In this document: positions 1 to 48,096 of the stretch, in pieces
Layout: every line of letters starts with the position of its first letter
Position numbering within the stretch: the stretch's first letter is position 1
From: Candidatus Omnitrophota bacterium
GTDB taxonomy: Bacteria; Omnitrophota; Gorgyraeia; Zapsychrales; Fredricksoniimonadaceae
Assembly: GCA_903836515.1 (NCBI GenBank)
Contig: CAILQW010000033.1
Coordinates: 1-48,096, forward strand
Direction of reading: 5' to 3'
DNA: 48,096 bases
Position numbers and translations under genes: made by a program
The notes under the pieces: model-generated
Database searches by the model: none
Told to the model about the DNA's origin: nothing
Seen by the model: the letters and a program-made list of their open reading frames with translations, nothing else

Positions 1-136
1 TAAAGCTAAAAACATCATCCGCCGTGCCTATGGCTACCGGGATGACGAGTACATGAAGCTAAAAATTATCCAGGCGTGCTCGTCTTTAAGGTTTTTTCAG
101 CCGTGGACGGTGGCGTTCAACAATTCAGAATGAGCC
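1..136 (+). mobile_element. ISL3-like insertion sequence, right end (partial)
   Basis: The window opens inside an insertion sequence. It holds the transposase C-terminus and an imperfect terminal inverted repeat at 115-136. That repeat matches the reverse complement of 47959-47980, at the other end of the window, at 18 of 22 positions without gaps. The transposase stop codon (131-133) lies inside the repeat. The outer end reads GGCTCA on the opposite strand, compatible with ISL3-family ends. The family assignment rests on the transposase tail and repeat style only. Confidence 0.7.
2..133 (+). CDS. Transposase C-terminal fragment, ISL3-like
   Basis: The last 43 residues of a protein whose start lies before the window. 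The stretch with RRAYGYRDDEY followed by a basic/hydrophobic helix resembles the end of DDE transposases of the ISL3 (IS204/IS1001/IS1096/IS1165) group, where an R-R-x-YGFR-x-F-like segment sits near the C-terminus. The reading frame runs into the terminal inverted repeat and stops there with TGA, as is usual when the transposase gene fills the element. No catalytic residues are visible because the core domain is outside the window. Confidence 0.65.
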   Translation, partial: KAKNIIRRAYGYRDDEYMKLKIIQACSSLRFFQPWTVAFNNSE

Positions 137-164
137 GAATAAACTATGCAATAATTCTATGCAA

Positions 165-198
165 AATCCCGTCCGCAAAGTATCTTACAGACGGGATT
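165..198 (-). terminator. Intrinsic terminator of tRNA-Leu
   Basis: A perfect 9-bp inverted repeat, AATCCCGTC (165-173) and GACGGGATT (190-198), lies just downstream of the tRNA on the minus strand. On that strand it is followed by a short T run. It probably ends the tRNA transcript and may also shield it from the adjacent insertion sequence. Confidence 0.6.
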
Positions 199-207
199 AC
201 ATTAAAA

Positions 208-292
208 TGGTGCGGAAGGAGGGACTTGAACCCTCACGGCTTGCGCCATAGGCTTCTGAGACCTACGTGTATGCCAATTTCACCACTTCCGC
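208..292 (-). tRNA. tRNA-Leu(CAG)
   Basis: On the minus strand an 85-nt tRNA folds cleanly. Acceptor GCGGAAG (292-286) pairs with CTTCCGC (218-212), followed by discriminator A and an encoded CCA (210-208). The anticodon stem closes the 7-nt loop CTCAGAA, giving anticodon CAG for leucine CUG. A long variable arm, typical of class II Leu tRNAs, precedes the T arm with GGTTCAAGTCC. The encoded CCA and terminator at 165-198 support a functional gene. Confidence 0.95.
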
Positions 293-393
293 AAAATGAG
301 ATTTCGCTGGAGCTGCCGGGGGATTCCCCCCTGTTAAAGTGTGATATAGTATATGTATTAATTTTAAAACTGTCAACAGCGGCCTGGGAACAA

Positions 394-771
394 ATGATAA
401 TAAAGTGCCTCTTGGTATTATTTATTTTTACAGCGGGCCGGGCTTGGGCTGCTCCCGGTGCGGCAGTTCAAGCGCTTCGTGCGGTTGAACTTGAGCGCCA
501 GTCTCAAGAACGTGAACACGGGATCACCCGAACGCGGAATTTCTATTTTGACAGAGTGCGGATAGATATCGCGGTGGGGCGTGAACAGAAGTCTTTATTA
601 GAGAAGCTGGTGAACGGCTCCCGGCAACGCTTCTTGAATGCCGATGACGTTGATGCGTTATGCCAGCGCGTCAAGAGTGTCATGCTGGACAATGCCCTTA
701 ATACGGAGAATTTCTCCTGCCTCATCCAGGATGGTTCCTTCGAGGTAAGGTCTGGATCTTCTGGACCATAG
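394..771 (+). CDS. Small secreted protein with POTRA-like fold
   Basis: A 125-residue protein. I chose the ATG at 394 because it starts a clear signal peptide (hydrophobic core LLVLFIFTAG, cleavage after AWA); the open frame extends further upstream but there it crosses the tRNA gene. Residues about 50-117 read as strand, helix, helix, strand, strand (FDRVRI; EQKSLLEKLV; DDVDALCQRVKSVM; ENFSCLI; SFEV). That matches POTRA topology and resembles the POTRA of the TpsB protein at 3825. It may be a short periplasmic POTRA protein or the remnant of a second TpsB gene. It ends in a low-complexity SGSSGP tail, and a different frame stays open after the stop. Function is unknown. Confidence 0.55.
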   Translation: MIIKCLLVLFIFTAGRAWAAPGAAVQALRAVELERQSQEREHGITRTRNFYFDRVRIDIAVGREQKSLLEKLVNGSRQRFLNADDVDALCQRVKSVMLDNALNTENFSCLIQDGSFEVRSGSSGP

Positions 772-928
772 AAGCCCCCTTCATCTTTCCTGATCAAAAT
801 AGAATATTTAGAGATTCCAGAAATAAAACTGAAATTCCTGCCGGATTTTATATTTTCATAATATTTTGTGAAATATATAGTTACAGCATAGAACAAGGTT
901 TTCTGCCAGGTGTAAAAGTTTAGTGGCA

Positions 929-949
929 TAGCACGCCTGAGGTGTGCTA
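929..949. other. Inverted repeat upstream of the TPS operon
   Basis: TAGCACGCC and GGTGTGCTA flank a 3-nt loop, pairing along 9 bp with one G-U. It lies in the AT-rich 264-bp gap between the POTRA-like gene and the exoprotein gene. No T run long enough for a convincing terminator follows. It could be a weak terminator, a 5' leader hairpin or an operator. I see no clear promoter in this gap. Confidence 0.4.
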
Positions 950-1035
950 TATTTGAAATAATCAATCAGTTAAAAAAACGTTTTCTCGCTTGTAAGTCTT
1001 TGCGCGGGAGAAATCTATCCAAGAGGGGATGTCGT

Positions 1036-3789
1036 ATGGAGATCATCAATCGTTTATTCCGGGGGCTTATCGTGGGCTGCATGGTGTTGGCCCAGTCCCA
1101 GGCTTATGCTTTGCCGTCTGGTGAAGCGGTAGTCCCTGGCTCTGGTTCGGCTACCTTTAATACCAGTGTCCCCGGGCAGTTGACCGTCAACCAGAATACG
1201 GGCAAGGTTATCATTAATTATGATTCTTTTTCTATCGGCCAGGCTGAAACGGTTCAGTTCAATCAGCCCAATGCCTCGAGTATCGCGCTTAACCGCGTGA
1301 CAGGCACCAGCCCATCCAGCATTATGGGCACCTTGCGTGCCAACGGGCAGATCTTCCTCATTAACCCCAATGGTGTGCTTTTTGGCCGTACGGCCCAGGT
1401 GGATGTGCGCGGGCTCGTGGCATCAAACATGAATATATCGAATGCCGATTTTTCAAGCGGCAACTATTTTTTCCAGGGGAAAAATGGGTCGGTGATCAAC
1501 CAGGGTGTCATTTCGGCCCCGGGTGGGTATGTGGCCCTCATCGGATCGCATGTCATCAACAGCGGTTATATTACGGCGGACCTGGGTTCCGTGGCCCTGG
1601 CCGCCGGCAACAAGGTGACCTTGAGCCTTGATCCCCGCGGGATCGTGAATGTGGCCGTCAAGGATCCGGCGATATTCAATGCCTCCGTTGATGCGGCTGT
1701 GAGGAATGATGGTGTTATCCAGGCCAATGGCGGAAAGGTTATCCTGACAGCCAAGGCGCTTAATTCTGTTTTTGATCATGCGGTCAACAATGACGGTGTC
1801 ATCGAGGCCCGATCGATCAAGTTCCACGATGGGAAAGTTTTTATCTCCGGCGATAAGGATGTTGCCATCGGCGGCACGATCGATGGCGGGGATGTGACGG
1901 TGGCGTCGAGTGCGGGCGATGTGGTGCACGAGCTCGCGGGTGTCGTCACTACCCACGGCGGTGATTTTAAGGGGACGGCAGCCCGTGATTATATCCTGAC
2001 CGATGGTTCATCGGTGGATTCGGGTAACGGGACGATCGATATCCTCGCCGGAAGGGATATCCGTATCGGGGCGCCTTCCCGGAGAGATGTTTACCGGTAT
2101 GCCTGGCGCAATGGGGGCGATAGCCGCATGTATGGCGGCGAAGGGGATTTTGACAATGTTGTTTTCCAGGCGCATGTGATGAAGGCCGAAATACCTGCGG
2201 GGGCCGCGATCCGTTCGGATAAGGATGTGTTCCTGACAGCGCTCAACGGCGGTATCTCTCAGACGGGTGGCGATCTTGCGGCCAATAATTTGATGCTTTC
2301 GACAAAGACAGGCATGCAGGGGGTCGGGTTTAACGGCGGGCTTCTTGTCAAAGTCAATAACCTGTCGGCCGTTAATCGCGGTTCGGGAGATATCCGCGTC
2401 AAGGATCTGAAGGACCTTGCCGTGGCCGACCTGACATCCCGTCATGGCTTAAACAGCGGTGTCCAGGGCACCAACGGTGTTGATAACAAGGCTTCTGGCG
2501 GTGCGATTGATCTTGCGGCCAAGGGGGACATGAATGTCAAGGCGCCTGTCATCGGGCGGGGCAATATTATCCTCAGGGCGGCCGTGACCATCACCCAGTT
2601 CAAGGGCGGGGATATCACCATCGATCGTGTGGATGATGCGCTGATGGGAGTTCCGGCAAATGTCCATAGCACCTCGCATCCTGCGGGTGTCTGGGAATCC
2701 GGCGTGTCCAATGATCCGACGGTGGATGTGTCCTGGGAATTGCCTGCGGTTAACCCCGATGCGCCCTCCTATACGGCGCAGGCGTGGGGCGGCTATACCA
2801 TGGAAAAGGGTTCACATGTTAAAACTAACGGCGGAGCCGCCACGATCACGACGGACGGCAGCATCGTCCTGACGCAGGTGGACGCCGGCAACGGCAATGT
2901 GGCTATTACCTCCAATCATGGCAGTATCCTGGACGGGGACAGCGGCACAGTGCCTTATGATTACGATGTGATCGGGCACAGCATCCTGTTGTCCGCGCCG
3001 GAAGGCACCGTGGGGCAGTCCGGCCCGGGCCGCGAAATTGACCTTGGCGCTCCGGATTTCCGTTTCTCGTATGTCTGGGATGAAGCCGGGGCCACAATCC
3101 CGGACAAATCGGCAGATGCGTATACCACCTCGCTTGATCCGGTCACCGGGGCATGGACGTTTACGACGACCTCCAAGCCGCTGGCGGATGCGGTTGACTG
3201 GAATTTCCATATCGTCGGACTTTATGGCTCCCAGCGATCTGCGGCGGTGCATCTGGGCCCGTTCTTTATCGATGCCACAGCGCCGGTGATCACCGCGGGA
3301 ACGCCCTCCGGCACGCAGAACAAGGATGGCACCTATGCCGGGGATGTGACGGTTCCTTTCGGGGCGACGGACAATCTTTCCGGTTTTGCGCCGGACGGGG
3401 CCGTGTCGATCGACCTCGCATCACAGACGGCTAAAGGTCCGGGCACGGGCCTTCGGGTCACCTCTGAGGGTGTTTATGACAGGGCGGGTAATTTTACCCC
3501 CGGTATCCAGGCAGGGCCTTTCGACAGCGTGACACCGGATAAACCCCTGCCGGTTCCTGTTGGCGGCGAGAATCTTTTGAACGTGCCAGGGCCGCTCGTG
3601 CGTCTTTATTATGAGGTCTTGAGCCCCCAGCAACTGAGGTTGTTTGAACCGGTCAAGCCCATCGGGATGTATTTCTATCATCCGTTGACCGAGGTGGATC
3701 AGACCGCCATGAGCGATGTGGAGCTCAGCACGGACGCTTATAATTATATTGATGATCTTCTCAAAAAGAGGAAATCCGAGGTAAAATAA
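1036..3789 (+). CDS. TpsA-type exoprotein with filamentous haemagglutinin N-terminal domain
   Basis: A 917-residue secreted protein of the two-partner (type Vb) pathway. I chose ATG 1036, with AAGAGGGG 7-14 bases ahead, over the upstream in-frame start at 1000. A signal peptide (residues 1-25, cleavage after SQAYA) leads into the TPS secretion domain, about residues 26-270, which carries the hallmark NPNGVLFG at 110-117. Known TpsA proteins are exported through a cognate TpsB barrel that recognises this domain. The middle is Gly/Asp/Val-rich and repetitive, as expected for a beta-helix. Around residues 745-830 there is an Ig-like stretch (TDNLSGFAPDG). It is short for an adhesin. The partner transporter follows 35 bp later, so the two are probably co-transcribed. 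Confidence 0.9.
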   Translation: MEIINRLFRGLIVGCMVLAQSQAYALPSGEAVVPGSGSATFNTSVPGQLTVNQNTGKVIINYDSFSIGQAETVQFNQPNASSIALNRVTGTSPSSIMGTLRANGQIFLINPNGVLFGRTAQVDVRGLVASNMNISNADFSSGNYFFQGKNGSVINQGVISAPGGYVALIGSHVINSGYITADLGSVALAAGNKVTLSLDPRGIVNVAVKDPAIFNASVDAAVRNDGVIQANGGKVILTAKALNSVFDHAVNNDGVIEARSIKFHDGKVFISGDKDVAIGGTIDGGDVTVASSAGDVVHELAGVVTTHGGDFKGTAARDYILTDGSSVDSGNGTIDILAGRDIRIGAPSRRDVYRYAWRNGGDSRMYGGEGDFDNVVFQAHVMKAEIPAGAAIRSDKDVFLTALNGGISQTGGDLAANNLMLSTKTGMQGVGFNGGLLVKVNNLSAVNRGSGDIRVKDLKDLAVADLTSRHGLNSGVQGTNGVDNKASGGAIDLAAKGDMNVKAPVIGRGNIILRAAVTITQFKGGDITIDRVDDALMGVPANVHSTSHPAGVWESGVSNDPTVDVSWELPAVNPDAPSYTAQAWGGYTMEKGSHVKTNGGAATITTDGSIVLTQVDAGNGNVAITSNHGSILDGDSGTVPYDYDVIGHSILLSAPEGTVGQSGPGREIDLGAPDFRFSYVWDEAGATIPDKSADAYTTSLDPVTGAWTFTTTSKPLADAVDWNFHIVGLYGSQRSAAVHLGPFFIDATAPVITAGTPSGTQNKDGTYAGDVTVPFGATDNLSGFAPDGAVSIDLASQTAKGPGTGLRVTSEGVYDRAGNFTPGIQAGPFDSVTPDKPLPVPVGGENLLNVPGPLVRLYYEVLSPQQLRLFEPVKPIGMYFYHPLTEVDQTAMSDVELSTDAYNYIDDLLKKRKSEVK

Positions 3790-3824
3790 AATTCCGCATG
3801 TTTGAGAAAAAATACTGGAGGCGT

Positions 3825-5543
3825 ATGCCGCATAAAAATAGGGGCCTATCAAGGCTGTGTTTAAGCATCGTGGTGATCGCAGCACCTGTGCTCTTTGGCG
3901 CCAGCGCTTTTGCGGCTGAAAATGCAGGCACGATCCTCCGCGAACAGCAGGACCTCGAGAAGGGCCGGCGGCTGGAAAAGGCTGTCACGCTGCCTCAGGG
4001 GCAGCCTGCCGATGAGGTCAAATCGGCCCCTGATACGACTCAAAGGGGCGACAAGATCCTGATCACGTCCATCCAGGTGGAAGGTAACACCCTCTTGTCC
4101 GCTGAGGAGATCAAGAAATTGACGGCCGCCTGTGAGAACACGACCATGGATATCGACCAGATCCGGGGCCTCGTGGCCAGGATCACGGGGCTTTACCGTG
4201 AGAAGGGGTATGTGACCTCCCGGGCCTATCTTCCGCCGCAGACGGTCGAGAGCGGGAAACTGGTCATCAAGGTGGTCGAAGGCAAGATGGGAGAGTTGAC
4301 CATCAAGGGGAATAAGTATTTCTCTTCCGGCCTTCTTCGCCGCGAGATCACCACCAAACCCGGCGGGTATTTTGATTACCAGGATTTCTTGAAGGCCATG
4401 AAATACATCAACGAGCATCCGGACCGTTCCGTCAGGTCGAATCTGGTGCCGGGCAGGGAGCCTGGGACGACAGATGTGGTGCTCGAGGTCAAGGATCGTT
4501 TGCCCGTGCATGTCGGTTTTGAGGCAGACAACTGGGCGTCCCGCGAACTCGGCCGTTACCGTTATGCGGTCAATTTTCAGCACAATAACCTCCTGGGGTG
4601 TGACGACAGGCTTTATCTCGCCGCCCTGATGAGTGCGGGCGATCAGCTGGAGCTTCAGCAGGGGCGTTATACCTATCCGCTGAGCAATACCTGGACTGTC
4701 GGCGGGAATTTTCTCCTGACGAAGACTGACCTGGGGCGTGAGTTTGCGGCGCTCGACACCCATGGCACCGGCGCGGTCTACGGGGTTTTCACGCGCAAGG
4801 ATATGATCAATACACAGGCCCTCCAGCTGAGCGGCAATCTCGCCTTTGACATGAAGGATATCAAGGATTATTCCCTGGGTGAGATGACTTCCCACGATGA
4901 GCTGCGCATGGCCCGCGCGGGGCTCGAAGGCGATGTGCTTGATGCCTGGGGGCGCAATATCATCGGCATTGAGGAAGCCGCAGGCATCCCGAATCTGATG
5001 GGAGGGATGGATCCCAAGGACCCGATGGCTTCCCGGCAGAACAGCGGCGGACGGTTTCAGAAACAGACCCTGAATTATTACCGGTTGCAGGCCCTGCCCC
5101 TGGGGACGTCGCTTCTTCTTAAGAATAATTTTCAATATTCCAACAATAACCTTCCGGCCACCGAACAGTTCCAGATCGGCGGTCCGGTCAGCGTGCGGGC
5201 GTATGCGCCGGCAGAGTATTCCGGTGACAGCGGTTATTATTCTTCCGCGGAGTTGTCGATCCCGTTTTACGGGCTCTCGCGCAATATGGCCGTCCCGTTT
5301 TCTACGGCAAAATTGTATGATGCCATCCGTTTTGTGACGTTCTTTGATGTGGGCGGTGTCAGTTCCAGGACTGTTATGCCCGGGGAAAAAGGCGATCATA
5401 TGCTTAAAGGCTACGGCCTGGGGGTCAGGTTCAATCCGGGGCCGGATACAGCGTTCCGTGTCGAGGCGGGTTTTCCTATCGGGGATCAGTCTTCCGATAA
5501 TGATTCCACCCATGTATGGTTTGATCTGCAGCAGCAATTCTGA
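3825..5543 (+). CDS. TpsB transporter, ShlB/FhaC/HecB family
   Basis: A 572-residue outer-membrane protein of the Omp85/TpsB type. I chose ATG 3825 because GGAGG lies just ahead; the in-frame ATG at 3798 has no ribosome-binding site. A signal peptide (cleavage after AFA, residue 30) is followed by an N-terminal helix region. POTRA 1 spans about 78-153 (strand ILITSIQVEGN to LVIKVVEGK) and POTRA 2 about 155-230. A 16-strand-type barrel fills the rest and ends in an aromatic residue (LQQQF). The family exports TpsA proteins across the outer membrane. Adjacency to the TPS-domain protein makes that the expected substrate. A strong terminator follows 22 bp after the stop. Confidence 0.92.
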   Translation: MPHKNRGLSRLCLSIVVIAAPVLFGASAFAAENAGTILREQQDLEKGRRLEKAVTLPQGQPADEVKSAPDTTQRGDKILITSIQVEGNTLLSAEEIKKLTAACENTTMDIDQIRGLVARITGLYREKGYVTSRAYLPPQTVESGKLVIKVVEGKMGELTIKGNKYFSSGLLRREITTKPGGYFDYQDFLKAMKYINEHPDRSVRSNLVPGREPGTTDVVLEVKDRLPVHVGFEADNWASRELGRYRYAVNFQHNNLLGCDDRLYLAALMSAGDQLELQQGRYTYPLSNTWTVGGNFLLTKTDLGREFAALDTHGTGAVYGVFTRKDMINTQALQLSGNLAFDMKDIKDYSLGEMTSHDELRMARAGLEGDVLDAWGRNIIGIEEAAGIPNLMGGMDPKDPMASRQNSGGRFQKQTLNYYRLQALPLGTSLLLKNNFQYSNNNLPATEQFQIGGPVSVRAYAPAEYSGDSGYYSSAELSIPFYGLSRNMAVPFSTAKLYDAIRFVTFFDVGGVSSRTVMPGEKGDHMLKGYGLGVRFNPGPDTAFRVEAGFPIGDQSSDNDSTHVWFDLQQQF

Positions 5544-5565
5544 TCAAGGGGTACCTTGATGTTGG

Positions 5566-5599
5566 CCCCGCGTTTCCGGATGGAGACGCGGGGTTTTTT
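5566..5599 (+). terminator. Rho-independent terminator of the TPS operon
   Basis: CCCCGCGT (5566-5573) pairs perfectly with ACGCGGGG (5586-5593) across a 12-nt loop and is followed at once by six T. Just upstream, 5543-5558 holds a second small perfect hairpin, TCAAGG-GGTA-CCTTGA. This cleanly separates the TPS pair from the next gene. Confidence 0.9.
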
Positions 5600-5609
5600 G
5601 TCTTGGGGC

Positions 5610-5637
5610 TTGGACTTATGCAAAATAGTAGTAGAAT
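5610..5637 (+). promoter_or_regulatory. Sigma-70-type promoter for the 5665-7929 gene group
   Basis: TTGGAC (5610-5615) and TAGAAT (5632-5637) are spaced by 16 bp, right after the TPS terminator and 27 bp before the ATG at 5665. Each box differs slightly from consensus. A start near 5644 would leave a leader with the AAGGAG ribosome-binding site at about 5653. Confidence 0.5.
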
Positions 5638-5664
5638 AGGCCGAGAACAAAATAAGGAGAAGAT

Positions 5665-6258
5665 ATGCAACAAAAGACGATCATTTTTATCCTTGCGGCG
5701 GCGGCCCTGGTTTCCTGTTGGCTTTGGACAGGCTTTTCGACAAGTTTTTCCAGGGACAGGGTGGTCTTGCCGTATTCGCCGGTCCTGGCCTATGCGGGCA
5801 CGTATGTCATCACCGCCAAGGAATTTCAGGCAGAGTTTGCGGCCTCGCCCTATGCGGCACGTCCGGATCCGCTTCAGGCTCGCCGGGAATTCCTGGAATC
5901 GCTCATCAACCAGAAGCTGATCCTGCTTGACGCGCAGAAAAACAACCTCGACAAGGACCCGGAATTCCTGCGTTCGATTGAACATTTTTGGGCGCAGTCG
6001 CTGTTGAACGTCGCGGTCGGACAGAAAACGGCCGAGCTGCATAAATCCATTCATGTCCGGGAGGAAGATGTCCGGCGAATTTATGACGGCATGGTCAAGG
6101 ATGGTGTCACCGCGAAACCTTTTGCGGATGTTTATCCGCAGATCAAGTACCAGGCTGAAAAACAGGCTGAAGCGCAACGCCTCAATGCATGGATCAACAC
6201 CCTGCGCAAGGGGTCTTCCGTCAGTGTCAATGAGGGTGTCTTAAAAGCTTTGAAATAA
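5665..6258 (+). CDS. SurA-N-like periplasmic chaperone domain protein, no PPIase domain
   Basis: A 197-residue protein with a hydrophobic N-terminus (about 5-22), either a signal anchor or signal peptide. The rest is helical: TAKEFQAEFAAS, RREFLESLINQKLILLDAQKNN, then a segment like VREEDVRRIYDGM. This fits the SurA/PrsA N-terminal chaperone fold, where the LINQKLL-type helix is typical. No parvulin isomerase domain follows, so it is shorter than SurA. It may help fold outer-membrane or secreted proteins such as the neighbouring TpsB; that role is inferred. It has its own promoter and AAGGAG site, and is followed closely by a HAMP protein. Confidence 0.65.
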   Translation: MQQKTIIFILAAAALVSCWLWTGFSTSFSRDRVVLPYSPVLAYAGTYVITAKEFQAEFAASPYAARPDPLQARREFLESLINQKLILLDAQKNNLDKDPEFLRSIEHFWAQSLLNVAVGQKTAELHKSIHVREEDVRRIYDGMVKDGVTAKPFADVYPQIKYQAEKQAEAQRLNAWINTLRKGSSVSVNEGVLKALK

Positions 6259-6268
6259 GGGGGATGGC

Positions 6269-6865
6269 ATGAACGACGTGCAGACAAAACAGGTTTACCG
6301 CCGGAAGAATGTTTATATTGACAAGGAATTCCAGACGAAGTTTATCCTTAAATTTTGCGGGCTTGTAGCCATTGGCGCAGGCCTGACGATCATCGCGCTC
6401 TATGTCCTCTCCCTGCAGTCGACGTCGGTTTCTTTTGTCAATGCGCGGGTCAAGGTCATGACAACCGCGGATTTTATCCTGCCCTTGCTGATCCAGACGG
6501 TTTTCATCGTGACCGGGGCGGTGAGCGTGGGGGCGGCGGCTGTGACCTTGATCGTTTCGCACAAGATCGCAGGCCCTTTGTTCCGTTTCAAGCAGACGTT
6601 CCGGGAGCTGGCCGCCGGGAATTTTACCAATGAGGTGCGTTTGCGCCAGGGCGATCAGTTGACCGAGGTGGCCGGGGATTTTAATCTGATGATCACGGTC
6701 CTGCGCGCCCGGCTGACAGAGGTCCGGCAGGCCCTGGCCGGGCTCAAGGCGGACATCGCCTCTATCGGTGAACCTCAAGGCGACGATGCGCAGAAAAAGA
6801 AAATCCTCGGCCTTCAAGACAAGGTCCTGGCACTTGAACAATCGCTGGAATTCTTCAGGACCTGA
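6269..6865 (+). CDS. HAMP-domain inner-membrane protein
   Basis: A 198-residue protein with two transmembrane helices (about 25-48 and 68-96) and a very short segment between them. A HAMP domain follows at about 98-150, with the signature HKIAGPLFRF then ELAAGNFTNEVRLRQGDQL. A coiled coil (150-198, KKKILGLQDKVLALEQSLEF) ends the protein. There is no kinase, cyclase or chemoreceptor output domain, so it may be an adaptor or regulatory subunit. Its stop overlaps the next start as TGATG, implying translational coupling to the HEVGH protein. The ligand and partner are unknown. Confidence 0.8.
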   Translation: MNDVQTKQVYRRKNVYIDKEFQTKFILKFCGLVAIGAGLTIIALYVLSLQSTSVSFVNARVKVMTTADFILPLLIQTVFIVTGAVSVGAAAVTLIVSHKIAGPLFRFKQTFRELAAGNFTNEVRLRQGDQLTEVAGDFNLMITVLRARLTEVRQALAGLKADIASIGEPQGDDAQKKKILGLQDKVLALEQSLEFFRT

Positions 6866-7464
6866 TGCGGTTAAAGCCACTTTTTCTTATTATGGGGTTT
6901 ATCCTGGCAGGTCTTGCGGCCGGCGCGGTCAAAGGGGCGTTTGCCCAGGTCCCCAAAGATCAGTTCAGTGCCGCCCGGAAGCTGGAGGCCACGTATTTTT
7001 CCATCGAGCTTGCCGAGGGTGTGGATGAACTCGCGCTGGTCCAGACGTTGGGGATCGGTCCCGAGCACAAGATCCTGGCCGGACAGGTTTCTTCGGGGGC
7101 GGCATTTTCTTCCACCAGCCTGGCGAACCTGATGGATGCGTTATTTTTGTGGTCGTGCAGTGTGCTGGACATGCAGTTGTACAGTTATCGCGGCAATCTC
7201 AAAGTGGTCCGGGACGAAGCGGCCCTGGCAGATATTTATCGCAAGATCTACGGTGTCGATCATGCCGGGGAAAAGGCTTTTTATATTTATGAAGGCAATA
7301 CGATTTACGTTACCGCCGCGGATTTTACCAAGGAGATCGTGGGGCATGAGGTGGGGCATGCGATCCTCAGTAACTTCTTTGTGGTCCAGCCGCCCGTGAA
7401 GGTTCAGGAAGTCCTCGCGGGGTATATCGAATATCAGCTGCGCAAAGCCAGTACAGCGCCTTGA
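6865..7464 (+). CDS. Secreted HEVGH-motif putative metalloprotease-like protein
   Basis: A 199-residue protein with a signal peptide (LFLIMGFILAGLAAG, likely cleavage after AFA at about 27). It carries HEVGH at residues 161-165 within EIVGHEVGHAIL, the zinc-binding HExxH pattern of gluzincin-type metallopeptidases. A possible third ligand is E182 in VQEVLAGY, about 20 residues downstream. The domain is small, so peptidase activity is only a prediction; it could be a structural relative. It is coupled to the HAMP gene by a 1-nt stop/start overlap and lies 12 bp upstream of smpB. Confidence 0.6.
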   Translation: MRLKPLFLIMGFILAGLAAGAVKGAFAQVPKDQFSAARKLEATYFSIELAEGVDELALVQTLGIGPEHKILAGQVSSGAAFSSTSLANLMDALFLWSCSVLDMQLYSYRGNLKVVRDEAALADIYRKIYGVDHAGEKAFYIYEGNTIYVTAADFTKEIVGHEVGHAILSNFFVVQPPVKVQEVLAGYIEYQLRKASTAP

Positions 7465-7476
7465 GCCGGGGAAAAC

Positions 7477-7929
7477 ATGTCTGAACCTGTCGCAACGAAC
7501 AAGAAAGCCTGGCATAATTATTTCCTCATGGATAAGTGGGAGTGCGGCATTGAGCTCCAGGGTGCGGAAGTCAAGTCGATCCGCGCCGGAGAGGTTAACT
7601 TTGCCGACACGCATGTCCGTGTGGAGGATCATGAAGTCTGGCTCTACAACCTTCACATTGCCCCTTACGCCCAGGCGAGTTACCTGAACACGGATCCGGA
7701 CCGCCGGCGCAAGCTCCTTATGAACAAGAACGAGATCAAGCGTTTATCCGACGGGCTTATCCTCAAGCGCCTCACCTGTGTCCCCACCAAGGTTTACATC
7801 ACGGCACGCGGCCTGGTCAAGGTCGAGATTGCCCTGGCCCAGGGCAAGAAACTTTACGACAAGCGCGACGATATCAAGCGCCGCGCCTCCGACCGGCAGA
7901 TGGCTCGCGCTGTACGCCATTCCCGCTGA
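7477..7929 (+). CDS. smpB: SsrA-binding protein SmpB
   Basis: At 150 residues this is a full-length SmpB. It has the family landmarks GIELQGAEVKSIR near the N-terminus, VWLYNLHIAPY in the barrel, and a basic C-terminal tail beginning GKKLYDKRDDIKRR. SmpB binds the tRNA-like end of tmRNA and delivers it to stalled ribosomes for trans-translation. Its RNA partner ssrA is in the same window at 43986-44402. It is the last gene of the 5665-7929 group. Its stop codon lies in the loop of a GC-rich hairpin that could be a weak terminator. Confidence 0.96.
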   Translation: MSEPVATNKKAWHNYFLMDKWECGIELQGAEVKSIRAGEVNFADTHVRVEDHEVWLYNLHIAPYAQASYLNTDPDRRRKLLMNKNEIKRLSDGLILKRLTCVPTKVYITARGLVKVEIALAQGKKLYDKRDDIKRRASDRQMARAVRHSR

Positions 7930-7945
7930 AGCGGGGATCGGTTTT
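7922..7945 (+). terminator. Possible weak terminator at the smpB stop codon
   Basis: CCCGC (7922-7926) and GCGGG (7931-7935) flank the loop TGAA, which contains the smpB TGA stop. Four T follow after a GATCGG spacer. The stem is short and the T run delayed, so termination would be partial at best. Confidence 0.35.
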
Positions 7946-7975
7946 CGTATTTCCGTTAGGGGCCTTTCTTGAGCC

Positions 7976-8004
7976 TTGACGATTCCGAATGCTCCTATTA
8001 AGAT
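7976..8004 (+). promoter_or_regulatory. Sigma-70-type promoter for the 1057-residue secreted protein
   Basis: TTGACG (7976-7981) and TAAGAT (7999-8004) are spaced by 17 bp. The predicted start near 8011 gives a leader of about 34 nt with an AAGGA ribosome-binding site ahead of ATG 8045. Confidence 0.5.
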
Positions 8005-8044
8005 ATCTACAAACAAACACTTCCCTAAATAAGGATTCCCATTT

Positions 8045-11000
8045 ATGCGTAGATCCCCCGGTCTGCCCGTTTCTGTCGCGCGCTTTCTTGCGAACATTTT
8101 TTTCTTAACCTCATTGAGTGCAATCCTTTTTATCTCACATGGAATTTCTTTTGCCGCATCTGTTTCTGCCGCAAGTACACCGGTTGATTCTTTTGATATC
8201 AATCATATGCTCAACAATCTCTGTGAAGATGCCGGGATATCCGTGCGCACCAATATCGATGCGGCTGACCCGCGTTTCCTCGATAAATATAATACCTGTG
8301 CTTTTTACCTGGGGCATGTGCATGATGTTTCCAGTACATACGGCAACTGGAGCCTGAGTAATTATGTCAAAGCGGTGGCGCCTGTCACCGGTGTGATGTT
8401 GACGCGCGGGCATGATGGGGTTGAAGAGCGCTTGGGGGTCCAGTACAGCCCCGAGGTAACCGAGGGGATATGGCAGACACGCAAGAACAACGCAAGTTTT
8501 ATGGTACGAAAAACCGATGGCCATTGGACGGCCGATGGATGGTGGAACGGCAACCAGGGGCATTATATCGAGAGTGTGACGAACGGGCAGAGGGAACGTT
8601 TGTTTTATGTGATCGAGGGGGACGGGGCGCTGTGGGGGGCGCGTGTGTCGCCGCAGGAGACAACGGTGCTCAGCCAGCGCGGGGGCAGGGAATCGCGTGT
8701 GTGGCTTGGTTACGGAAATGATTTTTACCAGGGGACGTTCAACAGCCCCTCGGATACGGGCGGGTTCATGGCGTACCAGACGGGCGGGTTATGGGGTGCC
8801 GACGGTTTCTGGAATGGGGACCAGGCGCATTACAGGGAGAGCCTCGTGGGTGCAGAGAAAGAACGTTTGTTTTATGTGATCGAGGGGGACGGGGCGCTGT
8901 GGGGGGCGCGTGTGTCGCCGCAGGAGACAACGGTGCTCAGCGAGCGCAGGGGCAAGGAATCGCGTGTGTGGCTTGGTTACGGAAATGATTTTTACCAGGG
9001 GACGTTCAACAGCCCCTCGGATACGGGCGGGTTCATGGCGTACCAGACGGGCGGGTTATGGGGTGCCGACGGTTTTTGGAATGGGGACCAGGGGCATTAC
9101 GTCGAGAGTCTGGCGGGCGGTGACATAAAACGTTTGTTTTATGTGAAGAAAGCGGATGGGGCGCTCTTGGGGATCCAGGCACAGAAGACCGCCGGCCTGT
9201 GGGAAATCGACGGGCTGTTGAACGGGGGCGAACTGCACTACCGCGAGATGATGCTCGACGGACGCAAGGATATGGAACTTGAGCTGGTCCGCAAGGATGG
9301 CACAACGACGGTGGTTGGGCGGGATGATGTGACGGCGATCGCGCACGGGAATATGGACAGGGTTTTTCATGTTCTCAAGACGGATTTTAATACGGATTTG
9401 AGTTTCGACACATCATTTTCCGGAGGGGATGTCAGTTTTTCACAGGCGGATCGTCTTTTGTCCGCGCATGTGCAAGGGCATGCGATCAGCCTGAATTTGG
9501 GAAGTTCACCGTTTCTCCTTTATGATTCTCCGGGCGGAAATATGCATTTCAAACTTGCGCCGCGCGATCACGGGGTTGATCTGGCTCAGGCCTATTATCG
9601 GGACGCCGGCCTTGTCCTTAATCTTGACAATACCTTTATCAATTATGATGCGCGGGCATCGGTGCTGGGGCTTTACGGCCGCGGCAATTATCTTGTCAAG
9701 GTCGCTATGTCCCCGGAAGATCAGCTCCGTGCCCAGGCGGGCAGCATCTATGATGCCATCCGTTCGGGGGATATGCAGATCCCTTCGGCAGACACACTCA
9801 TCCGTACCCATATCCAGCAGGTCACGATCAATTTCCGCGAGATATCCAGCGGGGGGTATGTGGCTTTTTCGGACCCAGCCTGGAACAGCCTGATGACATC
9901 GTTGGCGTGGGATGTGCCCGAGGGGACATTGAGCGGGGATGATGTGGCGCGTGTGGTGGGGGCGCAGGATCGCAACGGTGAATTGTACGCGACGCTCAAT
10001 GGGCTTTTGGGAGAAAATCCCGGAGCGTCCCTGACACGCGTTGAAAAGAGCCTGTCTTTTGAGCTGGCGAATTCCATTATGGCGCCCGATGGTGCGTCGG
10101 CGCTCAAGCCCCTGGGCGTGACATCGCTGGCGGGCAGCACGTCGATGTCGTTTACGCCATTTTTGGGTTCAGCTTCTTCCGCCTCGGGCCGGGCCTTCAG
10201 CAGTTTTAGCGCCGGGCAGGTCGATATCGCCATTCCCGGGATGGTCCCTTACGGCCGTACCTTGTTGACGAGCACCGCGTATGCCGAGCGGTATGCCATG
10301 CATTTGAAGGAAGATTTCCTGGGCGGCGGCGGATCGATGGTGTCCACCGGCATGCTGTTATATGCCTATCGTTTCCCGGGGGCCCTCAATTTGTCCCTGC
10401 AGGACGGTTTTTCCCGCCGCTTTTCCACGCATATGCCGGTGGGAGGGGTTTCGTTTGGACTGGACAATACATCAACGGGCGGCACCGTGATCCCGGGGAT
10501 GATGCTTTCCAGCGAGGTGCGCGATGAGGATGGACGCTGGCATCTTTCCTACAAGTCCCTGCCGTATCTTCCTGTCACGGTAGATCAATCGATGGCTGTT
10601 TCCCTGGGCACAGGGCAGGATGTCTTTTCCAGGATGAGCTCTCTGGGTTGGACGGATGATATCCGTGGCGGGGTTAAAGGCGCACTGGGCGGCCAGGAGG
10701 CGGCCTTCGATGCGGGCAGGGATGTCAACGGATACTTGTTTGCCGCCCCTTCCCTGACGTTCATGGATCGCTGGACGGTGGGTGTTGAGACCCGCGGCAG
10801 AGACGTACAGTCCCCGGAGCTGATGACATACCATACGGGGTTGAAGACGGGTGTTATCGACCCGACGCTCTTCTGGGAAAAGAATACCTCAACATTGACG
10901 GATACCTATGGGCTCAGCTTTGACCGCGCGTCAGGCAAGAATAAGTATAATGTGTCCACGGGGCTGACCACATGGGACAATAACGGGCTGAGTCAGGTTG

Positions 11001-11218
11001 TGGAGCACTATGTCTCCGTCGGCCTCAGCCTCAATGACCGCCTGGTCCATACGCAGGGCGTTGCCTTAAACGAGATAGAGCAGTCCGTCCGCTGGGCTAC
11101 CAGTTCCAGCCTTGGCCTGGATAAAGACGGCGACCGCCGGGTTGTTCTGGAGACAGGCCTCGTCCGCGGCAACGTGCCTGAAGGGGAGGTTTTGTTGAGA
11201 ATGGAAATGGCCTTTTAA
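8045..11218 (+). CDS. Large secreted protein with 89-residue tandem repeats
   Basis: A 1057-residue protein of unknown family. A signal peptide (hydrophobic 17-37, cleavage near FAASVSA) starts it. Residues about 150-390 hold tandem units of 89 residues with RLFYVIEGDGALWG, ARVSPQETTVL, VWLGYGNDFYQGTF and GGLWGADGFWNGDQ. Two units are nearly identical at DNA level, flanked by diverged partial ones. The Trp/Gly/Tyr-rich repeats look like beta-propeller or beta-repeat blades. The C-terminal half is Ser/Gly/Thr-rich with alternating hydrophobic strands and ends LLRMEMAF, so an outer-membrane or surface location is plausible. It stands alone, with its own promoter, between smpB and galE. A surface role is inferred; the activity is unknown. 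Confidence 0.8.
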   Translation: MRRSPGLPVSVARFLANIFFLTSLSAILFISHGISFAASVSAASTPVDSFDINHMLNNLCEDAGISVRTNIDAADPRFLDKYNTCAFYLGHVHDVSSTYGNWSLSNYVKAVAPVTGVMLTRGHDGVEERLGVQYSPEVTEGIWQTRKNNASFMVRKTDGHWTADGWWNGNQGHYIESVTNGQRERLFYVIEGDGALWGARVSPQETTVLSQRGGRESRVWLGYGNDFYQGTFNSPSDTGGFMAYQTGGLWGADGFWNGDQAHYRESLVGAEKERLFYVIEGDGALWGARVSPQETTVLSERRGKESRVWLGYGNDFYQGTFNSPSDTGGFMAYQTGGLWGADGFWNGDQGHYVESLAGGDIKRLFYVKKADGALLGIQAQKTAGLWEIDGLLNGGELHYREMMLDGRKDMELELVRKDGTTTVVGRDDVTAIAHGNMDRVFHVLKTDFNTDLSFDTSFSGGDVSFSQADRLLSAHVQGHAISLNLGSSPFLLYDSPGGNMHFKLAPRDHGVDLAQAYYRDAGLVLNLDNTFINYDARASVLGLYGRGNYLVKVAMSPEDQLRAQAGSIYDAIRSGDMQIPSADTLIRTHIQQVTINFREISSGGYVAFSDPAWNSLMTSLAWDVPEGTLSGDDVARVVGAQDRNGELYATLNGLLGENPGASLTRVEKSLSFELANSIMAPDGASALKPLGVTSLAGSTSMSFTPFLGSASSASGRAFSSFSAGQVDIAIPGMVPYGRTLLTSTAYAERYAMHLKEDFLGGGGSMVSTGMLLYAYRFPGALNLSLQDGFSRRFSTHMPVGGVSFGLDNTSTGGTVIPGMMLSSEVRDEDGRWHLSYKSLPYLPVTVDQSMAVSLGTGQDVFSRMSSLGWTDDIRGGVKGALGGQEAAFDAGRDVNGYLFAAPSLTFMDRWTVGVETRGRDVQSPELMTYHTGLKTGVIDPTLFWEKNTSTLTDTYGLSFDRASGKNKYNVSTGLTTWDNNGLSQVVEHYVSVGLSLNDRLVHTQGVALNEIEQSVRWATSSSLGLDKDGDRRVVLETGLVRGNVPEGEVLLRMEMAF
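8597..9130 (+). repeat. Two tandem 267-bp coding repeats
   Basis: Two head-to-tail units, 8597-8863 and 8864-9130, each exactly 267 bp (89 codons). The motif CGTTTGTTTTATGTGA recurs at 8597, 8864 and 9131, the last opening a diverged partial copy. The first 220 bp or so of the two units differ at only about four positions, while the last 45 bp are clearly diverged. This suggests recent duplication or gene conversion of the conserved part. Copy number can change without a frameshift. Confidence 0.95.
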
Positions 11219-11225
11219 TTTTTCA

Positions 11226-11256
11226 TTGGCATCCCGCGTTTCCCGTATGCTATATT
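11226..11256 (+). promoter_or_regulatory. Extended -10 promoter of galE, possibly leaderless
   Basis: TTGGCA (11226-11231) and TATATT (11251-11256) are spaced by 19 bp, with an extended TGC directly ahead of the -10 box. The galE ATG begins 7 bp after the -10 box, where transcription would normally start. No Shine-Dalgarno sequence is present. The mRNA may therefore begin at the start codon. Confidence 0.5.
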
Positions 11257-11262
11257 TGCCAC

Positions 11263-12240
11263 ATGACTAAAGACAAAAAATACATTCTGGTGACAGGCGG
11301 CGCTGGTTATATTGGCGGCCATATGGCCGGGCTTCTTCTCGATGCCGGGTATCGGGTGGTTATTTTCGACAATCTTTCCACAGGTGTCAGGCCATGGATC
11401 GCCAAGGGGGCCAAATTCATCAAGGGCGATTTGTGTACACCGCAGGATTGCCACAAGCCGTTTAACCAGTATCCTATCGGGGCGGTCATCCATTTCGCGG
11501 CCAAGATCGTGGTTCCCGAGTCTGTCAGTCAGCCGGTCATGTATTATGCCAACAATGTCGGCGGCACGCTCAATCTTCTCAAGGCCATGACGGCCCACAA
11601 GGTCAGGCGTATCGTATTCTCGTCGACAGCCGCGATCTACGGTGATCCCAGGCAGGTTCCGGTCGATGAGACGGCGCCCGCAGCGCCCACGAATTCTTAT
11701 GGTGCTTCCAAATACATGGTGGAGCAGATCCTGCAGGATTCCGCCAAAGCGGATCTTCTTGATTTTATCGTGCTCCGGTATTTTAACGTCGCAGGCTGGG
11801 ACACGCGCCGCGCCTGGCCGGCCAAGGGCCGTCCGGTGCCCACCCATCTTGTTTCCAATGCCATGAAAGCCCTGCGCGGCGGCGGAGAGATGACCGTCTG
11901 CGGCACGGATTACAAAACCCCCGACGGGACCGGTGTGCGTGATTTTATTCATGTGCTGGATCTGTGCCAGGCGCATTTTCTGGCGCTCAAGGCGTTCAAC
12001 AAGGGCATCAAGAATGAGGTCTTCAATCTTGGCAATGGCAATGGGTTCTCCGTGATGGAGGTGATCAAGACCGCGTCCCAGGCCGCTGGCAAGCCCGTTC
12101 CTTACCGTACAGGTCCGCGCCGTCCCGGCGATGTGACCACGATCGTCGCCTCTTCCGCGAAAGCCCGCAAGGTTTTGGGATGGAAGCCGGTCCACGATCT
12201 TCAAGCCATTCTCCAAAGCGAGTGGGCGAGAAAAATTTGA
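11263..12240 (+). CDS. galE: UDP-glucose 4-epimerase
   Basis: A 325-residue extended SDR enzyme. It has the NAD-binding TGGAGYIGG at residues 11-19, VFSSTAAIYG at 118-127 with the catalytic Ser/Thr, and YGASK with Y146 and K150 as the catalytic pair. DFIHVLDL and the LGNGNGFSV segment are typical of GalE. It interconverts UDP-glucose and UDP-galactose (possibly the GlcNAc/GalNAc forms) and so supplies the polysaccharide operon downstream. Length matches the family. Other UDP-sugar epimerases of this clade cannot be excluded. Its promoter abuts the ATG, and the next gene has its own promoter. Confidence 0.88.
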   Translation: MTKDKKYILVTGGAGYIGGHMAGLLLDAGYRVVIFDNLSTGVRPWIAKGAKFIKGDLCTPQDCHKPFNQYPIGAVIHFAAKIVVPESVSQPVMYYANNVGGTLNLLKAMTAHKVRRIVFSSTAAIYGDPRQVPVDETAPAAPTNSYGASKYMVEQILQDSAKADLLDFIVLRYFNVAGWDTRRAWPAKGRPVPTHLVSNAMKALRGGGEMTVCGTDYKTPDGTGVRDFIHVLDLCQAHFLALKAFNKGIKNEVFNLGNGNGFSVMEVIKTASQAAGKPVPYRTGPRRPGDVTTIVASSAKARKVLGWKPVHDLQAILQSEWARKI

Positions 12241-12276
12241 TGCCTGATTTTTTTATTTCTGCAGTTTGATAATCCG

Positions 12277-12305
12277 TTGTCAGGGCGCACGGATTGTGAT
12301 ATTTT
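12277..12305 (+). promoter_or_regulatory. Extended -10 promoter of the cupin-gmd-fcl group
   Basis: TTGTCA (12277-12282), 17-bp spacer, and TATTTT (12300-12305) preceded by the extended TGA. The predicted transcript start near 12312 lies after the ATG at 12309, which supports the cupin start at 12339 with its GGGAAGGA site. Confidence 0.55.
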
Positions 12306-12338
12306 CATATGTCGGATCGTTATACAGGGAAGGATGTT

Positions 12339-12701
12339 ATGGATAAAAAACGCGTAGCCAGGCCGTGGGGTTTTTATACGGTCCTTAATGTCGGCAAGGG
12401 CTTTAAGGTCAAAGTGGTCGAGGTCCTCCCTGGGCAGCGTCTGAGCCTTCAGCGCCACAAGCATCGCAGCGAGCACTGGGTGGTTGTGAGCGGGACGGCC
12501 ATGATCATCAACGGCCGTAACACTCTTTTTCTTGAACCCAACGAGAGTACCTATATCCCCAAGGTCACGATTCACCGCCTGGAAAATCCCGAGAAGCGCA
12601 AAATCCTCAAGATCATTGAGGTCCAATGCGGCGAATATACCGGGGAAGACGATATCGAACGCCTCAATGATGACCATGGCCGGGCCGTTGGCAAGCGTTG
12701 A
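12339..12701 (+). CDS. Stand-alone mannose-6-phosphate isomerase (type II) cupin
   Basis: A 120-residue single-domain cupin matching the C-terminal isomerase half of bifunctional ManC/AlgA-type enzymes. It carries RPWGFYTVL, the metal-binding cupin motif around [18 protein letters not shown] (His and Glu ligands), and VTIHRLEN. The fused guanylyltransferase half is absent. It probably interconverts fructose-6-phosphate and mannose-6-phosphate at the head of the GDP-mannose/GDP-fucose route, in keeping with gmd and fcl immediately downstream. I chose ATG 12339 over 12309 because of the ribosome-binding site at 12327-12334 and the promoter position. No mannose-1-phosphate guanylyltransferase is visible in this window. 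Confidence 0.8.
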
Positions 12702-12729
12702 GCCGGCGGACTTCTGCAAAAGGAGAATT

Positions 12730-13815
12730 ATGAAACGAGCGTTGATCACAGGCGTCACCGGACAGGACGGTGCCTATCTTTCCGAATTACTGCTGGCCAA
12801 AGGGTATGAGGTTCACGGCATCAAGCGCCGCAGCTCGTTGTTCAACACCCATCGCGTGGACCATCTTTACCTTGATCCGCACGAGAAAGGGGTCCGGTTC
12901 AAACTGCATTACGGCGACATGACGGATGCCACCAATTTGATCCGTATCATCCAGGAAGTTCAGCCGGATGAGATTTATAACCTCGCGGCCCAGTCGCATG
13001 TGCAGGTGTCTTTTGAAACGCCCGAGTATACCGCCAATTCCGACGCATTGGGCACCCTGCGCATCCTCGAGGCGATCCGCATCCTCAAGCTCGACAAAAA
13101 AACTAAATTTTACCAGGCATCGACATCCGAACTTTACGGCAAGGTCCAGGAAACGCCCCAGAAAGAGACGACGCCTTTTTATCCCCGCAGTCCTTATGCG
13201 GCCGCCAAGTTATACGCTTACTGGATCACGGTGAATTATCGTGAGAGTTACAATCTTTTTGCCTGTAACGGGATTTTGTTCAATCACGAATCGCCTTTGC
13301 GCGGCGAAACCTTTGTGACCCGCAAGATCACCCGTGCGGCGGCGCGCATCAAGCTTGGCCTCCAGAAAAAGATTTATTTGGGCAACCTTAATTCCAAGCG
13401 CGACTGGGGCCATGCGAAAGATTACGTCGAGGGGATGTGGCGCATCCTCCAGCACGGGATTGCCGATGATTTTGTGCTGGCCACAGGGAAAACCTGTGCT
13501 GTCCGCGAATTTGTGGACCTGGCTTTCAAGGAATTGGGGATCAATATTTCATGGCAGGGGGAAGGGGTCGCGGAAAAAGGGATTAATACGGCCAACGGCG
13601 AGGTGGTGGTGGAAGTCGATCCGCGTTATTTCCGTCCTACTGAAGTCGACCTTCTGCTGGGGGATCCTTCCAAGGCGAAAAAGGAACTTGGGTGGGAACC
13701 GCAATATTCCCTGGCTGAATTAGTCAAGGAAATGGTGGCAGCGGACGTCAGCGACGCTAAAAAGGAGATCTTCCTGAAAAGTGAAGGCTTCAGGACGATG
13801 AATTTTCATGAATAA
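12730..13815 (+). CDS. gmd: GDP-mannose 4,6-dehydratase
   Basis: A 361-residue SDR enzyme. The start at 12730 has AAAGGAG just ahead and opens directly into the cofactor motif [11 protein letters not shown] (residues 7-17). [10 protein letters not shown] carries the catalytic Y156 and K160. [15 protein letters not shown] and [19 protein letters not shown] are Gmd signatures. It converts GDP-D-mannose to GDP-4-keto-6-deoxymannose, the first step to GDP-L-fucose. Its last 8 bp overlap fcl, so the two steps are translationally linked. Length matches the family. Confidence 0.96.
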
Positions 13816-14851
13816 ATCGGCGCGCATCTTCGTGGCGGGGCATCGCGGCATGGTCGGCTCGGCCATTTGCCGCCGGCTGCAGGCGGAAGGCTATGACCAG
13901 GTCATGGTTCGCACACATCGTGAACTTGATCTGACGTGCCAGAAAGCGGCGGAAGACTTTTTTGACCTGGAACGCCCGGAATACGTCTTCCTGGGTGCGG
14001 CCAAGGTGGGCGGGATACTTGCCAACAGCACGTATACCGCGGATTTTATTTATAAGAATATCATGATCGCGGCCAACACCATCCAGGCAAGTTACAAGTT
14101 CGGCGTCCGTAAATTGCTGAATCTGGGTTCGACCTGCATTTACCCCAAGCTGGCGCCTCAGCCGCTCAAGGAAGAATATCTTTTGACAGGGCCGCTTGAG
14201 CCGACCAACGAGCCGTATGCCGTGGCCAAGATCGCGGCCATTAAAATGTGCCGTTATTACAATGAGCAGTATAAAACCGATTTTATGTCCGTGATGCCGA
14301 CGAATCTTTACGGGCAAAACGATAATTATGACCTGGCGTCATCGCATCTTCTTCCTGCTTTTATCCGCAAGTTTCATTTGGCCCGCTTGTTGCGCCGTGG
14401 CGATCTTGATGCGGTCCGGGAAGATTTCAAACGGCACGGAGCGCTTGCGGTGGGCAGTGTTGCCGCCGACGATGTTGCCGGTGCGCTCAAAGCCATAGGC
14501 GTCACGGGGGAAAGACTGGCCTTGTGGGGCAGCGGGTCGCCTTACCGTGAACTTCTTTATGCGGACGATCTGGCGGAAGCGTGTGTGCTCTTGATGCGCA
14601 CGCACTCTGCCGGCGAGATCGGGGAGTTTGTCAATATCGGTTCAGGTATGGATATGCAGATCCAAGATATTGCCATGCTCGTCAAAGAGATTGTAGGATT
14701 TGAAGGTGAGGTCAGCTGGGATCCTTCCAAGCCGGAGGGGACGCCCAAGAAACTCACCGATGTGACCCGCATCAATGCCCTCGGTTGGAAAGCCCGCACA
14801 GGATTGCGCGAGGGGATTGCCCTCGCTTATAAGGATTATCTTGCGCGGTAA
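13808..14851 (+). CDS. fcl: GDP-L-fucose synthase (long form)
   Basis: A 347-residue SDR epimerase/reductase. Its motifs are GHRGMVGSA (11-19), [15 protein letters not shown] (catalytic Ser108) and YAVAK with Y137 and K141. It epimerises and reduces GDP-4-keto-6-deoxymannose to GDP-L-fucose. It exceeds the roughly 320 residues of the E. coli enzyme because of an extra segment at about 191-234, between FIRKFH and LALWGSGSP, containing [15 protein letters not shown] and a helix-rich [13 protein letters not shown]. Longer forms exist in the family; what the insert does is unknown. It overlaps gmd by 8 bp and ends the group. Confidence 0.95.
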
Positions 14852-14949
14852 CCGTTGATTTCTTGCTCAAACCTGCCGTACCATTCAAGACACGTTGACG
14901 TATTCAACACTGTGATTTTACCGCCCCGGAACGTGATAATCAGGTGCCC

Positions 14950-14978
14950 TTGACTTCTGTCAGGAAATGTTCCATACT
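14950..14978 (+). promoter_or_regulatory. Sigma-70-type promoter at the head of the exopolysaccharide operon
   Basis: TTGACT (14950-14955), 17-bp spacer, CATACT (14973-14978). It lies in the 186-bp gap between fcl and the small HTH gene and faces the exopolysaccharide genes. This is the best promoter seen for the long run of co-directional genes that follows. Confidence 0.5.
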
Positions 14979-15037
14979 TCCACTCTATTAATCAGTTTTA
15001 GGCGATTTTATATGAATTGGAAGGATTTTGTAGTATT

Positions 15038-15223
15038 ATGACATTGTCTGAGAAGAAGAATGATGAAAAGTTTCTTACAGCGTCACAAGCTGCTGAATTG
15101 CTTAATGTTAGCATATCAACATTGAAGAAATTTATCCATTCCGGAAAAATCAAGGCTCTCAAGACGCCTGGGGGACATTATCGTGTCCTTCGGAAGGATC
15201 TGCTTGAGAATTTATATAGTTAA
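15038..15223 (+). CDS. Small excisionase/MerR-like helix-turn-helix DNA-binding protein
   Basis: A 61-residue protein consisting almost only of an HTH_17-type winged helix. FLTASQAAELLNVSISTLKKFI is the helix-turn-helix, and KTPGGHYRV is the typical wing. I favour ATG 15038; a TTG at 15017 is in frame but lacks a ribosome-binding site, and GGAAGG at 15018-15023 is rather far from 15038. Such one-domain proteins act as transcription factors or excision factors. As the first gene before the barrel, phosphoglycosyltransferase and export genes, it is a plausible local regulator of the exopolysaccharide operon. No integrase is nearby. Confidence 0.78.
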   Translation: MTLSEKKNDEKFLTASQAAELLNVSISTLKKFIHSGKIKALKTPGGHYRVLRKDLLENLYS

Positions 15224-15256
15224 TTGTATGTTTTTCAACGTTGGAGTGACAAAGTC

Positions 15257-16393
15257 ATGATGAAAAAATACTTGAGAGTCGTTTGGGGGGTTATCGCTGT
15301 GACGGGAATTACGCCTTCTTTGGCGCATGCCGGGACATGGAATAATGTGGAGATCACGCCCCGGGTGTCTTTGATAGAAGTTTACGATGATAATGTGACC
15401 TTTGCGCATGTGGATCCTGTTCATGACAGCCGCAGTGACCTTTCTTTGGGGCTGAATCTTGATCGTGAAGGCAAAGATTATAATTTCAACATCGATGGCC
15501 TGGTTATGCGGCAGATGTTCATGCGCAACAGTTCTTTTGATAACACCATCGAGAATTTCAAGGCTGATTATTCCCTGGAGCTTTCAAAATATGACCAGGT
15601 CACATCTTCGGATACATTCTTTCATGGTGAGGATCCTGCCAGTTTCGCGGATGCCTTTGGGCGCAGCGGGGGGCGTTATAGTACGTATCATAATTCTTAT
15701 AACCTGGGTTACCGTCACGCCATGAACGAAACTTCTTTCTGGGATCTGCGTTATATCAATGACCTGACTGATTTTTCCAGGGCGGGCATGAGTGATTCTG
15801 TCCTTAACGGGTTTAGCGGGGATGTGGGGTATGAATTCAATTCAAAAGTGACCATGAAAATGAACTATGGTTATAATTTGAGGAAATTCTATCCGGGGAA
15901 GTCCGCGACGGAGAACGCGGTATCGACCTTGTGGCGGTATTCTTTCAGCAAACAATTGTACCTTGATGCCGAGACAGGCCTTGACCTCATTCATGCGTAT
16001 GACGGCAAGGATTTTGTCAAGCCCATGTACCGCCTGGGGTTGGTCAATGATGTCAATGCGACAACCCGTACGTCGTTGACCATGCTCGACAAACGGTGCA
16101 CGACCATCGCGTATGCGCAGGACCTTTGGGATGAATGGCGTGTCACGGCGGATATTACCAAGGAACTTACCAATACCATACGGGGCGTGGTATCCGCTTT
16201 TTATGGCAAAGGCGAATATGTGGCGGCGAATACAAGCTCCAGGTTCACCGGGATGGATGTCGGTATCGTTTACGAGCTTACACGCAAGGCAGAGCTGAAC
16301 CTGCATTATTCCTATATCCAGGATGATGCCTCGACGCCCGGCATGGGGTACATCAAGAATGCTGTTTCCGTTGGTGTAAATATCAAATTTTAA
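15257..16393 (+). CDS. Outer-membrane beta-barrel protein of the exopolysaccharide locus
   Basis: A 378-residue protein with a signal peptide (VVWGVIAVTGITPS, cleavage after AHA). The rest is alternating aromatic/polar strands (YNLGYRHAMNETSFWDLRYIN, LNLHYSYIQDD) ending VSVGVNIKF, with the terminal Phe of outer-membrane barrels. It resembles the BBP2/EpsL-like barrel proteins found in exopolysaccharide and PEP-CTERM loci. Start 15257 is backed by GGAGTGA 7 bases ahead. It could form the outer-membrane pore or a capsule-secretion accessory. It begins 33 bp after the HTH gene and 31 bp before the phosphoglycosyltransferase gene. Confidence 0.78.
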   Translation: MMKKYLRVVWGVIAVTGITPSLAHAGTWNNVEITPRVSLIEVYDDNVTFAHVDPVHDSRSDLSLGLNLDREGKDYNFNIDGLVMRQMFMRNSSFDNTIENFKADYSLELSKYDQVTSSDTFFHGEDPASFADAFGRSGGRYSTYHNSYNLGYRHAMNETSFWDLRYINDLTDFSRAGMSDSVLNGFSGDVGYEFNSKVTMKMNYGYNLRKFYPGKSATENAVSTLWRYSFSKQLYLDAETGLDLIHAYDGKDFVKPMYRLGLVNDVNATTRTSLTMLDKRCTTIAYAQDLWDEWRVTADITKELTNTIRGVVSAFYGKGEYVAANTSSRFTGMDVGIVYELTRKAELNLHYSYIQDDASTPGMGYIKNAVSVGVNIKF

Positions 16394-16424
16394 CGCGTAG
16401 CAGCAGAAAACTGAAGGTTGTTTT

Positions 16425-17831
16425 ATGTTGAAACAGCATACATTACTTTATCGCAGATTGTTGATGGCCGCGGATATTTCCGTTGTGGTGGGGTCCTTCC
16501 TGCTCACCTACCATATCCGCAAGGGCATTGAGGGCTTTTACCCTCTGGAGGCCTGCCTCTGGATACTGCCGACCATCGTGATCCTGTGGATTGGGCTCAT
16601 GTATTTCGCAGGGATGTATCATTCACTGCGTTTCAAGAGCATAGGGCAGGTGTTATGGGCCATTTGCCATGTCGCTGTGGTCGCATTCCTGATCTTCGGC
16701 GCCCTGGTGTTCGTTCTCAATCTGCCGTATGTCAGCCGTTCTTTTATTGTTTTTATCTTTATTTTCACCACGCAGGCGTTCATGTTCGAACGTGTCGTGC
16801 TGGATCTTTTATTCCGTTATATCCGTAAAAAAGGGTTCAATTACCGCAATGTTCTTATTGTGGGGACCGGCCCGCGGGCCAGGAAATTTATCAGCCAGGT
16901 GGAACTGCACCGGGAGTTCGGGTTCAAGATTATCGGGCTCGTGGACGATGAACTTGAGGGCAGCATGGAAGAAATGTCCGGATACAAGGTTATCGGATAT
17001 TTGAAAGATATCCCCGAGATCATCCGTCAGAATGCCATTGATTATGTGGTCTTTATTGTGCCCCGCAACTGGCTGGGGCGTATTGAAGAACCGATCCTTT
17101 ATTGCGAAACCGTGGGGGTGTCGGCCAGTGTGGCGGTCGATCTTTTTGACCTGCAGTTCACCACGGGCAAGGAAAGCCATCTTTTCGGTGTCCCGCTGTT
17201 GACGTTTGAAAGCACGAGCGACAAGGTCGGACAGCTTTGCTGTAAACGGATCATGGATATTCTTCTTTCCGGGGCGGCGCTGGTCCTTTTGTTTCCCTTG
17301 TTTGCGGTGGTGGCGGTTTTCACCAAAATGACGTCCAAAGGGCCGGTGTTCTTCACGCAGATCCGCAGCGGTCTGAATGGCCGTCATTTCAAGCTTTACA
17401 AATTCCGTACCATGGTCGTTGATGCCGAAGCCCGTCTGGCAAGCCTTCAGCACCTTAATGAAATGAAGGGGCCGGTATTCAAGATCGAAAAAGACCCGCG
17501 CATTACATTTGTGGGGAAATATTTACGGAAGTTCAGCATTGATGAATTGCCCCAGCTATGGAATGTGTTCAAGGGCGAGATGAGCCTGGTGGGGCCGCGG
17601 CCGCCGCTTCCCAAGGAAGTGGCCCAGTATGACCATTGGCAAAGGCGCCGGCTTAGTATGCGCCCGGGGATCACCTGCATCTGGCAGGTGAGCGGACGCA
17701 ACGGCATCACGGATTTTGTCAAGTGGATGAAACTTGATCTGGATTACATTGATCACTGGTCATTATGGCTGGATATCATGATCCTGCTCAAGACGATCCC
17801 GGTTGTGATCATCGCCAAAGGCGCCAAATAA
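16425..17831 (+). CDS. Polyprenyl-phosphate sugar phosphotransferase, EpsB/WcaJ type
   Basis: A 468-residue inner-membrane enzyme that starts the repeat unit by transferring a sugar-1-phosphate from a nucleotide sugar to undecaprenyl phosphate. Four N-terminal transmembrane helices (to about 130) are followed by a Rossmann-like CoA-binding fold (NVLIVGTGPRARKF, about 140-260). A re-entrant helix comes next (about 275-305), then the catalytic domain. Catalytic-domain signatures are KFRTMVVDAE, FSIDELPQLWNVFKG, MSLVGPRPPLP and RPGITCIWQVSGRN. This is the long polyisoprenyl-phosphate hexose-1-phosphate transferase architecture. The sugar cannot be read from sequence. Confidence 0.93.
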   Translation: MLKQHTLLYRRLLMAADISVVVGSFLLTYHIRKGIEGFYPLEACLWILPTIVILWIGLMYFAGMYHSLRFKSIGQVLWAICHVAVVAFLIFGALVFVLNLPYVSRSFIVFIFIFTTQAFMFERVVLDLLFRYIRKKGFNYRNVLIVGTGPRARKFISQVELHREFGFKIIGLVDDELEGSMEEMSGYKVIGYLKDIPEIIRQNAIDYVVFIVPRNWLGRIEEPILYCETVGVSASVAVDLFDLQFTTGKESHLFGVPLLTFESTSDKVGQLCCKRIMDILLSGAALVLLFPLFAVVAVFTKMTSKGPVFFTQIRSGLNGRHFKLYKFRTMVVDAEARLASLQHLNEMKGPVFKIEKDPRITFVGKYLRKFSIDELPQLWNVFKGEMSLVGPRPPLPKEVAQYDHWQRRRLSMRPGITCIWQVSGRNGITDFVKWMKLDLDYIDHWSLWLDIMILLKTIPVVIIAKGAK

Positions 17832-17909
17832 AGCGCGAGGCTGGTTTTAAGCAGGGATAAATAAATCGGAGCACCGAATAATCGTGTGCCTTATCACATT
17901 GGAGGAAGA

Positions 17910-18581
17910 ATGAGAAGGTTTTCTTTGTTCAGGTTTGTTGCGTTAGCGCTTCCTGTCTTTTCGATCCTGGCGCTTGACGTCAAGGCCGGGGGGCAGGCGT
18001 TTGCGGATCCTGCGCCGGTCTTGGAAAGAGACGATGCGTCCAAAAGGGATATTCCCTGTGTCGATCAGTCGACGCCTGTAGGCGACTATACTGTCGGCGT
18101 CGAGGATATCATGGAGATCAGCATTCTCAAGCCTGAAGCCCTGACCAATATCGTGAGTGTTTCGCCCGACGGATCGATCACGTTTCCTTATGTGGGAAAT
18201 ATTGTGGTCAAGGGCAGGACCATTGCCCAGGTGCAGGAAGAATTTCAGACCCGTCTGGCCGATGGGTATATGAAGTATCCCGTTGTTTCGGTATCTTTGA
18301 AGGAATCCCGCAGCCGCAAGTTCTTTGTTTACGGGGAAGTCTTGAAGCCGGGATCTTATCCGATCGAAGAAAGCACCTCGGTCCTGAAAGCGATTTCTAT
18401 GGCGGGGGGATTCACGCGCTTTGGTTCCTCAAGCCGGGTCAAGGTTCTTCGGCCGAGAAAGAATGGATCGGGATACAATCCGATCAAGGTTAATATTACG
18501 GCGGTGATGGACGGGGATTGCAACCAGGATATTCTGCTGCGCCAGGGCGATATCGTCATCATATCCGAAGGCGTATTTTGA
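17910..18581 (+). CDS. Polysaccharide export protein, Wza/EpsA-like
   Basis: A 223-residue periplasmic/outer-membrane export protein. Start 17910 follows GGAGGAAG; an in-frame start at 17886 does not. A signal peptide lacking an obvious lipobox Cys precedes the Poly_export domain (YTVGVEDIMEISILKPE, SPDGSITFPYVGNIVVKGRT). A SLBB domain follows (KFFVYGEVLKPGSYPIEESTSVLKAISMAGGFT) and the end is LLRQGDIVIISEG. This shorter form lacks the C-terminal amphipathic helix expected of full Wza, so the neighbouring barrel at 15257 may provide the outer-membrane pore. That division of labour is inferred. Confidence 0.9.
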   Translation: MRRFSLFRFVALALPVFSILALDVKAGGQAFADPAPVLERDDASKRDIPCVDQSTPVGDYTVGVEDIMEISILKPEALTNIVSVSPDGSITFPYVGNIVVKGRTIAQVQEEFQTRLADGYMKYPVVSVSLKESRSRKFFVYGEVLKPGSYPIEESTSVLKAISMAGGFTRFGSSSRVKVLRPRKNGSGYNPIKVNITAVMDGDCNQDILLRQGDIVIISEGVF

Positions 18582-18599
18582 TCCAGGGGTTATGGGGCT

Positions 18600-19619
18600 A
18601 TGAAATTTCCTGTCAAAAGTATTCTGGGCGGCATTTTCGGCAATAGCGTTGTCGGCGGCGTTCTGCGTTTCATGAATTCCGGCCTGTTGAGGGTGATCTA
18701 CTATCATCGTGTTGCCAGGAAAGGGGAATGCCTGCAGGTCCAGGATCTCAACATGTTCGTCGACGAGGATCAGTTCGCCCGTCAGATGACCCTGTTGCAG
18801 AAGAGTTTTAGTCCTGTCAGCGAAGGTGACATCATGAGCGCCCTTGAAGGGGGCAAGAAGCTGCCGCCCAACCCCGTTTGGGTGACCTTCGACGATGGTT
18901 TTAAGGATAATTTTATCCTGGCATATCCGATCCTTAAAGAACACCGGATACCGGCGACATTCTTTGTGACGACAGGTTATGTGAACAGGACGCATTTTCC
19001 CTGTGATGAATGCCTGTTTAACGCATTTCAACGGACAAACCTGGCGCATTTTATTTTTCAGATTGGCGGCCAGACGCATACCTTTGACCTCAGCCGGAAT
19101 GGATCAAGGATGTCCGAAGCGCTCAGGTGCGTCGGGCTTTTGAGAGATAAAAATCTGCTGGATGGGGCCCATGTGACACGCCTGTTTGATGCCCTGGGGG
19201 TCGATGGGGAACAGGTCAGGCCGTTATTCATGAGCTGGGACGATATCCTGACGCTGAGCCAGGATGGTTTTTCCATAGGGGCGCATACCGTGACGCATCC
19301 GTCCATGGCGTTCTTGTCGGAACAAGATACGCTCGATGAGGTCGGGGTGTCCAAGAGCGAGATTGAGACGCATATCGGCCGGCCTGTGTATTCTTTCGCG
19401 TATCCTTTCGGAAAAAAGAAGCAATACGCGGTTCACAGGAGCGATGCGGTTTTGGCGAAGCTGGGGATCCGTCTGGCGGTGACGACCGAAGGCGGCGCGA
19501 ATTCCCTGAGGCTGCTTGATCGGTTTCAGTTGAAAAGGTTCGGTACCAGCCGTAATGATCCATTAAGTTTTTTTCAATGCAAGGTCATTAGCAGCGGGGG
19601 TTGGCAGGTATCGCATTAG
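18600..19619 (+). CDS. Polysaccharide deacetylase (NodB domain, CE4)
   Basis: A 339-residue protein with VTFDDGFKDN at 95-104 (catalytic and metal Asp98/Asp99) and HTVTHP (metal His pair) near residue 228. The SFAYPFGKK segment is also typical of CE4 deacetylases, which remove N- or O-acetyl groups from sugars. A helical insertion (about 135-205) separates the motifs. There is no signal peptide, only a weakly hydrophobic N-terminus, so it may act on lipid-linked precursor at the inner face. It sits between the export protein and the chain-length regulator. Confidence 0.87.
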   Translation: MKFPVKSILGGIFGNSVVGGVLRFMNSGLLRVIYYHRVARKGECLQVQDLNMFVDEDQFARQMTLLQKSFSPVSEGDIMSALEGGKKLPPNPVWVTFDDGFKDNFILAYPILKEHRIPATFFVTTGYVNRTHFPCDECLFNAFQRTNLAHFIFQIGGQTHTFDLSRNGSRMSEALRCVGLLRDKNLLDGAHVTRLFDALGVDGEQVRPLFMSWDDILTLSQDGFSIGAHTVTHPSMAFLSEQDTLDEVGVSKSEIETHIGRPVYSFAYPFGKKKQYAVHRSDAVLAKLGIRLAVTTEGGANSLRLLDRFQLKRFGTSRNDPLSFFQCKVISSGGWQVSH

Positions 19620-19685
19620 TGCGGTGGATTTAGGTGCTTTATTATCGGGTTGTAGGTGCTATTCAGGGCAAAAGGAGATAAAGTT

Positions 19686-21299
19686 ATGGATTCGATGCCA
19701 GGCGCAAAAAACAATGCGGCGATGTCCACTTTCCGAGATTATGTGAGGGTCCTTTTTCTTCGCAAGGATACCCTGATGGTGTCTATGGCAGCGGTGCTGT
19801 TCTCGACGGTGATCGGGGCCATGTTGATGACACCTTTGTATGAGGCGCGCGTCAAGCTGTTGATATCCGGTGAAAAGCAGGTGCAGTCGCCCTATTATCG
19901 CGATATTTTCGATGAGCGGAATGTCGAGAAATCCATTACTCAGAGTGAGATCGTTATTTCCGAGCCGGTCCTGACACGGGCTGTCCGGGCCCTGGCCCTC
20001 CAGCAGCGGCAGTACGATTATGAAAAGAAATATGCGACCCCGTTAAAGAAATGGGTGATCGAGACACAGCATGCCGTTGATGAAGCCTTGGCGGACAAGG
20101 GCAAGGCCTCCACCCTGGACGGCGAGCAGGCGGCGATTCGTGGCGCGGTTGATGACCTGCGCGGCCGCATCAAGGTCCTGCCTGTGCGCGACACCAACCT
20201 TTTTGTCATCAAGGTGCGCGACCTGGACCCCCGGGAAGTGGCGCTCACGGCGAATATCGTGAGCCGTTCCTATATTATTTTCGACCTTGAGCAGCAGCTT
20301 GCCGAGCTGACCCTCAAATATGGCAACAAGCATCCGTCGGTCATCCAGTTAAGCGATGCGATCAATCAAATGGCCAAGAACCTTAATGAGGCTTCTGTAT
20401 CGAACATCGATGCCATCGGGCCGGCCAGCGTCAAGATCATCGAGCAGGCCGAGATTCCTCTCAGGCCCATGAAGCCGACGAAATCGATCCTGCTGGTGCT
20501 GGGTTTTATTTTGAGCATCTTTTTCGGCATTACGTTTGCGTTTATGTCCGAGTACATGGATCCCACATTCCGCTCGCCTGCGCAAATCGAGGCCGAGCTT
20601 GGCCTGCCGGTCCTGGGGTCCTTGCTGCGGACAAAAAAGCGTGAAGGCAAGCTGGTGCGCACCTATCCCACGGCGGACAGGCGTACGCGGTTGTACCAGT
20701 TGTTGTGCGATCAGCTCTATCTGCTCATGAAAGACAAGGGGATCAAGTCAGTCCTTGTGGTGGCGGCTGACGGCGGTGAAAAACCTTCCGATATCATGGC
20801 CAATCTGGGTGCTTTTCTGGCTGAGCGCGCGGATTGCCAGGTGCTTCTGGTGGATGCCAATTTGCGGCATCCCTCGATACATAACGTCTTTAATGTAGAG
20901 AATACCAAGGGCTTTGCGGATGTCATTGAGGGCCGGAGTGCCGTGAAGGATGTTGTCCAGGAAGTGGGCAAGGGTCTTCATCTTATTGTGGCCGGGAATT
21001 CGGAATTGAATCCGGCGCTTCTTCTGGATTCTCCGAAAGTTGTTGAAACGGTTGCGGACGTATTGAAGCGGTTCCGTGTTGTTCTGCTGGACGGCCCAGA
21101 TCTGACACGTTACCGGGATTCTCTCAGCCTGGCGTCTCTGGCCGATGCGGTCGTTGTTATTGTGAATGAAGGCGAGGCCAGACGGTATGTGGTGAAATCC
21201 ATTCTCCAGCCCCTGGTGGACAGGAAAGTCAATATCCTGGGTATCATTATGAATAACCGCACGTTTCCGATCCCTCACTTTGTTTATGAAAAGGTGTAA
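19686..21299 (+). CDS. Wzz/BY-kinase-like chain-length regulator with degenerate ATP site
   Basis: A 537-residue fusion. The Wzz domain has transmembrane helices at about 30-48 and 262-285 enclosing a helical periplasmic part, with a proline-rich AEIPLRPMKPT before the second. A cytoplasmic ATPase-like domain starts near residue 350. The Walker A site of CpsD/Wzc kinases (PGEGKS/T) is replaced by GGEKPSD at about 362-368. The second motif LLVDANLRHP and Walker B-like VVLLDGPDL remain. No tyrosine cluster is seen at the C-terminus (FPIPHFVYEKV). It probably sets polymer length, but kinase activity is doubtful. Start 19686 follows AAAGGAG. Confidence 0.87.
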   Translation: MDSMPGAKNNAAMSTFRDYVRVLFLRKDTLMVSMAAVLFSTVIGAMLMTPLYEARVKLLISGEKQVQSPYYRDIFDERNVEKSITQSEIVISEPVLTRAVRALALQQRQYDYEKKYATPLKKWVIETQHAVDEALADKGKASTLDGEQAAIRGAVDDLRGRIKVLPVRDTNLFVIKVRDLDPREVALTANIVSRSYIIFDLEQQLAELTLKYGNKHPSVIQLSDAINQMAKNLNEASVSNIDAIGPASVKIIEQAEIPLRPMKPTKSILLVLGFILSIFFGITFAFMSEYMDPTFRSPAQIEAELGLPVLGSLLRTKKREGKLVRTYPTADRRTRLYQLLCDQLYLLMKDKGIKSVLVVAADGGEKPSDIMANLGAFLAERADCQVLLVDANLRHPSIHNVFNVENTKGFADVIEGRSAVKDVVQEVGKGLHLIVAGNSELNPALLLDSPKVVETVADVLKRFRVVLLDGPDLTRYRDSLSLASLADAVVVIVNEGEARRYVVKSILQPLVDRKVNILGIIMNNRTFPIPHFVYEKV

Positions 21300-21350
21300 G
21301 CTGATCGTTGCGTTGCTGCAAAATCTGGGTTTATGACGGGAAGGTTAAGC

Positions 21351-22859
21351 ATGCTGGGTCAAAAAACATCGTCGCGGAAGCTTTTCACGAATTCGGTCTA
21401 TAACACGGCTTCCTGGTTTGTGATCGTCCTGGTGGGGATCGTTTTCACCCCGTATATCGTCAGGAAACTCACGGTCGAGGGTTATGGCGTTTATGCGCTT
21501 TTGACAGGGCTCATCGGCTATTACGGCCTGCTTGACCTGGGGCTCGGGGAAGGGATCACCAAATTCGTTTCCGAATGCAAGGCCAAGGGCGACGTCACCG
21601 GGGTGGTGAAATCGATCAATGCGGCACTCCAGGTCCAGATGTTTTTCGGTGTCATTGGTTCGACGGTCCTCATTATATTCGCCGAATGGATACTGGGCTG
21701 GCTGAAGGTGTCCCCGGGTTTTTCATCTCCGGCGAAGATCGGGCTGTACCTGATCGCCGTCGGTTTTTTGTTCACCATGTTGTCGGGGACCTATGTTTCC
21801 GCGTTAAAGGGGCTGCAGAGTTACGATATGGTCAGCAAGATCAACATGGGGATGAACATTGCCCTGAATGTGTTGATCGTGGCTTACCTGGCTTTTGGCG
21901 GGGGGCTGGTCGAAGTTGTCGCCTTGTCGGTCCTCTATGCGGCGGTATCTTTTTATCTTTCTTTCAGGATCCTGGTCAAGCTCTTCCCGGCGTACAGGTT
22001 TTCATTCGACTTTGACCGGCAGTATTTCACGCGCCTTTTTCATTTCAGCGGTTTTCTGTTCCTTTCCAGGATCTCGACTGTTTTTAACACCTATATCGTC
22101 CGCTTTGTCATTGCTTTCTACCTGGGGCCGGCCATGGTTACTTTTTATTTTATCCCTTCCCGTGTGTCGCAGATATTCGGAGGGCTTTTAAGCAGTGTGT
22201 TCAATGTGGTTTTCCCCTTTGCCAGCGAGCTTGGGGCCAACAACGAGATCGACAAGTTGCGTAAAATATTCACGCATGGCTCCCGCTGGTTCGCGGCGAT
22301 CGCCGTGCCGTTGTTTCTGATGACCGCGGTCTTTTCCAAGACGATCCTGCATTTATGGATGGGGCAGGAGTTCGCCGAGAAAGGCTGGGTGGTTCTGATG
22401 GTGCTGTCCTTCGGGGCGATCATTGGCTCGATATCGACGGTCCCCAATCTTGTGACCATGGGGCTGGGCTATTCGAAGGTGATCAGCGTGTTCAGTCTTT
22501 TTACCGTGCTGTGCTATGTGATCCTGGTACCGCTGTTGACCAAGTTCTTCGGGATCGTCGGGGCGGCATGGGCGATCTTTTTTGCGCAGATCCCCGGGCT
22601 TTTTCTGATCATCTATGAAGCCCGGGTCATTATGGGGCTGAATGTGTTCGAGTATTTCCGTGAATCTCTGGGCTTTCATCTTGTTCCCTGTATCGGTGCG
22701 ATCGTTTTTGTGTCCCTGACCGCGAAAAATCCGATGCTTTACGGGAATGCGTGGATCTTCGGGTGCGTTGCGGTCATGGTAATATATTTCGGCGCGATGG
22801 CCTTATCGGGATGGCTCCCGGTCGGCGAAGTCCTGCGCCGGGTGAAAGGAAAAACATGA
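21351..22859 (+). CDS. Wzx-type lipid-linked oligosaccharide flippase
   Basis: A 502-residue polytopic membrane protein of the polysaccharide-specific MOP family. About 12-14 hydrophobic helices run its whole length. The N-terminal segment VRKLTVEGYGVYALLTGLIGYYGLLDLGLGEGITKFVSE is characteristic: F/YG-x-Y followed by a GLG-E/R-KY-like motif. It flips undecaprenyl-linked repeat units across the inner membrane. I favour ATG 21351, with GGGAAGG ahead, over 21333, which lacks a ribosome-binding site. It overlaps the next gene by 4 bp (ATGA), beginning a tightly coupled series of glycosyltransferases. Confidence 0.9.
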   Translation: MLGQKTSSRKLFTNSVYNTASWFVIVLVGIVFTPYIVRKLTVEGYGVYALLTGLIGYYGLLDLGLGEGITKFVSECKAKGDVTGVVKSINAALQVQMFFGVIGSTVLIIFAEWILGWLKVSPGFSSPAKIGLYLIAVGFLFTMLSGTYVSALKGLQSYDMVSKINMGMNIALNVLIVAYLAFGGGLVEVVALSVLYAAVSFYLSFRILVKLFPAYRFSFDFDRQYFTRLFHFSGFLFLSRISTVFNTYIVRFVIAFYLGPAMVTFYFIPSRVSQIFGGLLSSVFNVVFPFASELGANNEIDKLRKIFTHGSRWFAAIAVPLFLMTAVFSKTILHLWMGQEFAEKGWVVLMVLSFGAIIGSISTVPNLVTMGLGYSKVISVFSLFTVLCYVILVPLLTKFFGIVGAAWAIFFAQIPGLFLIIYEARVIMGLNVFEYFRESLGFHLVPCIGAIVFVSLTAKNPMLYGNAWIFGCVAVMVIYFGAMALSGWLPVGEVLRRVKGKT

Positions 22860-24049
22860 TTCCGGATTTTTTTAAGAGGAAGATATCGGCGGTAAGGCAG
22901 AAACTGTATGACTGGCGGGGGCATCCGCCTGTGTATAACGCCAACAAGGCCGATGAGCGCAAGTTCAGCCAAAGAGCCCTGCTGATCTACCTTTCTTCAG
23001 CCTATGCGCTCGATGAGAAGAATCCGCTTTTTTATACGCATCAGAATTTCAAGCAGTGCCGGCAGATCGCGGCGGTCCTGGGCGAGCTCGGGTTCATTGT
23101 GGATGTGATCGATATCACCGATGAGCGTTTTGTGCCTGCGCGGGAGTATGACCTGGTGATCAGCCATCGTGTGCGTCATAAGTATGACCCGTCTTTGTAC
23201 GGCAAAAACGCGATCAAGGCCTATCTCGCCACCGGGATGCACCATGTGGTCCATAACCGCAATGTCATGCGCCGGCATGAAGAGCTGTTCAAGCGCCGCG
23301 GCGTCCGGCTCGATGCCCGCAAACTGAACGACGAGCTGATGCCTTACGTCGACAAGGTCGATGCCATCATCGGATTCGGGAATGAATACGTCATGCGTTC
23401 ATGGAAAGACGGGTATGACAAGTTTGTTTACGGGTTCAACAATTACGGATTCAAGAACACGAAGTTTATCTGCGATGACAAGGATTTTTCGAGGGCGCGC
23501 AAGGGGTTTCTTTTCTTCGCCAGCCGTACCCAGGTCAGGAAGGGACTGGATCTTCTGCTGGAATTTTTCCCCCGCCATCCTGACCTGCAGCTTTACATTT
23601 GCAGCGCTTATCAGGAGGAGAAGCCTTTCTGTGAGCTGTATCACAAGGAACTTTTCGAGACGCCTAATATTTCGGCGCGGGGTTTTGTGCCGGTTAATTC
23701 CGATGAGTTCTATGATTTATGCCGGAAATGCGCCTATGTCATCATGCCCTCGGCTGAAGAAGGGCAGGCGGGTTCCATCGTCCAGTGCATGCATGCGGGG
23801 TTGATCCCGGTGATCACGCGGGAAACGGGCATCAATGTCGATGATTTCGGCGTGATGCTTGAGAATGACAGCATCGGGTCGATCGAAAAAAAGGTCACGG
23901 ACCTTGCCCGGCTTGCACCCGAGACAGTCCAGGCCATGGCTGTCAGGACCAGGGAGATCTGTGAAAAGCAATACAGCGAAGAAGCTTTTCTGGAACGCTG
24001 GCGCAACATCCTCACGGATCTGACAGGATCCAAAAGGGGCGGGAAATGA
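22856..24049 (+). CDS. Glycosyltransferase family 4 (GT-B)
   Basis: A 397-residue GT-B enzyme. The C-terminal donor domain has KGFLFFASRTQVRKGLDLLLEFF and SAEEGQAGSIVQCMHAGLIPVITRETG, the place of the usual E-x7-E motif, although here the first Glu lies in a changed setting (AEEGQAGSI). The N-terminal acceptor domain is divergent. It begins within the wzx stop (ATGA). It should add one sugar to the lipid-linked unit on the cytoplasmic face; donor and linkage cannot be inferred. The acceptor side contains conserved His/Arg-rich SHRVRHKYDPSLYG. Confidence 0.8.
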   Translation: MIPDFFKRKISAVRQKLYDWRGHPPVYNANKADERKFSQRALLIYLSSAYALDEKNPLFYTHQNFKQCRQIAAVLGELGFIVDVIDITDERFVPAREYDLVISHRVRHKYDPSLYGKNAIKAYLATGMHHVVHNRNVMRRHEELFKRRGVRLDARKLNDELMPYVDKVDAIIGFGNEYVMRSWKDGYDKFVYGFNNYGFKNTKFICDDKDFSRARKGFLFFASRTQVRKGLDLLLEFFPRHPDLQLYICSAYQEEKPFCELYHKELFETPNISARGFVPVNSDEFYDLCRKCAYVIMPSAEEGQAGSIVQCMHAGLIPVITRETGINVDDFGVMLENDSIGSIEKKVTDLARLAPETVQAMAVRTREICEKQYSEEAFLERWRNILTDLTGSKRGGK

Positions 24050-25182
24050 TCAAGGTATTTTACGACGGCCGTATTTATCATATTCAGCCGCGCGGCGGGG
24101 TTAACGTCGTTTTTAAGGAAATCTTCCAGCGGATCGGAAAGAGCAGGAAATTCCACTGCCTGGGCACGTTTCCCTCCAACAATATCTGCCCCGATATCGA
24201 CGGGATCAGGAAGGCCGTCATCCCCAAGATCCGTCCGAACCGGATTTTCCCCCTGTTCTGGCGGCTGGTCAATGAATTTTATTTCCTGCTTTTCAGGCCG
24301 CATATTTTTCACAGCACTTTTTTCTCCGAGCCGTATTTTCCGGGGAAGGCCAAGGTTGTGCTCACGATCCATGACATGATCTTCGAGATATTCTCGGATG
24401 CCGCCTGGCTGCCATGGCAGAAAGAGTTCATCGCGCTGAAGAAAAAACTCGCCTGCAAGGCTGATGCGATCATATGCGTTTCCGAGTCGACCAAACGCGA
24501 TGTCCTGCGTATTTATCCGGATATTGCCCCGGAAAAAGTTGTTGTGATCCCTCATGCCGTGGATGATTTCTTTGTCACGCCTGTCACAGAGGACCAGAAG
24601 AACAGTTTTCGCCGTGCATTCGGCCTTGTCAGGCCATATTTTCTCTATGTCGGCAGGGTCGGTGATCCGTACAAGAATTTCGATCTTTTGCTCGATGTCT
24701 ATTTGAACCAGGCGTCGCTTAACAGCCGTTTTGACCTTGTTGTGGTCGGTTCGAAATTCTTCACGCCCGGCCAGCAGGCGCGCATGGCGTCCCTGGCAGG
24801 GAAGGTCCGGACGTTTTCCGATGTGAGCAATCTGGAATTGAAGCTGTTTTACGGCTGCTGCCATACTTTTGTGTATCCTTCCAAATATGAGGGCTTTGGC
24901 CTTCCGATCCTGGAGGCCATGGCGTGCGGGGTGCCGGTGGTGACGGCCAATGTGTCTTCCCTGCCTGAAGTCGGCCGGGATGCTGCCCTGTATTTCAATC
25001 CGGCTTCCGCCGAAGAACTCGGCCGCTGCCTGGAGAAGATCGCCGGTGATAATGCTTTCCGGGACGAGCTGATCCGCAAGGGATATGAAAACATAAAAGT
25101 TTTTTCCTGGGACAGTGCGGTCGTGGAGCTGGAGAAGTTGTATTTATCTTTGTCCGGGGAGCAAGATCAGGGGGGTAAATGA
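24046..25182 (+). CDS. Glycosyltransferase family 4, mannosyltransferase-like
   Basis: A 378-residue GT-B enzyme, 4-bp overlap with the previous gene. It has an N-terminal acceptor loop (QPRGGVNVVFKEI), TIHDMIFE, and ICVSESTKRDVLRIYP. The donor domain has PYFLYVGRVGDPYKNFDLLL and YEGFGLPILEAMACGVPVVTANVSSLPEV, with the complete E-x7-E motif (EGFGLPILE). It resembles GT4 mannosyl/rhamnosyltransferases, but the sugar is not determined. Predicted to be cytoplasmic or membrane-associated. Confidence 0.88.
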   Translation: MIKVFYDGRIYHIQPRGGVNVVFKEIFQRIGKSRKFHCLGTFPSNNICPDIDGIRKAVIPKIRPNRIFPLFWRLVNEFYFLLFRPHIFHSTFFSEPYFPGKAKVVLTIHDMIFEIFSDAAWLPWQKEFIALKKKLACKADAIICVSESTKRDVLRIYPDIAPEKVVVIPHAVDDFFVTPVTEDQKNSFRRAFGLVRPYFLYVGRVGDPYKNFDLLLDVYLNQASLNSRFDLVVVGSKFFTPGQQARMASLAGKVRTFSDVSNLELKLFYGCCHTFVYPSKYEGFGLPILEAMACGVPVVTANVSSLPEVGRDAALYFNPASAEELGRCLEKIAGDNAFRDELIRKGYENIKVFSWDSAVVELEKLYLSLSGEQDQGGK

Positions 25183-26627
25183 AATTCATCAAACTCGCCC
25201 TTCTGGCGGTTTTTTGTTCCATCACCGCTCTGGTGGGGTTGTCGTTCGTTCAAGAAGGGGCCCTGGAATCCTCACATTTCTACATAAGCCTCATCATGCG
25301 GTTCATGGTTGTATCGCTGCTTCTGCTGGTTTTCATCCTGCGCAAAAAAGAACTGCTGGTATACCTGTTTATCCTGAGTTTCCCGTTTTTGCGGATTGAA
25401 TTGAGCGGGATCAGCCTGTTTAGCATATTTGCCGTGCTGCTTTTTGCTGTCTATGCGGGCGAGATTCAGGCCGTGCTGCGCGAGGTTGACTGGACGGCGT
25501 ACAAAATGCCGCTTTTTTTGTTTACGGGAAGTGTCATTTTCACATCGGTGCTGGCGTCGTCCAAATCCGGCATTATGGAAAGGGTCATTTTCTTCATTTC
25601 AGTGTTCCTGGTTTTTCTCGCCTTCCGCGCCTATCTGCAAACTGCCAAGAATTTTATATATTTGTGGCGGTGCCTGGTGGCGGTCCTTCTTTTTTGTGCC
25701 GCGATTTCTGCCTGGCAGTGTGTCTTTGGCATCGGTTCGGTCAAGTTCTTCTTCAGCGACTACAACTCGAATACCGACATGTACGGTTACGCGCGAAGGA
25801 TCCCCAGTGTGTTCGAGGATGCCCAGCAGGCGGGGCAGTATTTCACGATGATGGCGTTGTCGTTGTGCGGTTACAATATGCTGGTACGCCAGAAGCGTTT
25901 TTGGGGGTTGGCTTTATTCGCGCTTTCGGCGGGATGCCTGCTGTTGACCATCAGCAGGATGGCCATCATCGCGTTCTTTGTGGGCGTGCTGTGGACGGGG
26001 TTTCTCAAGAAACCGGCGGCCATGCTTTTTCTGATCGTTTTTCTGGGGTTCTTTTGTTTTGTGGTCAAGGAGCCCCTGTATAATGTCCTTCCGGCGGGGA
26101 TCCAGGAGCGTTTCAGCAGTCATAATCAGGCCAGGAGCGCGGTATTCCGCGGCGCGTTGTGGCAGTATAGCCTGCCGATCATTTTCAAAAATCCGCTGGG
26201 TGTCGGCTTGGGCGGGGTGAACCTGGCCAACGCCGGGGATGAGGTCGGGGCCATGTATCCCACGCATTTCACATCCGATACAAGGAAGTTCACCCATTTC
26301 GAGAATTCGTACCTGGACCTGCTGTATTCCCTGGGCTGGGTGGGGCTGATCTCCGTGATTTGGATTTTTGTGGCATTTTTCCTGTATGCCATCCCTTATG
26401 CGCTCAAGCCGGGGGAAGGGGCCTATCTCATCCTGTATTTGCTCGCGGCCCTGCTTGGCGCCCTGATCACGCCATTGACAAGCCCGATGCTGTTCCAGAC
26501 ACAGAGCGCGCTGATCATGATATGTCTTATTTTGACAGTGGACTTTTTGATCCGCATGGGCGGTTCGTTTAAACTTGAGCCTGATGTTTTGGAAAAAAGA
26601 TTGCGGAGTGAAGGAGTTTTGGCATGA
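25179..26627 (+). CDS. O-antigen ligase/polymerase family protein (Wzy-like)
   Basis: A 482-residue protein with about 12 hydrophobic helices and one larger periplasmic loop (about 300-375) containing GALWQYSLPIIFKNPLGVGLGG and ENSYLDLLYSLGWVGL. That arrangement, with a Wzy_C-type loop and a conserved Arg in TISRMAIIAFFVG, marks the O-antigen ligase/polymerase superfamily. With Wzx, Wzz and Wza nearby, a role as repeat-unit polymerase is the simplest reading; a ligase cannot be ruled out. It overlaps both neighbours by 4 bp. Confidence 0.86.
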   Translation: MKFIKLALLAVFCSITALVGLSFVQEGALESSHFYISLIMRFMVVSLLLLVFILRKKELLVYLFILSFPFLRIELSGISLFSIFAVLLFAVYAGEIQAVLREVDWTAYKMPLFLFTGSVIFTSVLASSKSGIMERVIFFISVFLVFLAFRAYLQTAKNFIYLWRCLVAVLLFCAAISAWQCVFGIGSVKFFFSDYNSNTDMYGYARRIPSVFEDAQQAGQYFTMMALSLCGYNMLVRQKRFWGLALFALSAGCLLLTISRMAIIAFFVGVLWTGFLKKPAAMLFLIVFLGFFCFVVKEPLYNVLPAGIQERFSSHNQARSAVFRGALWQYSLPIIFKNPLGVGLGGVNLANAGDEVGAMYPTHFTSDTRKFTHFENSYLDLLYSLGWVGLISVIWIFVAFFLYAIPYALKPGEGAYLILYLLAALLGALITPLTSPMLFQTQSALIMICLILTVDFLIRMGGSFKLEPDVLEKRLRSEGVLA

Positions 26628-27376
26628 AAGTGTCGGTTATCATGGTCTGCTACAACGCCCGGGACGTCATTGAAACGGCCCTGCGATCGGTCCAGGCACA
26701 AACCTTTTCGGATATTGAGAAGGTGGTTGTGGACGGAGGGTCTTCCGATGGCACGCAGGATATCGTGGCAGGGTATTTAAAACCCGGCGACAAATTTGTT
26801 TCGGGCAAGGACGGCGGCATTTATGACGCGATGAATAAAGGGATCGCCATGGCCACGGGGGAGGTTGTTTATTTTCTTAATGCCGACGATTCTTTTTGTG
26901 ACGCCAATGTCCTGGTCGATGTCGCGGCGAAGTTCACGGTCCATGCCGGCGCTGATCTCATTTATGGACGGGTGATCTGGAAAGAGATGCCCCTCATTCC
27001 TTCCAGGTACAGGATGCCCTTTCAATTCACATCCGTCTGTGATTTCATGGATAACACGATCTGTCACCAGGCGGTTTTTGCCCGGAAGGCCTTGTTTGCG
27101 GCGATAGGCCATTTCGATTGCCAGTACAAGTATGCGGCTGATTGTGAATGGCTGTTGAAGGCGTTCAAGCATGCGCCCCGCGCCTTTTTGTTTTTCGACA
27201 GGGATATTGCCTGTTATTATTATCTGGGGCGCAGTTATCAGCAGGGTGCGCATACGGAGCAGGAAAAAAGAAGGATATTCTTCAGGCATTTTTCTTTACC
27301 GGTGTTCGGCTTTTATATCGTCCGTTACGTGTGGCTGAGGAATTTCAGGAAACTTTTATCCAGTGGAAAAAACTGA
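26624..27376 (+). CDS. Glycosyltransferase family 2 (GT-A)
   Basis: A 250-residue GT-A enzyme. It has VSVIMVCYNARDVIETALRSV, VVVDGGSSDGT, the GGIYDAMNKGI signature of a common capsule GT2 subgroup, and NADD as the DxD-type metal site. CHQAVFARK lies in the acceptor half. It has AAGGAG 8 bases before its ATG and overlaps wzy by 4 bp. It should transfer one sugar to the growing repeat; the donor is unknown. Confidence 0.88.
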   Translation: MKVSVIMVCYNARDVIETALRSVQAQTFSDIEKVVVDGGSSDGTQDIVAGYLKPGDKFVSGKDGGIYDAMNKGIAMATGEVVYFLNADDSFCDANVLVDVAAKFTVHAGADLIYGRVIWKEMPLIPSRYRMPFQFTSVCDFMDNTICHQAVFARKALFAAIGHFDCQYKYAADCEWLLKAFKHAPRAFLFFDRDIACYYYLGRSYQQGAHTEQEKRRIFFRHFSLPVFGFYIVRYVWLRNFRKLLSSGKN

Positions 27377-27396
27377 TACGTCGTCGGAGGTTGTGT

Positions 27397-28398
27397 ATGT
27401 TACTCAGTGTTGTTATTGTTGCCAAAAATGAAGAAAAGAACATTGCGCGCTGCATCGAGTCGGTGTTGGCGCACACAGCGGGCCTTGGTCCGGTCGAGGT
27501 TGTCCTGGCGGATTCCGCGTCCACGGACAATACCGTCACGATCGGCTCACGTTACCCGATCAACATTATTTCCCTGCACCCGCAGTGGCCGTTGTCACCA
27601 TCCGCGGGAAGGTTCAGCGGTGTTAATAATACATCCGGCGAGTATGTGCTGATCATTGACGGCGACATGGAATTGCTGCCCGGCTGGATGGAGAAAGCGA
27701 TCGATTTTCTTGTGAAACATCCCCGGGTGGTGGGGGTCGTCGGCAGGCATGTCGATATCGCGGTTTCTCCCGATGGCATAGGCCATGTTGTTAACCCGCG
27801 CAAGCCCGGGGAGATCGGCCGGGCGTACAAGACAGACCATGTTTATTGCTCATCGGTCTTCAGGCGCAAGGAATTGCTGGAAGCCGGGAATTTCCAGCCT
27901 TTCCTGAGGGCCGAGGAAGAAGCCGAGTGTTCTTGCAGGCTTATCCTTAACGGCGGCGAGTTGTGGCATCTTCCGGATGATTCCGTGAAGCATTACGCCA
28001 TCCCCAGGAGGACCCTGCAGGAATCGTTCCGCCGGTTCAACAGGGGTTTCCTGCACGGGATCGGGGATATGTTCACCTGGTGTTTCTGGAAAGGCTATTA
28101 TCCTGTCCTCTGGCAGAAGTGCAGGGTGTATTTTATCCTTATCGCCTCGATCTTCTGTTCTATCGTTGGGTTTACCATGATGCATGGCGCCTTGGGCGGC
28201 ATCGGTTTCCTGCTGGCCGGGGCGCCGGCATGGTTTTGGGTATTGATGATGCTGAAGAAAAAGAGCATTACGGATGGCACCTTGAGCATGGTGAATATCA
28301 CCGCCATTTCTTACAGTATCATGTTGGCGCTCTTTCGCAGGGTCCCCGAGATCAACACCTATCCTACGGATGTGATCTGGGTGAAGAAGGTTGTGTAA
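27397..28398 (+). CDS. Glycosyltransferase family 2 with C-terminal membrane helices
   Basis: A 333-residue protein. ATG 27397 follows CGGAGG and opens directly into LLSVVIVAKNEEKNIARCIESV; the frame is open further upstream but only overlaps the previous gene. VLADSASTDNTV and DGDMEL (DxD-like) form the donor site. After about residue 225 there are two or three hydrophobic helices (FILIASIFCSIVGFTMM; GFLLAGAPAWFWVLMML), so it is membrane-anchored. Similar GT2 enzymes act on lipid-linked sugars. Confidence 0.87.
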   Translation: MLLSVVIVAKNEEKNIARCIESVLAHTAGLGPVEVVLADSASTDNTVTIGSRYPINIISLHPQWPLSPSAGRFSGVNNTSGEYVLIIDGDMELLPGWMEKAIDFLVKHPRVVGVVGRHVDIAVSPDGIGHVVNPRKPGEIGRAYKTDHVYCSSVFRRKELLEAGNFQPFLRAEEEAECSCRLILNGGELWHLPDDSVKHYAIPRRTLQESFRRFNRGFLHGIGDMFTWCFWKGYYPVLWQKCRVYFILIASIFCSIVGFTMMHGALGGIGFLLAGAPAWFWVLMMLKKKSITDGTLSMVNITAISYSIMLALFRRVPEINTYPTDVIWVKKVV

Positions 28399-28453
28399 CG
28401 GAGCGCAACATGGCGTTGGGCCTTATAAATAGAGTGTTGGGAGATCGGATCGG

Positions 28454-29629
28454 ATGAAGATCGCGGTTGTAGACCCTATTACCAGGACGCCCTTGTCGTA
28501 TTTCAAGATCCCCCGGATCAAGACTAACGACGGGATCATGATCTTCAAACTGGCAGAATTCCTGGCGGGGCGCGGGCATGAAGTGGATCTGTTCATTTCG
28601 GATGCCTATCAACCGCAGGAACCGGATCGTGTGGCCCCGGGTGTCCGCTGTATTTATTTGCCGACGCGCCTGAAGCGGATATTCCTGCCGTCGTTGCTGC
28701 CGTTCCTTCCTGGTCTTTTTACGGCGTTGAAAAAAGGCGATTATGACAGTGTGGTATCGGCTGAAGCTTTTCAGTTCACCACGTTCCTGGCGGCACTGGC
28801 CAAATGTTTCTCCAGGAAGAAATTCAGGCTCCTGGTGTGGCAGGAGCTGGCCCGGCATCAGCGTTTTTGCAAAGAATTACCGTCACGTTTTTTTTATGCC
28901 GTCATATTGAAAGGCATGATCGAGGGGCAGATAGATCTTTATGTGCCCCGGGGGGCTTTGGCCAGGAAATTCCTCCTGGATCTTGGCCTTCCTCCGGCCA
29001 AGGTCACAGCCCCCATACCGCACGGGATCGACCGTGCGGTATTTTTTCCTGACAAGGATGTTGTGCGGGGTAATTATATTTTTTCTCCTTCCCGGCTGGT
29101 CCAGGCGAAGGGTATTGATATCCTTCTGCAGGCTTTTGCCATGGTGCACCAGGAAAGAGGAGACCTGCGGCTTGTCATCCAGGGTGAAGGGCTCCTGTTG
29201 GCGGAATACCAAGGGCTGGCACGGGGCTTGGGTGTCGGGTCGCATGTTGTTTTTGATACCGCCAGGATTCCCCATGCCCAGATGCGTGAACGGTATCAAC
29301 ATGCCCTGCTGAGCGTGTTTTCATCCAGGAATGACCTGATGTTCTTCTCCGTGATGGAAAGCGTGGCTTGCGGCACCCCGGTGATCTTGTCCACGGGGGC
29401 GGATATTCATTTTGATTTCATGGATAATAAAGGCGGCCGTGTTTTTCCTTCCGGCGATCCTGCCAGTCTGGCGCAGGTCATCTTGTCCCTGCTGAAGGAC
29501 AAGGATCTTCTGCGGCGCACCGTTGAGGAGAGCATCGTCAAGTCCCGTGAATATTTCAATGATACCGTGTACGAACGACTGAACCAGTTGTTGGTGGGTC
29601 TTAATGTCGGGAAGGATGTTAACGTATGA
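28454..29629 (+). CDS. Glycosyltransferase family 4
   Basis: A 391-residue GT-B enzyme. The donor domain has YIFSPSRLVQAKGIDILLQAF, RLVIQGEG and the region SVMESVACGTPVILSTGADI in place of the E-x7-E motif; the first Glu is changed (LMFFSVMESVACG). The N-terminal domain contains LAGRGHEVDLFISD. It overlaps the next gene by 4 bp. The preceding 55-bp gap has GGGAG before the ATG. Sugar specificity is not predictable. Confidence 0.83.
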   Translation: MKIAVVDPITRTPLSYFKIPRIKTNDGIMIFKLAEFLAGRGHEVDLFISDAYQPQEPDRVAPGVRCIYLPTRLKRIFLPSLLPFLPGLFTALKKGDYDSVVSAEAFQFTTFLAALAKCFSRKKFRLLVWQELARHQRFCKELPSRFFYAVILKGMIEGQIDLYVPRGALARKFLLDLGLPPAKVTAPIPHGIDRAVFFPDKDVVRGNYIFSPSRLVQAKGIDILLQAFAMVHQERGDLRLVIQGEGLLLAEYQGLARGLGVGSHVVFDTARIPHAQMRERYQHALLSVFSSRNDLMFFSVMESVACGTPVILSTGADIHFDFMDNKGGRVFPSGDPASLAQVILSLLKDKDLLRRTVEESIVKSREYFNDTVYERLNQLLVGLNVGKDVNV

Positions 29630-30879
29630 AAGTCCTTTTGATCAACAAATTCCTTTATCCCAAAGGCGGCGATGCGATCTGCACGCTGGCTACCGGGGCC
29701 CTTCTGCGCCGCTATGGCCATGCGGTCACCTTTTGGGGCATGAAGCATCCTTTGAATCCAGCGTATCCGCATCAGGATACGTTCATTGACAACATGGACC
29801 TTAACACTGCCTCGGGGGGCCTCAAGCAGTTAGATATTGCCGGAAAGATCCTTTATTCTTTCGAGGCCAAAGAGAAGCTTGAGGCGTTACTCCGCCGGGA
29901 CGGGCGGCCTGACATCGTGCATTTGAACAATTTTGCCCATCAGATATCGCCGTCCATCCTTCATGTCCTTAAGAAACACAAGATCCCGGCTGTCATGACC
30001 ATGCATGATTTCAAGATGGTTTGCGCCCCCCATTCCCTGTTCTCTAAGGGAAAGGTCTGCACCAAATGTGCAGGGGGACATTATTATCATTGTTTTCAGG
30101 AACAATGCGTCAAGACATCTCGTGCGAAGAGCCTTTTAAGCACGGTGGAAATGTACCTGCATCATCGGCTCATGCACATTTACGATTATATCCATACGTT
30201 CATCGCGCCGAGCCTGTTCATGAAGCAGGCGCTGGAAGGGATGGGCTTTCGCGGGAAGATGGCGCATATTCCAAATTTTATCGATTTCACCCAGTTTGAG
30301 CCGCGGTTTGATGCCGTTGAGCGATCGATCGTTTTTTTTGGACGTTTATCCAAAGAGAAGGGCGCGGCGACACTGATCGAGGCCGCGGGAGGGCTGGATG
30401 TGCAGGTCAAGATCATTGGGGATGGGGGGCAGAAGCCGGAACTGGAGGCCCTGATCCGGCAAAAAGGTATAAATAACGTGTCTTTCCTGGGATATTTGTC
30501 CGGAGATGTGCTGCGTCATGAGATCAAGAACTCCCTTTTTGTGATGGTCCCCTCCGAAGTGCCCGAGAATAATCCTTTGTCGGTCCTTGAAGCGTTCGCC
30601 CTGGGCAAGCCCGTACTGGGGGCCCGTATCGGCGGTATACCGGAACTGATCCAGGAAGGCGAAACAGGCATGACCTTTCAAGCCGGCAATGCCCTGGACA
30701 TGCGCCAGAAGATCCTGCAGATGCTGGGGGATACCCCTTCTGTGACGCGCATGGGGCAGAATGCCAGACGTTTTGTGGAAGATAATTTTAGTGCTGAAAC
30801 ATATTACGCTAAACTCCAGGCTGTTTATGCACAGGCCATGGGGACCCCGCCGGCTTCCAGCCATGGTGCGAATTCCTGA
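29626..30879 (+). CDS. Glycosyltransferase family 4 with cysteine-rich insert
   Basis: A 417-residue GT-B enzyme that closes this run of transferases. The acceptor domain begins LLINKFLYPKGGDAICTLATG and contains VMTMHDFKMVCAP. A cysteine-rich insert follows (CTKCAGGHYYHCFQEQC), a feature of one GT4 subgroup and possibly a metal-binding knuckle. The donor domain has SIVFFGRLSKEKGAATLIEA, VPSEVPENNPLSVLEAFALGKPVLG (E-x7-E) and GGIPELIQEGETG. No terminator with a strong stem follows; a 236-bp gap separates it from the SDR gene. Confidence 0.86.
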   Translation: MKVLLINKFLYPKGGDAICTLATGALLRRYGHAVTFWGMKHPLNPAYPHQDTFIDNMDLNTASGGLKQLDIAGKILYSFEAKEKLEALLRRDGRPDIVHLNNFAHQISPSILHVLKKHKIPAVMTMHDFKMVCAPHSLFSKGKVCTKCAGGHYYHCFQEQCVKTSRAKSLLSTVEMYLHHRLMHIYDYIHTFIAPSLFMKQALEGMGFRGKMAHIPNFIDFTQFEPRFDAVERSIVFFGRLSKEKGAATLIEAAGGLDVQVKIIGDGGQKPELEALIRQKGINNVSFLGYLSGDVLRHEIKNSLFVMVPSEVPENNPLSVLEAFALGKPVLGARIGGIPELIQEGETGMTFQAGNALDMRQKILQMLGDTPSVTRMGQNARRFVEDNFSAETYYAKLQAVYAQAMGTPPASSHGANS

Positions 30880-31011
30880 TAGTTGCATATAAGACACCCG
30901 CCCCCGCAGGGTGCCGCAGCTATTGTTCAGCGATGCAAATGATTGCAGGCATATATGCATGCGTCTTCACATGAATTTCATCATGACCTCTTTTTATTGA
31001 AGTAGGCTGGG

Positions 31012-31050
31012 AAAAAAGGGTTAGCCGAGGACTCCTTTTTTCGGTATAAT
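31012..31050 (+). promoter_or_regulatory. Promoter with consensus -10 box, overlapping a hairpin
   Basis: TATAAT at 31045-31050 is a perfect -10 box. The -35 region (TTAGCC at 31021) is weak. An inverted repeat AAAAAAGG (31012-31019) and CCTTTTTT (31034-31041) brackets the -35 region and could end upstream transcription or act as an operator. The SDR gene begins 65 bp downstream. Nothing else is recognised in the 236-bp gap. Confidence 0.4.
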
Positions 31051-31115
31051 ACCATTCAAAATCCAAGGCCAGCGCCATGAGCTATTTCTGTTCGTGACAA
31101 AGAAAGGTTCGGTCC

Positions 31116-31973
31116 ATGAAAAGAACTGTCCAGCGCAAGGTGATCTTGATCACGGGATGTTCCAGCGGTTTCGGTTTTCTCATGGCAGCGCGGTTAGCGG
31201 CCCAAGGCCATCAGGTCATTGCGACCATGCGCGATATTTCCAAAAAGGATGCGTTGCTGGTTGAAGCGGAAAAAAGGGGAGGCACCTCCAATCTGGCGGT
31301 TCTTGCCCTGGACGTGACGGACCCCAAGACTGTCCGATCGGCGCTCAGCCGGATCAGGGAGCAATACGGGTTTGTCGATGTGGTGATCAATAATGCCGGT
31401 GTCGGCATGATGGGCTTCTTTGAGGATGCGTTGGAGGAAGATTTCCGATTTTTATTTGAAGTCAATTTCTTTGGTGTCCTCAATGTGCTCCGGGAGATCC
31501 TTCCTGTCATGCGTCAGCATGGCAAAGGACAGATCATTAATATTTCCAGTGTCTCTGCGTTTTTCGGGTCTGCCGGTTATAGCACCTATTGCTCAAGCAA
31601 ATGGGCCCTCGAGGGCTTTTCCGAGTCGCTGTACCTTGAGCTGGCCCCTTTAGGAATCAAGGTTAATCTCGTCGAACCGGGTTCCTATCACACAAGGATC
31701 TTTGAAGAAAACAGTCATTTTGTGAAAAACTTTGACAACAAAGACAGTTTTTATTATAAAGTCAGCCAGCAATTGAAGGCTTCTGTGGAACAATATATGA
31801 AGACCTTAGACAAGGATCCCGAAGAAGTGGCCGAGCTGGTGGAACAAATTGTCGAGGGCCAGCGTACTTCCTTCAGGAATGTCATTGGATTTCGTTCAAA
31901 TGTGCGTTATTGGCTTTTGAAATTGATGTCTTTTGAATCTTTTGCCAGGAGAGCTTATAAACCGACGTATTGA
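31116..31973 (+). CDS. Short-chain dehydrogenase/reductase (classical SDR)
   Basis: A 285-residue NAD(P)-dependent oxidoreductase. It has ITGCSSGFGF (TGxxxGxG cofactor motif, about residues 11-20), NNAGVG, the catalytic Ser in ISSVSAFFG, and YCSSK (YxxxK). The C-terminus is extended and hydrophobic-basic (RSNVRYWLLKLMSFESFARRAYKPTY), as in SDRs that associate with membranes or act on lipids. The substrate is unknown. It opens a second block of genes after the main transferase run; its stop is 29 bp before the GNAT start. Confidence 0.86.
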   Translation: MKRTVQRKVILITGCSSGFGFLMAARLAAQGHQVIATMRDISKKDALLVEAEKRGGTSNLAVLALDVTDPKTVRSALSRIREQYGFVDVVINNAGVGMMGFFEDALEEDFRFLFEVNFFGVLNVLREILPVMRQHGKGQIINISSVSAFFGSAGYSTYCSSKWALEGFSESLYLELAPLGIKVNLVEPGSYHTRIFEENSHFVKNFDNKDSFYYKVSQQLKASVEQYMKTLDKDPEEVAELVEQIVEGQRTSFRNVIGFRSNVRYWLLKLMSFESFARRAYKPTY

Positions 31974-32002
31974 TGCGATTGATGTTCCAGAAAGGGAAAA
32001 AA

Positions 32003-33061
32003 ATGGACGAGGCGATCAGGCCCTACAGGCCTGCCGAAGATAAAAAAAAGATTCTTGAGCTTTTCAAGGTGGTCTGGGGTGCGGATTCGAGCAACACACA
32101 GGTCGCCGTTTGGGATTGGAAGTTTGAGCGTAATCCTGCCAACGCATCACGCCAACCGGTCATTGTGGTGGCCGATAGCGCTGAAAAGATCATCGGGATG
32201 GTGGCGCGGCTGCCGTTCCGTCTCAAATTCGGCCAGGACATCCTTACAGTTTTTTGGTCTGTTGATTTCATCACACATCCTGATTATCGGGGGGAGATCG
32301 GCCTGAAACTGGGGCGTGAGACATCCCATCAGAAGGAGCCTCTGCTGGGTTTCCCGTTGGGACCGGTCAAGTTGTTCTGGAAAAGGTATCATTCCCGTCC
32401 TTTTGCACAGGTTTACTCCTATGTGCATATTGTGGATATCCGCCATCTGATCCGGCGCAAGTGCGCCAACAGGTTCGTGCTGGCCGCATGTCATTATGTG
32501 TGGCAGGGAGTCCGGGCCATGACCGCTTTTCTGGGGCCTCGGTGCGGTTCTGATGTGGACATTGCCGAGATCACGGCTTTTGGCCCTGAAATCGACGTTC
32601 TCTGGAAAGAAGCTTCTGTCGATTATCAGTTCCTTCAGGTCCGCGACAGGGCTTATTTGACCTGGCGCTTCCTTGAATGTCCACATAAGAAATACCGTAT
32701 ATTTCTGGCCAGGCGCCAAGGCATGGCCTTGGGGTATATCGTCATCCGCGACGAGGAAAAGAATGGGTTGCATTATGGGTATATTGTTGATATCTTTATC
32801 AGGAAAGGTGAGAGCCATGGCTTGCTTGGCCTCTTGTTAAAAGCGGTCAAGGCGCTGGAAACTCAAGGCGTTGATGTTATTACCTGTTATATGGTGGAAC
32901 ATCACAAGATGTATGTGGCAGCCTTAAGGCAGGCTGGTTTTATTTTCAGAAAATTGAGTTTAACAGGGATGATTTTTGACAAAGAAGGGGTTTTATCAGG
33001 GGACAGCCTGGTCAAAGATGGCTGGTTTCTTACACGAGGTGATAGCGATTTAGATATGTAG
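32003..33061 (+). CDS. GNAT-family N-acyltransferase
   Basis: A 352-residue protein. I favour ATG 32003, with GAAAGGGA ahead, over a TTG at 31970. The N-terminal half fits a GNAT fold (IRPYRPAEDKKKILELFKVVWG, VADSAEKIIGMVARLP, then SVDFITHPDYRGEIGLKLGRE in place of the acetyl-CoA pyrophosphate loop). A second GNAT-like part runs from about 245 to 335 (GMALGYIVIRDEE, IVDIFIRKGESHGLLGLLLKA, VEHHKMYVAALRQAGF). Such duplicated GNATs occur in exopolysaccharide loci and may acylate amino sugars. The target is unknown. Confidence 0.75.
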   Translation: MDEAIRPYRPAEDKKKILELFKVVWGADSSNTQVAVWDWKFERNPANASRQPVIVVADSAEKIIGMVARLPFRLKFGQDILTVFWSVDFITHPDYRGEIGLKLGRETSHQKEPLLGFPLGPVKLFWKRYHSRPFAQVYSYVHIVDIRHLIRRKCANRFVLAACHYVWQGVRAMTAFLGPRCGSDVDIAEITAFGPEIDVLWKEASVDYQFLQVRDRAYLTWRFLECPHKKYRIFLARRQGMALGYIVIRDEEKNGLHYGYIVDIFIRKGESHGLLGLLLKAVKALETQGVDVITCYMVEHHKMYVAALRQAGFIFRKLSLTGMIFDKEGVLSGDSLVKDGWFLTRGDSDLDM

Positions 33062-33063
33062 TT

Positions 33064-33079
33064 TATATTTCTAAATATA
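33064..33079. repeat. AT palindrome upstream of the propeller gene
   Basis: TATATTT and AAATATA flank CT, a perfect 16-bp palindrome in the 45-bp gap between the GNAT gene and the propeller gene. It begins 3 bp after the GNAT stop and could be an operator or a small hairpin. Confidence 0.4.
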
Positions 33080-33094
33080 ATGTAGTAAAAAGCA

Positions 33095-33102
33095 GGGGGG
33101 GG
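33095..33102 (+). repeat. G8 homopolymer in a ribosome-binding site
   Basis: Eight consecutive G form the Shine-Dalgarno region of the propeller gene, with AAGT between the tract and ATG 33107. Such tracts are prone to slippage, which would change spacing or binding strength without touching the reading frame. Confidence 0.85.
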
Positions 33103-33106
33103 AAGT

Positions 33107-35470
33107 ATGAACATTCTAAAATATTCTGGGTTGGCATTTGTGATGTTGCTCGCGGGACACTTCATGAATGGTTACGAAGTGCAATTTCCTTTCAAAATAG
33201 CTGAAGTGGATGGGCTGCATCAATCCGATACGGCGTTTGCCGCAACAAACTCCATATTTGCCCAGTGGTTAGCACGTTTTAAGGCTAAAACAACAACGAC
33301 CACAACGAAAACGCCCACGACCACCACAACCACAACAACGACACCTTCGACGACAACGACTACGACACCGACGACGACCACAACACCGACCACCACCACC
33401 ACCACCACCACCACCACCACCACAACGACAACGACGCCCACAACGCCGACAACGACACCTGTGGTCACGGCGCCTGTTGCGGCAGGCCAGTGGGAATTTG
33501 CCGGTTGGTTTGGCGGCGGTGCTTTCCCCGGGCTGACCGTTGATTCCAAGACCGAAGGGCGTCTTTTCCTTGTTTCCGATGTGACAGGCGTCTGGCGCAG
33601 TGATGATCGCGGGGAGAACTGGAAGTTCATCAAGCAGGGGTTGGGATCGGATTCAGGATCGGCTGTGGCGATCGCACCATCGAATTCCAACACGCTTTAT
33701 TTTGCTTCCGAACGGGGTCTTTTTTATTCAACCGATGGCGGTGCCCAGTGGACCGCAGGGAACACCTTGAATGGCGATATCGTCTTCGCCCGTCCGGCAA
33801 GTCATAAGCCTGTCGCTGTGAGCGAAACGTCACCCGGGAAAGTATGTGTGGGAACTTCAAAAGGCAAGATCCTTTGTTCCACCGATTATGGCAAGAACTG
33901 GCAGGCGCTGGTGCTTGATACAGCCTATTTCCCCTCAACCGATGCGATCACGGCGGTATCATTCTTCAATCAGGATCAGTATCTTTATGCGGCGACAACA
34001 ACAGGCTTGTATGCGTATAGTTTTGGTCAAAGCCTTTGGACGCCGTTGTTGAAGGGCAAGAGCATTACGGATTTTGCTGTTTCCGCGGCGTCTTCCGATG
34101 TTATTTTTGCGGCAGGCGGCAGTACCATCTTGATGAGCAGTGACGGCGGCAAGACATGGACGGAAAGCAAGCCGATCCCCAAAGGAACGACCTTCCGCGT
34201 CCGTTTGTCGGAGGACAGCTCCGGTACGCTTTCGATTTATGTGTCGTTCTTGAGCGGTTCCGACGGCGGTGTTGTTGTGTCGCGCGATAAGGGCCAGACC
34301 TGGGTTTCCCTGGATCAGCAAATGCAGTCTGATAATGTGGGCAATCCTGTGAGAGCGTGGGTTCTGCCCAGCTGGAGCAGTGTCTTGTCGATTGCGGTTG
34401 ATCCTTTTAACAAGAACATTCTTTATCGGACCGATTGGTGGGGCGTCTGGCGCAGCGATGACGCGGGTGTCACCTGGACCGAGAAGATCAAGGGCGCGCC
34501 CAATATGTGCGGCACAGATATCTCTTTCTCGCCCAACGGGACACTTTATGTGGCGAACATGGATATCGGTTTGCTGAGAAGCCTGGATATGGGCAAAACG
34601 TATGAACCGGTTTTCCCCAAGGTTTATTCCCCTGATACAGCCGGGCATGTCTGGCGGGTCAGGGCCATTTCCGATCAGAATGTCATATTGACCTCTTCGC
34701 CATGGAACAATCAGATCAATCAGGTCGCCATCAGCAAGGATGGCGGGCAGACGTTCCAGATCACGCATACCGGTCTTCCCACGACGCGTCCCAAGGTGAA
34801 TACCGTCACAGGGACAGGCTTGCCGCATGCACTGGTCGTTGATCCTGTGGATGCGAATAATGTCTATATGGGTATCGATGGCGATGACGGCGGCGGGTTG
34901 TTCGTGTCCAAAGATGGCGGATCGACCTGGCAGAAATCGTCCGGTCAGCCGGGTTCAGTGTGTGTGTACAGCGGGTTGGCTGTGGATTATACCAATACCA
35001 GCCGGTTGTATTGGGGCGCTATCGGCACCAACGGCGGCATCTATACATCGCCGGACAAGGGGCTCACCTGGAAAAAGGTGTTTTCGACCAGTAATACGGT
35101 CGTTGCGATCACAGCGGCTCCGGATGGCGCTGTGTACGCAGGTACTTACAATAACGGCCCGGCCTTATACGTTTCCCGCGATCAAGGGACCACCTGGAAG
35201 CTCTTGTCGCAATTTTCGGCTTCGGGCGTTGCGGTTGACTCGGTGGCTGTGAGCCCGATCGATCCAAAGATCATTGTGGCCAGCACCGGGGTATGGTATG
35301 CGCCGATACCGCAGAAAATATATCTTAGCCGGGATGCCGGTGCGACCTGGACTGATATATCGGGGGATCTGACACCGACGCATGGGCAGTCCGCGATGGT
35401 GTTTACCAAGGACGGCCAGTACCTTTATATCTCGCGTTATGCGGGCGGGGTTTACCGGATAAAATTATAA
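33107..35470 (+). CDS. Secreted Asp-box beta-propeller protein with Thr-rich linker (GH74/sortilin-like)
   Basis: A 787-residue protein. An N-terminal hydrophobic segment (FVMLLAGHFMNG, possible cleavage after TAFA) is followed by a Thr/Pro linker at about 61-120, partly encoded by an (ACC)11 run. From residue 125 on there are at least a dozen Asp-box motifs of the form S-x-D-x-G-x-T-W: SDDRGENW, STDGGAQW, SSDGGKTW, SRDKGQTW, SDDAGVTW, SKDGGSTW, SPDKGLTW, SRDQGTTW, SRDAGATW. The spacing fits two seven-bladed propellers as in GH74 xyloglucanases and Vps10/sortilin. It may bind or cleave a glycan, perhaps the polymer made here. I could not assign catalytic Asp residues. Confidence 0.85.
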   Translation: MNILKYSGLAFVMLLAGHFMNGYEVQFPFKIAEVDGLHQSDTAFAATNSIFAQWLARFKAKTTTTTTKTPTTTTTTTTTPSTTTTTTPTTTTTPTTTTTTTTTTTTTTTTPTTPTTTPVVTAPVAAGQWEFAGWFGGGAFPGLTVDSKTEGRLFLVSDVTGVWRSDDRGENWKFIKQGLGSDSGSAVAIAPSNSNTLYFASERGLFYSTDGGAQWTAGNTLNGDIVFARPASHKPVAVSETSPGKVCVGTSKGKILCSTDYGKNWQALVLDTAYFPSTDAITAVSFFNQDQYLYAATTTGLYAYSFGQSLWTPLLKGKSITDFAVSAASSDVIFAAGGSTILMSSDGGKTWTESKPIPKGTTFRVRLSEDSSGTLSIYVSFLSGSDGGVVVSRDKGQTWVSLDQQMQSDNVGNPVRAWVLPSWSSVLSIAVDPFNKNILYRTDWWGVWRSDDAGVTWTEKIKGAPNMCGTDISFSPNGTLYVANMDIGLLRSLDMGKTYEPVFPKVYSPDTAGHVWRVRAISDQNVILTSSPWNNQINQVAISKDGGQTFQITHTGLPTTRPKVNTVTGTGLPHALVVDPVDANNVYMGIDGDDGGGLFVSKDGGSTWQKSSGQPGSVCVYSGLAVDYTNTSRLYWGAIGTNGGIYTSPDKGLTWKKVFSTSNTVVAITAAPDGAVYAGTYNNGPALYVSRDQGTTWKLLSQFSASGVAVDSVAVSPIDPKIIVASTGVWYAPIPQKIYLSRDAGATWTDISGDLTPTHGQSAMVFTKDGQYLYISRYAGGVYRIKL
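33389..33421 (+). repeat. (ACC)11 microsatellite inside the Thr linker
   Basis: Eleven perfect ACC triplets sit within a longer ACN-rich tract (about 33290-33460) encoding the Thr/Pro linker. Slippage by whole triplets would change linker length without a frameshift. Confidence 0.95.
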
Positions 35471-35488
35471 TCTTCGTCGGATACTATT

Positions 35489-36469
35489 ATGTCAAGCAAG
35501 CTTCACGGATCGATCATTGTGACGTCGCGCTGTAATGCCAAATGCAATATGTGCGACGTGTGGCAGTACCCATCCAGGCCGGAAGAAGAGATCGGCCTGG
35601 ATGTTTACGAAAAACTCCCCCAGATGTTCTTTACCAACATCACCGGAGGGGAGCCCTTCGTTCGCAAGGATCTTCCCGAGATCGTGGCCCTCTTAAGACG
35701 GAAGACCAAGCGTATTGTCATCAGCACCAACGGGTTCTTTACGGACCGCATCATTGCGCTGTGCGAGAAATACCCTGATCTGGGGATCCGTATCAGCATC
35801 GAAGGGGCGCCAGAGACCAATGACAAGATCCGCGGCATTCCTGAAGGGGCTGCGCGCACGGAACGCACCTTGCTCAAGCTAAGGGAAATGGGGATCCGGG
35901 ATATCGGGTTTGCCATGACCGTCCAGGACATGAATGCCAAAGACCTTGTCGGCCTTTATGAAAAAGCTGAAGGTTTCGGATATGAGTTCGCCACAGCGAC
36001 CCTGCACAATTCGCATTATTTCTGCAAAACGGACAACCGTATCCAGGATAAGGAAATGGTGACCGGAGAGTTCAGGCGGTTGATCGCTCGTTTGCTTCGT
36101 TCCAATAAACCCAAACAATGGTTCCGTGCGTATTTCAATCATGGCCTGATCAATTACATTTACGGCAAGCCGCGCTTTTTGCCGTGCGAGATGGGCCAGG
36201 ATGGTTTCTTCCTTGATCCTTACGGCGACGTGCTGGCTTGTAACGGCATGGAGCGCAAGATGCCGATGGGCAATCTGAAGACGCAGTCCTGGGATGAAAT
36301 ATGGAACGGATCCAAGGCCAGGGACGTGCGCCATGCCGTCAAGCTTTGCCAGAGGAACTGCTGGATGATTGGTTCAGCCGCGCCCGCGATATGGCACCAT
36401 CCGCTCAAGCCCGTCTGGTGGGTGTTCAGCAACAAAATGCAGGCCATGCAGGGGAAACCCGGGAACTGA
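35489..36469 (+). CDS. Radical SAM/SPASM domain protein
   Basis: A 326-residue enzyme. SRCNAKCNMCDVW carries the CxxxCxxC motif for the SAM-bound 4Fe-4S cluster (residues about 14-21), followed by NITGGEPFVRKD (GGE motif). The C-terminal part has CEMGQDGFFLDPYGDVLACNG, MGNLKTQSWDEIWNG and CQRNCW, a SPASM-like set of Cys for an auxiliary cluster. Known relatives modify peptides or sugars, or act as dehydrogenases. No peptide precursor is seen nearby; a sugar or lipid substrate is possible but unproven. The ribosome-binding site is weak. It is followed after 4 bp by a GT4 gene. Confidence 0.87.
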   Translation: MSSKLHGSIIVTSRCNAKCNMCDVWQYPSRPEEEIGLDVYEKLPQMFFTNITGGEPFVRKDLPEIVALLRRKTKRIVISTNGFFTDRIIALCEKYPDLGIRISIEGAPETNDKIRGIPEGAARTERTLLKLREMGIRDIGFAMTVQDMNAKDLVGLYEKAEGFGYEFATATLHNSHYFCKTDNRIQDKEMVTGEFRRLIARLLRSNKPKQWFRAYFNHGLINYIYGKPRFLPCEMGQDGFFLDPYGDVLACNGMERKMPMGNLKTQSWDEIWNGSKARDVRHAVKLCQRNCWMIGSAAPAIWHHPLKPVWWVFSNKMQAMQGKPGN

Positions 36470-36473
36470 TCCC

Positions 36474-37571
36474 ATGAAGATCGTTGTTATCGGCACACGC
36501 GGTTTTCCTGATGTCCAGGGTGGTGTGGAAAAACATTGCCAGCAGCTTTATCCTCTTGTGACCGGTATGGGTGTGGACGTGACCGTGCTCACACGCCGGC
36601 CCTATGTCGATCCTGCCTTGCGCGAATACCGCGGTGTTCATCTTGTCCCTGTCGATTGTCCCCAAAGCAAATTCCTCGAGGCGATAGTTCATTCCTTCAG
36701 GGCCGTGCTTTATGCCAGGACGCTCAAGCCGGATGTGGTGCATATCCATGCCATAGGCCCGTCGATTGTGGTACCGCTGGCCAGGCTTCTGGGCTTGAAA
36801 GTTGTGATCACGCATCACGGCCCTGATTATGAGCGCAAGAAATGGAACGGGGTGGCCAAGGCGATCCTCAGGCTCGGGGAAGCCTGCGGATGCCTGTTTG
36901 CCAACAGGATCATCACGATCACCGGCCATATCGGACGCGCCATCACCGCCAAATTCGGCAAGGTCCCTGTGATCATTCCCAACGGGGTGGTTATTCCCGA
37001 AAAGATCGTCGCCGCAGACACTGTGGCCAGGTTTGCCCTTGAACCGGGGAAATATTTCGTGGCGGTGGGGCGGTTTGTACCTGAAAAAGGATTCCATGAT
37101 CTGGTCGATGCCTATGCCCGTTGTGAGGCGCATGGATGGAAGCTTGTGATCGTCGGAGATGCTGATCATGAGGATGCCTACAGCCGTTCCCTTAAGGCAA
37201 GGGCCGCGGGAGTTTCCGGGGTGGTCTTGACGGGTTTCCTGACGGGCAAGGCTCTCGGAGAGATTTATTCCAACGCCGGTGTTTTTGTCCTGCCGTCTTA
37301 TTACGAAGGCCTGCCTATTGTTCTTTTAGAGGCCATGAGTTACGGCCTTAATTGCCTGGTCTCGGATATTCCTGCCAATCGTGAAGTGGCCCTGGCGCAA
37401 GAGCGTTATGTGAAGCCGGGGGCCATCGACGCGTGGGCGCAGAACATGGCTCTGTTTTCCTCCAGCCCCTTGCAGGATGACGCGCGTACCGCCATGCTTG
37501 GGCTGATCGCCCGGGAGTATGACTGGAAGGACATTGCGCGTCGTACGCTGGCGGTCTATCAGAGCGTATAG
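36474..37571 (+). CDS. Glycosyltransferase family 4
   Basis: A 365-residue GT-B enzyme. ATG 36474 begins VVIGTRGFPDVQGGVEKHCQQL, an acceptor loop seen in capsular GT4 enzymes. VITHHGPDYERKKW, KYFVAVGRFVPEKGFHDLVDA and SYYEGLPIVLLEAMSYGLNCLVSD (E-x7-E) complete it. It starts 4 bp after the radical SAM gene and ends directly at the GTG of the next gene, so the three are likely co-expressed. It is the seventh predicted transferase in the window. Confidence 0.88.
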   Translation: MKIVVIGTRGFPDVQGGVEKHCQQLYPLVTGMGVDVTVLTRRPYVDPALREYRGVHLVPVDCPQSKFLEAIVHSFRAVLYARTLKPDVVHIHAIGPSIVVPLARLLGLKVVITHHGPDYERKKWNGVAKAILRLGEACGCLFANRIITITGHIGRAITAKFGKVPVIIPNGVVIPEKIVAADTVARFALEPGKYFVAVGRFVPEKGFHDLVDAYARCEAHGWKLVIVGDADHEDAYSRSLKARAAGVSGVVLTGFLTGKALGEIYSNAGVFVLPSYYEGLPIVLLEAMSYGLNCLVSDIPANREVALAQERYVKPGAIDAWAQNMALFSSSPLQDDARTAMLGLIAREYDWKDIARRTLAVYQSV

Positions 37572-38213
37572 GTGAAACTGCCGTACCGTTTCCCCAGGAT
37601 ATTTTTTTCTTTCGCCGCAGGCATCCTGCTGCTCCTTCTGTTGTATTGGGCCAAATGCCAGCTGGGCATTGATATTTTTCCCCGCTTTGCGTGGGAAGAA
37701 CATTTTTCTGTGCTCAATGTTTTTCAAAAGGGTGAATATGTATTCGATCCGCCGCCGGGCCGTGCGGTCCTTTTGCAATCGAGCTTTGATGAAGTTTTCC
37801 CGTTCTGGCCGTGGTCGGCTATGTGGGTCAGGGAGCGTGCGACCATCGTTGATGCGGTCGTGCCGGGAGGGCCGGACGGCTCAAGATGCCTCAAGGTCCA
37901 CAGCGATTCATTCTGGGACTGGTCTTTGGCACATCATCTGATCATCAAGGCCAGGCCGGGCAGAAGGTTTGTCCTGTCAGGGTATGTGAGGACGGAGGGC
38001 CAGGCTGTTGCCCGTGCGGGGATCATGCTTTACGATGCCGACGGCAATATCCACAATTGGGTCAATGTGGTGGATCATATCCAGTCTCGCGTTTGGAAGA
38101 AGTTTTCGGGCGAATTCGTGGTTCCGCCCGGCATCACGGGCATCCGTTGCCGGGTGGCAGGATACCGCAGCGGGGATTTTTATTTTGATGACATCCGTTT
38201 TATTCAGCAATAA
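37572..38213 (+). CDS. Membrane-anchored jelly-roll (CBM4/9-like) protein
   Basis: A 213-residue protein starting with GTG at 37572, immediately after the TAG of the GT4 gene. One N-terminal helix (IFFSFAAGILLLLLLYWA) should anchor it in the inner membrane. The rest looks like a carbohydrate-binding beta-sandwich: CLKVHSDSFWDWSLAHHLIIKARPG, RRFVLSGYVRTEGQ, GIMLYDADGN, VWKKFSGEFVVPPG, FYFDDIRFI. This strand order is typical of CBM4/9-type modules. It may hold or sense the nascent polysaccharide. Function is inferred from fold only. Confidence 0.68.
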   Translation: MKLPYRFPRIFFSFAAGILLLLLLYWAKCQLGIDIFPRFAWEEHFSVLNVFQKGEYVFDPPPGRAVLLQSSFDEVFPFWPWSAMWVRERATIVDAVVPGGPDGSRCLKVHSDSFWDWSLAHHLIIKARPGRRFVLSGYVRTEGQAVARAGIMLYDADGNIHNWVNVVDHIQSRVWKKFSGEFVVPPGITGIRCRVAGYRSGDFYFDDIRFIQQ

Positions 38214-38225
38214 GGGGATCTGGGC

Positions 38226-39089
38226 ATGAAAGGCATTATCCTTGCAGGCGGACGGGCGACACGGCTTTACCCTATCACCCGCGGTATTTCCAAGCAGCTT
38301 TTGCCCGTGTACAACAAGCCGATGATCTATTATCCCTTGTCGGTGCTCATGCTGGCGGGCATCAAGGATATCCTGATCATTTCAACGCCTGAAACCCTGC
38401 CCCAGCTTAACAGCCTGCTGGGAGATGGCCGTGCATACGGCATCCGGATCGAGTATGCCCAGCAACCCGAGCCGCGGGGGATCGCCGAGGCTTTTATCAT
38501 CGGAGAAAAATTCATCGGCGCCGAGGGCGTGAGCCTTATTCTGGGCGATAACATCTTTTTCGGGCACGGGCTGCTTGAGGAAGTGCGCGCAGCGGCGCAG
38601 ATCCAGGACGGCGCAGTTGTTTTTGCCTACTGTGTCAGCGATCCGGAGCGCTACGGTGTGGTGGAATTCGACGGGCAATCCAATGTGCTCTCCATCGAGG
38701 AAAAGCCGGCCAAGCCCCGTTCTTCCTGGGCCGTGACCGGGCTTTATTTTTACGACAATTCCATCGTCGGGGTCGCCCGGGGCCTTAAGCCTTCGGCCCG
38801 CGGGGAACTGGAGATCACGGATGTGAACAGGGTTTATCTGCAGCAGAAGAAACTCAAGGTCAGACTGCTCGGGCGCGGTTATGCGTGGCTGGATACCGGG
38901 ACGTATGATTCCTTGATCGACGCGTCGATGTTCATCAAGACCGTGGAGGAACGCCAGGGCCTGAAGATCGCCTGCATCGAGGAGATCGCTTATAATATGG
39001 GATATATCACGCGTGCGCAGCTGGCGGGCCTGGGCAGGGAGATCAGGACGTCGTATGGGGATTATTTGCAAAAGATAGCAGGGGAATGA
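38226..39089 (+). CDS. rmlA: Glucose-1-phosphate thymidylyltransferase
   Basis: A 287-residue nucleotidyltransferase. The N-terminal signature [29 protein letters not shown] includes the catalytic Arg and Lys. [25 protein letters not shown] (metal-binding Asp) and [10 protein letters not shown] are family hallmarks. It makes dTDP-glucose from glucose-1-phosphate and dTTP, the first step to dTDP-L-rhamnose. It begins the compact rmlA-C-D-B set with almost no gaps. Confidence 0.96.
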
Positions 39090-39090
39090 T

Positions 39091-39663
39091 ATGCCGTTTG
39101 CATTTTCCAGAATGCGTATCCCGGAGATCGTGCTGGTTGAGCCTAAAATTTTTCCGGATGACCGCGGTTTTTTTGCCGAACTTTTCAAGGCGTCTGACTT
39201 CAGGGCGGCCGGACTGCCTGCGTCCTTCGTTCAGGTCAATCATTCGCGTTCGCAGAAAAATGTCCTGCGCGGACTTCATTATCAATTAAATCCCAAAGCC
39301 CAGGCCAAGCTTGTGAGTGTGGTGCACGGCGAGATCTTCGATGTGGCGGTTGATATCCGCCGGGGATCTCCCACCTGCGGGCAGTGGGTCGCGGAGCGTT
39401 TGTCCGACGTTAACAAGAAGATGATATGGGTTCCGGCCGGCTTTGCGCACGGTTTTTGTGTCTTGTCCGATCATGCGGAGATCATTTATTATTGCTCCGA
39501 CGAGTATGCCCCTGACCTGGAGCGCAATATTCTCTGGAATGATCCTGATATCGCCATCGACTGGCCTGTGGCTGCGCCGTTATTGTCGCCCAAGGATGCG
39601 CATGGGAAATCCTTGTCTGCGGCCGAGAATAATTTTAGGTACACAGCGGGGACTGTTACATGA
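39091..39663 (+). CDS. rmlC: dTDP-4-dehydrorhamnose 3,5-epimerase
   Basis: A 190-residue cupin epimerase starting 1 bp after rmlA. It has DDRGFFAELFKASDF, QVNHSRSQKNVLRGLHYQ (catalytic His and substrate Arg), GEIFDVAVDIRRGSPT (catalytic Asp) and VPAGFAHGFCVLSD. It epimerises the 3 and 5 positions of dTDP-4-keto-6-deoxyglucose. Length is normal. Its stop overlaps the rmlD start (ATGA). Confidence 0.96.
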   Translation: MPFAFSRMRIPEIVLVEPKIFPDDRGFFAELFKASDFRAAGLPASFVQVNHSRSQKNVLRGLHYQLNPKAQAKLVSVVHGEIFDVAVDIRRGSPTCGQWVAERLSDVNKKMIWVPAGFAHGFCVLSDHAEIIYYCSDEYAPDLERNILWNDPDIAIDWPVAAPLLSPKDAHGKSLSAAENNFRYTAGTVT

Positions 39664-40523
39664 TGAAGGCGGTTATTACCGGAGCCGACGGGCAATTGGG
39701 GCTGGCGTTCCAGCAGGAACTAAAGAGGCGGGGGATCCCGTATTGGGGAAGTGATGCCGCCACCTGCAACATTACCCGCCGGGAAGAGGTTGAGGCCATG
39801 CTGGAGGCCCGGCGCCCTACGGTCTTGATCAATTGCGCGGCGTATAACCAGGTCGACCATGCGGAAACAGACCCGGCGGGCGCCTTCGAGGTCAATGCCC
39901 AGGCGGTAAAAATACTGGCCGAGGCTTGCCAGGCGCGGGGGATCAAATTCGTGCATTACAGCACGGATTATGTTTTTGACGGCAGGAAAGGCGCGTTCTA
40001 TACGGAAGACGACGCGCCTGCCCCTTTGAACGTCTATGGGCGAAGCAAGCTTGATGGCGAGGTTTTTGCGCGCACGCTGGCAACGGATCATCTTGTTTTG
40101 CGCACCAGCTGGGTGTACGGCGAGGGCAAACAGAATTTTCTTTACAAGTTCCTGGGGTGGGCGGCGGCAAATGACGTCCTTAGGATATCGGCCGACGAGG
40201 TGTCTGTGCCCACCTATGCGGACGATCTGGTGGCGGTCACCCTCAGGGCCATTGACAGCGGCCTGACAGGGCTGTACCACGCCCCCAGCAGCGGCTATGC
40301 CTCGCGCTATGAATGGGCTAGATATTTTTTGAAAGCCGCCGGTTTTTCCAACCTTGTGATCCCGGTTCCGTTGAGCTATTTCAAGCCCAAGGTCGAGAGG
40401 CCGGTTTTCTCAGCCATGTCGAATCGCGCGATCACGACCGCGCTGGGGATCAGGATCCCCGAGTGGCAGGAGGGTGTCGAGACCTACGTTAAAATTTACC
40501 TGGAAAAACAGCCATGCCGTTAA
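39660..40523 (+). CDS. rmlD: dTDP-4-dehydrorhamnose reductase
   Basis: A 287-residue SDR. It has ITGADGQLGLAF (cofactor site), CAAYNQVDHAETDP, HYSTDYVFDGRKG (catalytic Thr) and YGRSKLDGE (YxxxK), plus RTSWVYG. It reduces the keto sugar to dTDP-L-rhamnose. ATG codons at 39660 and 39663 are both possible starts. It overlaps rmlC by 4 bp and rmlB by 10 bp. Confidence 0.96.
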   Translation: MMKAVITGADGQLGLAFQQELKRRGIPYWGSDAATCNITRREEVEAMLEARRPTVLINCAAYNQVDHAETDPAGAFEVNAQAVKILAEACQARGIKFVHYSTDYVFDGRKGAFYTEDDAPAPLNVYGRSKLDGEVFARTLATDHLVLRTSWVYGEGKQNFLYKFLGWAAANDVLRISADEVSVPTYADDLVAVTLRAIDSGLTGLYHAPSSGYASRYEWARYFLKAAGFSNLVIPVPLSYFKPKVERPVFSAMSNRAITTALGIRIPEWQEGVETYVKIYLEKQPCR

Positions 40524-41521
40524 TAACCGTGTTGGTCACCGGCGGAAGCGGGTTCATCGGGTCCAACTTTATAAAACATATCCTTGGCGCGCATCAGGAT
40601 GTCCGGGTCATTAATTTTGATGCCCTGACCTATGCAGGCAATCCGGACAACCTGGCTGAACTGACCCATGAGCCCCGTTACAGCTTCCGGCGCGGGGATA
40701 TCACATCCGGCGTTGATGTGGGTGCGGTCATGCCCGGGGTTCAATATGTCGTGCATTTTGCCGCGGAATCCCATGTTGACCGCAGTATCGAGGGGCCCGA
40801 GGTTTTTACACGGACCAATACCCTTGGCACCCAGATACTCCTGGACCATGCGCGGGCGAACGGTATCGCGCAATTTGTCCATGTGTCTACGGACGAGGTT
40901 TACGGCAGCCTCGGGACAGAGGGTTATTTTACGGAAGATACGCCGCTGGCCCCCAACAGCCCGTATTCGGCCAGCAAGGCCGGGAGCGACCTCCTGGTCC
41001 GGGCGTATCATCACACCTTTGGATTTCCCGGCGTCATTACGCGCTGTTCCAATAATTACGGCCCGTATCAGTTTCCTGAAAAACTAATTCCTTTGATGAT
41101 CTCCAATGCGTTGGACAACAAGCCGCTGCCTGTTTATGGCGACGGGATGAATGTGCGCGACTGGCTTTATGTGGAAGACCATTGCCGGGCCATTGATGCG
41201 GTCCTGTTCCGGGGGAAAGCGGGAGAGGTTTACAATATCGGCGGGAAGAATGAATGGCATAATATAGATATCGTCAAGTTGATCCTTCGTGAGCTCGGCA
41301 AGCCTGAAACCCTGATCCGTTTTGTCGAGGACAGGCCCGGCCACGACAGGCGTTATGCCATTGATCCGGCCAAGATCAGCCAGGAGCTGGGCTGGGAGCC
41401 TGCCGTTAAATTTGAGGACGGGATCAAGGCCACGATCCGGTGGTATCTCGGTCATAAGGAATGGATCGCCCGCATCAAAAGCGGGGCGTACCGCGGAGGC
41501 CGGGCATGCCAGGGCGTTTGA
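40514..41521 (+). CDS. rmlB: dTDP-glucose 4,6-dehydratase
   Basis: A 335-residue SDR dehydratase. TGGSGFIGSNF binds NAD. HVSTDEVYGSLG carries the catalytic Thr, Asp and Glu, and YSASKAGSD provides YxxxK. RCSNNYGPYQFPEKLIPLMI is the RmlB/RffG signature. It converts dTDP-glucose to the 4-keto-6-deoxy sugar. Coming last in the A-C-D-B order, it overlaps rmlD by 10 bp and the first pseudopilin-like gene by 16 bp, joining the sugar and pilin genes in one transcript. Confidence 0.97.
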   Translation: MPLITVLVTGGSGFIGSNFIKHILGAHQDVRVINFDALTYAGNPDNLAELTHEPRYSFRRGDITSGVDVGAVMPGVQYVVHFAAESHVDRSIEGPEVFTRTNTLGTQILLDHARANGIAQFVHVSTDEVYGSLGTEGYFTEDTPLAPNSPYSASKAGSDLLVRAYHHTFGFPGVITRCSNNYGPYQFPEKLIPLMISNALDNKPLPVYGDGMNVRDWLYVEDHCRAIDAVLFRGKAGEVYNIGGKNEWHNIDIVKLILRELGKPETLIRFVEDRPGHDRRYAIDPAKISQELGWEPAVKFEDGIKATIRWYLGHKEWIARIKSGAYRGGRACQGV

Positions 41522-41913
41522 AGGCACCCAAAGGTTTTTCACTGGTCGAGATCATGGTGACGGTCGGGATCCTTGCCGCCGCGCTGGGCGGCATGATGTT
41601 CCTTTTTTCCAACAGCGTTGTGCTCAACGAAGACAGCCGCAATACCACCCTCGCCCTGTCGCATATTCAGTTTGTGCTGGAAGATATCCGCAATACGCCC
41701 TACGCGATGGACCTGGCCCGCATCAAGATCGGTGATTGGGCGTGGGATCAGGCCAAGATCTCCGGCCACGGCCTGACGCCGCTTCATGAGGAGCGCATCA
41801 CGGTCGAGGCGCTAGGGACAGACCCTTTGACCGTGACCGTGATCGCCACCTGGAAGAATACCTATCGCCGGGCCAGAACGCTGGCGATCAGCACCATCAT
41901 GGGGGGCGCATGA
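41506..41913 (+). CDS. Prepilin-type pseudopilin, GspI/PilV-like
   Basis: A 135-residue protein. ATG 41506 follows GCGGAGG and lies inside the end of rmlB. The leader MPGRLKAPKGFSLVEIMV has the class III prepilin site (cleavage after G, Phe +1, Glu +5) and then a hydrophobic helix (MVTVGILAAALGGMMFLF). The globular part is short. It resembles minor pseudopilins that prime type II secretion or type IV pilus assembly. The next gene overlaps by 4 bp. Confidence 0.85.
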   Translation: MPGRLKAPKGFSLVEIMVTVGILAAALGGMMFLFSNSVVLNEDSRNTTLALSHIQFVLEDIRNTPYAMDLARIKIGDWAWDQAKISGHGLTPLHEERITVEALGTDPLTVTVIATWKNTYRRARTLAISTIMGGA

Positions 41914-42365
41914 AAAGCTTTACCCTTACCGAGTTGATGGTGAGCCTATTGATTTTCGGTCTGCTGGCCGCGGGGATGTACAGCATGCTGGCCACAGGCA
42001 TGTCGGTGTATATGACCGACAGTGCCACCCTGGACCTTCAGCAGACGACGCGCGGGGCCATGGACCGGTTTATCCGCGAGGTGCGCTCCAGTCGTTTTAC
42101 CGTGGTTCGGCCGCTGGGGGAGAACAACGACAAGATCTCTTTTAATACACCAGGCGTTATCGGGGTTCAGTATTATATCGACGGCACGCGCCTTGTCCGT
42201 GAATATCCGCCGGGAACCCTCACGCCTGTCGCTGACGAGATCCAGCGCTTCAAGCTCGCGTTAAACGGCGCCATGCTGAGCGTTACGATCCAGGCCGGGA
42301 GAAGTTTCTACCAGCGCCCGCTCATATTTTCTTTAACCGAACAGGTGAGGCTGCGCAATGAATAG
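41910..42365 (+). CDS. Prepilin-type pseudopilin, GspJ/PilW-like
   Basis: A 151-residue protein beginning MKSFTLTELMVSLLIFGLL. The very short leader ends MKS with Phe +1 and Glu +5, a variant of the usual Gly-Phe site because the residue before Phe appears to be Ser. The helix is followed by TTRGAMDRFIREVRSSRF and ISFNTPGVIGVQYYIDGTRLVREYPP, typical of GspJ/PilW minor pseudopilins. It overlaps its neighbours by 4 and 8 bp. Confidence 0.83.
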   Translation: MKSFTLTELMVSLLIFGLLAAGMYSMLATGMSVYMTDSATLDLQQTTRGAMDRFIREVRSSRFTVVRPLGENNDKISFNTPGVIGVQYYIDGTRLVREYPPGTLTPVADEIQRFKLALNGAMLSVTIQAGRSFYQRPLIFSLTEQVRLRNE

Positions 42366-43551
42366 GATGCGTGCGCGCGGACAAGCCATGCTGATCGCCA
42401 TGCTGCTGCTCATCCTGCTGGGCGGTCTCGGTGCGGTTGCAGCCACGCGCTGTGTGCACGAGACCCAGCTGATCCGCCGGCATGTGGGCGCGTCACGGGC
42501 TTTCTGGGCCGCTGAGGCAGGCTTGCAGCGCGCTTTCTGGGATATCGTGAACAATGACTGCCGGTCCATGAAAGAGGCGGGCACAGAGGTTCTCTGCGAG
42601 GCCTGCAATCGTTGCGGGGATGGCAACAGGGTCCTTGCCGGCGGCCTGGCGGGTGGGGCGTACCTGGTTGTTGTACATAAGGACGATCCCCATATCATCT
42701 CGACAGGATCGTCGGGCTCGGGGGCCGGCATGCCGCCGTATCAGCGGCGTATTGAGGTTGAACTTGGGGTGGCGCCGTTGTTTGGTTACGGGGCTTTTTC
42801 TAAGGACAGCATCATCCTGAGAAATAACGTGCTCATTGACAGTTATGATTCAAGGCAGGGGGATTACGGCGGCCAAAATGTCGGCACCCAGGGGAATATT
42901 GCCACCAACAGCGCCGCTACGGATGCTGTCACTGTCGGCAGTGATAGTGAGGTGAAAGGGTCTGTTGTCAAGGAGGCGGGCATCGGGATGGACCCGGTGG
43001 TGGTCCCTGATGTGCTTCAAGCCTCGCCTTCGCTGGGCACGCTGGCTTTATTCAACAGCCAGGCCAAGGTCCTTTCGGGTGGCGATTACAAATACAGCAA
43101 GATCGTGATGGCGGACAACAGCGCGTTGAGCGTGACCGGGGATGTGTCGATCTATCTGACGGATTCTCCGGCGATCTCTTCCGGGACGAATAACCAGGTG
43201 GTCATCAACGACGGGGCGAGCCTGAAGATCTACATCGAGGGGGCGGTGGCCCTGACACCCGATCTTGTGCTGAAAAATCTGTCGGGTAAGCCGCAGAATT
43301 TCATCATTTACAGCCGCTATGCCGGGGCGAACGGGGTGGTTATTTCCGGCGGCACAGATTTTAAAGGTGCGGTCTATGCCCCGGATACGGATATTGTGGT
43401 GGGGCCCAAGACCAGCGTATTTGGCGCGTTGGCCGGCAAGACCGTCACCGTGTCTGCCAAGGCCAAGATCCATTTTGACCAGAGCCTGAGCAAGGTGGCT
43501 AATCCCACATCCGCTGCGTCCCTTCATAATTGGCAGGAAAAACCCCTCTAA
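42358..43551 (+). CDS. PilX-like minor pilin with C-terminal beta-rich domain
   Basis: A 397-residue protein. The N-terminus RARGQAMLIAMLLLILLGGLGAVAATR is a PilX/GspK-type hydrophobic helix with a G-x-A variant of the cleavage region, followed by AFWAAEAGLQRAFWDI. A cysteine-rich segment (CRSMKEAGTEVLCEACNRCGDG) comes next. The C-terminal half is a repetitive beta-helix-like region (IAGDVS-type turns, NFIIYSRYAGANGVVISGG, FKGAVYAPDTDIVVG, VFGALAGKTVTV) seen in pilus-associated proteins. It completes a set of three minor pseudopilins; no major pilin, ATPase or prepilin peptidase is in this window. Start 42358 or 42367 is possible. Confidence 0.8.
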   Translation: MNRMRARGQAMLIAMLLLILLGGLGAVAATRCVHETQLIRRHVGASRAFWAAEAGLQRAFWDIVNNDCRSMKEAGTEVLCEACNRCGDGNRVLAGGLAGGAYLVVVHKDDPHIISTGSSGSGAGMPPYQRRIEVELGVAPLFGYGAFSKDSIILRNNVLIDSYDSRQGDYGGQNVGTQGNIATNSAATDAVTVGSDSEVKGSVVKEAGIGMDPVVVPDVLQASPSLGTLALFNSQAKVLSGGDYKYSKIVMADNSALSVTGDVSIYLTDSPAISSGTNNQVVINDGASLKIYIEGAVALTPDLVLKNLSGKPQNFIIYSRYAGANGVVISGGTDFKGAVYAPDTDIVVGPKTSVFGALAGKTVTVSAKAKIHFDQSLSKVANPTSAASLHNWQEKPL

Positions 43552-43632
43552 GAGCGTTTTCTTTGAAGAGAAGATCTCGTGCGACACAAGACCTTTACAG
43601 TGTGTATAGTTATGTGTATAAGGAGATGTATT

Positions 43633-43824
43633 ATGACCCGCATGAATATTATGATGCCTGACGATCTGTCGGAATATTTGAAAAAGGTCCCCAATAAAAG
43701 CCGCTATATAGCGGAGGCAGTAGCGGAACGGATCAGCCGGGAGCGCTCGAAACACTTGCGTTCCCTGTTGGCGGACGCTTATGCTGCGTCAGCCAAAGAA
43801 GTCACAGTGGTCAATGCACAATGA
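43633..43824 (+). CDS. Small antitoxin-like DNA-binding protein (ribbon-helix-helix type)
   Basis: A 63-residue protein with AAGGAGAT just ahead of ATG 43633. MTRMNIMMPDDLSEYLKKVPNKSRYIAEAVAERISRE reads as a beta-strand then two helices, as in the MetJ/Arc/CopG fold of antitoxins. The remaining tail is helical. Its stop overlaps the start of a 43-codon open frame (43814-43945) in the +1 frame, an arrangement typical of toxin-antitoxin pairs, but that partner is too short to be a complete toxin. Function as an antitoxin is inferred. Confidence 0.6.
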   Translation: MTRMNIMMPDDLSEYLKKVPNKSRYIAEAVAERISRERSKHLRSLLADAYAASAKEVTVVNAQ

Positions 43825-43945
43825 GTGGGGACGCTCCATTGATATTGCCAATCAACATTCAAGCCTGGTTACTGTGTTGCCCATTGTAAAAAAACAGCCG
43901 GGTTCTGGCTGGAACTGGTATAATTATATTCTTGCAAGAGATTGA
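43814..43945 (+). pseudogene. Possible MazF/PemK-like toxin remnant
   Basis: A 43-codon frame overlapping the antitoxin-like stop by 11 bp. SIDIANQHSSLVTVLPIVKK resembles the V-x-D-x-N-x(4)-TV-x-P segment of MazF/PemK toxins. The usual N-terminal GDIW and RP motifs and the C-terminal part are missing. The end of the frame (WNWYNYI) coincides with the ssrA -10 box. It may be a decayed toxin or a chance frame. Confidence 0.3.
43916..43924 (+). promoter_or_regulatory. Extended -10 promoter of ssrA
   Basis: TGGTATAAT is a consensus -10 box (43919-43924) with the extended TGN. No good -35 is needed or seen. A start near 43931 would give a tmRNA precursor with about 55 extra 5' bases, removed by RNase P. 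Confidence 0.6.
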
Positions 43946-43985
43946 ATCAGCCGGGAGGGTTCGAGCTGATGTTCTTTGAGATTTT

Positions 43986-44402
43986 GGGGGTGACTGGTTT
44001 CGACTTGAGTGAGCCGGGGCCAGGTTGCATGCCGAGGACGCCAGTTGGCCTCGTAAAAATCTGGCACACAATAAACGCTAACGAAAAACCGTTAATGTTC
44101 AGTGACTTCGAACAGCAGATCGCTTTAAACCCGATCGCTCCCTTCGGAGGCCTGGTCGCAGTACCCGCCATTCGCTAATTAATTAGCGAATGCACTTTGC
44201 CGGTGATGCCTGCGGGCCGGTAAAGTCACGCTGCAGGCTGGCTGTCGTGCGTGTCCCGCGCAAGACGGTGAGACGTCAGGGAATGGTATCCGGCGGGTTT
44301 GTCCGCTGAAACGCCGGACGCGACATTAAAGACGGACTACGCATGTAGACGCTTGATCTTAGACACTGAAGGACCCGGGTTCGATTCCCGGCACCTCCAC
44401 CA
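43986..44402 (+). ncRNA. ssrA: Transfer-messenger RNA (tmRNA)
   Basis: A one-piece tmRNA of 417 nt. The 5' end GGGGGTGACTGGTTTCGAC is the tmRNA hallmark. Acceptor GGGGGTG pairs with CACCTCC (44392-44398), with one G-U, then an encoded ACCA. The T arm has GGTTCGATTCC. The resume frame begins GCT AAC GAA AAA (44076 on) and stays open for 33 codons to a TAA inside the perfect 24-bp palindrome at 44163-44186. The predicted tag begins ANEKPLMFSDFEQQIALN and ends GLVAVPAIR, not the usual ALAA. It works with SmpB (7477) to rescue stalled ribosomes. A strong terminator follows. Confidence 0.93.
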
Positions 44403-44449
44403 TTTTCTATGTAATACCCATAAACATACTGATTTGTGTAAGTTATGGT

Positions 44450-44480
44450 AAGGCACTGTCAGCAACGGCAGTGCCTTTTT
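44450..44480 (+). terminator. Rho-independent terminator of ssrA
   Basis: AAGGCACTG (44450-44458) pairs perfectly with CAGTGCCTT (44469-44477) across a 10-nt loop, and the T run continues to 44480. It follows the tmRNA 3' end by 48 bp. Confidence 0.9.
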
Positions 44481-44500
44481 CATTGGTTTTTGCCCTATAA

Positions 44501-44532
44501 ATGTTGATAGATGTTGACAGAAATGTTGACAG
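44501..44532 (+). repeat. Three short direct repeats near the ssrA 3' end
   Basis: ATGTTGATAG (44501), ATGTTGACAG (44511) and ATGTTGACAG (44523) are almost head to tail, spaced 10 and 12 bp. Spacing near one helical turn suggests protein-binding sites, for example arm sites of an integrase or excision factor. The protein that would bind is not in the window. Confidence 0.6.
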
Positions 44533-44967
44533 AGTGAAGCTGTTATTCTGGATATTGTGGTGTTGAACGATTTTAGCTTTTGGGTATTGAATGCCTGAAG
44601 ATTAGGACTGGCGGACTTATCGGATCGAAGCAATAAAGGGCTTACTGGGCAGCTTTGGGGACTGGATGCTATCCAACGCCTGCTAAGAGGAAGAAGCTGA
44701 GACAGAGGTGCCAAAGAAGGTCCAGAATGGGCTTCAGGATAGGGCTGTCTGGACGTCAAAAGCGGATTGGGTAGAATTAACAAGATAAAGCTGTTTTGCG
44801 TCCTGTCCAGAGAATCGCAACTATTTTGAACTATTTTGCAGGAAAACCTGGAGATCGGATTATATTTAGTATTAATAGGCACCAGCGTTTTTCGCACTTT
44901 TTGGCTAAATATCGTGTTTTTCAAAGGTCATTCTAGGCGTATTAGATTGACCACATATAAATATTAC

Positions 44968-45003
44968 AGCTCATTGGGATTCGTTTCCCGGTGAGCTTTT
45001 CTT
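44968..45003 (+). terminator. Terminator-like hairpin upstream of the HTH gene
   Basis: AGCTCA (44968-44973) pairs with TGAGCT (44992-44997), with an inner GGGA/TCCC stem (44976-44979 and 44986-44989), followed by TTTTC. It lies 63 bp ahead of ATG 45066 and could be a terminator or an attenuator in the leader. Confidence 0.5.
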
Positions 45004-45065
45004 GTTTTATAGACTTCCCAAAATCCGGATTGCTATTTGCTAGTACTTGCTATAAACTCTTAATA

Positions 45066-45275
45066 ATGCCTTCTATCAAGAATCTAATCAAGCAACTAGA
45101 ACAGTATCGGTGTGAAAAACGCCTTAGTCAGGAGAAACTGGCTGAGCGGCTTTCTGTTGCTTTTAGCACTGTGAATCGCTGGATTAAGGGGCATAACGAA
45201 CCAAGCAAAATTCAACAGTTCCATATAGAGAAACTTTTAAAGACTGTTAGTAAGAAAAGGAAGAAAGCAGAATGA
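45066..45275 (+). CDS. XRE-type helix-turn-helix regulator
   Basis: A 69-residue protein. LIKQLEQYRCEKRLSQEKLAERLSVAFSTVNRWIKGHNEPS is a Cro/C1-type HTH, with a basic C-terminal tail (VSKKRKKAE). I chose ATG 45066 because the in-frame upstream start at 44991 falls inside the hairpin; no strong ribosome-binding site precedes either. It overlaps the helicase gene by 4 bp (ATGA), so it is probably the control gene of that system. The gene and its partner are more AT-rich than the polysaccharide locus. Confidence 0.8.
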   Translation: MPSIKNLIKQLEQYRCEKRLSQEKLAERLSVAFSTVNRWIKGHNEPSKIQQFHIEKLLKTVSKKRKKAE

Positions 45276-47542
45276 ACTATACATCTATTCGGGATAACCA
45301 TTCCCATGGCACTGTTGGTGAATTTCTGAAGCAGGTTCTTACTGACAAGTCAGATGTTTCGATAGTATCCGCATATTTCACAATCTACGCCTACCATAAG
45401 TTAAAAAACCACTTTGATAATGTTAATGAATTGAGATTCCTTTTTGGTGAGCCAACTTTCCTGAAGTCTATGGATCCAGAGAAAACCAATGTCAGAGATT
45501 TTAAGATTGAAGACGATAGGATTGTTATTCCTATTGAAAATCGCTTAACACAGAAAAAGATTGCCCAAGAATGCTCTGATTGGATCAGGGATAAGGTTCA
45601 AATCAGGTCAATGGTGAAGCCTAACTTTTTGCACGGAAAAATGTATCATGTCAAACAGGAAAGCGGGATTGAGAAAGCAATAGCAGGTAGTTCAAATTTC
45701 ACAGTTAATGGGCTTGGACTAGGTGGTAGCAAGAATATCGAGCTGAACATGGTGGTTGATAGTGATCGGGATCGCCAGGAATTAAAGGAATGGTTTAATG
45801 GTCTTTGGAATGACCAGACAGGCTTGGTTGAGGATGTTAAGGCTCAGGTATTGAAATATATTGAGCAGTTATACAATGAAAATGAACCTGAGTTTATCTA
45901 TTTTAAGACCCTTTTTCATATCTTTGAGAACTATCTGGACGAACAGAAGAAGGGTGGTCTTCTGGACGAGAGAACAGGCTTCTTTGATAGTGAAGTCTGG
46001 CACATGCTGTACGATTTCCAAAAGGATGGCGTAAAGGGTGCAGTCAATAAGATCCTAAAACATAATGGCTGCATTATTGCTGATAGTGTTGGTTTGGGTA
46101 AAACATTTGAAGCCCTAGCTGTTATCAAATATTTTGAACTTCTGAACAGCAGGGTCCTGGTGGTATGCCCAAAGAAGTTGTCTGGTAATTGGACTATATA
46201 TCAGGCAAGCCAGAACCATGCCCTGAATCCATTTAAGCGGGATCGTTTTAATTATACGGTTTTGTACCATACGGATATGGCACGGGAATCAGGTCATTCA
46301 GACGCCAATGGGATTGATCTGGAGAACTTTAACTGGGGTGCTTATGATCTTGTCGTAATAGACGAATCACATAATTTCCGAGGGAATCCTTTGGAAAGAG
46401 AAGGGAAAGATGGCAGCCTAAGAATGAATCGGGCTAAGTGGCTGATGGAGAAAGTCATTAAGTCAGGTGTAAAGACTAAGGTGCTGATGCTGTCAGCTAC
46501 ACCTGTGAACAATACCTTAAGGGATTTACGCAATCAAATCGCACTTATTACCGAGGGTGAAGAAGACGCCCTGTACGAATGTTGTAAGATTAAAGATATA
46601 TCCGCCACTCTTAAGAATGCTCAGACACACTTCACAAACTGGGCAGATCCCAAGAAAAACCCTAAAAGAAATATGAAGCAGCTCCTGGAAAAGCTAGATT
46701 CCTCTTTCTTTAAGCTGCTTGACGAAATGACTATAGCCCGGTCCAGGAAGCACATAAAAAGTTTTTATAATATCGAGGCTATAGGTAAGTTCCCAGCGAG
46801 ACATAAACCTGGGTCTGTTCACCCGGAGATCGATACAGATAACCGTTTTCCGTCCTACGACACTTTAAATAAGCAAATATTGAAATACGAGTTGTCTGTC
46901 TTCAAGCCTTCCAAATATATCAAGCAAGAGGCAATGAAGAAGTATGAAGAACAGGCTCAGGGACAGGTGCTTTCATTTAAGCAAGAAGATCGTGAAACAT
47001 TCCTTATTGGCATGATGAAGGTGAACTTTCTCAAAAGGCTTGAGAGTTCTATCAATTCTTTTGAGATCTCAATGGATAGGACCATTAAGAAGATAGAAAA
47101 TCTGGAAACAAAAATTAATGATTTCTTGAAGCATAAAGTTGGTTCTGCTGAGGCTCTTTTAGAAGGGGCAGAGCCTGAAGAAGATGAGCTAGAAGAAAAC
47201 GCTGATGACTTGGAACAGTGGCAGGTAGGTAAGAAATTTAAGTATGAACTAGCAGATCTTAGGTTGGAGGACTGGCTAAAGGATCTTAAGAAAGACAAGG
47301 AAGCGTTGGTCGATCTCTACAACAATGCTGTTGCTGTAACTCCTGATAGAGATGCAAAGCTGGTGGAATTGAAGAAGTTGATTCTTGATAAGGTCAGGAA
47401 GCCATTCAATGCTGGCAATAATAAGGTCCTGGTGTTTACTGCTTTTGCCGATACAGCACAATATCTCTATGAGGCTATAAAGCCTTGGTGTCAGAAGGAG
47501 CTAAAACTTCATTGTGCTTTAGTGTGTGGCAGTTATACCTAG
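45272..47542 (+). CDS. PLD-domain SNF2/SF2 helicase, N-terminal portion (ends at premature TAG)
   Basis: 756 residues up to an in-frame TAG at 47540-47542. A phospholipase D-like domain comes first, with one HxK motif (HGKMYHV, H121/K123) and SSNFTVNGL at 140-148. The SF2 helicase core has motif I ADSVGLGKTF (about 268-277), motif II VIDESHNF (about 360-367) and motif III LSATPVNN (about 406). A coiled, acidic linker follows. Relatives are common in defence islands with methyltransferase genes, so an anti-phage or restriction-linked role is inferred. The C-terminal RecA-like lobe continues in the same frame after the TAG. As it stands the gene is probably inactive. Confidence 0.85.
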   Translation: MNYTSIRDNHSHGTVGEFLKQVLTDKSDVSIVSAYFTIYAYHKLKNHFDNVNELRFLFGEPTFLKSMDPEKTNVRDFKIEDDRIVIPIENRLTQKKIAQECSDWIRDKVQIRSMVKPNFLHGKMYHVKQESGIEKAIAGSSNFTVNGLGLGGSKNIELNMVVDSDRDRQELKEWFNGLWNDQTGLVEDVKAQVLKYIEQLYNENEPEFIYFKTLFHIFENYLDEQKKGGLLDERTGFFDSEVWHMLYDFQKDGVKGAVNKILKHNGCIIADSVGLGKTFEALAVIKYFELLNSRVLVVCPKKLSGNWTIYQASQNHALNPFKRDRFNYTVLYHTDMARESGHSDANGIDLENFNWGAYDLVVIDESHNFRGNPLEREGKDGSLRMNRAKWLMEKVIKSGVKTKVLMLSATPVNNTLRDLRNQIALITEGEEDALYECCKIKDISATLKNAQTHFTNWADPKKNPKRNMKQLLEKLDSSFFKLLDEMTIARSRKHIKSFYNIEAIGKFPARHKPGSVHPEIDTDNRFPSYDTLNKQILKYELSVFKPSKYIKQEAMKKYEEQAQGQVLSFKQEDRETFLIGMMKVNFLKRLESSINSFEISMDRTIKKIENLETKINDFLKHKVGSAEALLEGAEPEEDELEENADDLEQWQVGKKFKYELADLRLEDWLKDLKKDKEALVDLYNNAVAVTPDRDAKLVELKKLILDKVRKPFNAGNNKVLVFTAFADTAQYLYEAIKPWCQKELKLHCALVCGSYT

Positions 47543-47971
47543 ACCACATATGGTAAAACTGACTATGACAGTATCTTGCTTAACTTTTCTCCTGTTTCAA
47601 AGAACCGGGCAAAGATGACCAGCGTTGCTCAGGTTGAGCAGATAGACATTCTCATAGCAACGGATTGTATCAGTGAAGGTCAGAACCTTCAGGATTGTGA
47701 TTACCTGGTTAATTATGATATCCATTGGAATCCTGTTCGGATCATTCAACGTTTTGGTCGTATTGACAGGTTGGGCAGTAAGAATGACTCGATCAAACTT
47801 GTGAATTTCTGGCCGACCAAGGATTTGGATAATTACATTAATTTAAAAGAACGAGTTGAAGCCAGGATGGCACTCGTGGATGTAACAGCCACGGGTGAAG
47901 ATAACATATTGGATGTCGATCAGATCGAAGAACTGATAACAGATGACTTGAAATATAGGGCTCAATCTTGA
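47543..47971 (+). pseudogene. Helicase C-terminal portion, downstream of TAG and truncated by IS
   Basis: In the same frame as the preceding CDS, this segment carries helicase motifs V and [23 protein letters not shown] and [14 protein letters not shown]. It clearly completes the second RecA-like lobe. A single T (AAG to TAG would suffice, as the position is Lys-like) separates the parts. The frame ends ITDDLKYR followed by AQS and TGA encoded by the terminal repeat of the insertion sequence at 47959, so the natural C-terminus is lost. TAG is a normal stop elsewhere in the window, so recoding is unlikely. Confidence 0.85.
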
Positions 47972-48006
47972 ATGTTGAACATAAAAATATAACTCTTTAA
48001 TAATAA

Positions 48007-48080
48007 ATCTGGTTTGGTGAACCCCGATACGGGGTACAATCCTTTTAATCTGCCAAAAGAAAAAGGAGACCAAACCAGAT
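48007..48080 (+). promoter_or_regulatory. Hairpin sequestering the transposase start codon
   Basis: ATCTGGTTTGGT (48007-48018) and ACCAAACCAGAT (48069-48080) are perfect 12-bp inverted repeats. The right arm covers the first two bases of the ATG at 48079, and the AAAAGGAG site (48061-48068) is squeezed against it. Inside lies a second perfect hairpin ACCCCG-ATA-CGGGGT (48021-48035). In a long transcript this would limit translation of the transposase. Confidence 0.75.
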
Positions 48081-48096
48081 GATCGATTATTTCACA
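48079..48096 (+). CDS. Transposase start (first six codons)
   Basis: ATG 48079 with AAAAGGAG 11-18 bases ahead opens a frame MIDYFT that runs off the window. Its position after an IS terminal repeat and leader hairpin makes it the probable N-terminus of the same transposase family whose C-terminus is at 2-133. Six residues alone do not identify it. Confidence 0.45.

Follow-up and report, generated by a model that had tools for sequence, protein, structure and literature searches.

An Ala-Ala end is regarded as a near-rule for the ssrA tag, and in the E. coli-type system the tag AANDENYALAA, of which 10 residues are encoded, is read by ClpXP. A tmRNA gene whose tag closes on Ile-Arg, as proposed by a first-pass annotation of a contig from the phylum Omnitrophota, raises the question of whether such an end is genuine and, if so, how a tag of this kind could be recognized.

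In the window (the whole stretch of DNA that was analysed, 48,096 nucleotides, from an assembly of 2.0 Mb and 96% completeness designated G000), the ssrA (tmRNA) gene occupies positions 43986-44402 of the forward strand. The RF00023 covariance model matches there over its complete length (model positions 1-374, 185.4 bits for a cut-off of 47), ARAGORN returns identical ends together with the tag ANEKPLMFSDFEQQIALNPIAPFGGLVAVPAIR, and both place a tRNA-like domain with an encoded CCA end. This full-length match is the only one in the genome, and a search for similar DNA in phage records gave no match. The agreement of the two methods confirms the tmRNA called by the first-pass annotation at 43986-44402, a genuine gene present as a single copy. 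The tag frame begins at a GCT resume codon (44077), stays open for 33 codons (44077-44175, forward strand) and ends VPAIR before a TAA stop codon (44176-44178), so that the gene has both a GCN resume codon and a stop inside the P5 hairpin. By a simple count, the chance of 33 open codons is about 0.2 and length alone is not improbable; the frame is considered a genuine tag because it is homologous in relatives and not because it is open. The tag of a member of the same genus (G001) is ANEKTLMFSDAQLAFATSEAPVGGVAVPV (ANEKTLMFSD...VGGVAVPV), and those from other genera of the family are ANEKPLMFSDFEAAVAKSPVAP...MAFGLAV (G030) and ANEKPLMFSDFEAAVKAQPIAP...MAG (G017). The inner core of the window tag, ANEKPLMFSDFE (44077-44112), has the same residues in the latter two genomes, and all base changes over the first 12 codons among the three are synonymous. 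Since relatives have the same frame, the resume codon assumed at the outset is correct, and the alternative of a wrongly chosen one is disfavoured. QQIALNPIAPFGGLVAVPAIR, a tag peptide ending in Arg, would be kept under tryptic digestion because of its C-terminal Arg.

In one-piece tmRNAs, the tag stop codon is normally held by the P5 hairpin. The perfect 24-bp palindrome enclosing the TAA (44169-44192, forward strand), which the first-pass annotation had described, is this ordinary P5 hairpin, and its RNA fold is far better than that of shuffled sequences (z -4.15). Its 5' arm holds the last codons of the tag, ATT CGC (Ile-Arg). In a relative whose tag ends Val-Leu-Ala (G028), P5 reads CTTAGCC-TAATTAATTA-GGCTAAG, and in the window CATTCGC-TAATTAATTA-GCGAATG: the centre is the same, both arms differ, and Ala-Ile-Arg occupies the place of Val-Leu-Ala. 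A sequencing or assembly error masking a usual hydrophobic end could be invoked, as the contig derives from a MAG and the tags of G001 and G028 end VPV and VLA. An indel or base error is nevertheless unlikely because the two arms of P5 match perfectly and have changed together relative to G028, whereas an error on one arm would need its mirror image on the other. Likewise, frame homology extends to VAVP, and Arg ends are found in 11 other genomes, bringing the total to 12 genomes from seven families (two in f1, five in f36 and one each in f13, f15, f25, f30 and f37). An error, including the frameshift considered by the first-pass annotation, is thus very improbable, and the unusual Ile-Arg end, read by ARAGORN in a frame open to VPAIR-TAA, stands.

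The gene of the tmRNA partner protein, smpB, is present and intact in the window, as had been noted (7477-7929, forward strand; NF003843 and TIGR00086 both above cut-off, 189.8 bits for a cut-off of 130). It lies 36 kb from ssrA, whereas the spacing is 69 bp in same-genus G001 and short in other relatives; the interval (7930-43985) carries a cluster of surface polysaccharide genes along with pilin-like ones. Just 5' of ssrA (43579-43945), two short overlapping frames resemble, by eye, an antitoxin of the ribbon-helix-helix type and a remnant of MazF/PemK. Directly after ssrA, GC content drops from 0.56 to about 0.42 (44403-48096), and genes there encode an HTH protein and a PLD-plus-SNF2 helicase (45272-47542). 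It resembles a genomic island inserted at the ssrA 3' end, the contig ending before any far border; no exact copy of the last 14 or more bases of ssrA, as expected of an att-like repeat, was found within the window. Between a tRNA-Leu and smpB, a two-partner secretion pair (TPS-domain exoprotein and ShlB/FhaC-type transporter, 1000-5543) has no DNA match at the corresponding place in G001.

Tags were read from 213 Omnitrophota tmRNAs and proteases were searched for in 285 genomes, all of them assemblies and mostly MAGs, draft and uncultured. For some relatives (L021, L035, L110 and others), ARAGORN tags were wrong or missing and were re-read from the resume motif, about 65 of them by hand. One genome without a clear tag (G075) was excluded from the tag set; its tmRNA (L335) is present with no recognisable resume codon or tag. 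Across the 213 tmRNAs, tags measure 6-52 residues with a median of 26, the commonest length over bacteria being 10 (PMC11915505). The 33-residue tag of the window, initially described as long and atypical, is hence of ordinary length for Omnitrophota. Tag ends vary by clade, with ALV, VLA and MAV in the order of the window, FGLN and FAN in family f15, VALR in f36, ALGY in f17 and f40, and ALS in f38, and in nearly all Arg-ending tags the Arg is preceded by two hydrophobic residues. One tag has only 6 residues, ATNVAA (L362, G186), and one genome (G025) contains two ssrA-smpB pairs on small contigs (L029, L118) with tags ending ...AALV and ...AVLV, reflecting either two strains or a duplication. 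The lack of a tmRNA in 14 of 32 family genomes was not read as gene loss, since in those bearing smpB this gene mostly lies near a contig end. In the literature that was searched, no paper dealt with the tmRNA tags or the ClpX of Omnitrophota.

The protease search covered ClpX, Lon, ClpP and ClpA/B/C-type ATPases. ClpX (TIGR00382) was found above cut-off in 49 of 285 genomes, Lon (TIGR00763) in 11 and ClpP in 265, single absences being weak evidence in such assemblies, mostly MAGs. Of 40 genomes sampled for ClpA/B/C-type ATPases, 39 gave a match; as the model used responds to ClpB too, ClpC was read directly only in the genome of the window. In that genome, no TIGR00382 match was obtained at 1e-15 with all 22 candidates scored, nor any match to TIGR00763, while ClpP (E 2e-95) and a ClpC of 819 aa with Clp_N, UVR and an LGF ClpP-docking-like loop (L386) are encoded. 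In ClpX-bearing genomes, the protein retains the tag-binding loops of the E. coli enzyme (YVG, ITRD, RKH), whose contacts with Ala-Ala have been described (PMC7652416). Acquisition of ClpX by recent gene transfer was also considered and is disfavoured: the ClpX tree follows taxonomy and unites families of the same class, and repeated ClpX loss is for this reason the simpler and more likely history.

The end of the tag varies with ClpX. Ala-Ala closes 36 of the 37 tags from ClpX-bearing genomes versus 21 of 176 from genomes without ClpX (Fisher p 9e-25, uncorrected for relatedness). Every tag ending in Arg (12 tags), Asn (32), His (11) or Tyr (7) comes from a genome without ClpX, and none of the 176 tags of that group has an acidic or Lys end. 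Since 21 genomes without ClpX retain Ala-Ala, loss of ClpX is insufficient to change the end. Sixteen of these tags belong to f48 and its neighbours f53-f55 and f60, whose close relatives retain ClpX, and the others to Lon-bearing f18 and to f9 and f33. On the f48 side of the phylum, some members without ClpX show the first departures from it, with FAV, LAV and LAI in G107, G117 and G131. One 98% complete genome (G064) has the tag ANEHLALAA (L183) and ClpP, with no ClpX, Lon or ClpA/C match. The sole ClpX-bearing genome without an Ala-Ala tag end (G241; L301, L275) ends in AVIL; broken tag-binding loops in its ClpX were rejected as an explanation, the loops being intact.

A tmRNA tree computed with the tag removed contains 11 changes of ClpX and 9 of the Ala-Ala state. 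An independent-pairs comparison gave 5 supported pairs only, too few to reach significance, with Ala-Ala accompanying ClpX in about one and no difference in about four; the opposite direction appeared in only 1 of 200 pairings. By parsimony, the last residue changes about 65 times on branches without ClpX (length 38.3) and never on branches with it (8.6), which departs from the branch-length expectation (p 2e-6). With relatedness only partly controlled, this count supports an Ala-Ala constraint that is held with ClpX and released without it. The suggestion of the first-pass annotation that this lineage uses a different degradation signal is backed by the 213-tag survey and by a genome of the window that has neither ClpX nor Lon.

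It is likely that the tmRNA of the window is functional but that ClpXP has ceased to shape its tag: the Ala-Ala rule would have been lifted by the loss of ClpX, and an inner signal would be read by a different protease, probably ClpCP. Ancestral Omnitrophota would have had ClpX and Ala-Ala tags, and ClpX would have been lost in most lineages, including that of the window, which is also without Lon. Once ClpX was gone, the last two to three residues, located in the 5' arm of P5, could drift together with the hairpin, here to Ala-Ile-Arg, while inner segments (the core described above; VAEAExIL or TVDxLL in relatives) would stay selected and are probably the real degron. Ribosome rescue and tagging would proceed as usual, and neither ClpXP nor Lon but some further protease would receive the tagged protein, the likeliest reader of the core being ClpP with ClpC, since both are present. 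From gene content and codon patterns, we infer that tagged proteins are degraded, with ClpCP as the protease and the core as the signal. A tentative extension, to which we give a little less than an even chance, is that in most of Omnitrophota the loss of ClpX and Lon moved the degron from the Ala-Ala end to inner LxFSD, VAEAExIL or TVDxLL segments, read by ClpCP directly or via adaptors, with tolerance of any end that is uncharged or basic, such as Arg.

Codon patterns inside the tag bear on a different view, according to which the tag is mainly a release device: rescue would be selected, degradation would be weak or absent, and the end would drift neutrally within the limits of P5. Ends are indeed nearly free in lineages without ClpX while P5 pairing is retained, and no known reader of -IR ends has been demonstrated. 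VAEAExIL tags, found in 32 genomes from 14 families, none with ClpX, nevertheless show strong amino-acid selection on their inner codons, entropy at codon positions 1, 2 and 3 being 0.27, 0.18 and 1.39 in the core as against 1.15, 1.28 and 1.47 in the last three codons. Because the core motifs were themselves picked out visually in these tags, conservation of positions 1 and 2 is partly built in, which does not apply to the free third positions or to the contrast between core and end. TVDxLL tags have a similar pattern and LxF tags, the type of the window, a less sharp one, and the end of SWxxR tags, which include ClpX-bearing genomes, is constrained (0.58, 0.16, 0.60). As core amino acids are kept, silent sites vary and the end is free, selection in lineages without ClpX appears to act inside the tag and not at its end, which suggests an inner degron. 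Given also that tags remain long and that acidic and Lys ends are missing from lineages without ClpX, a tag serving mainly for release is unlikely. A reader other than ClpCP (FtsH, HslUV or a tail-specific protease), which might bind the core through a new adaptor, would account for the lack of ClpX and Lon and for a core conserved in the manner of a binding site. It is set against the near-universal ClpP of the phylum and the ClpA/B/C-type ATPases of nearly all sampled genomes, as matched by a model that ClpB also satisfies, and we regard it as quite improbable. Among the proteases covered by the search, ClpCP remains the likeliest reader.

Omnitrophota constitute a natural experiment, in which Ala-Ala persists in 36 of 37 tags where ClpX is kept, while its loss is accompanied by a variety of ends, among them Val, Asn, Arg, His and Tyr, inner motifs persisting. 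The identity of the protease that reads tmRNA tags when ClpX and Lon are both missing becomes directly testable, with the prospect of new degron and protease pairs from this phylum.

With E. coli-type tmRNAs, the gene of the window shares a one-piece structure, an SmpB partner, a GCN resume codon and a stop inside P5; it differs by its 33-residue tag, by an Ala-Ile-Arg end in place of Ala-Ala and by a genome without ClpX. Tags from ClpX-bearing Omnitrophota (ANELALAA, ADKLSWSNRSFGPMVLPLAA) belong to the same phylum and gene but keep the Ala-Ala end (36 of 37). Natural departures from the 10-residue norm also include the 2-residue Ala-Ala tags found especially in Fermentibacterota (PMC11915505), which went in the opposite direction, being minimal with Ala-Ala, whereas Omnitrophota tags are long without it. 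A precedent for ClpC acting on a protein with an SsrA tag is ClpC1 of M. tuberculosis, which can unfold such a protein (PMC6274998), and ClpC and ClpP are both encoded in the genome of the window. In Mycoplasma, loss of active ClpXP was accompanied by a longer, Lon-read tag (PMC9382460), the Lon-read tag of Mycoplasma and Mesoplasma florum being attributed to Gur and Sauer (2008) and Ge and Karzai (2009) as cited in PMC9382460 and PMC11986505. A longer tag, a changed end and a lineage without active ClpXP are common to both cases, and the genome of the window likewise combines an extended tag with the absence of ClpX. Unlike Mycoplasma, Omnitrophota mostly lack Lon as well, which occurs in only 11 of 285 genomes and not in that of the window; they keep ClpP and ClpC and have freely varying ends (Arg, Asn, His, Tyr, Val). 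Omnitrophota may thus best be read as a phylum-scale parallel of the Mycoplasma tag switch, minus Lon.
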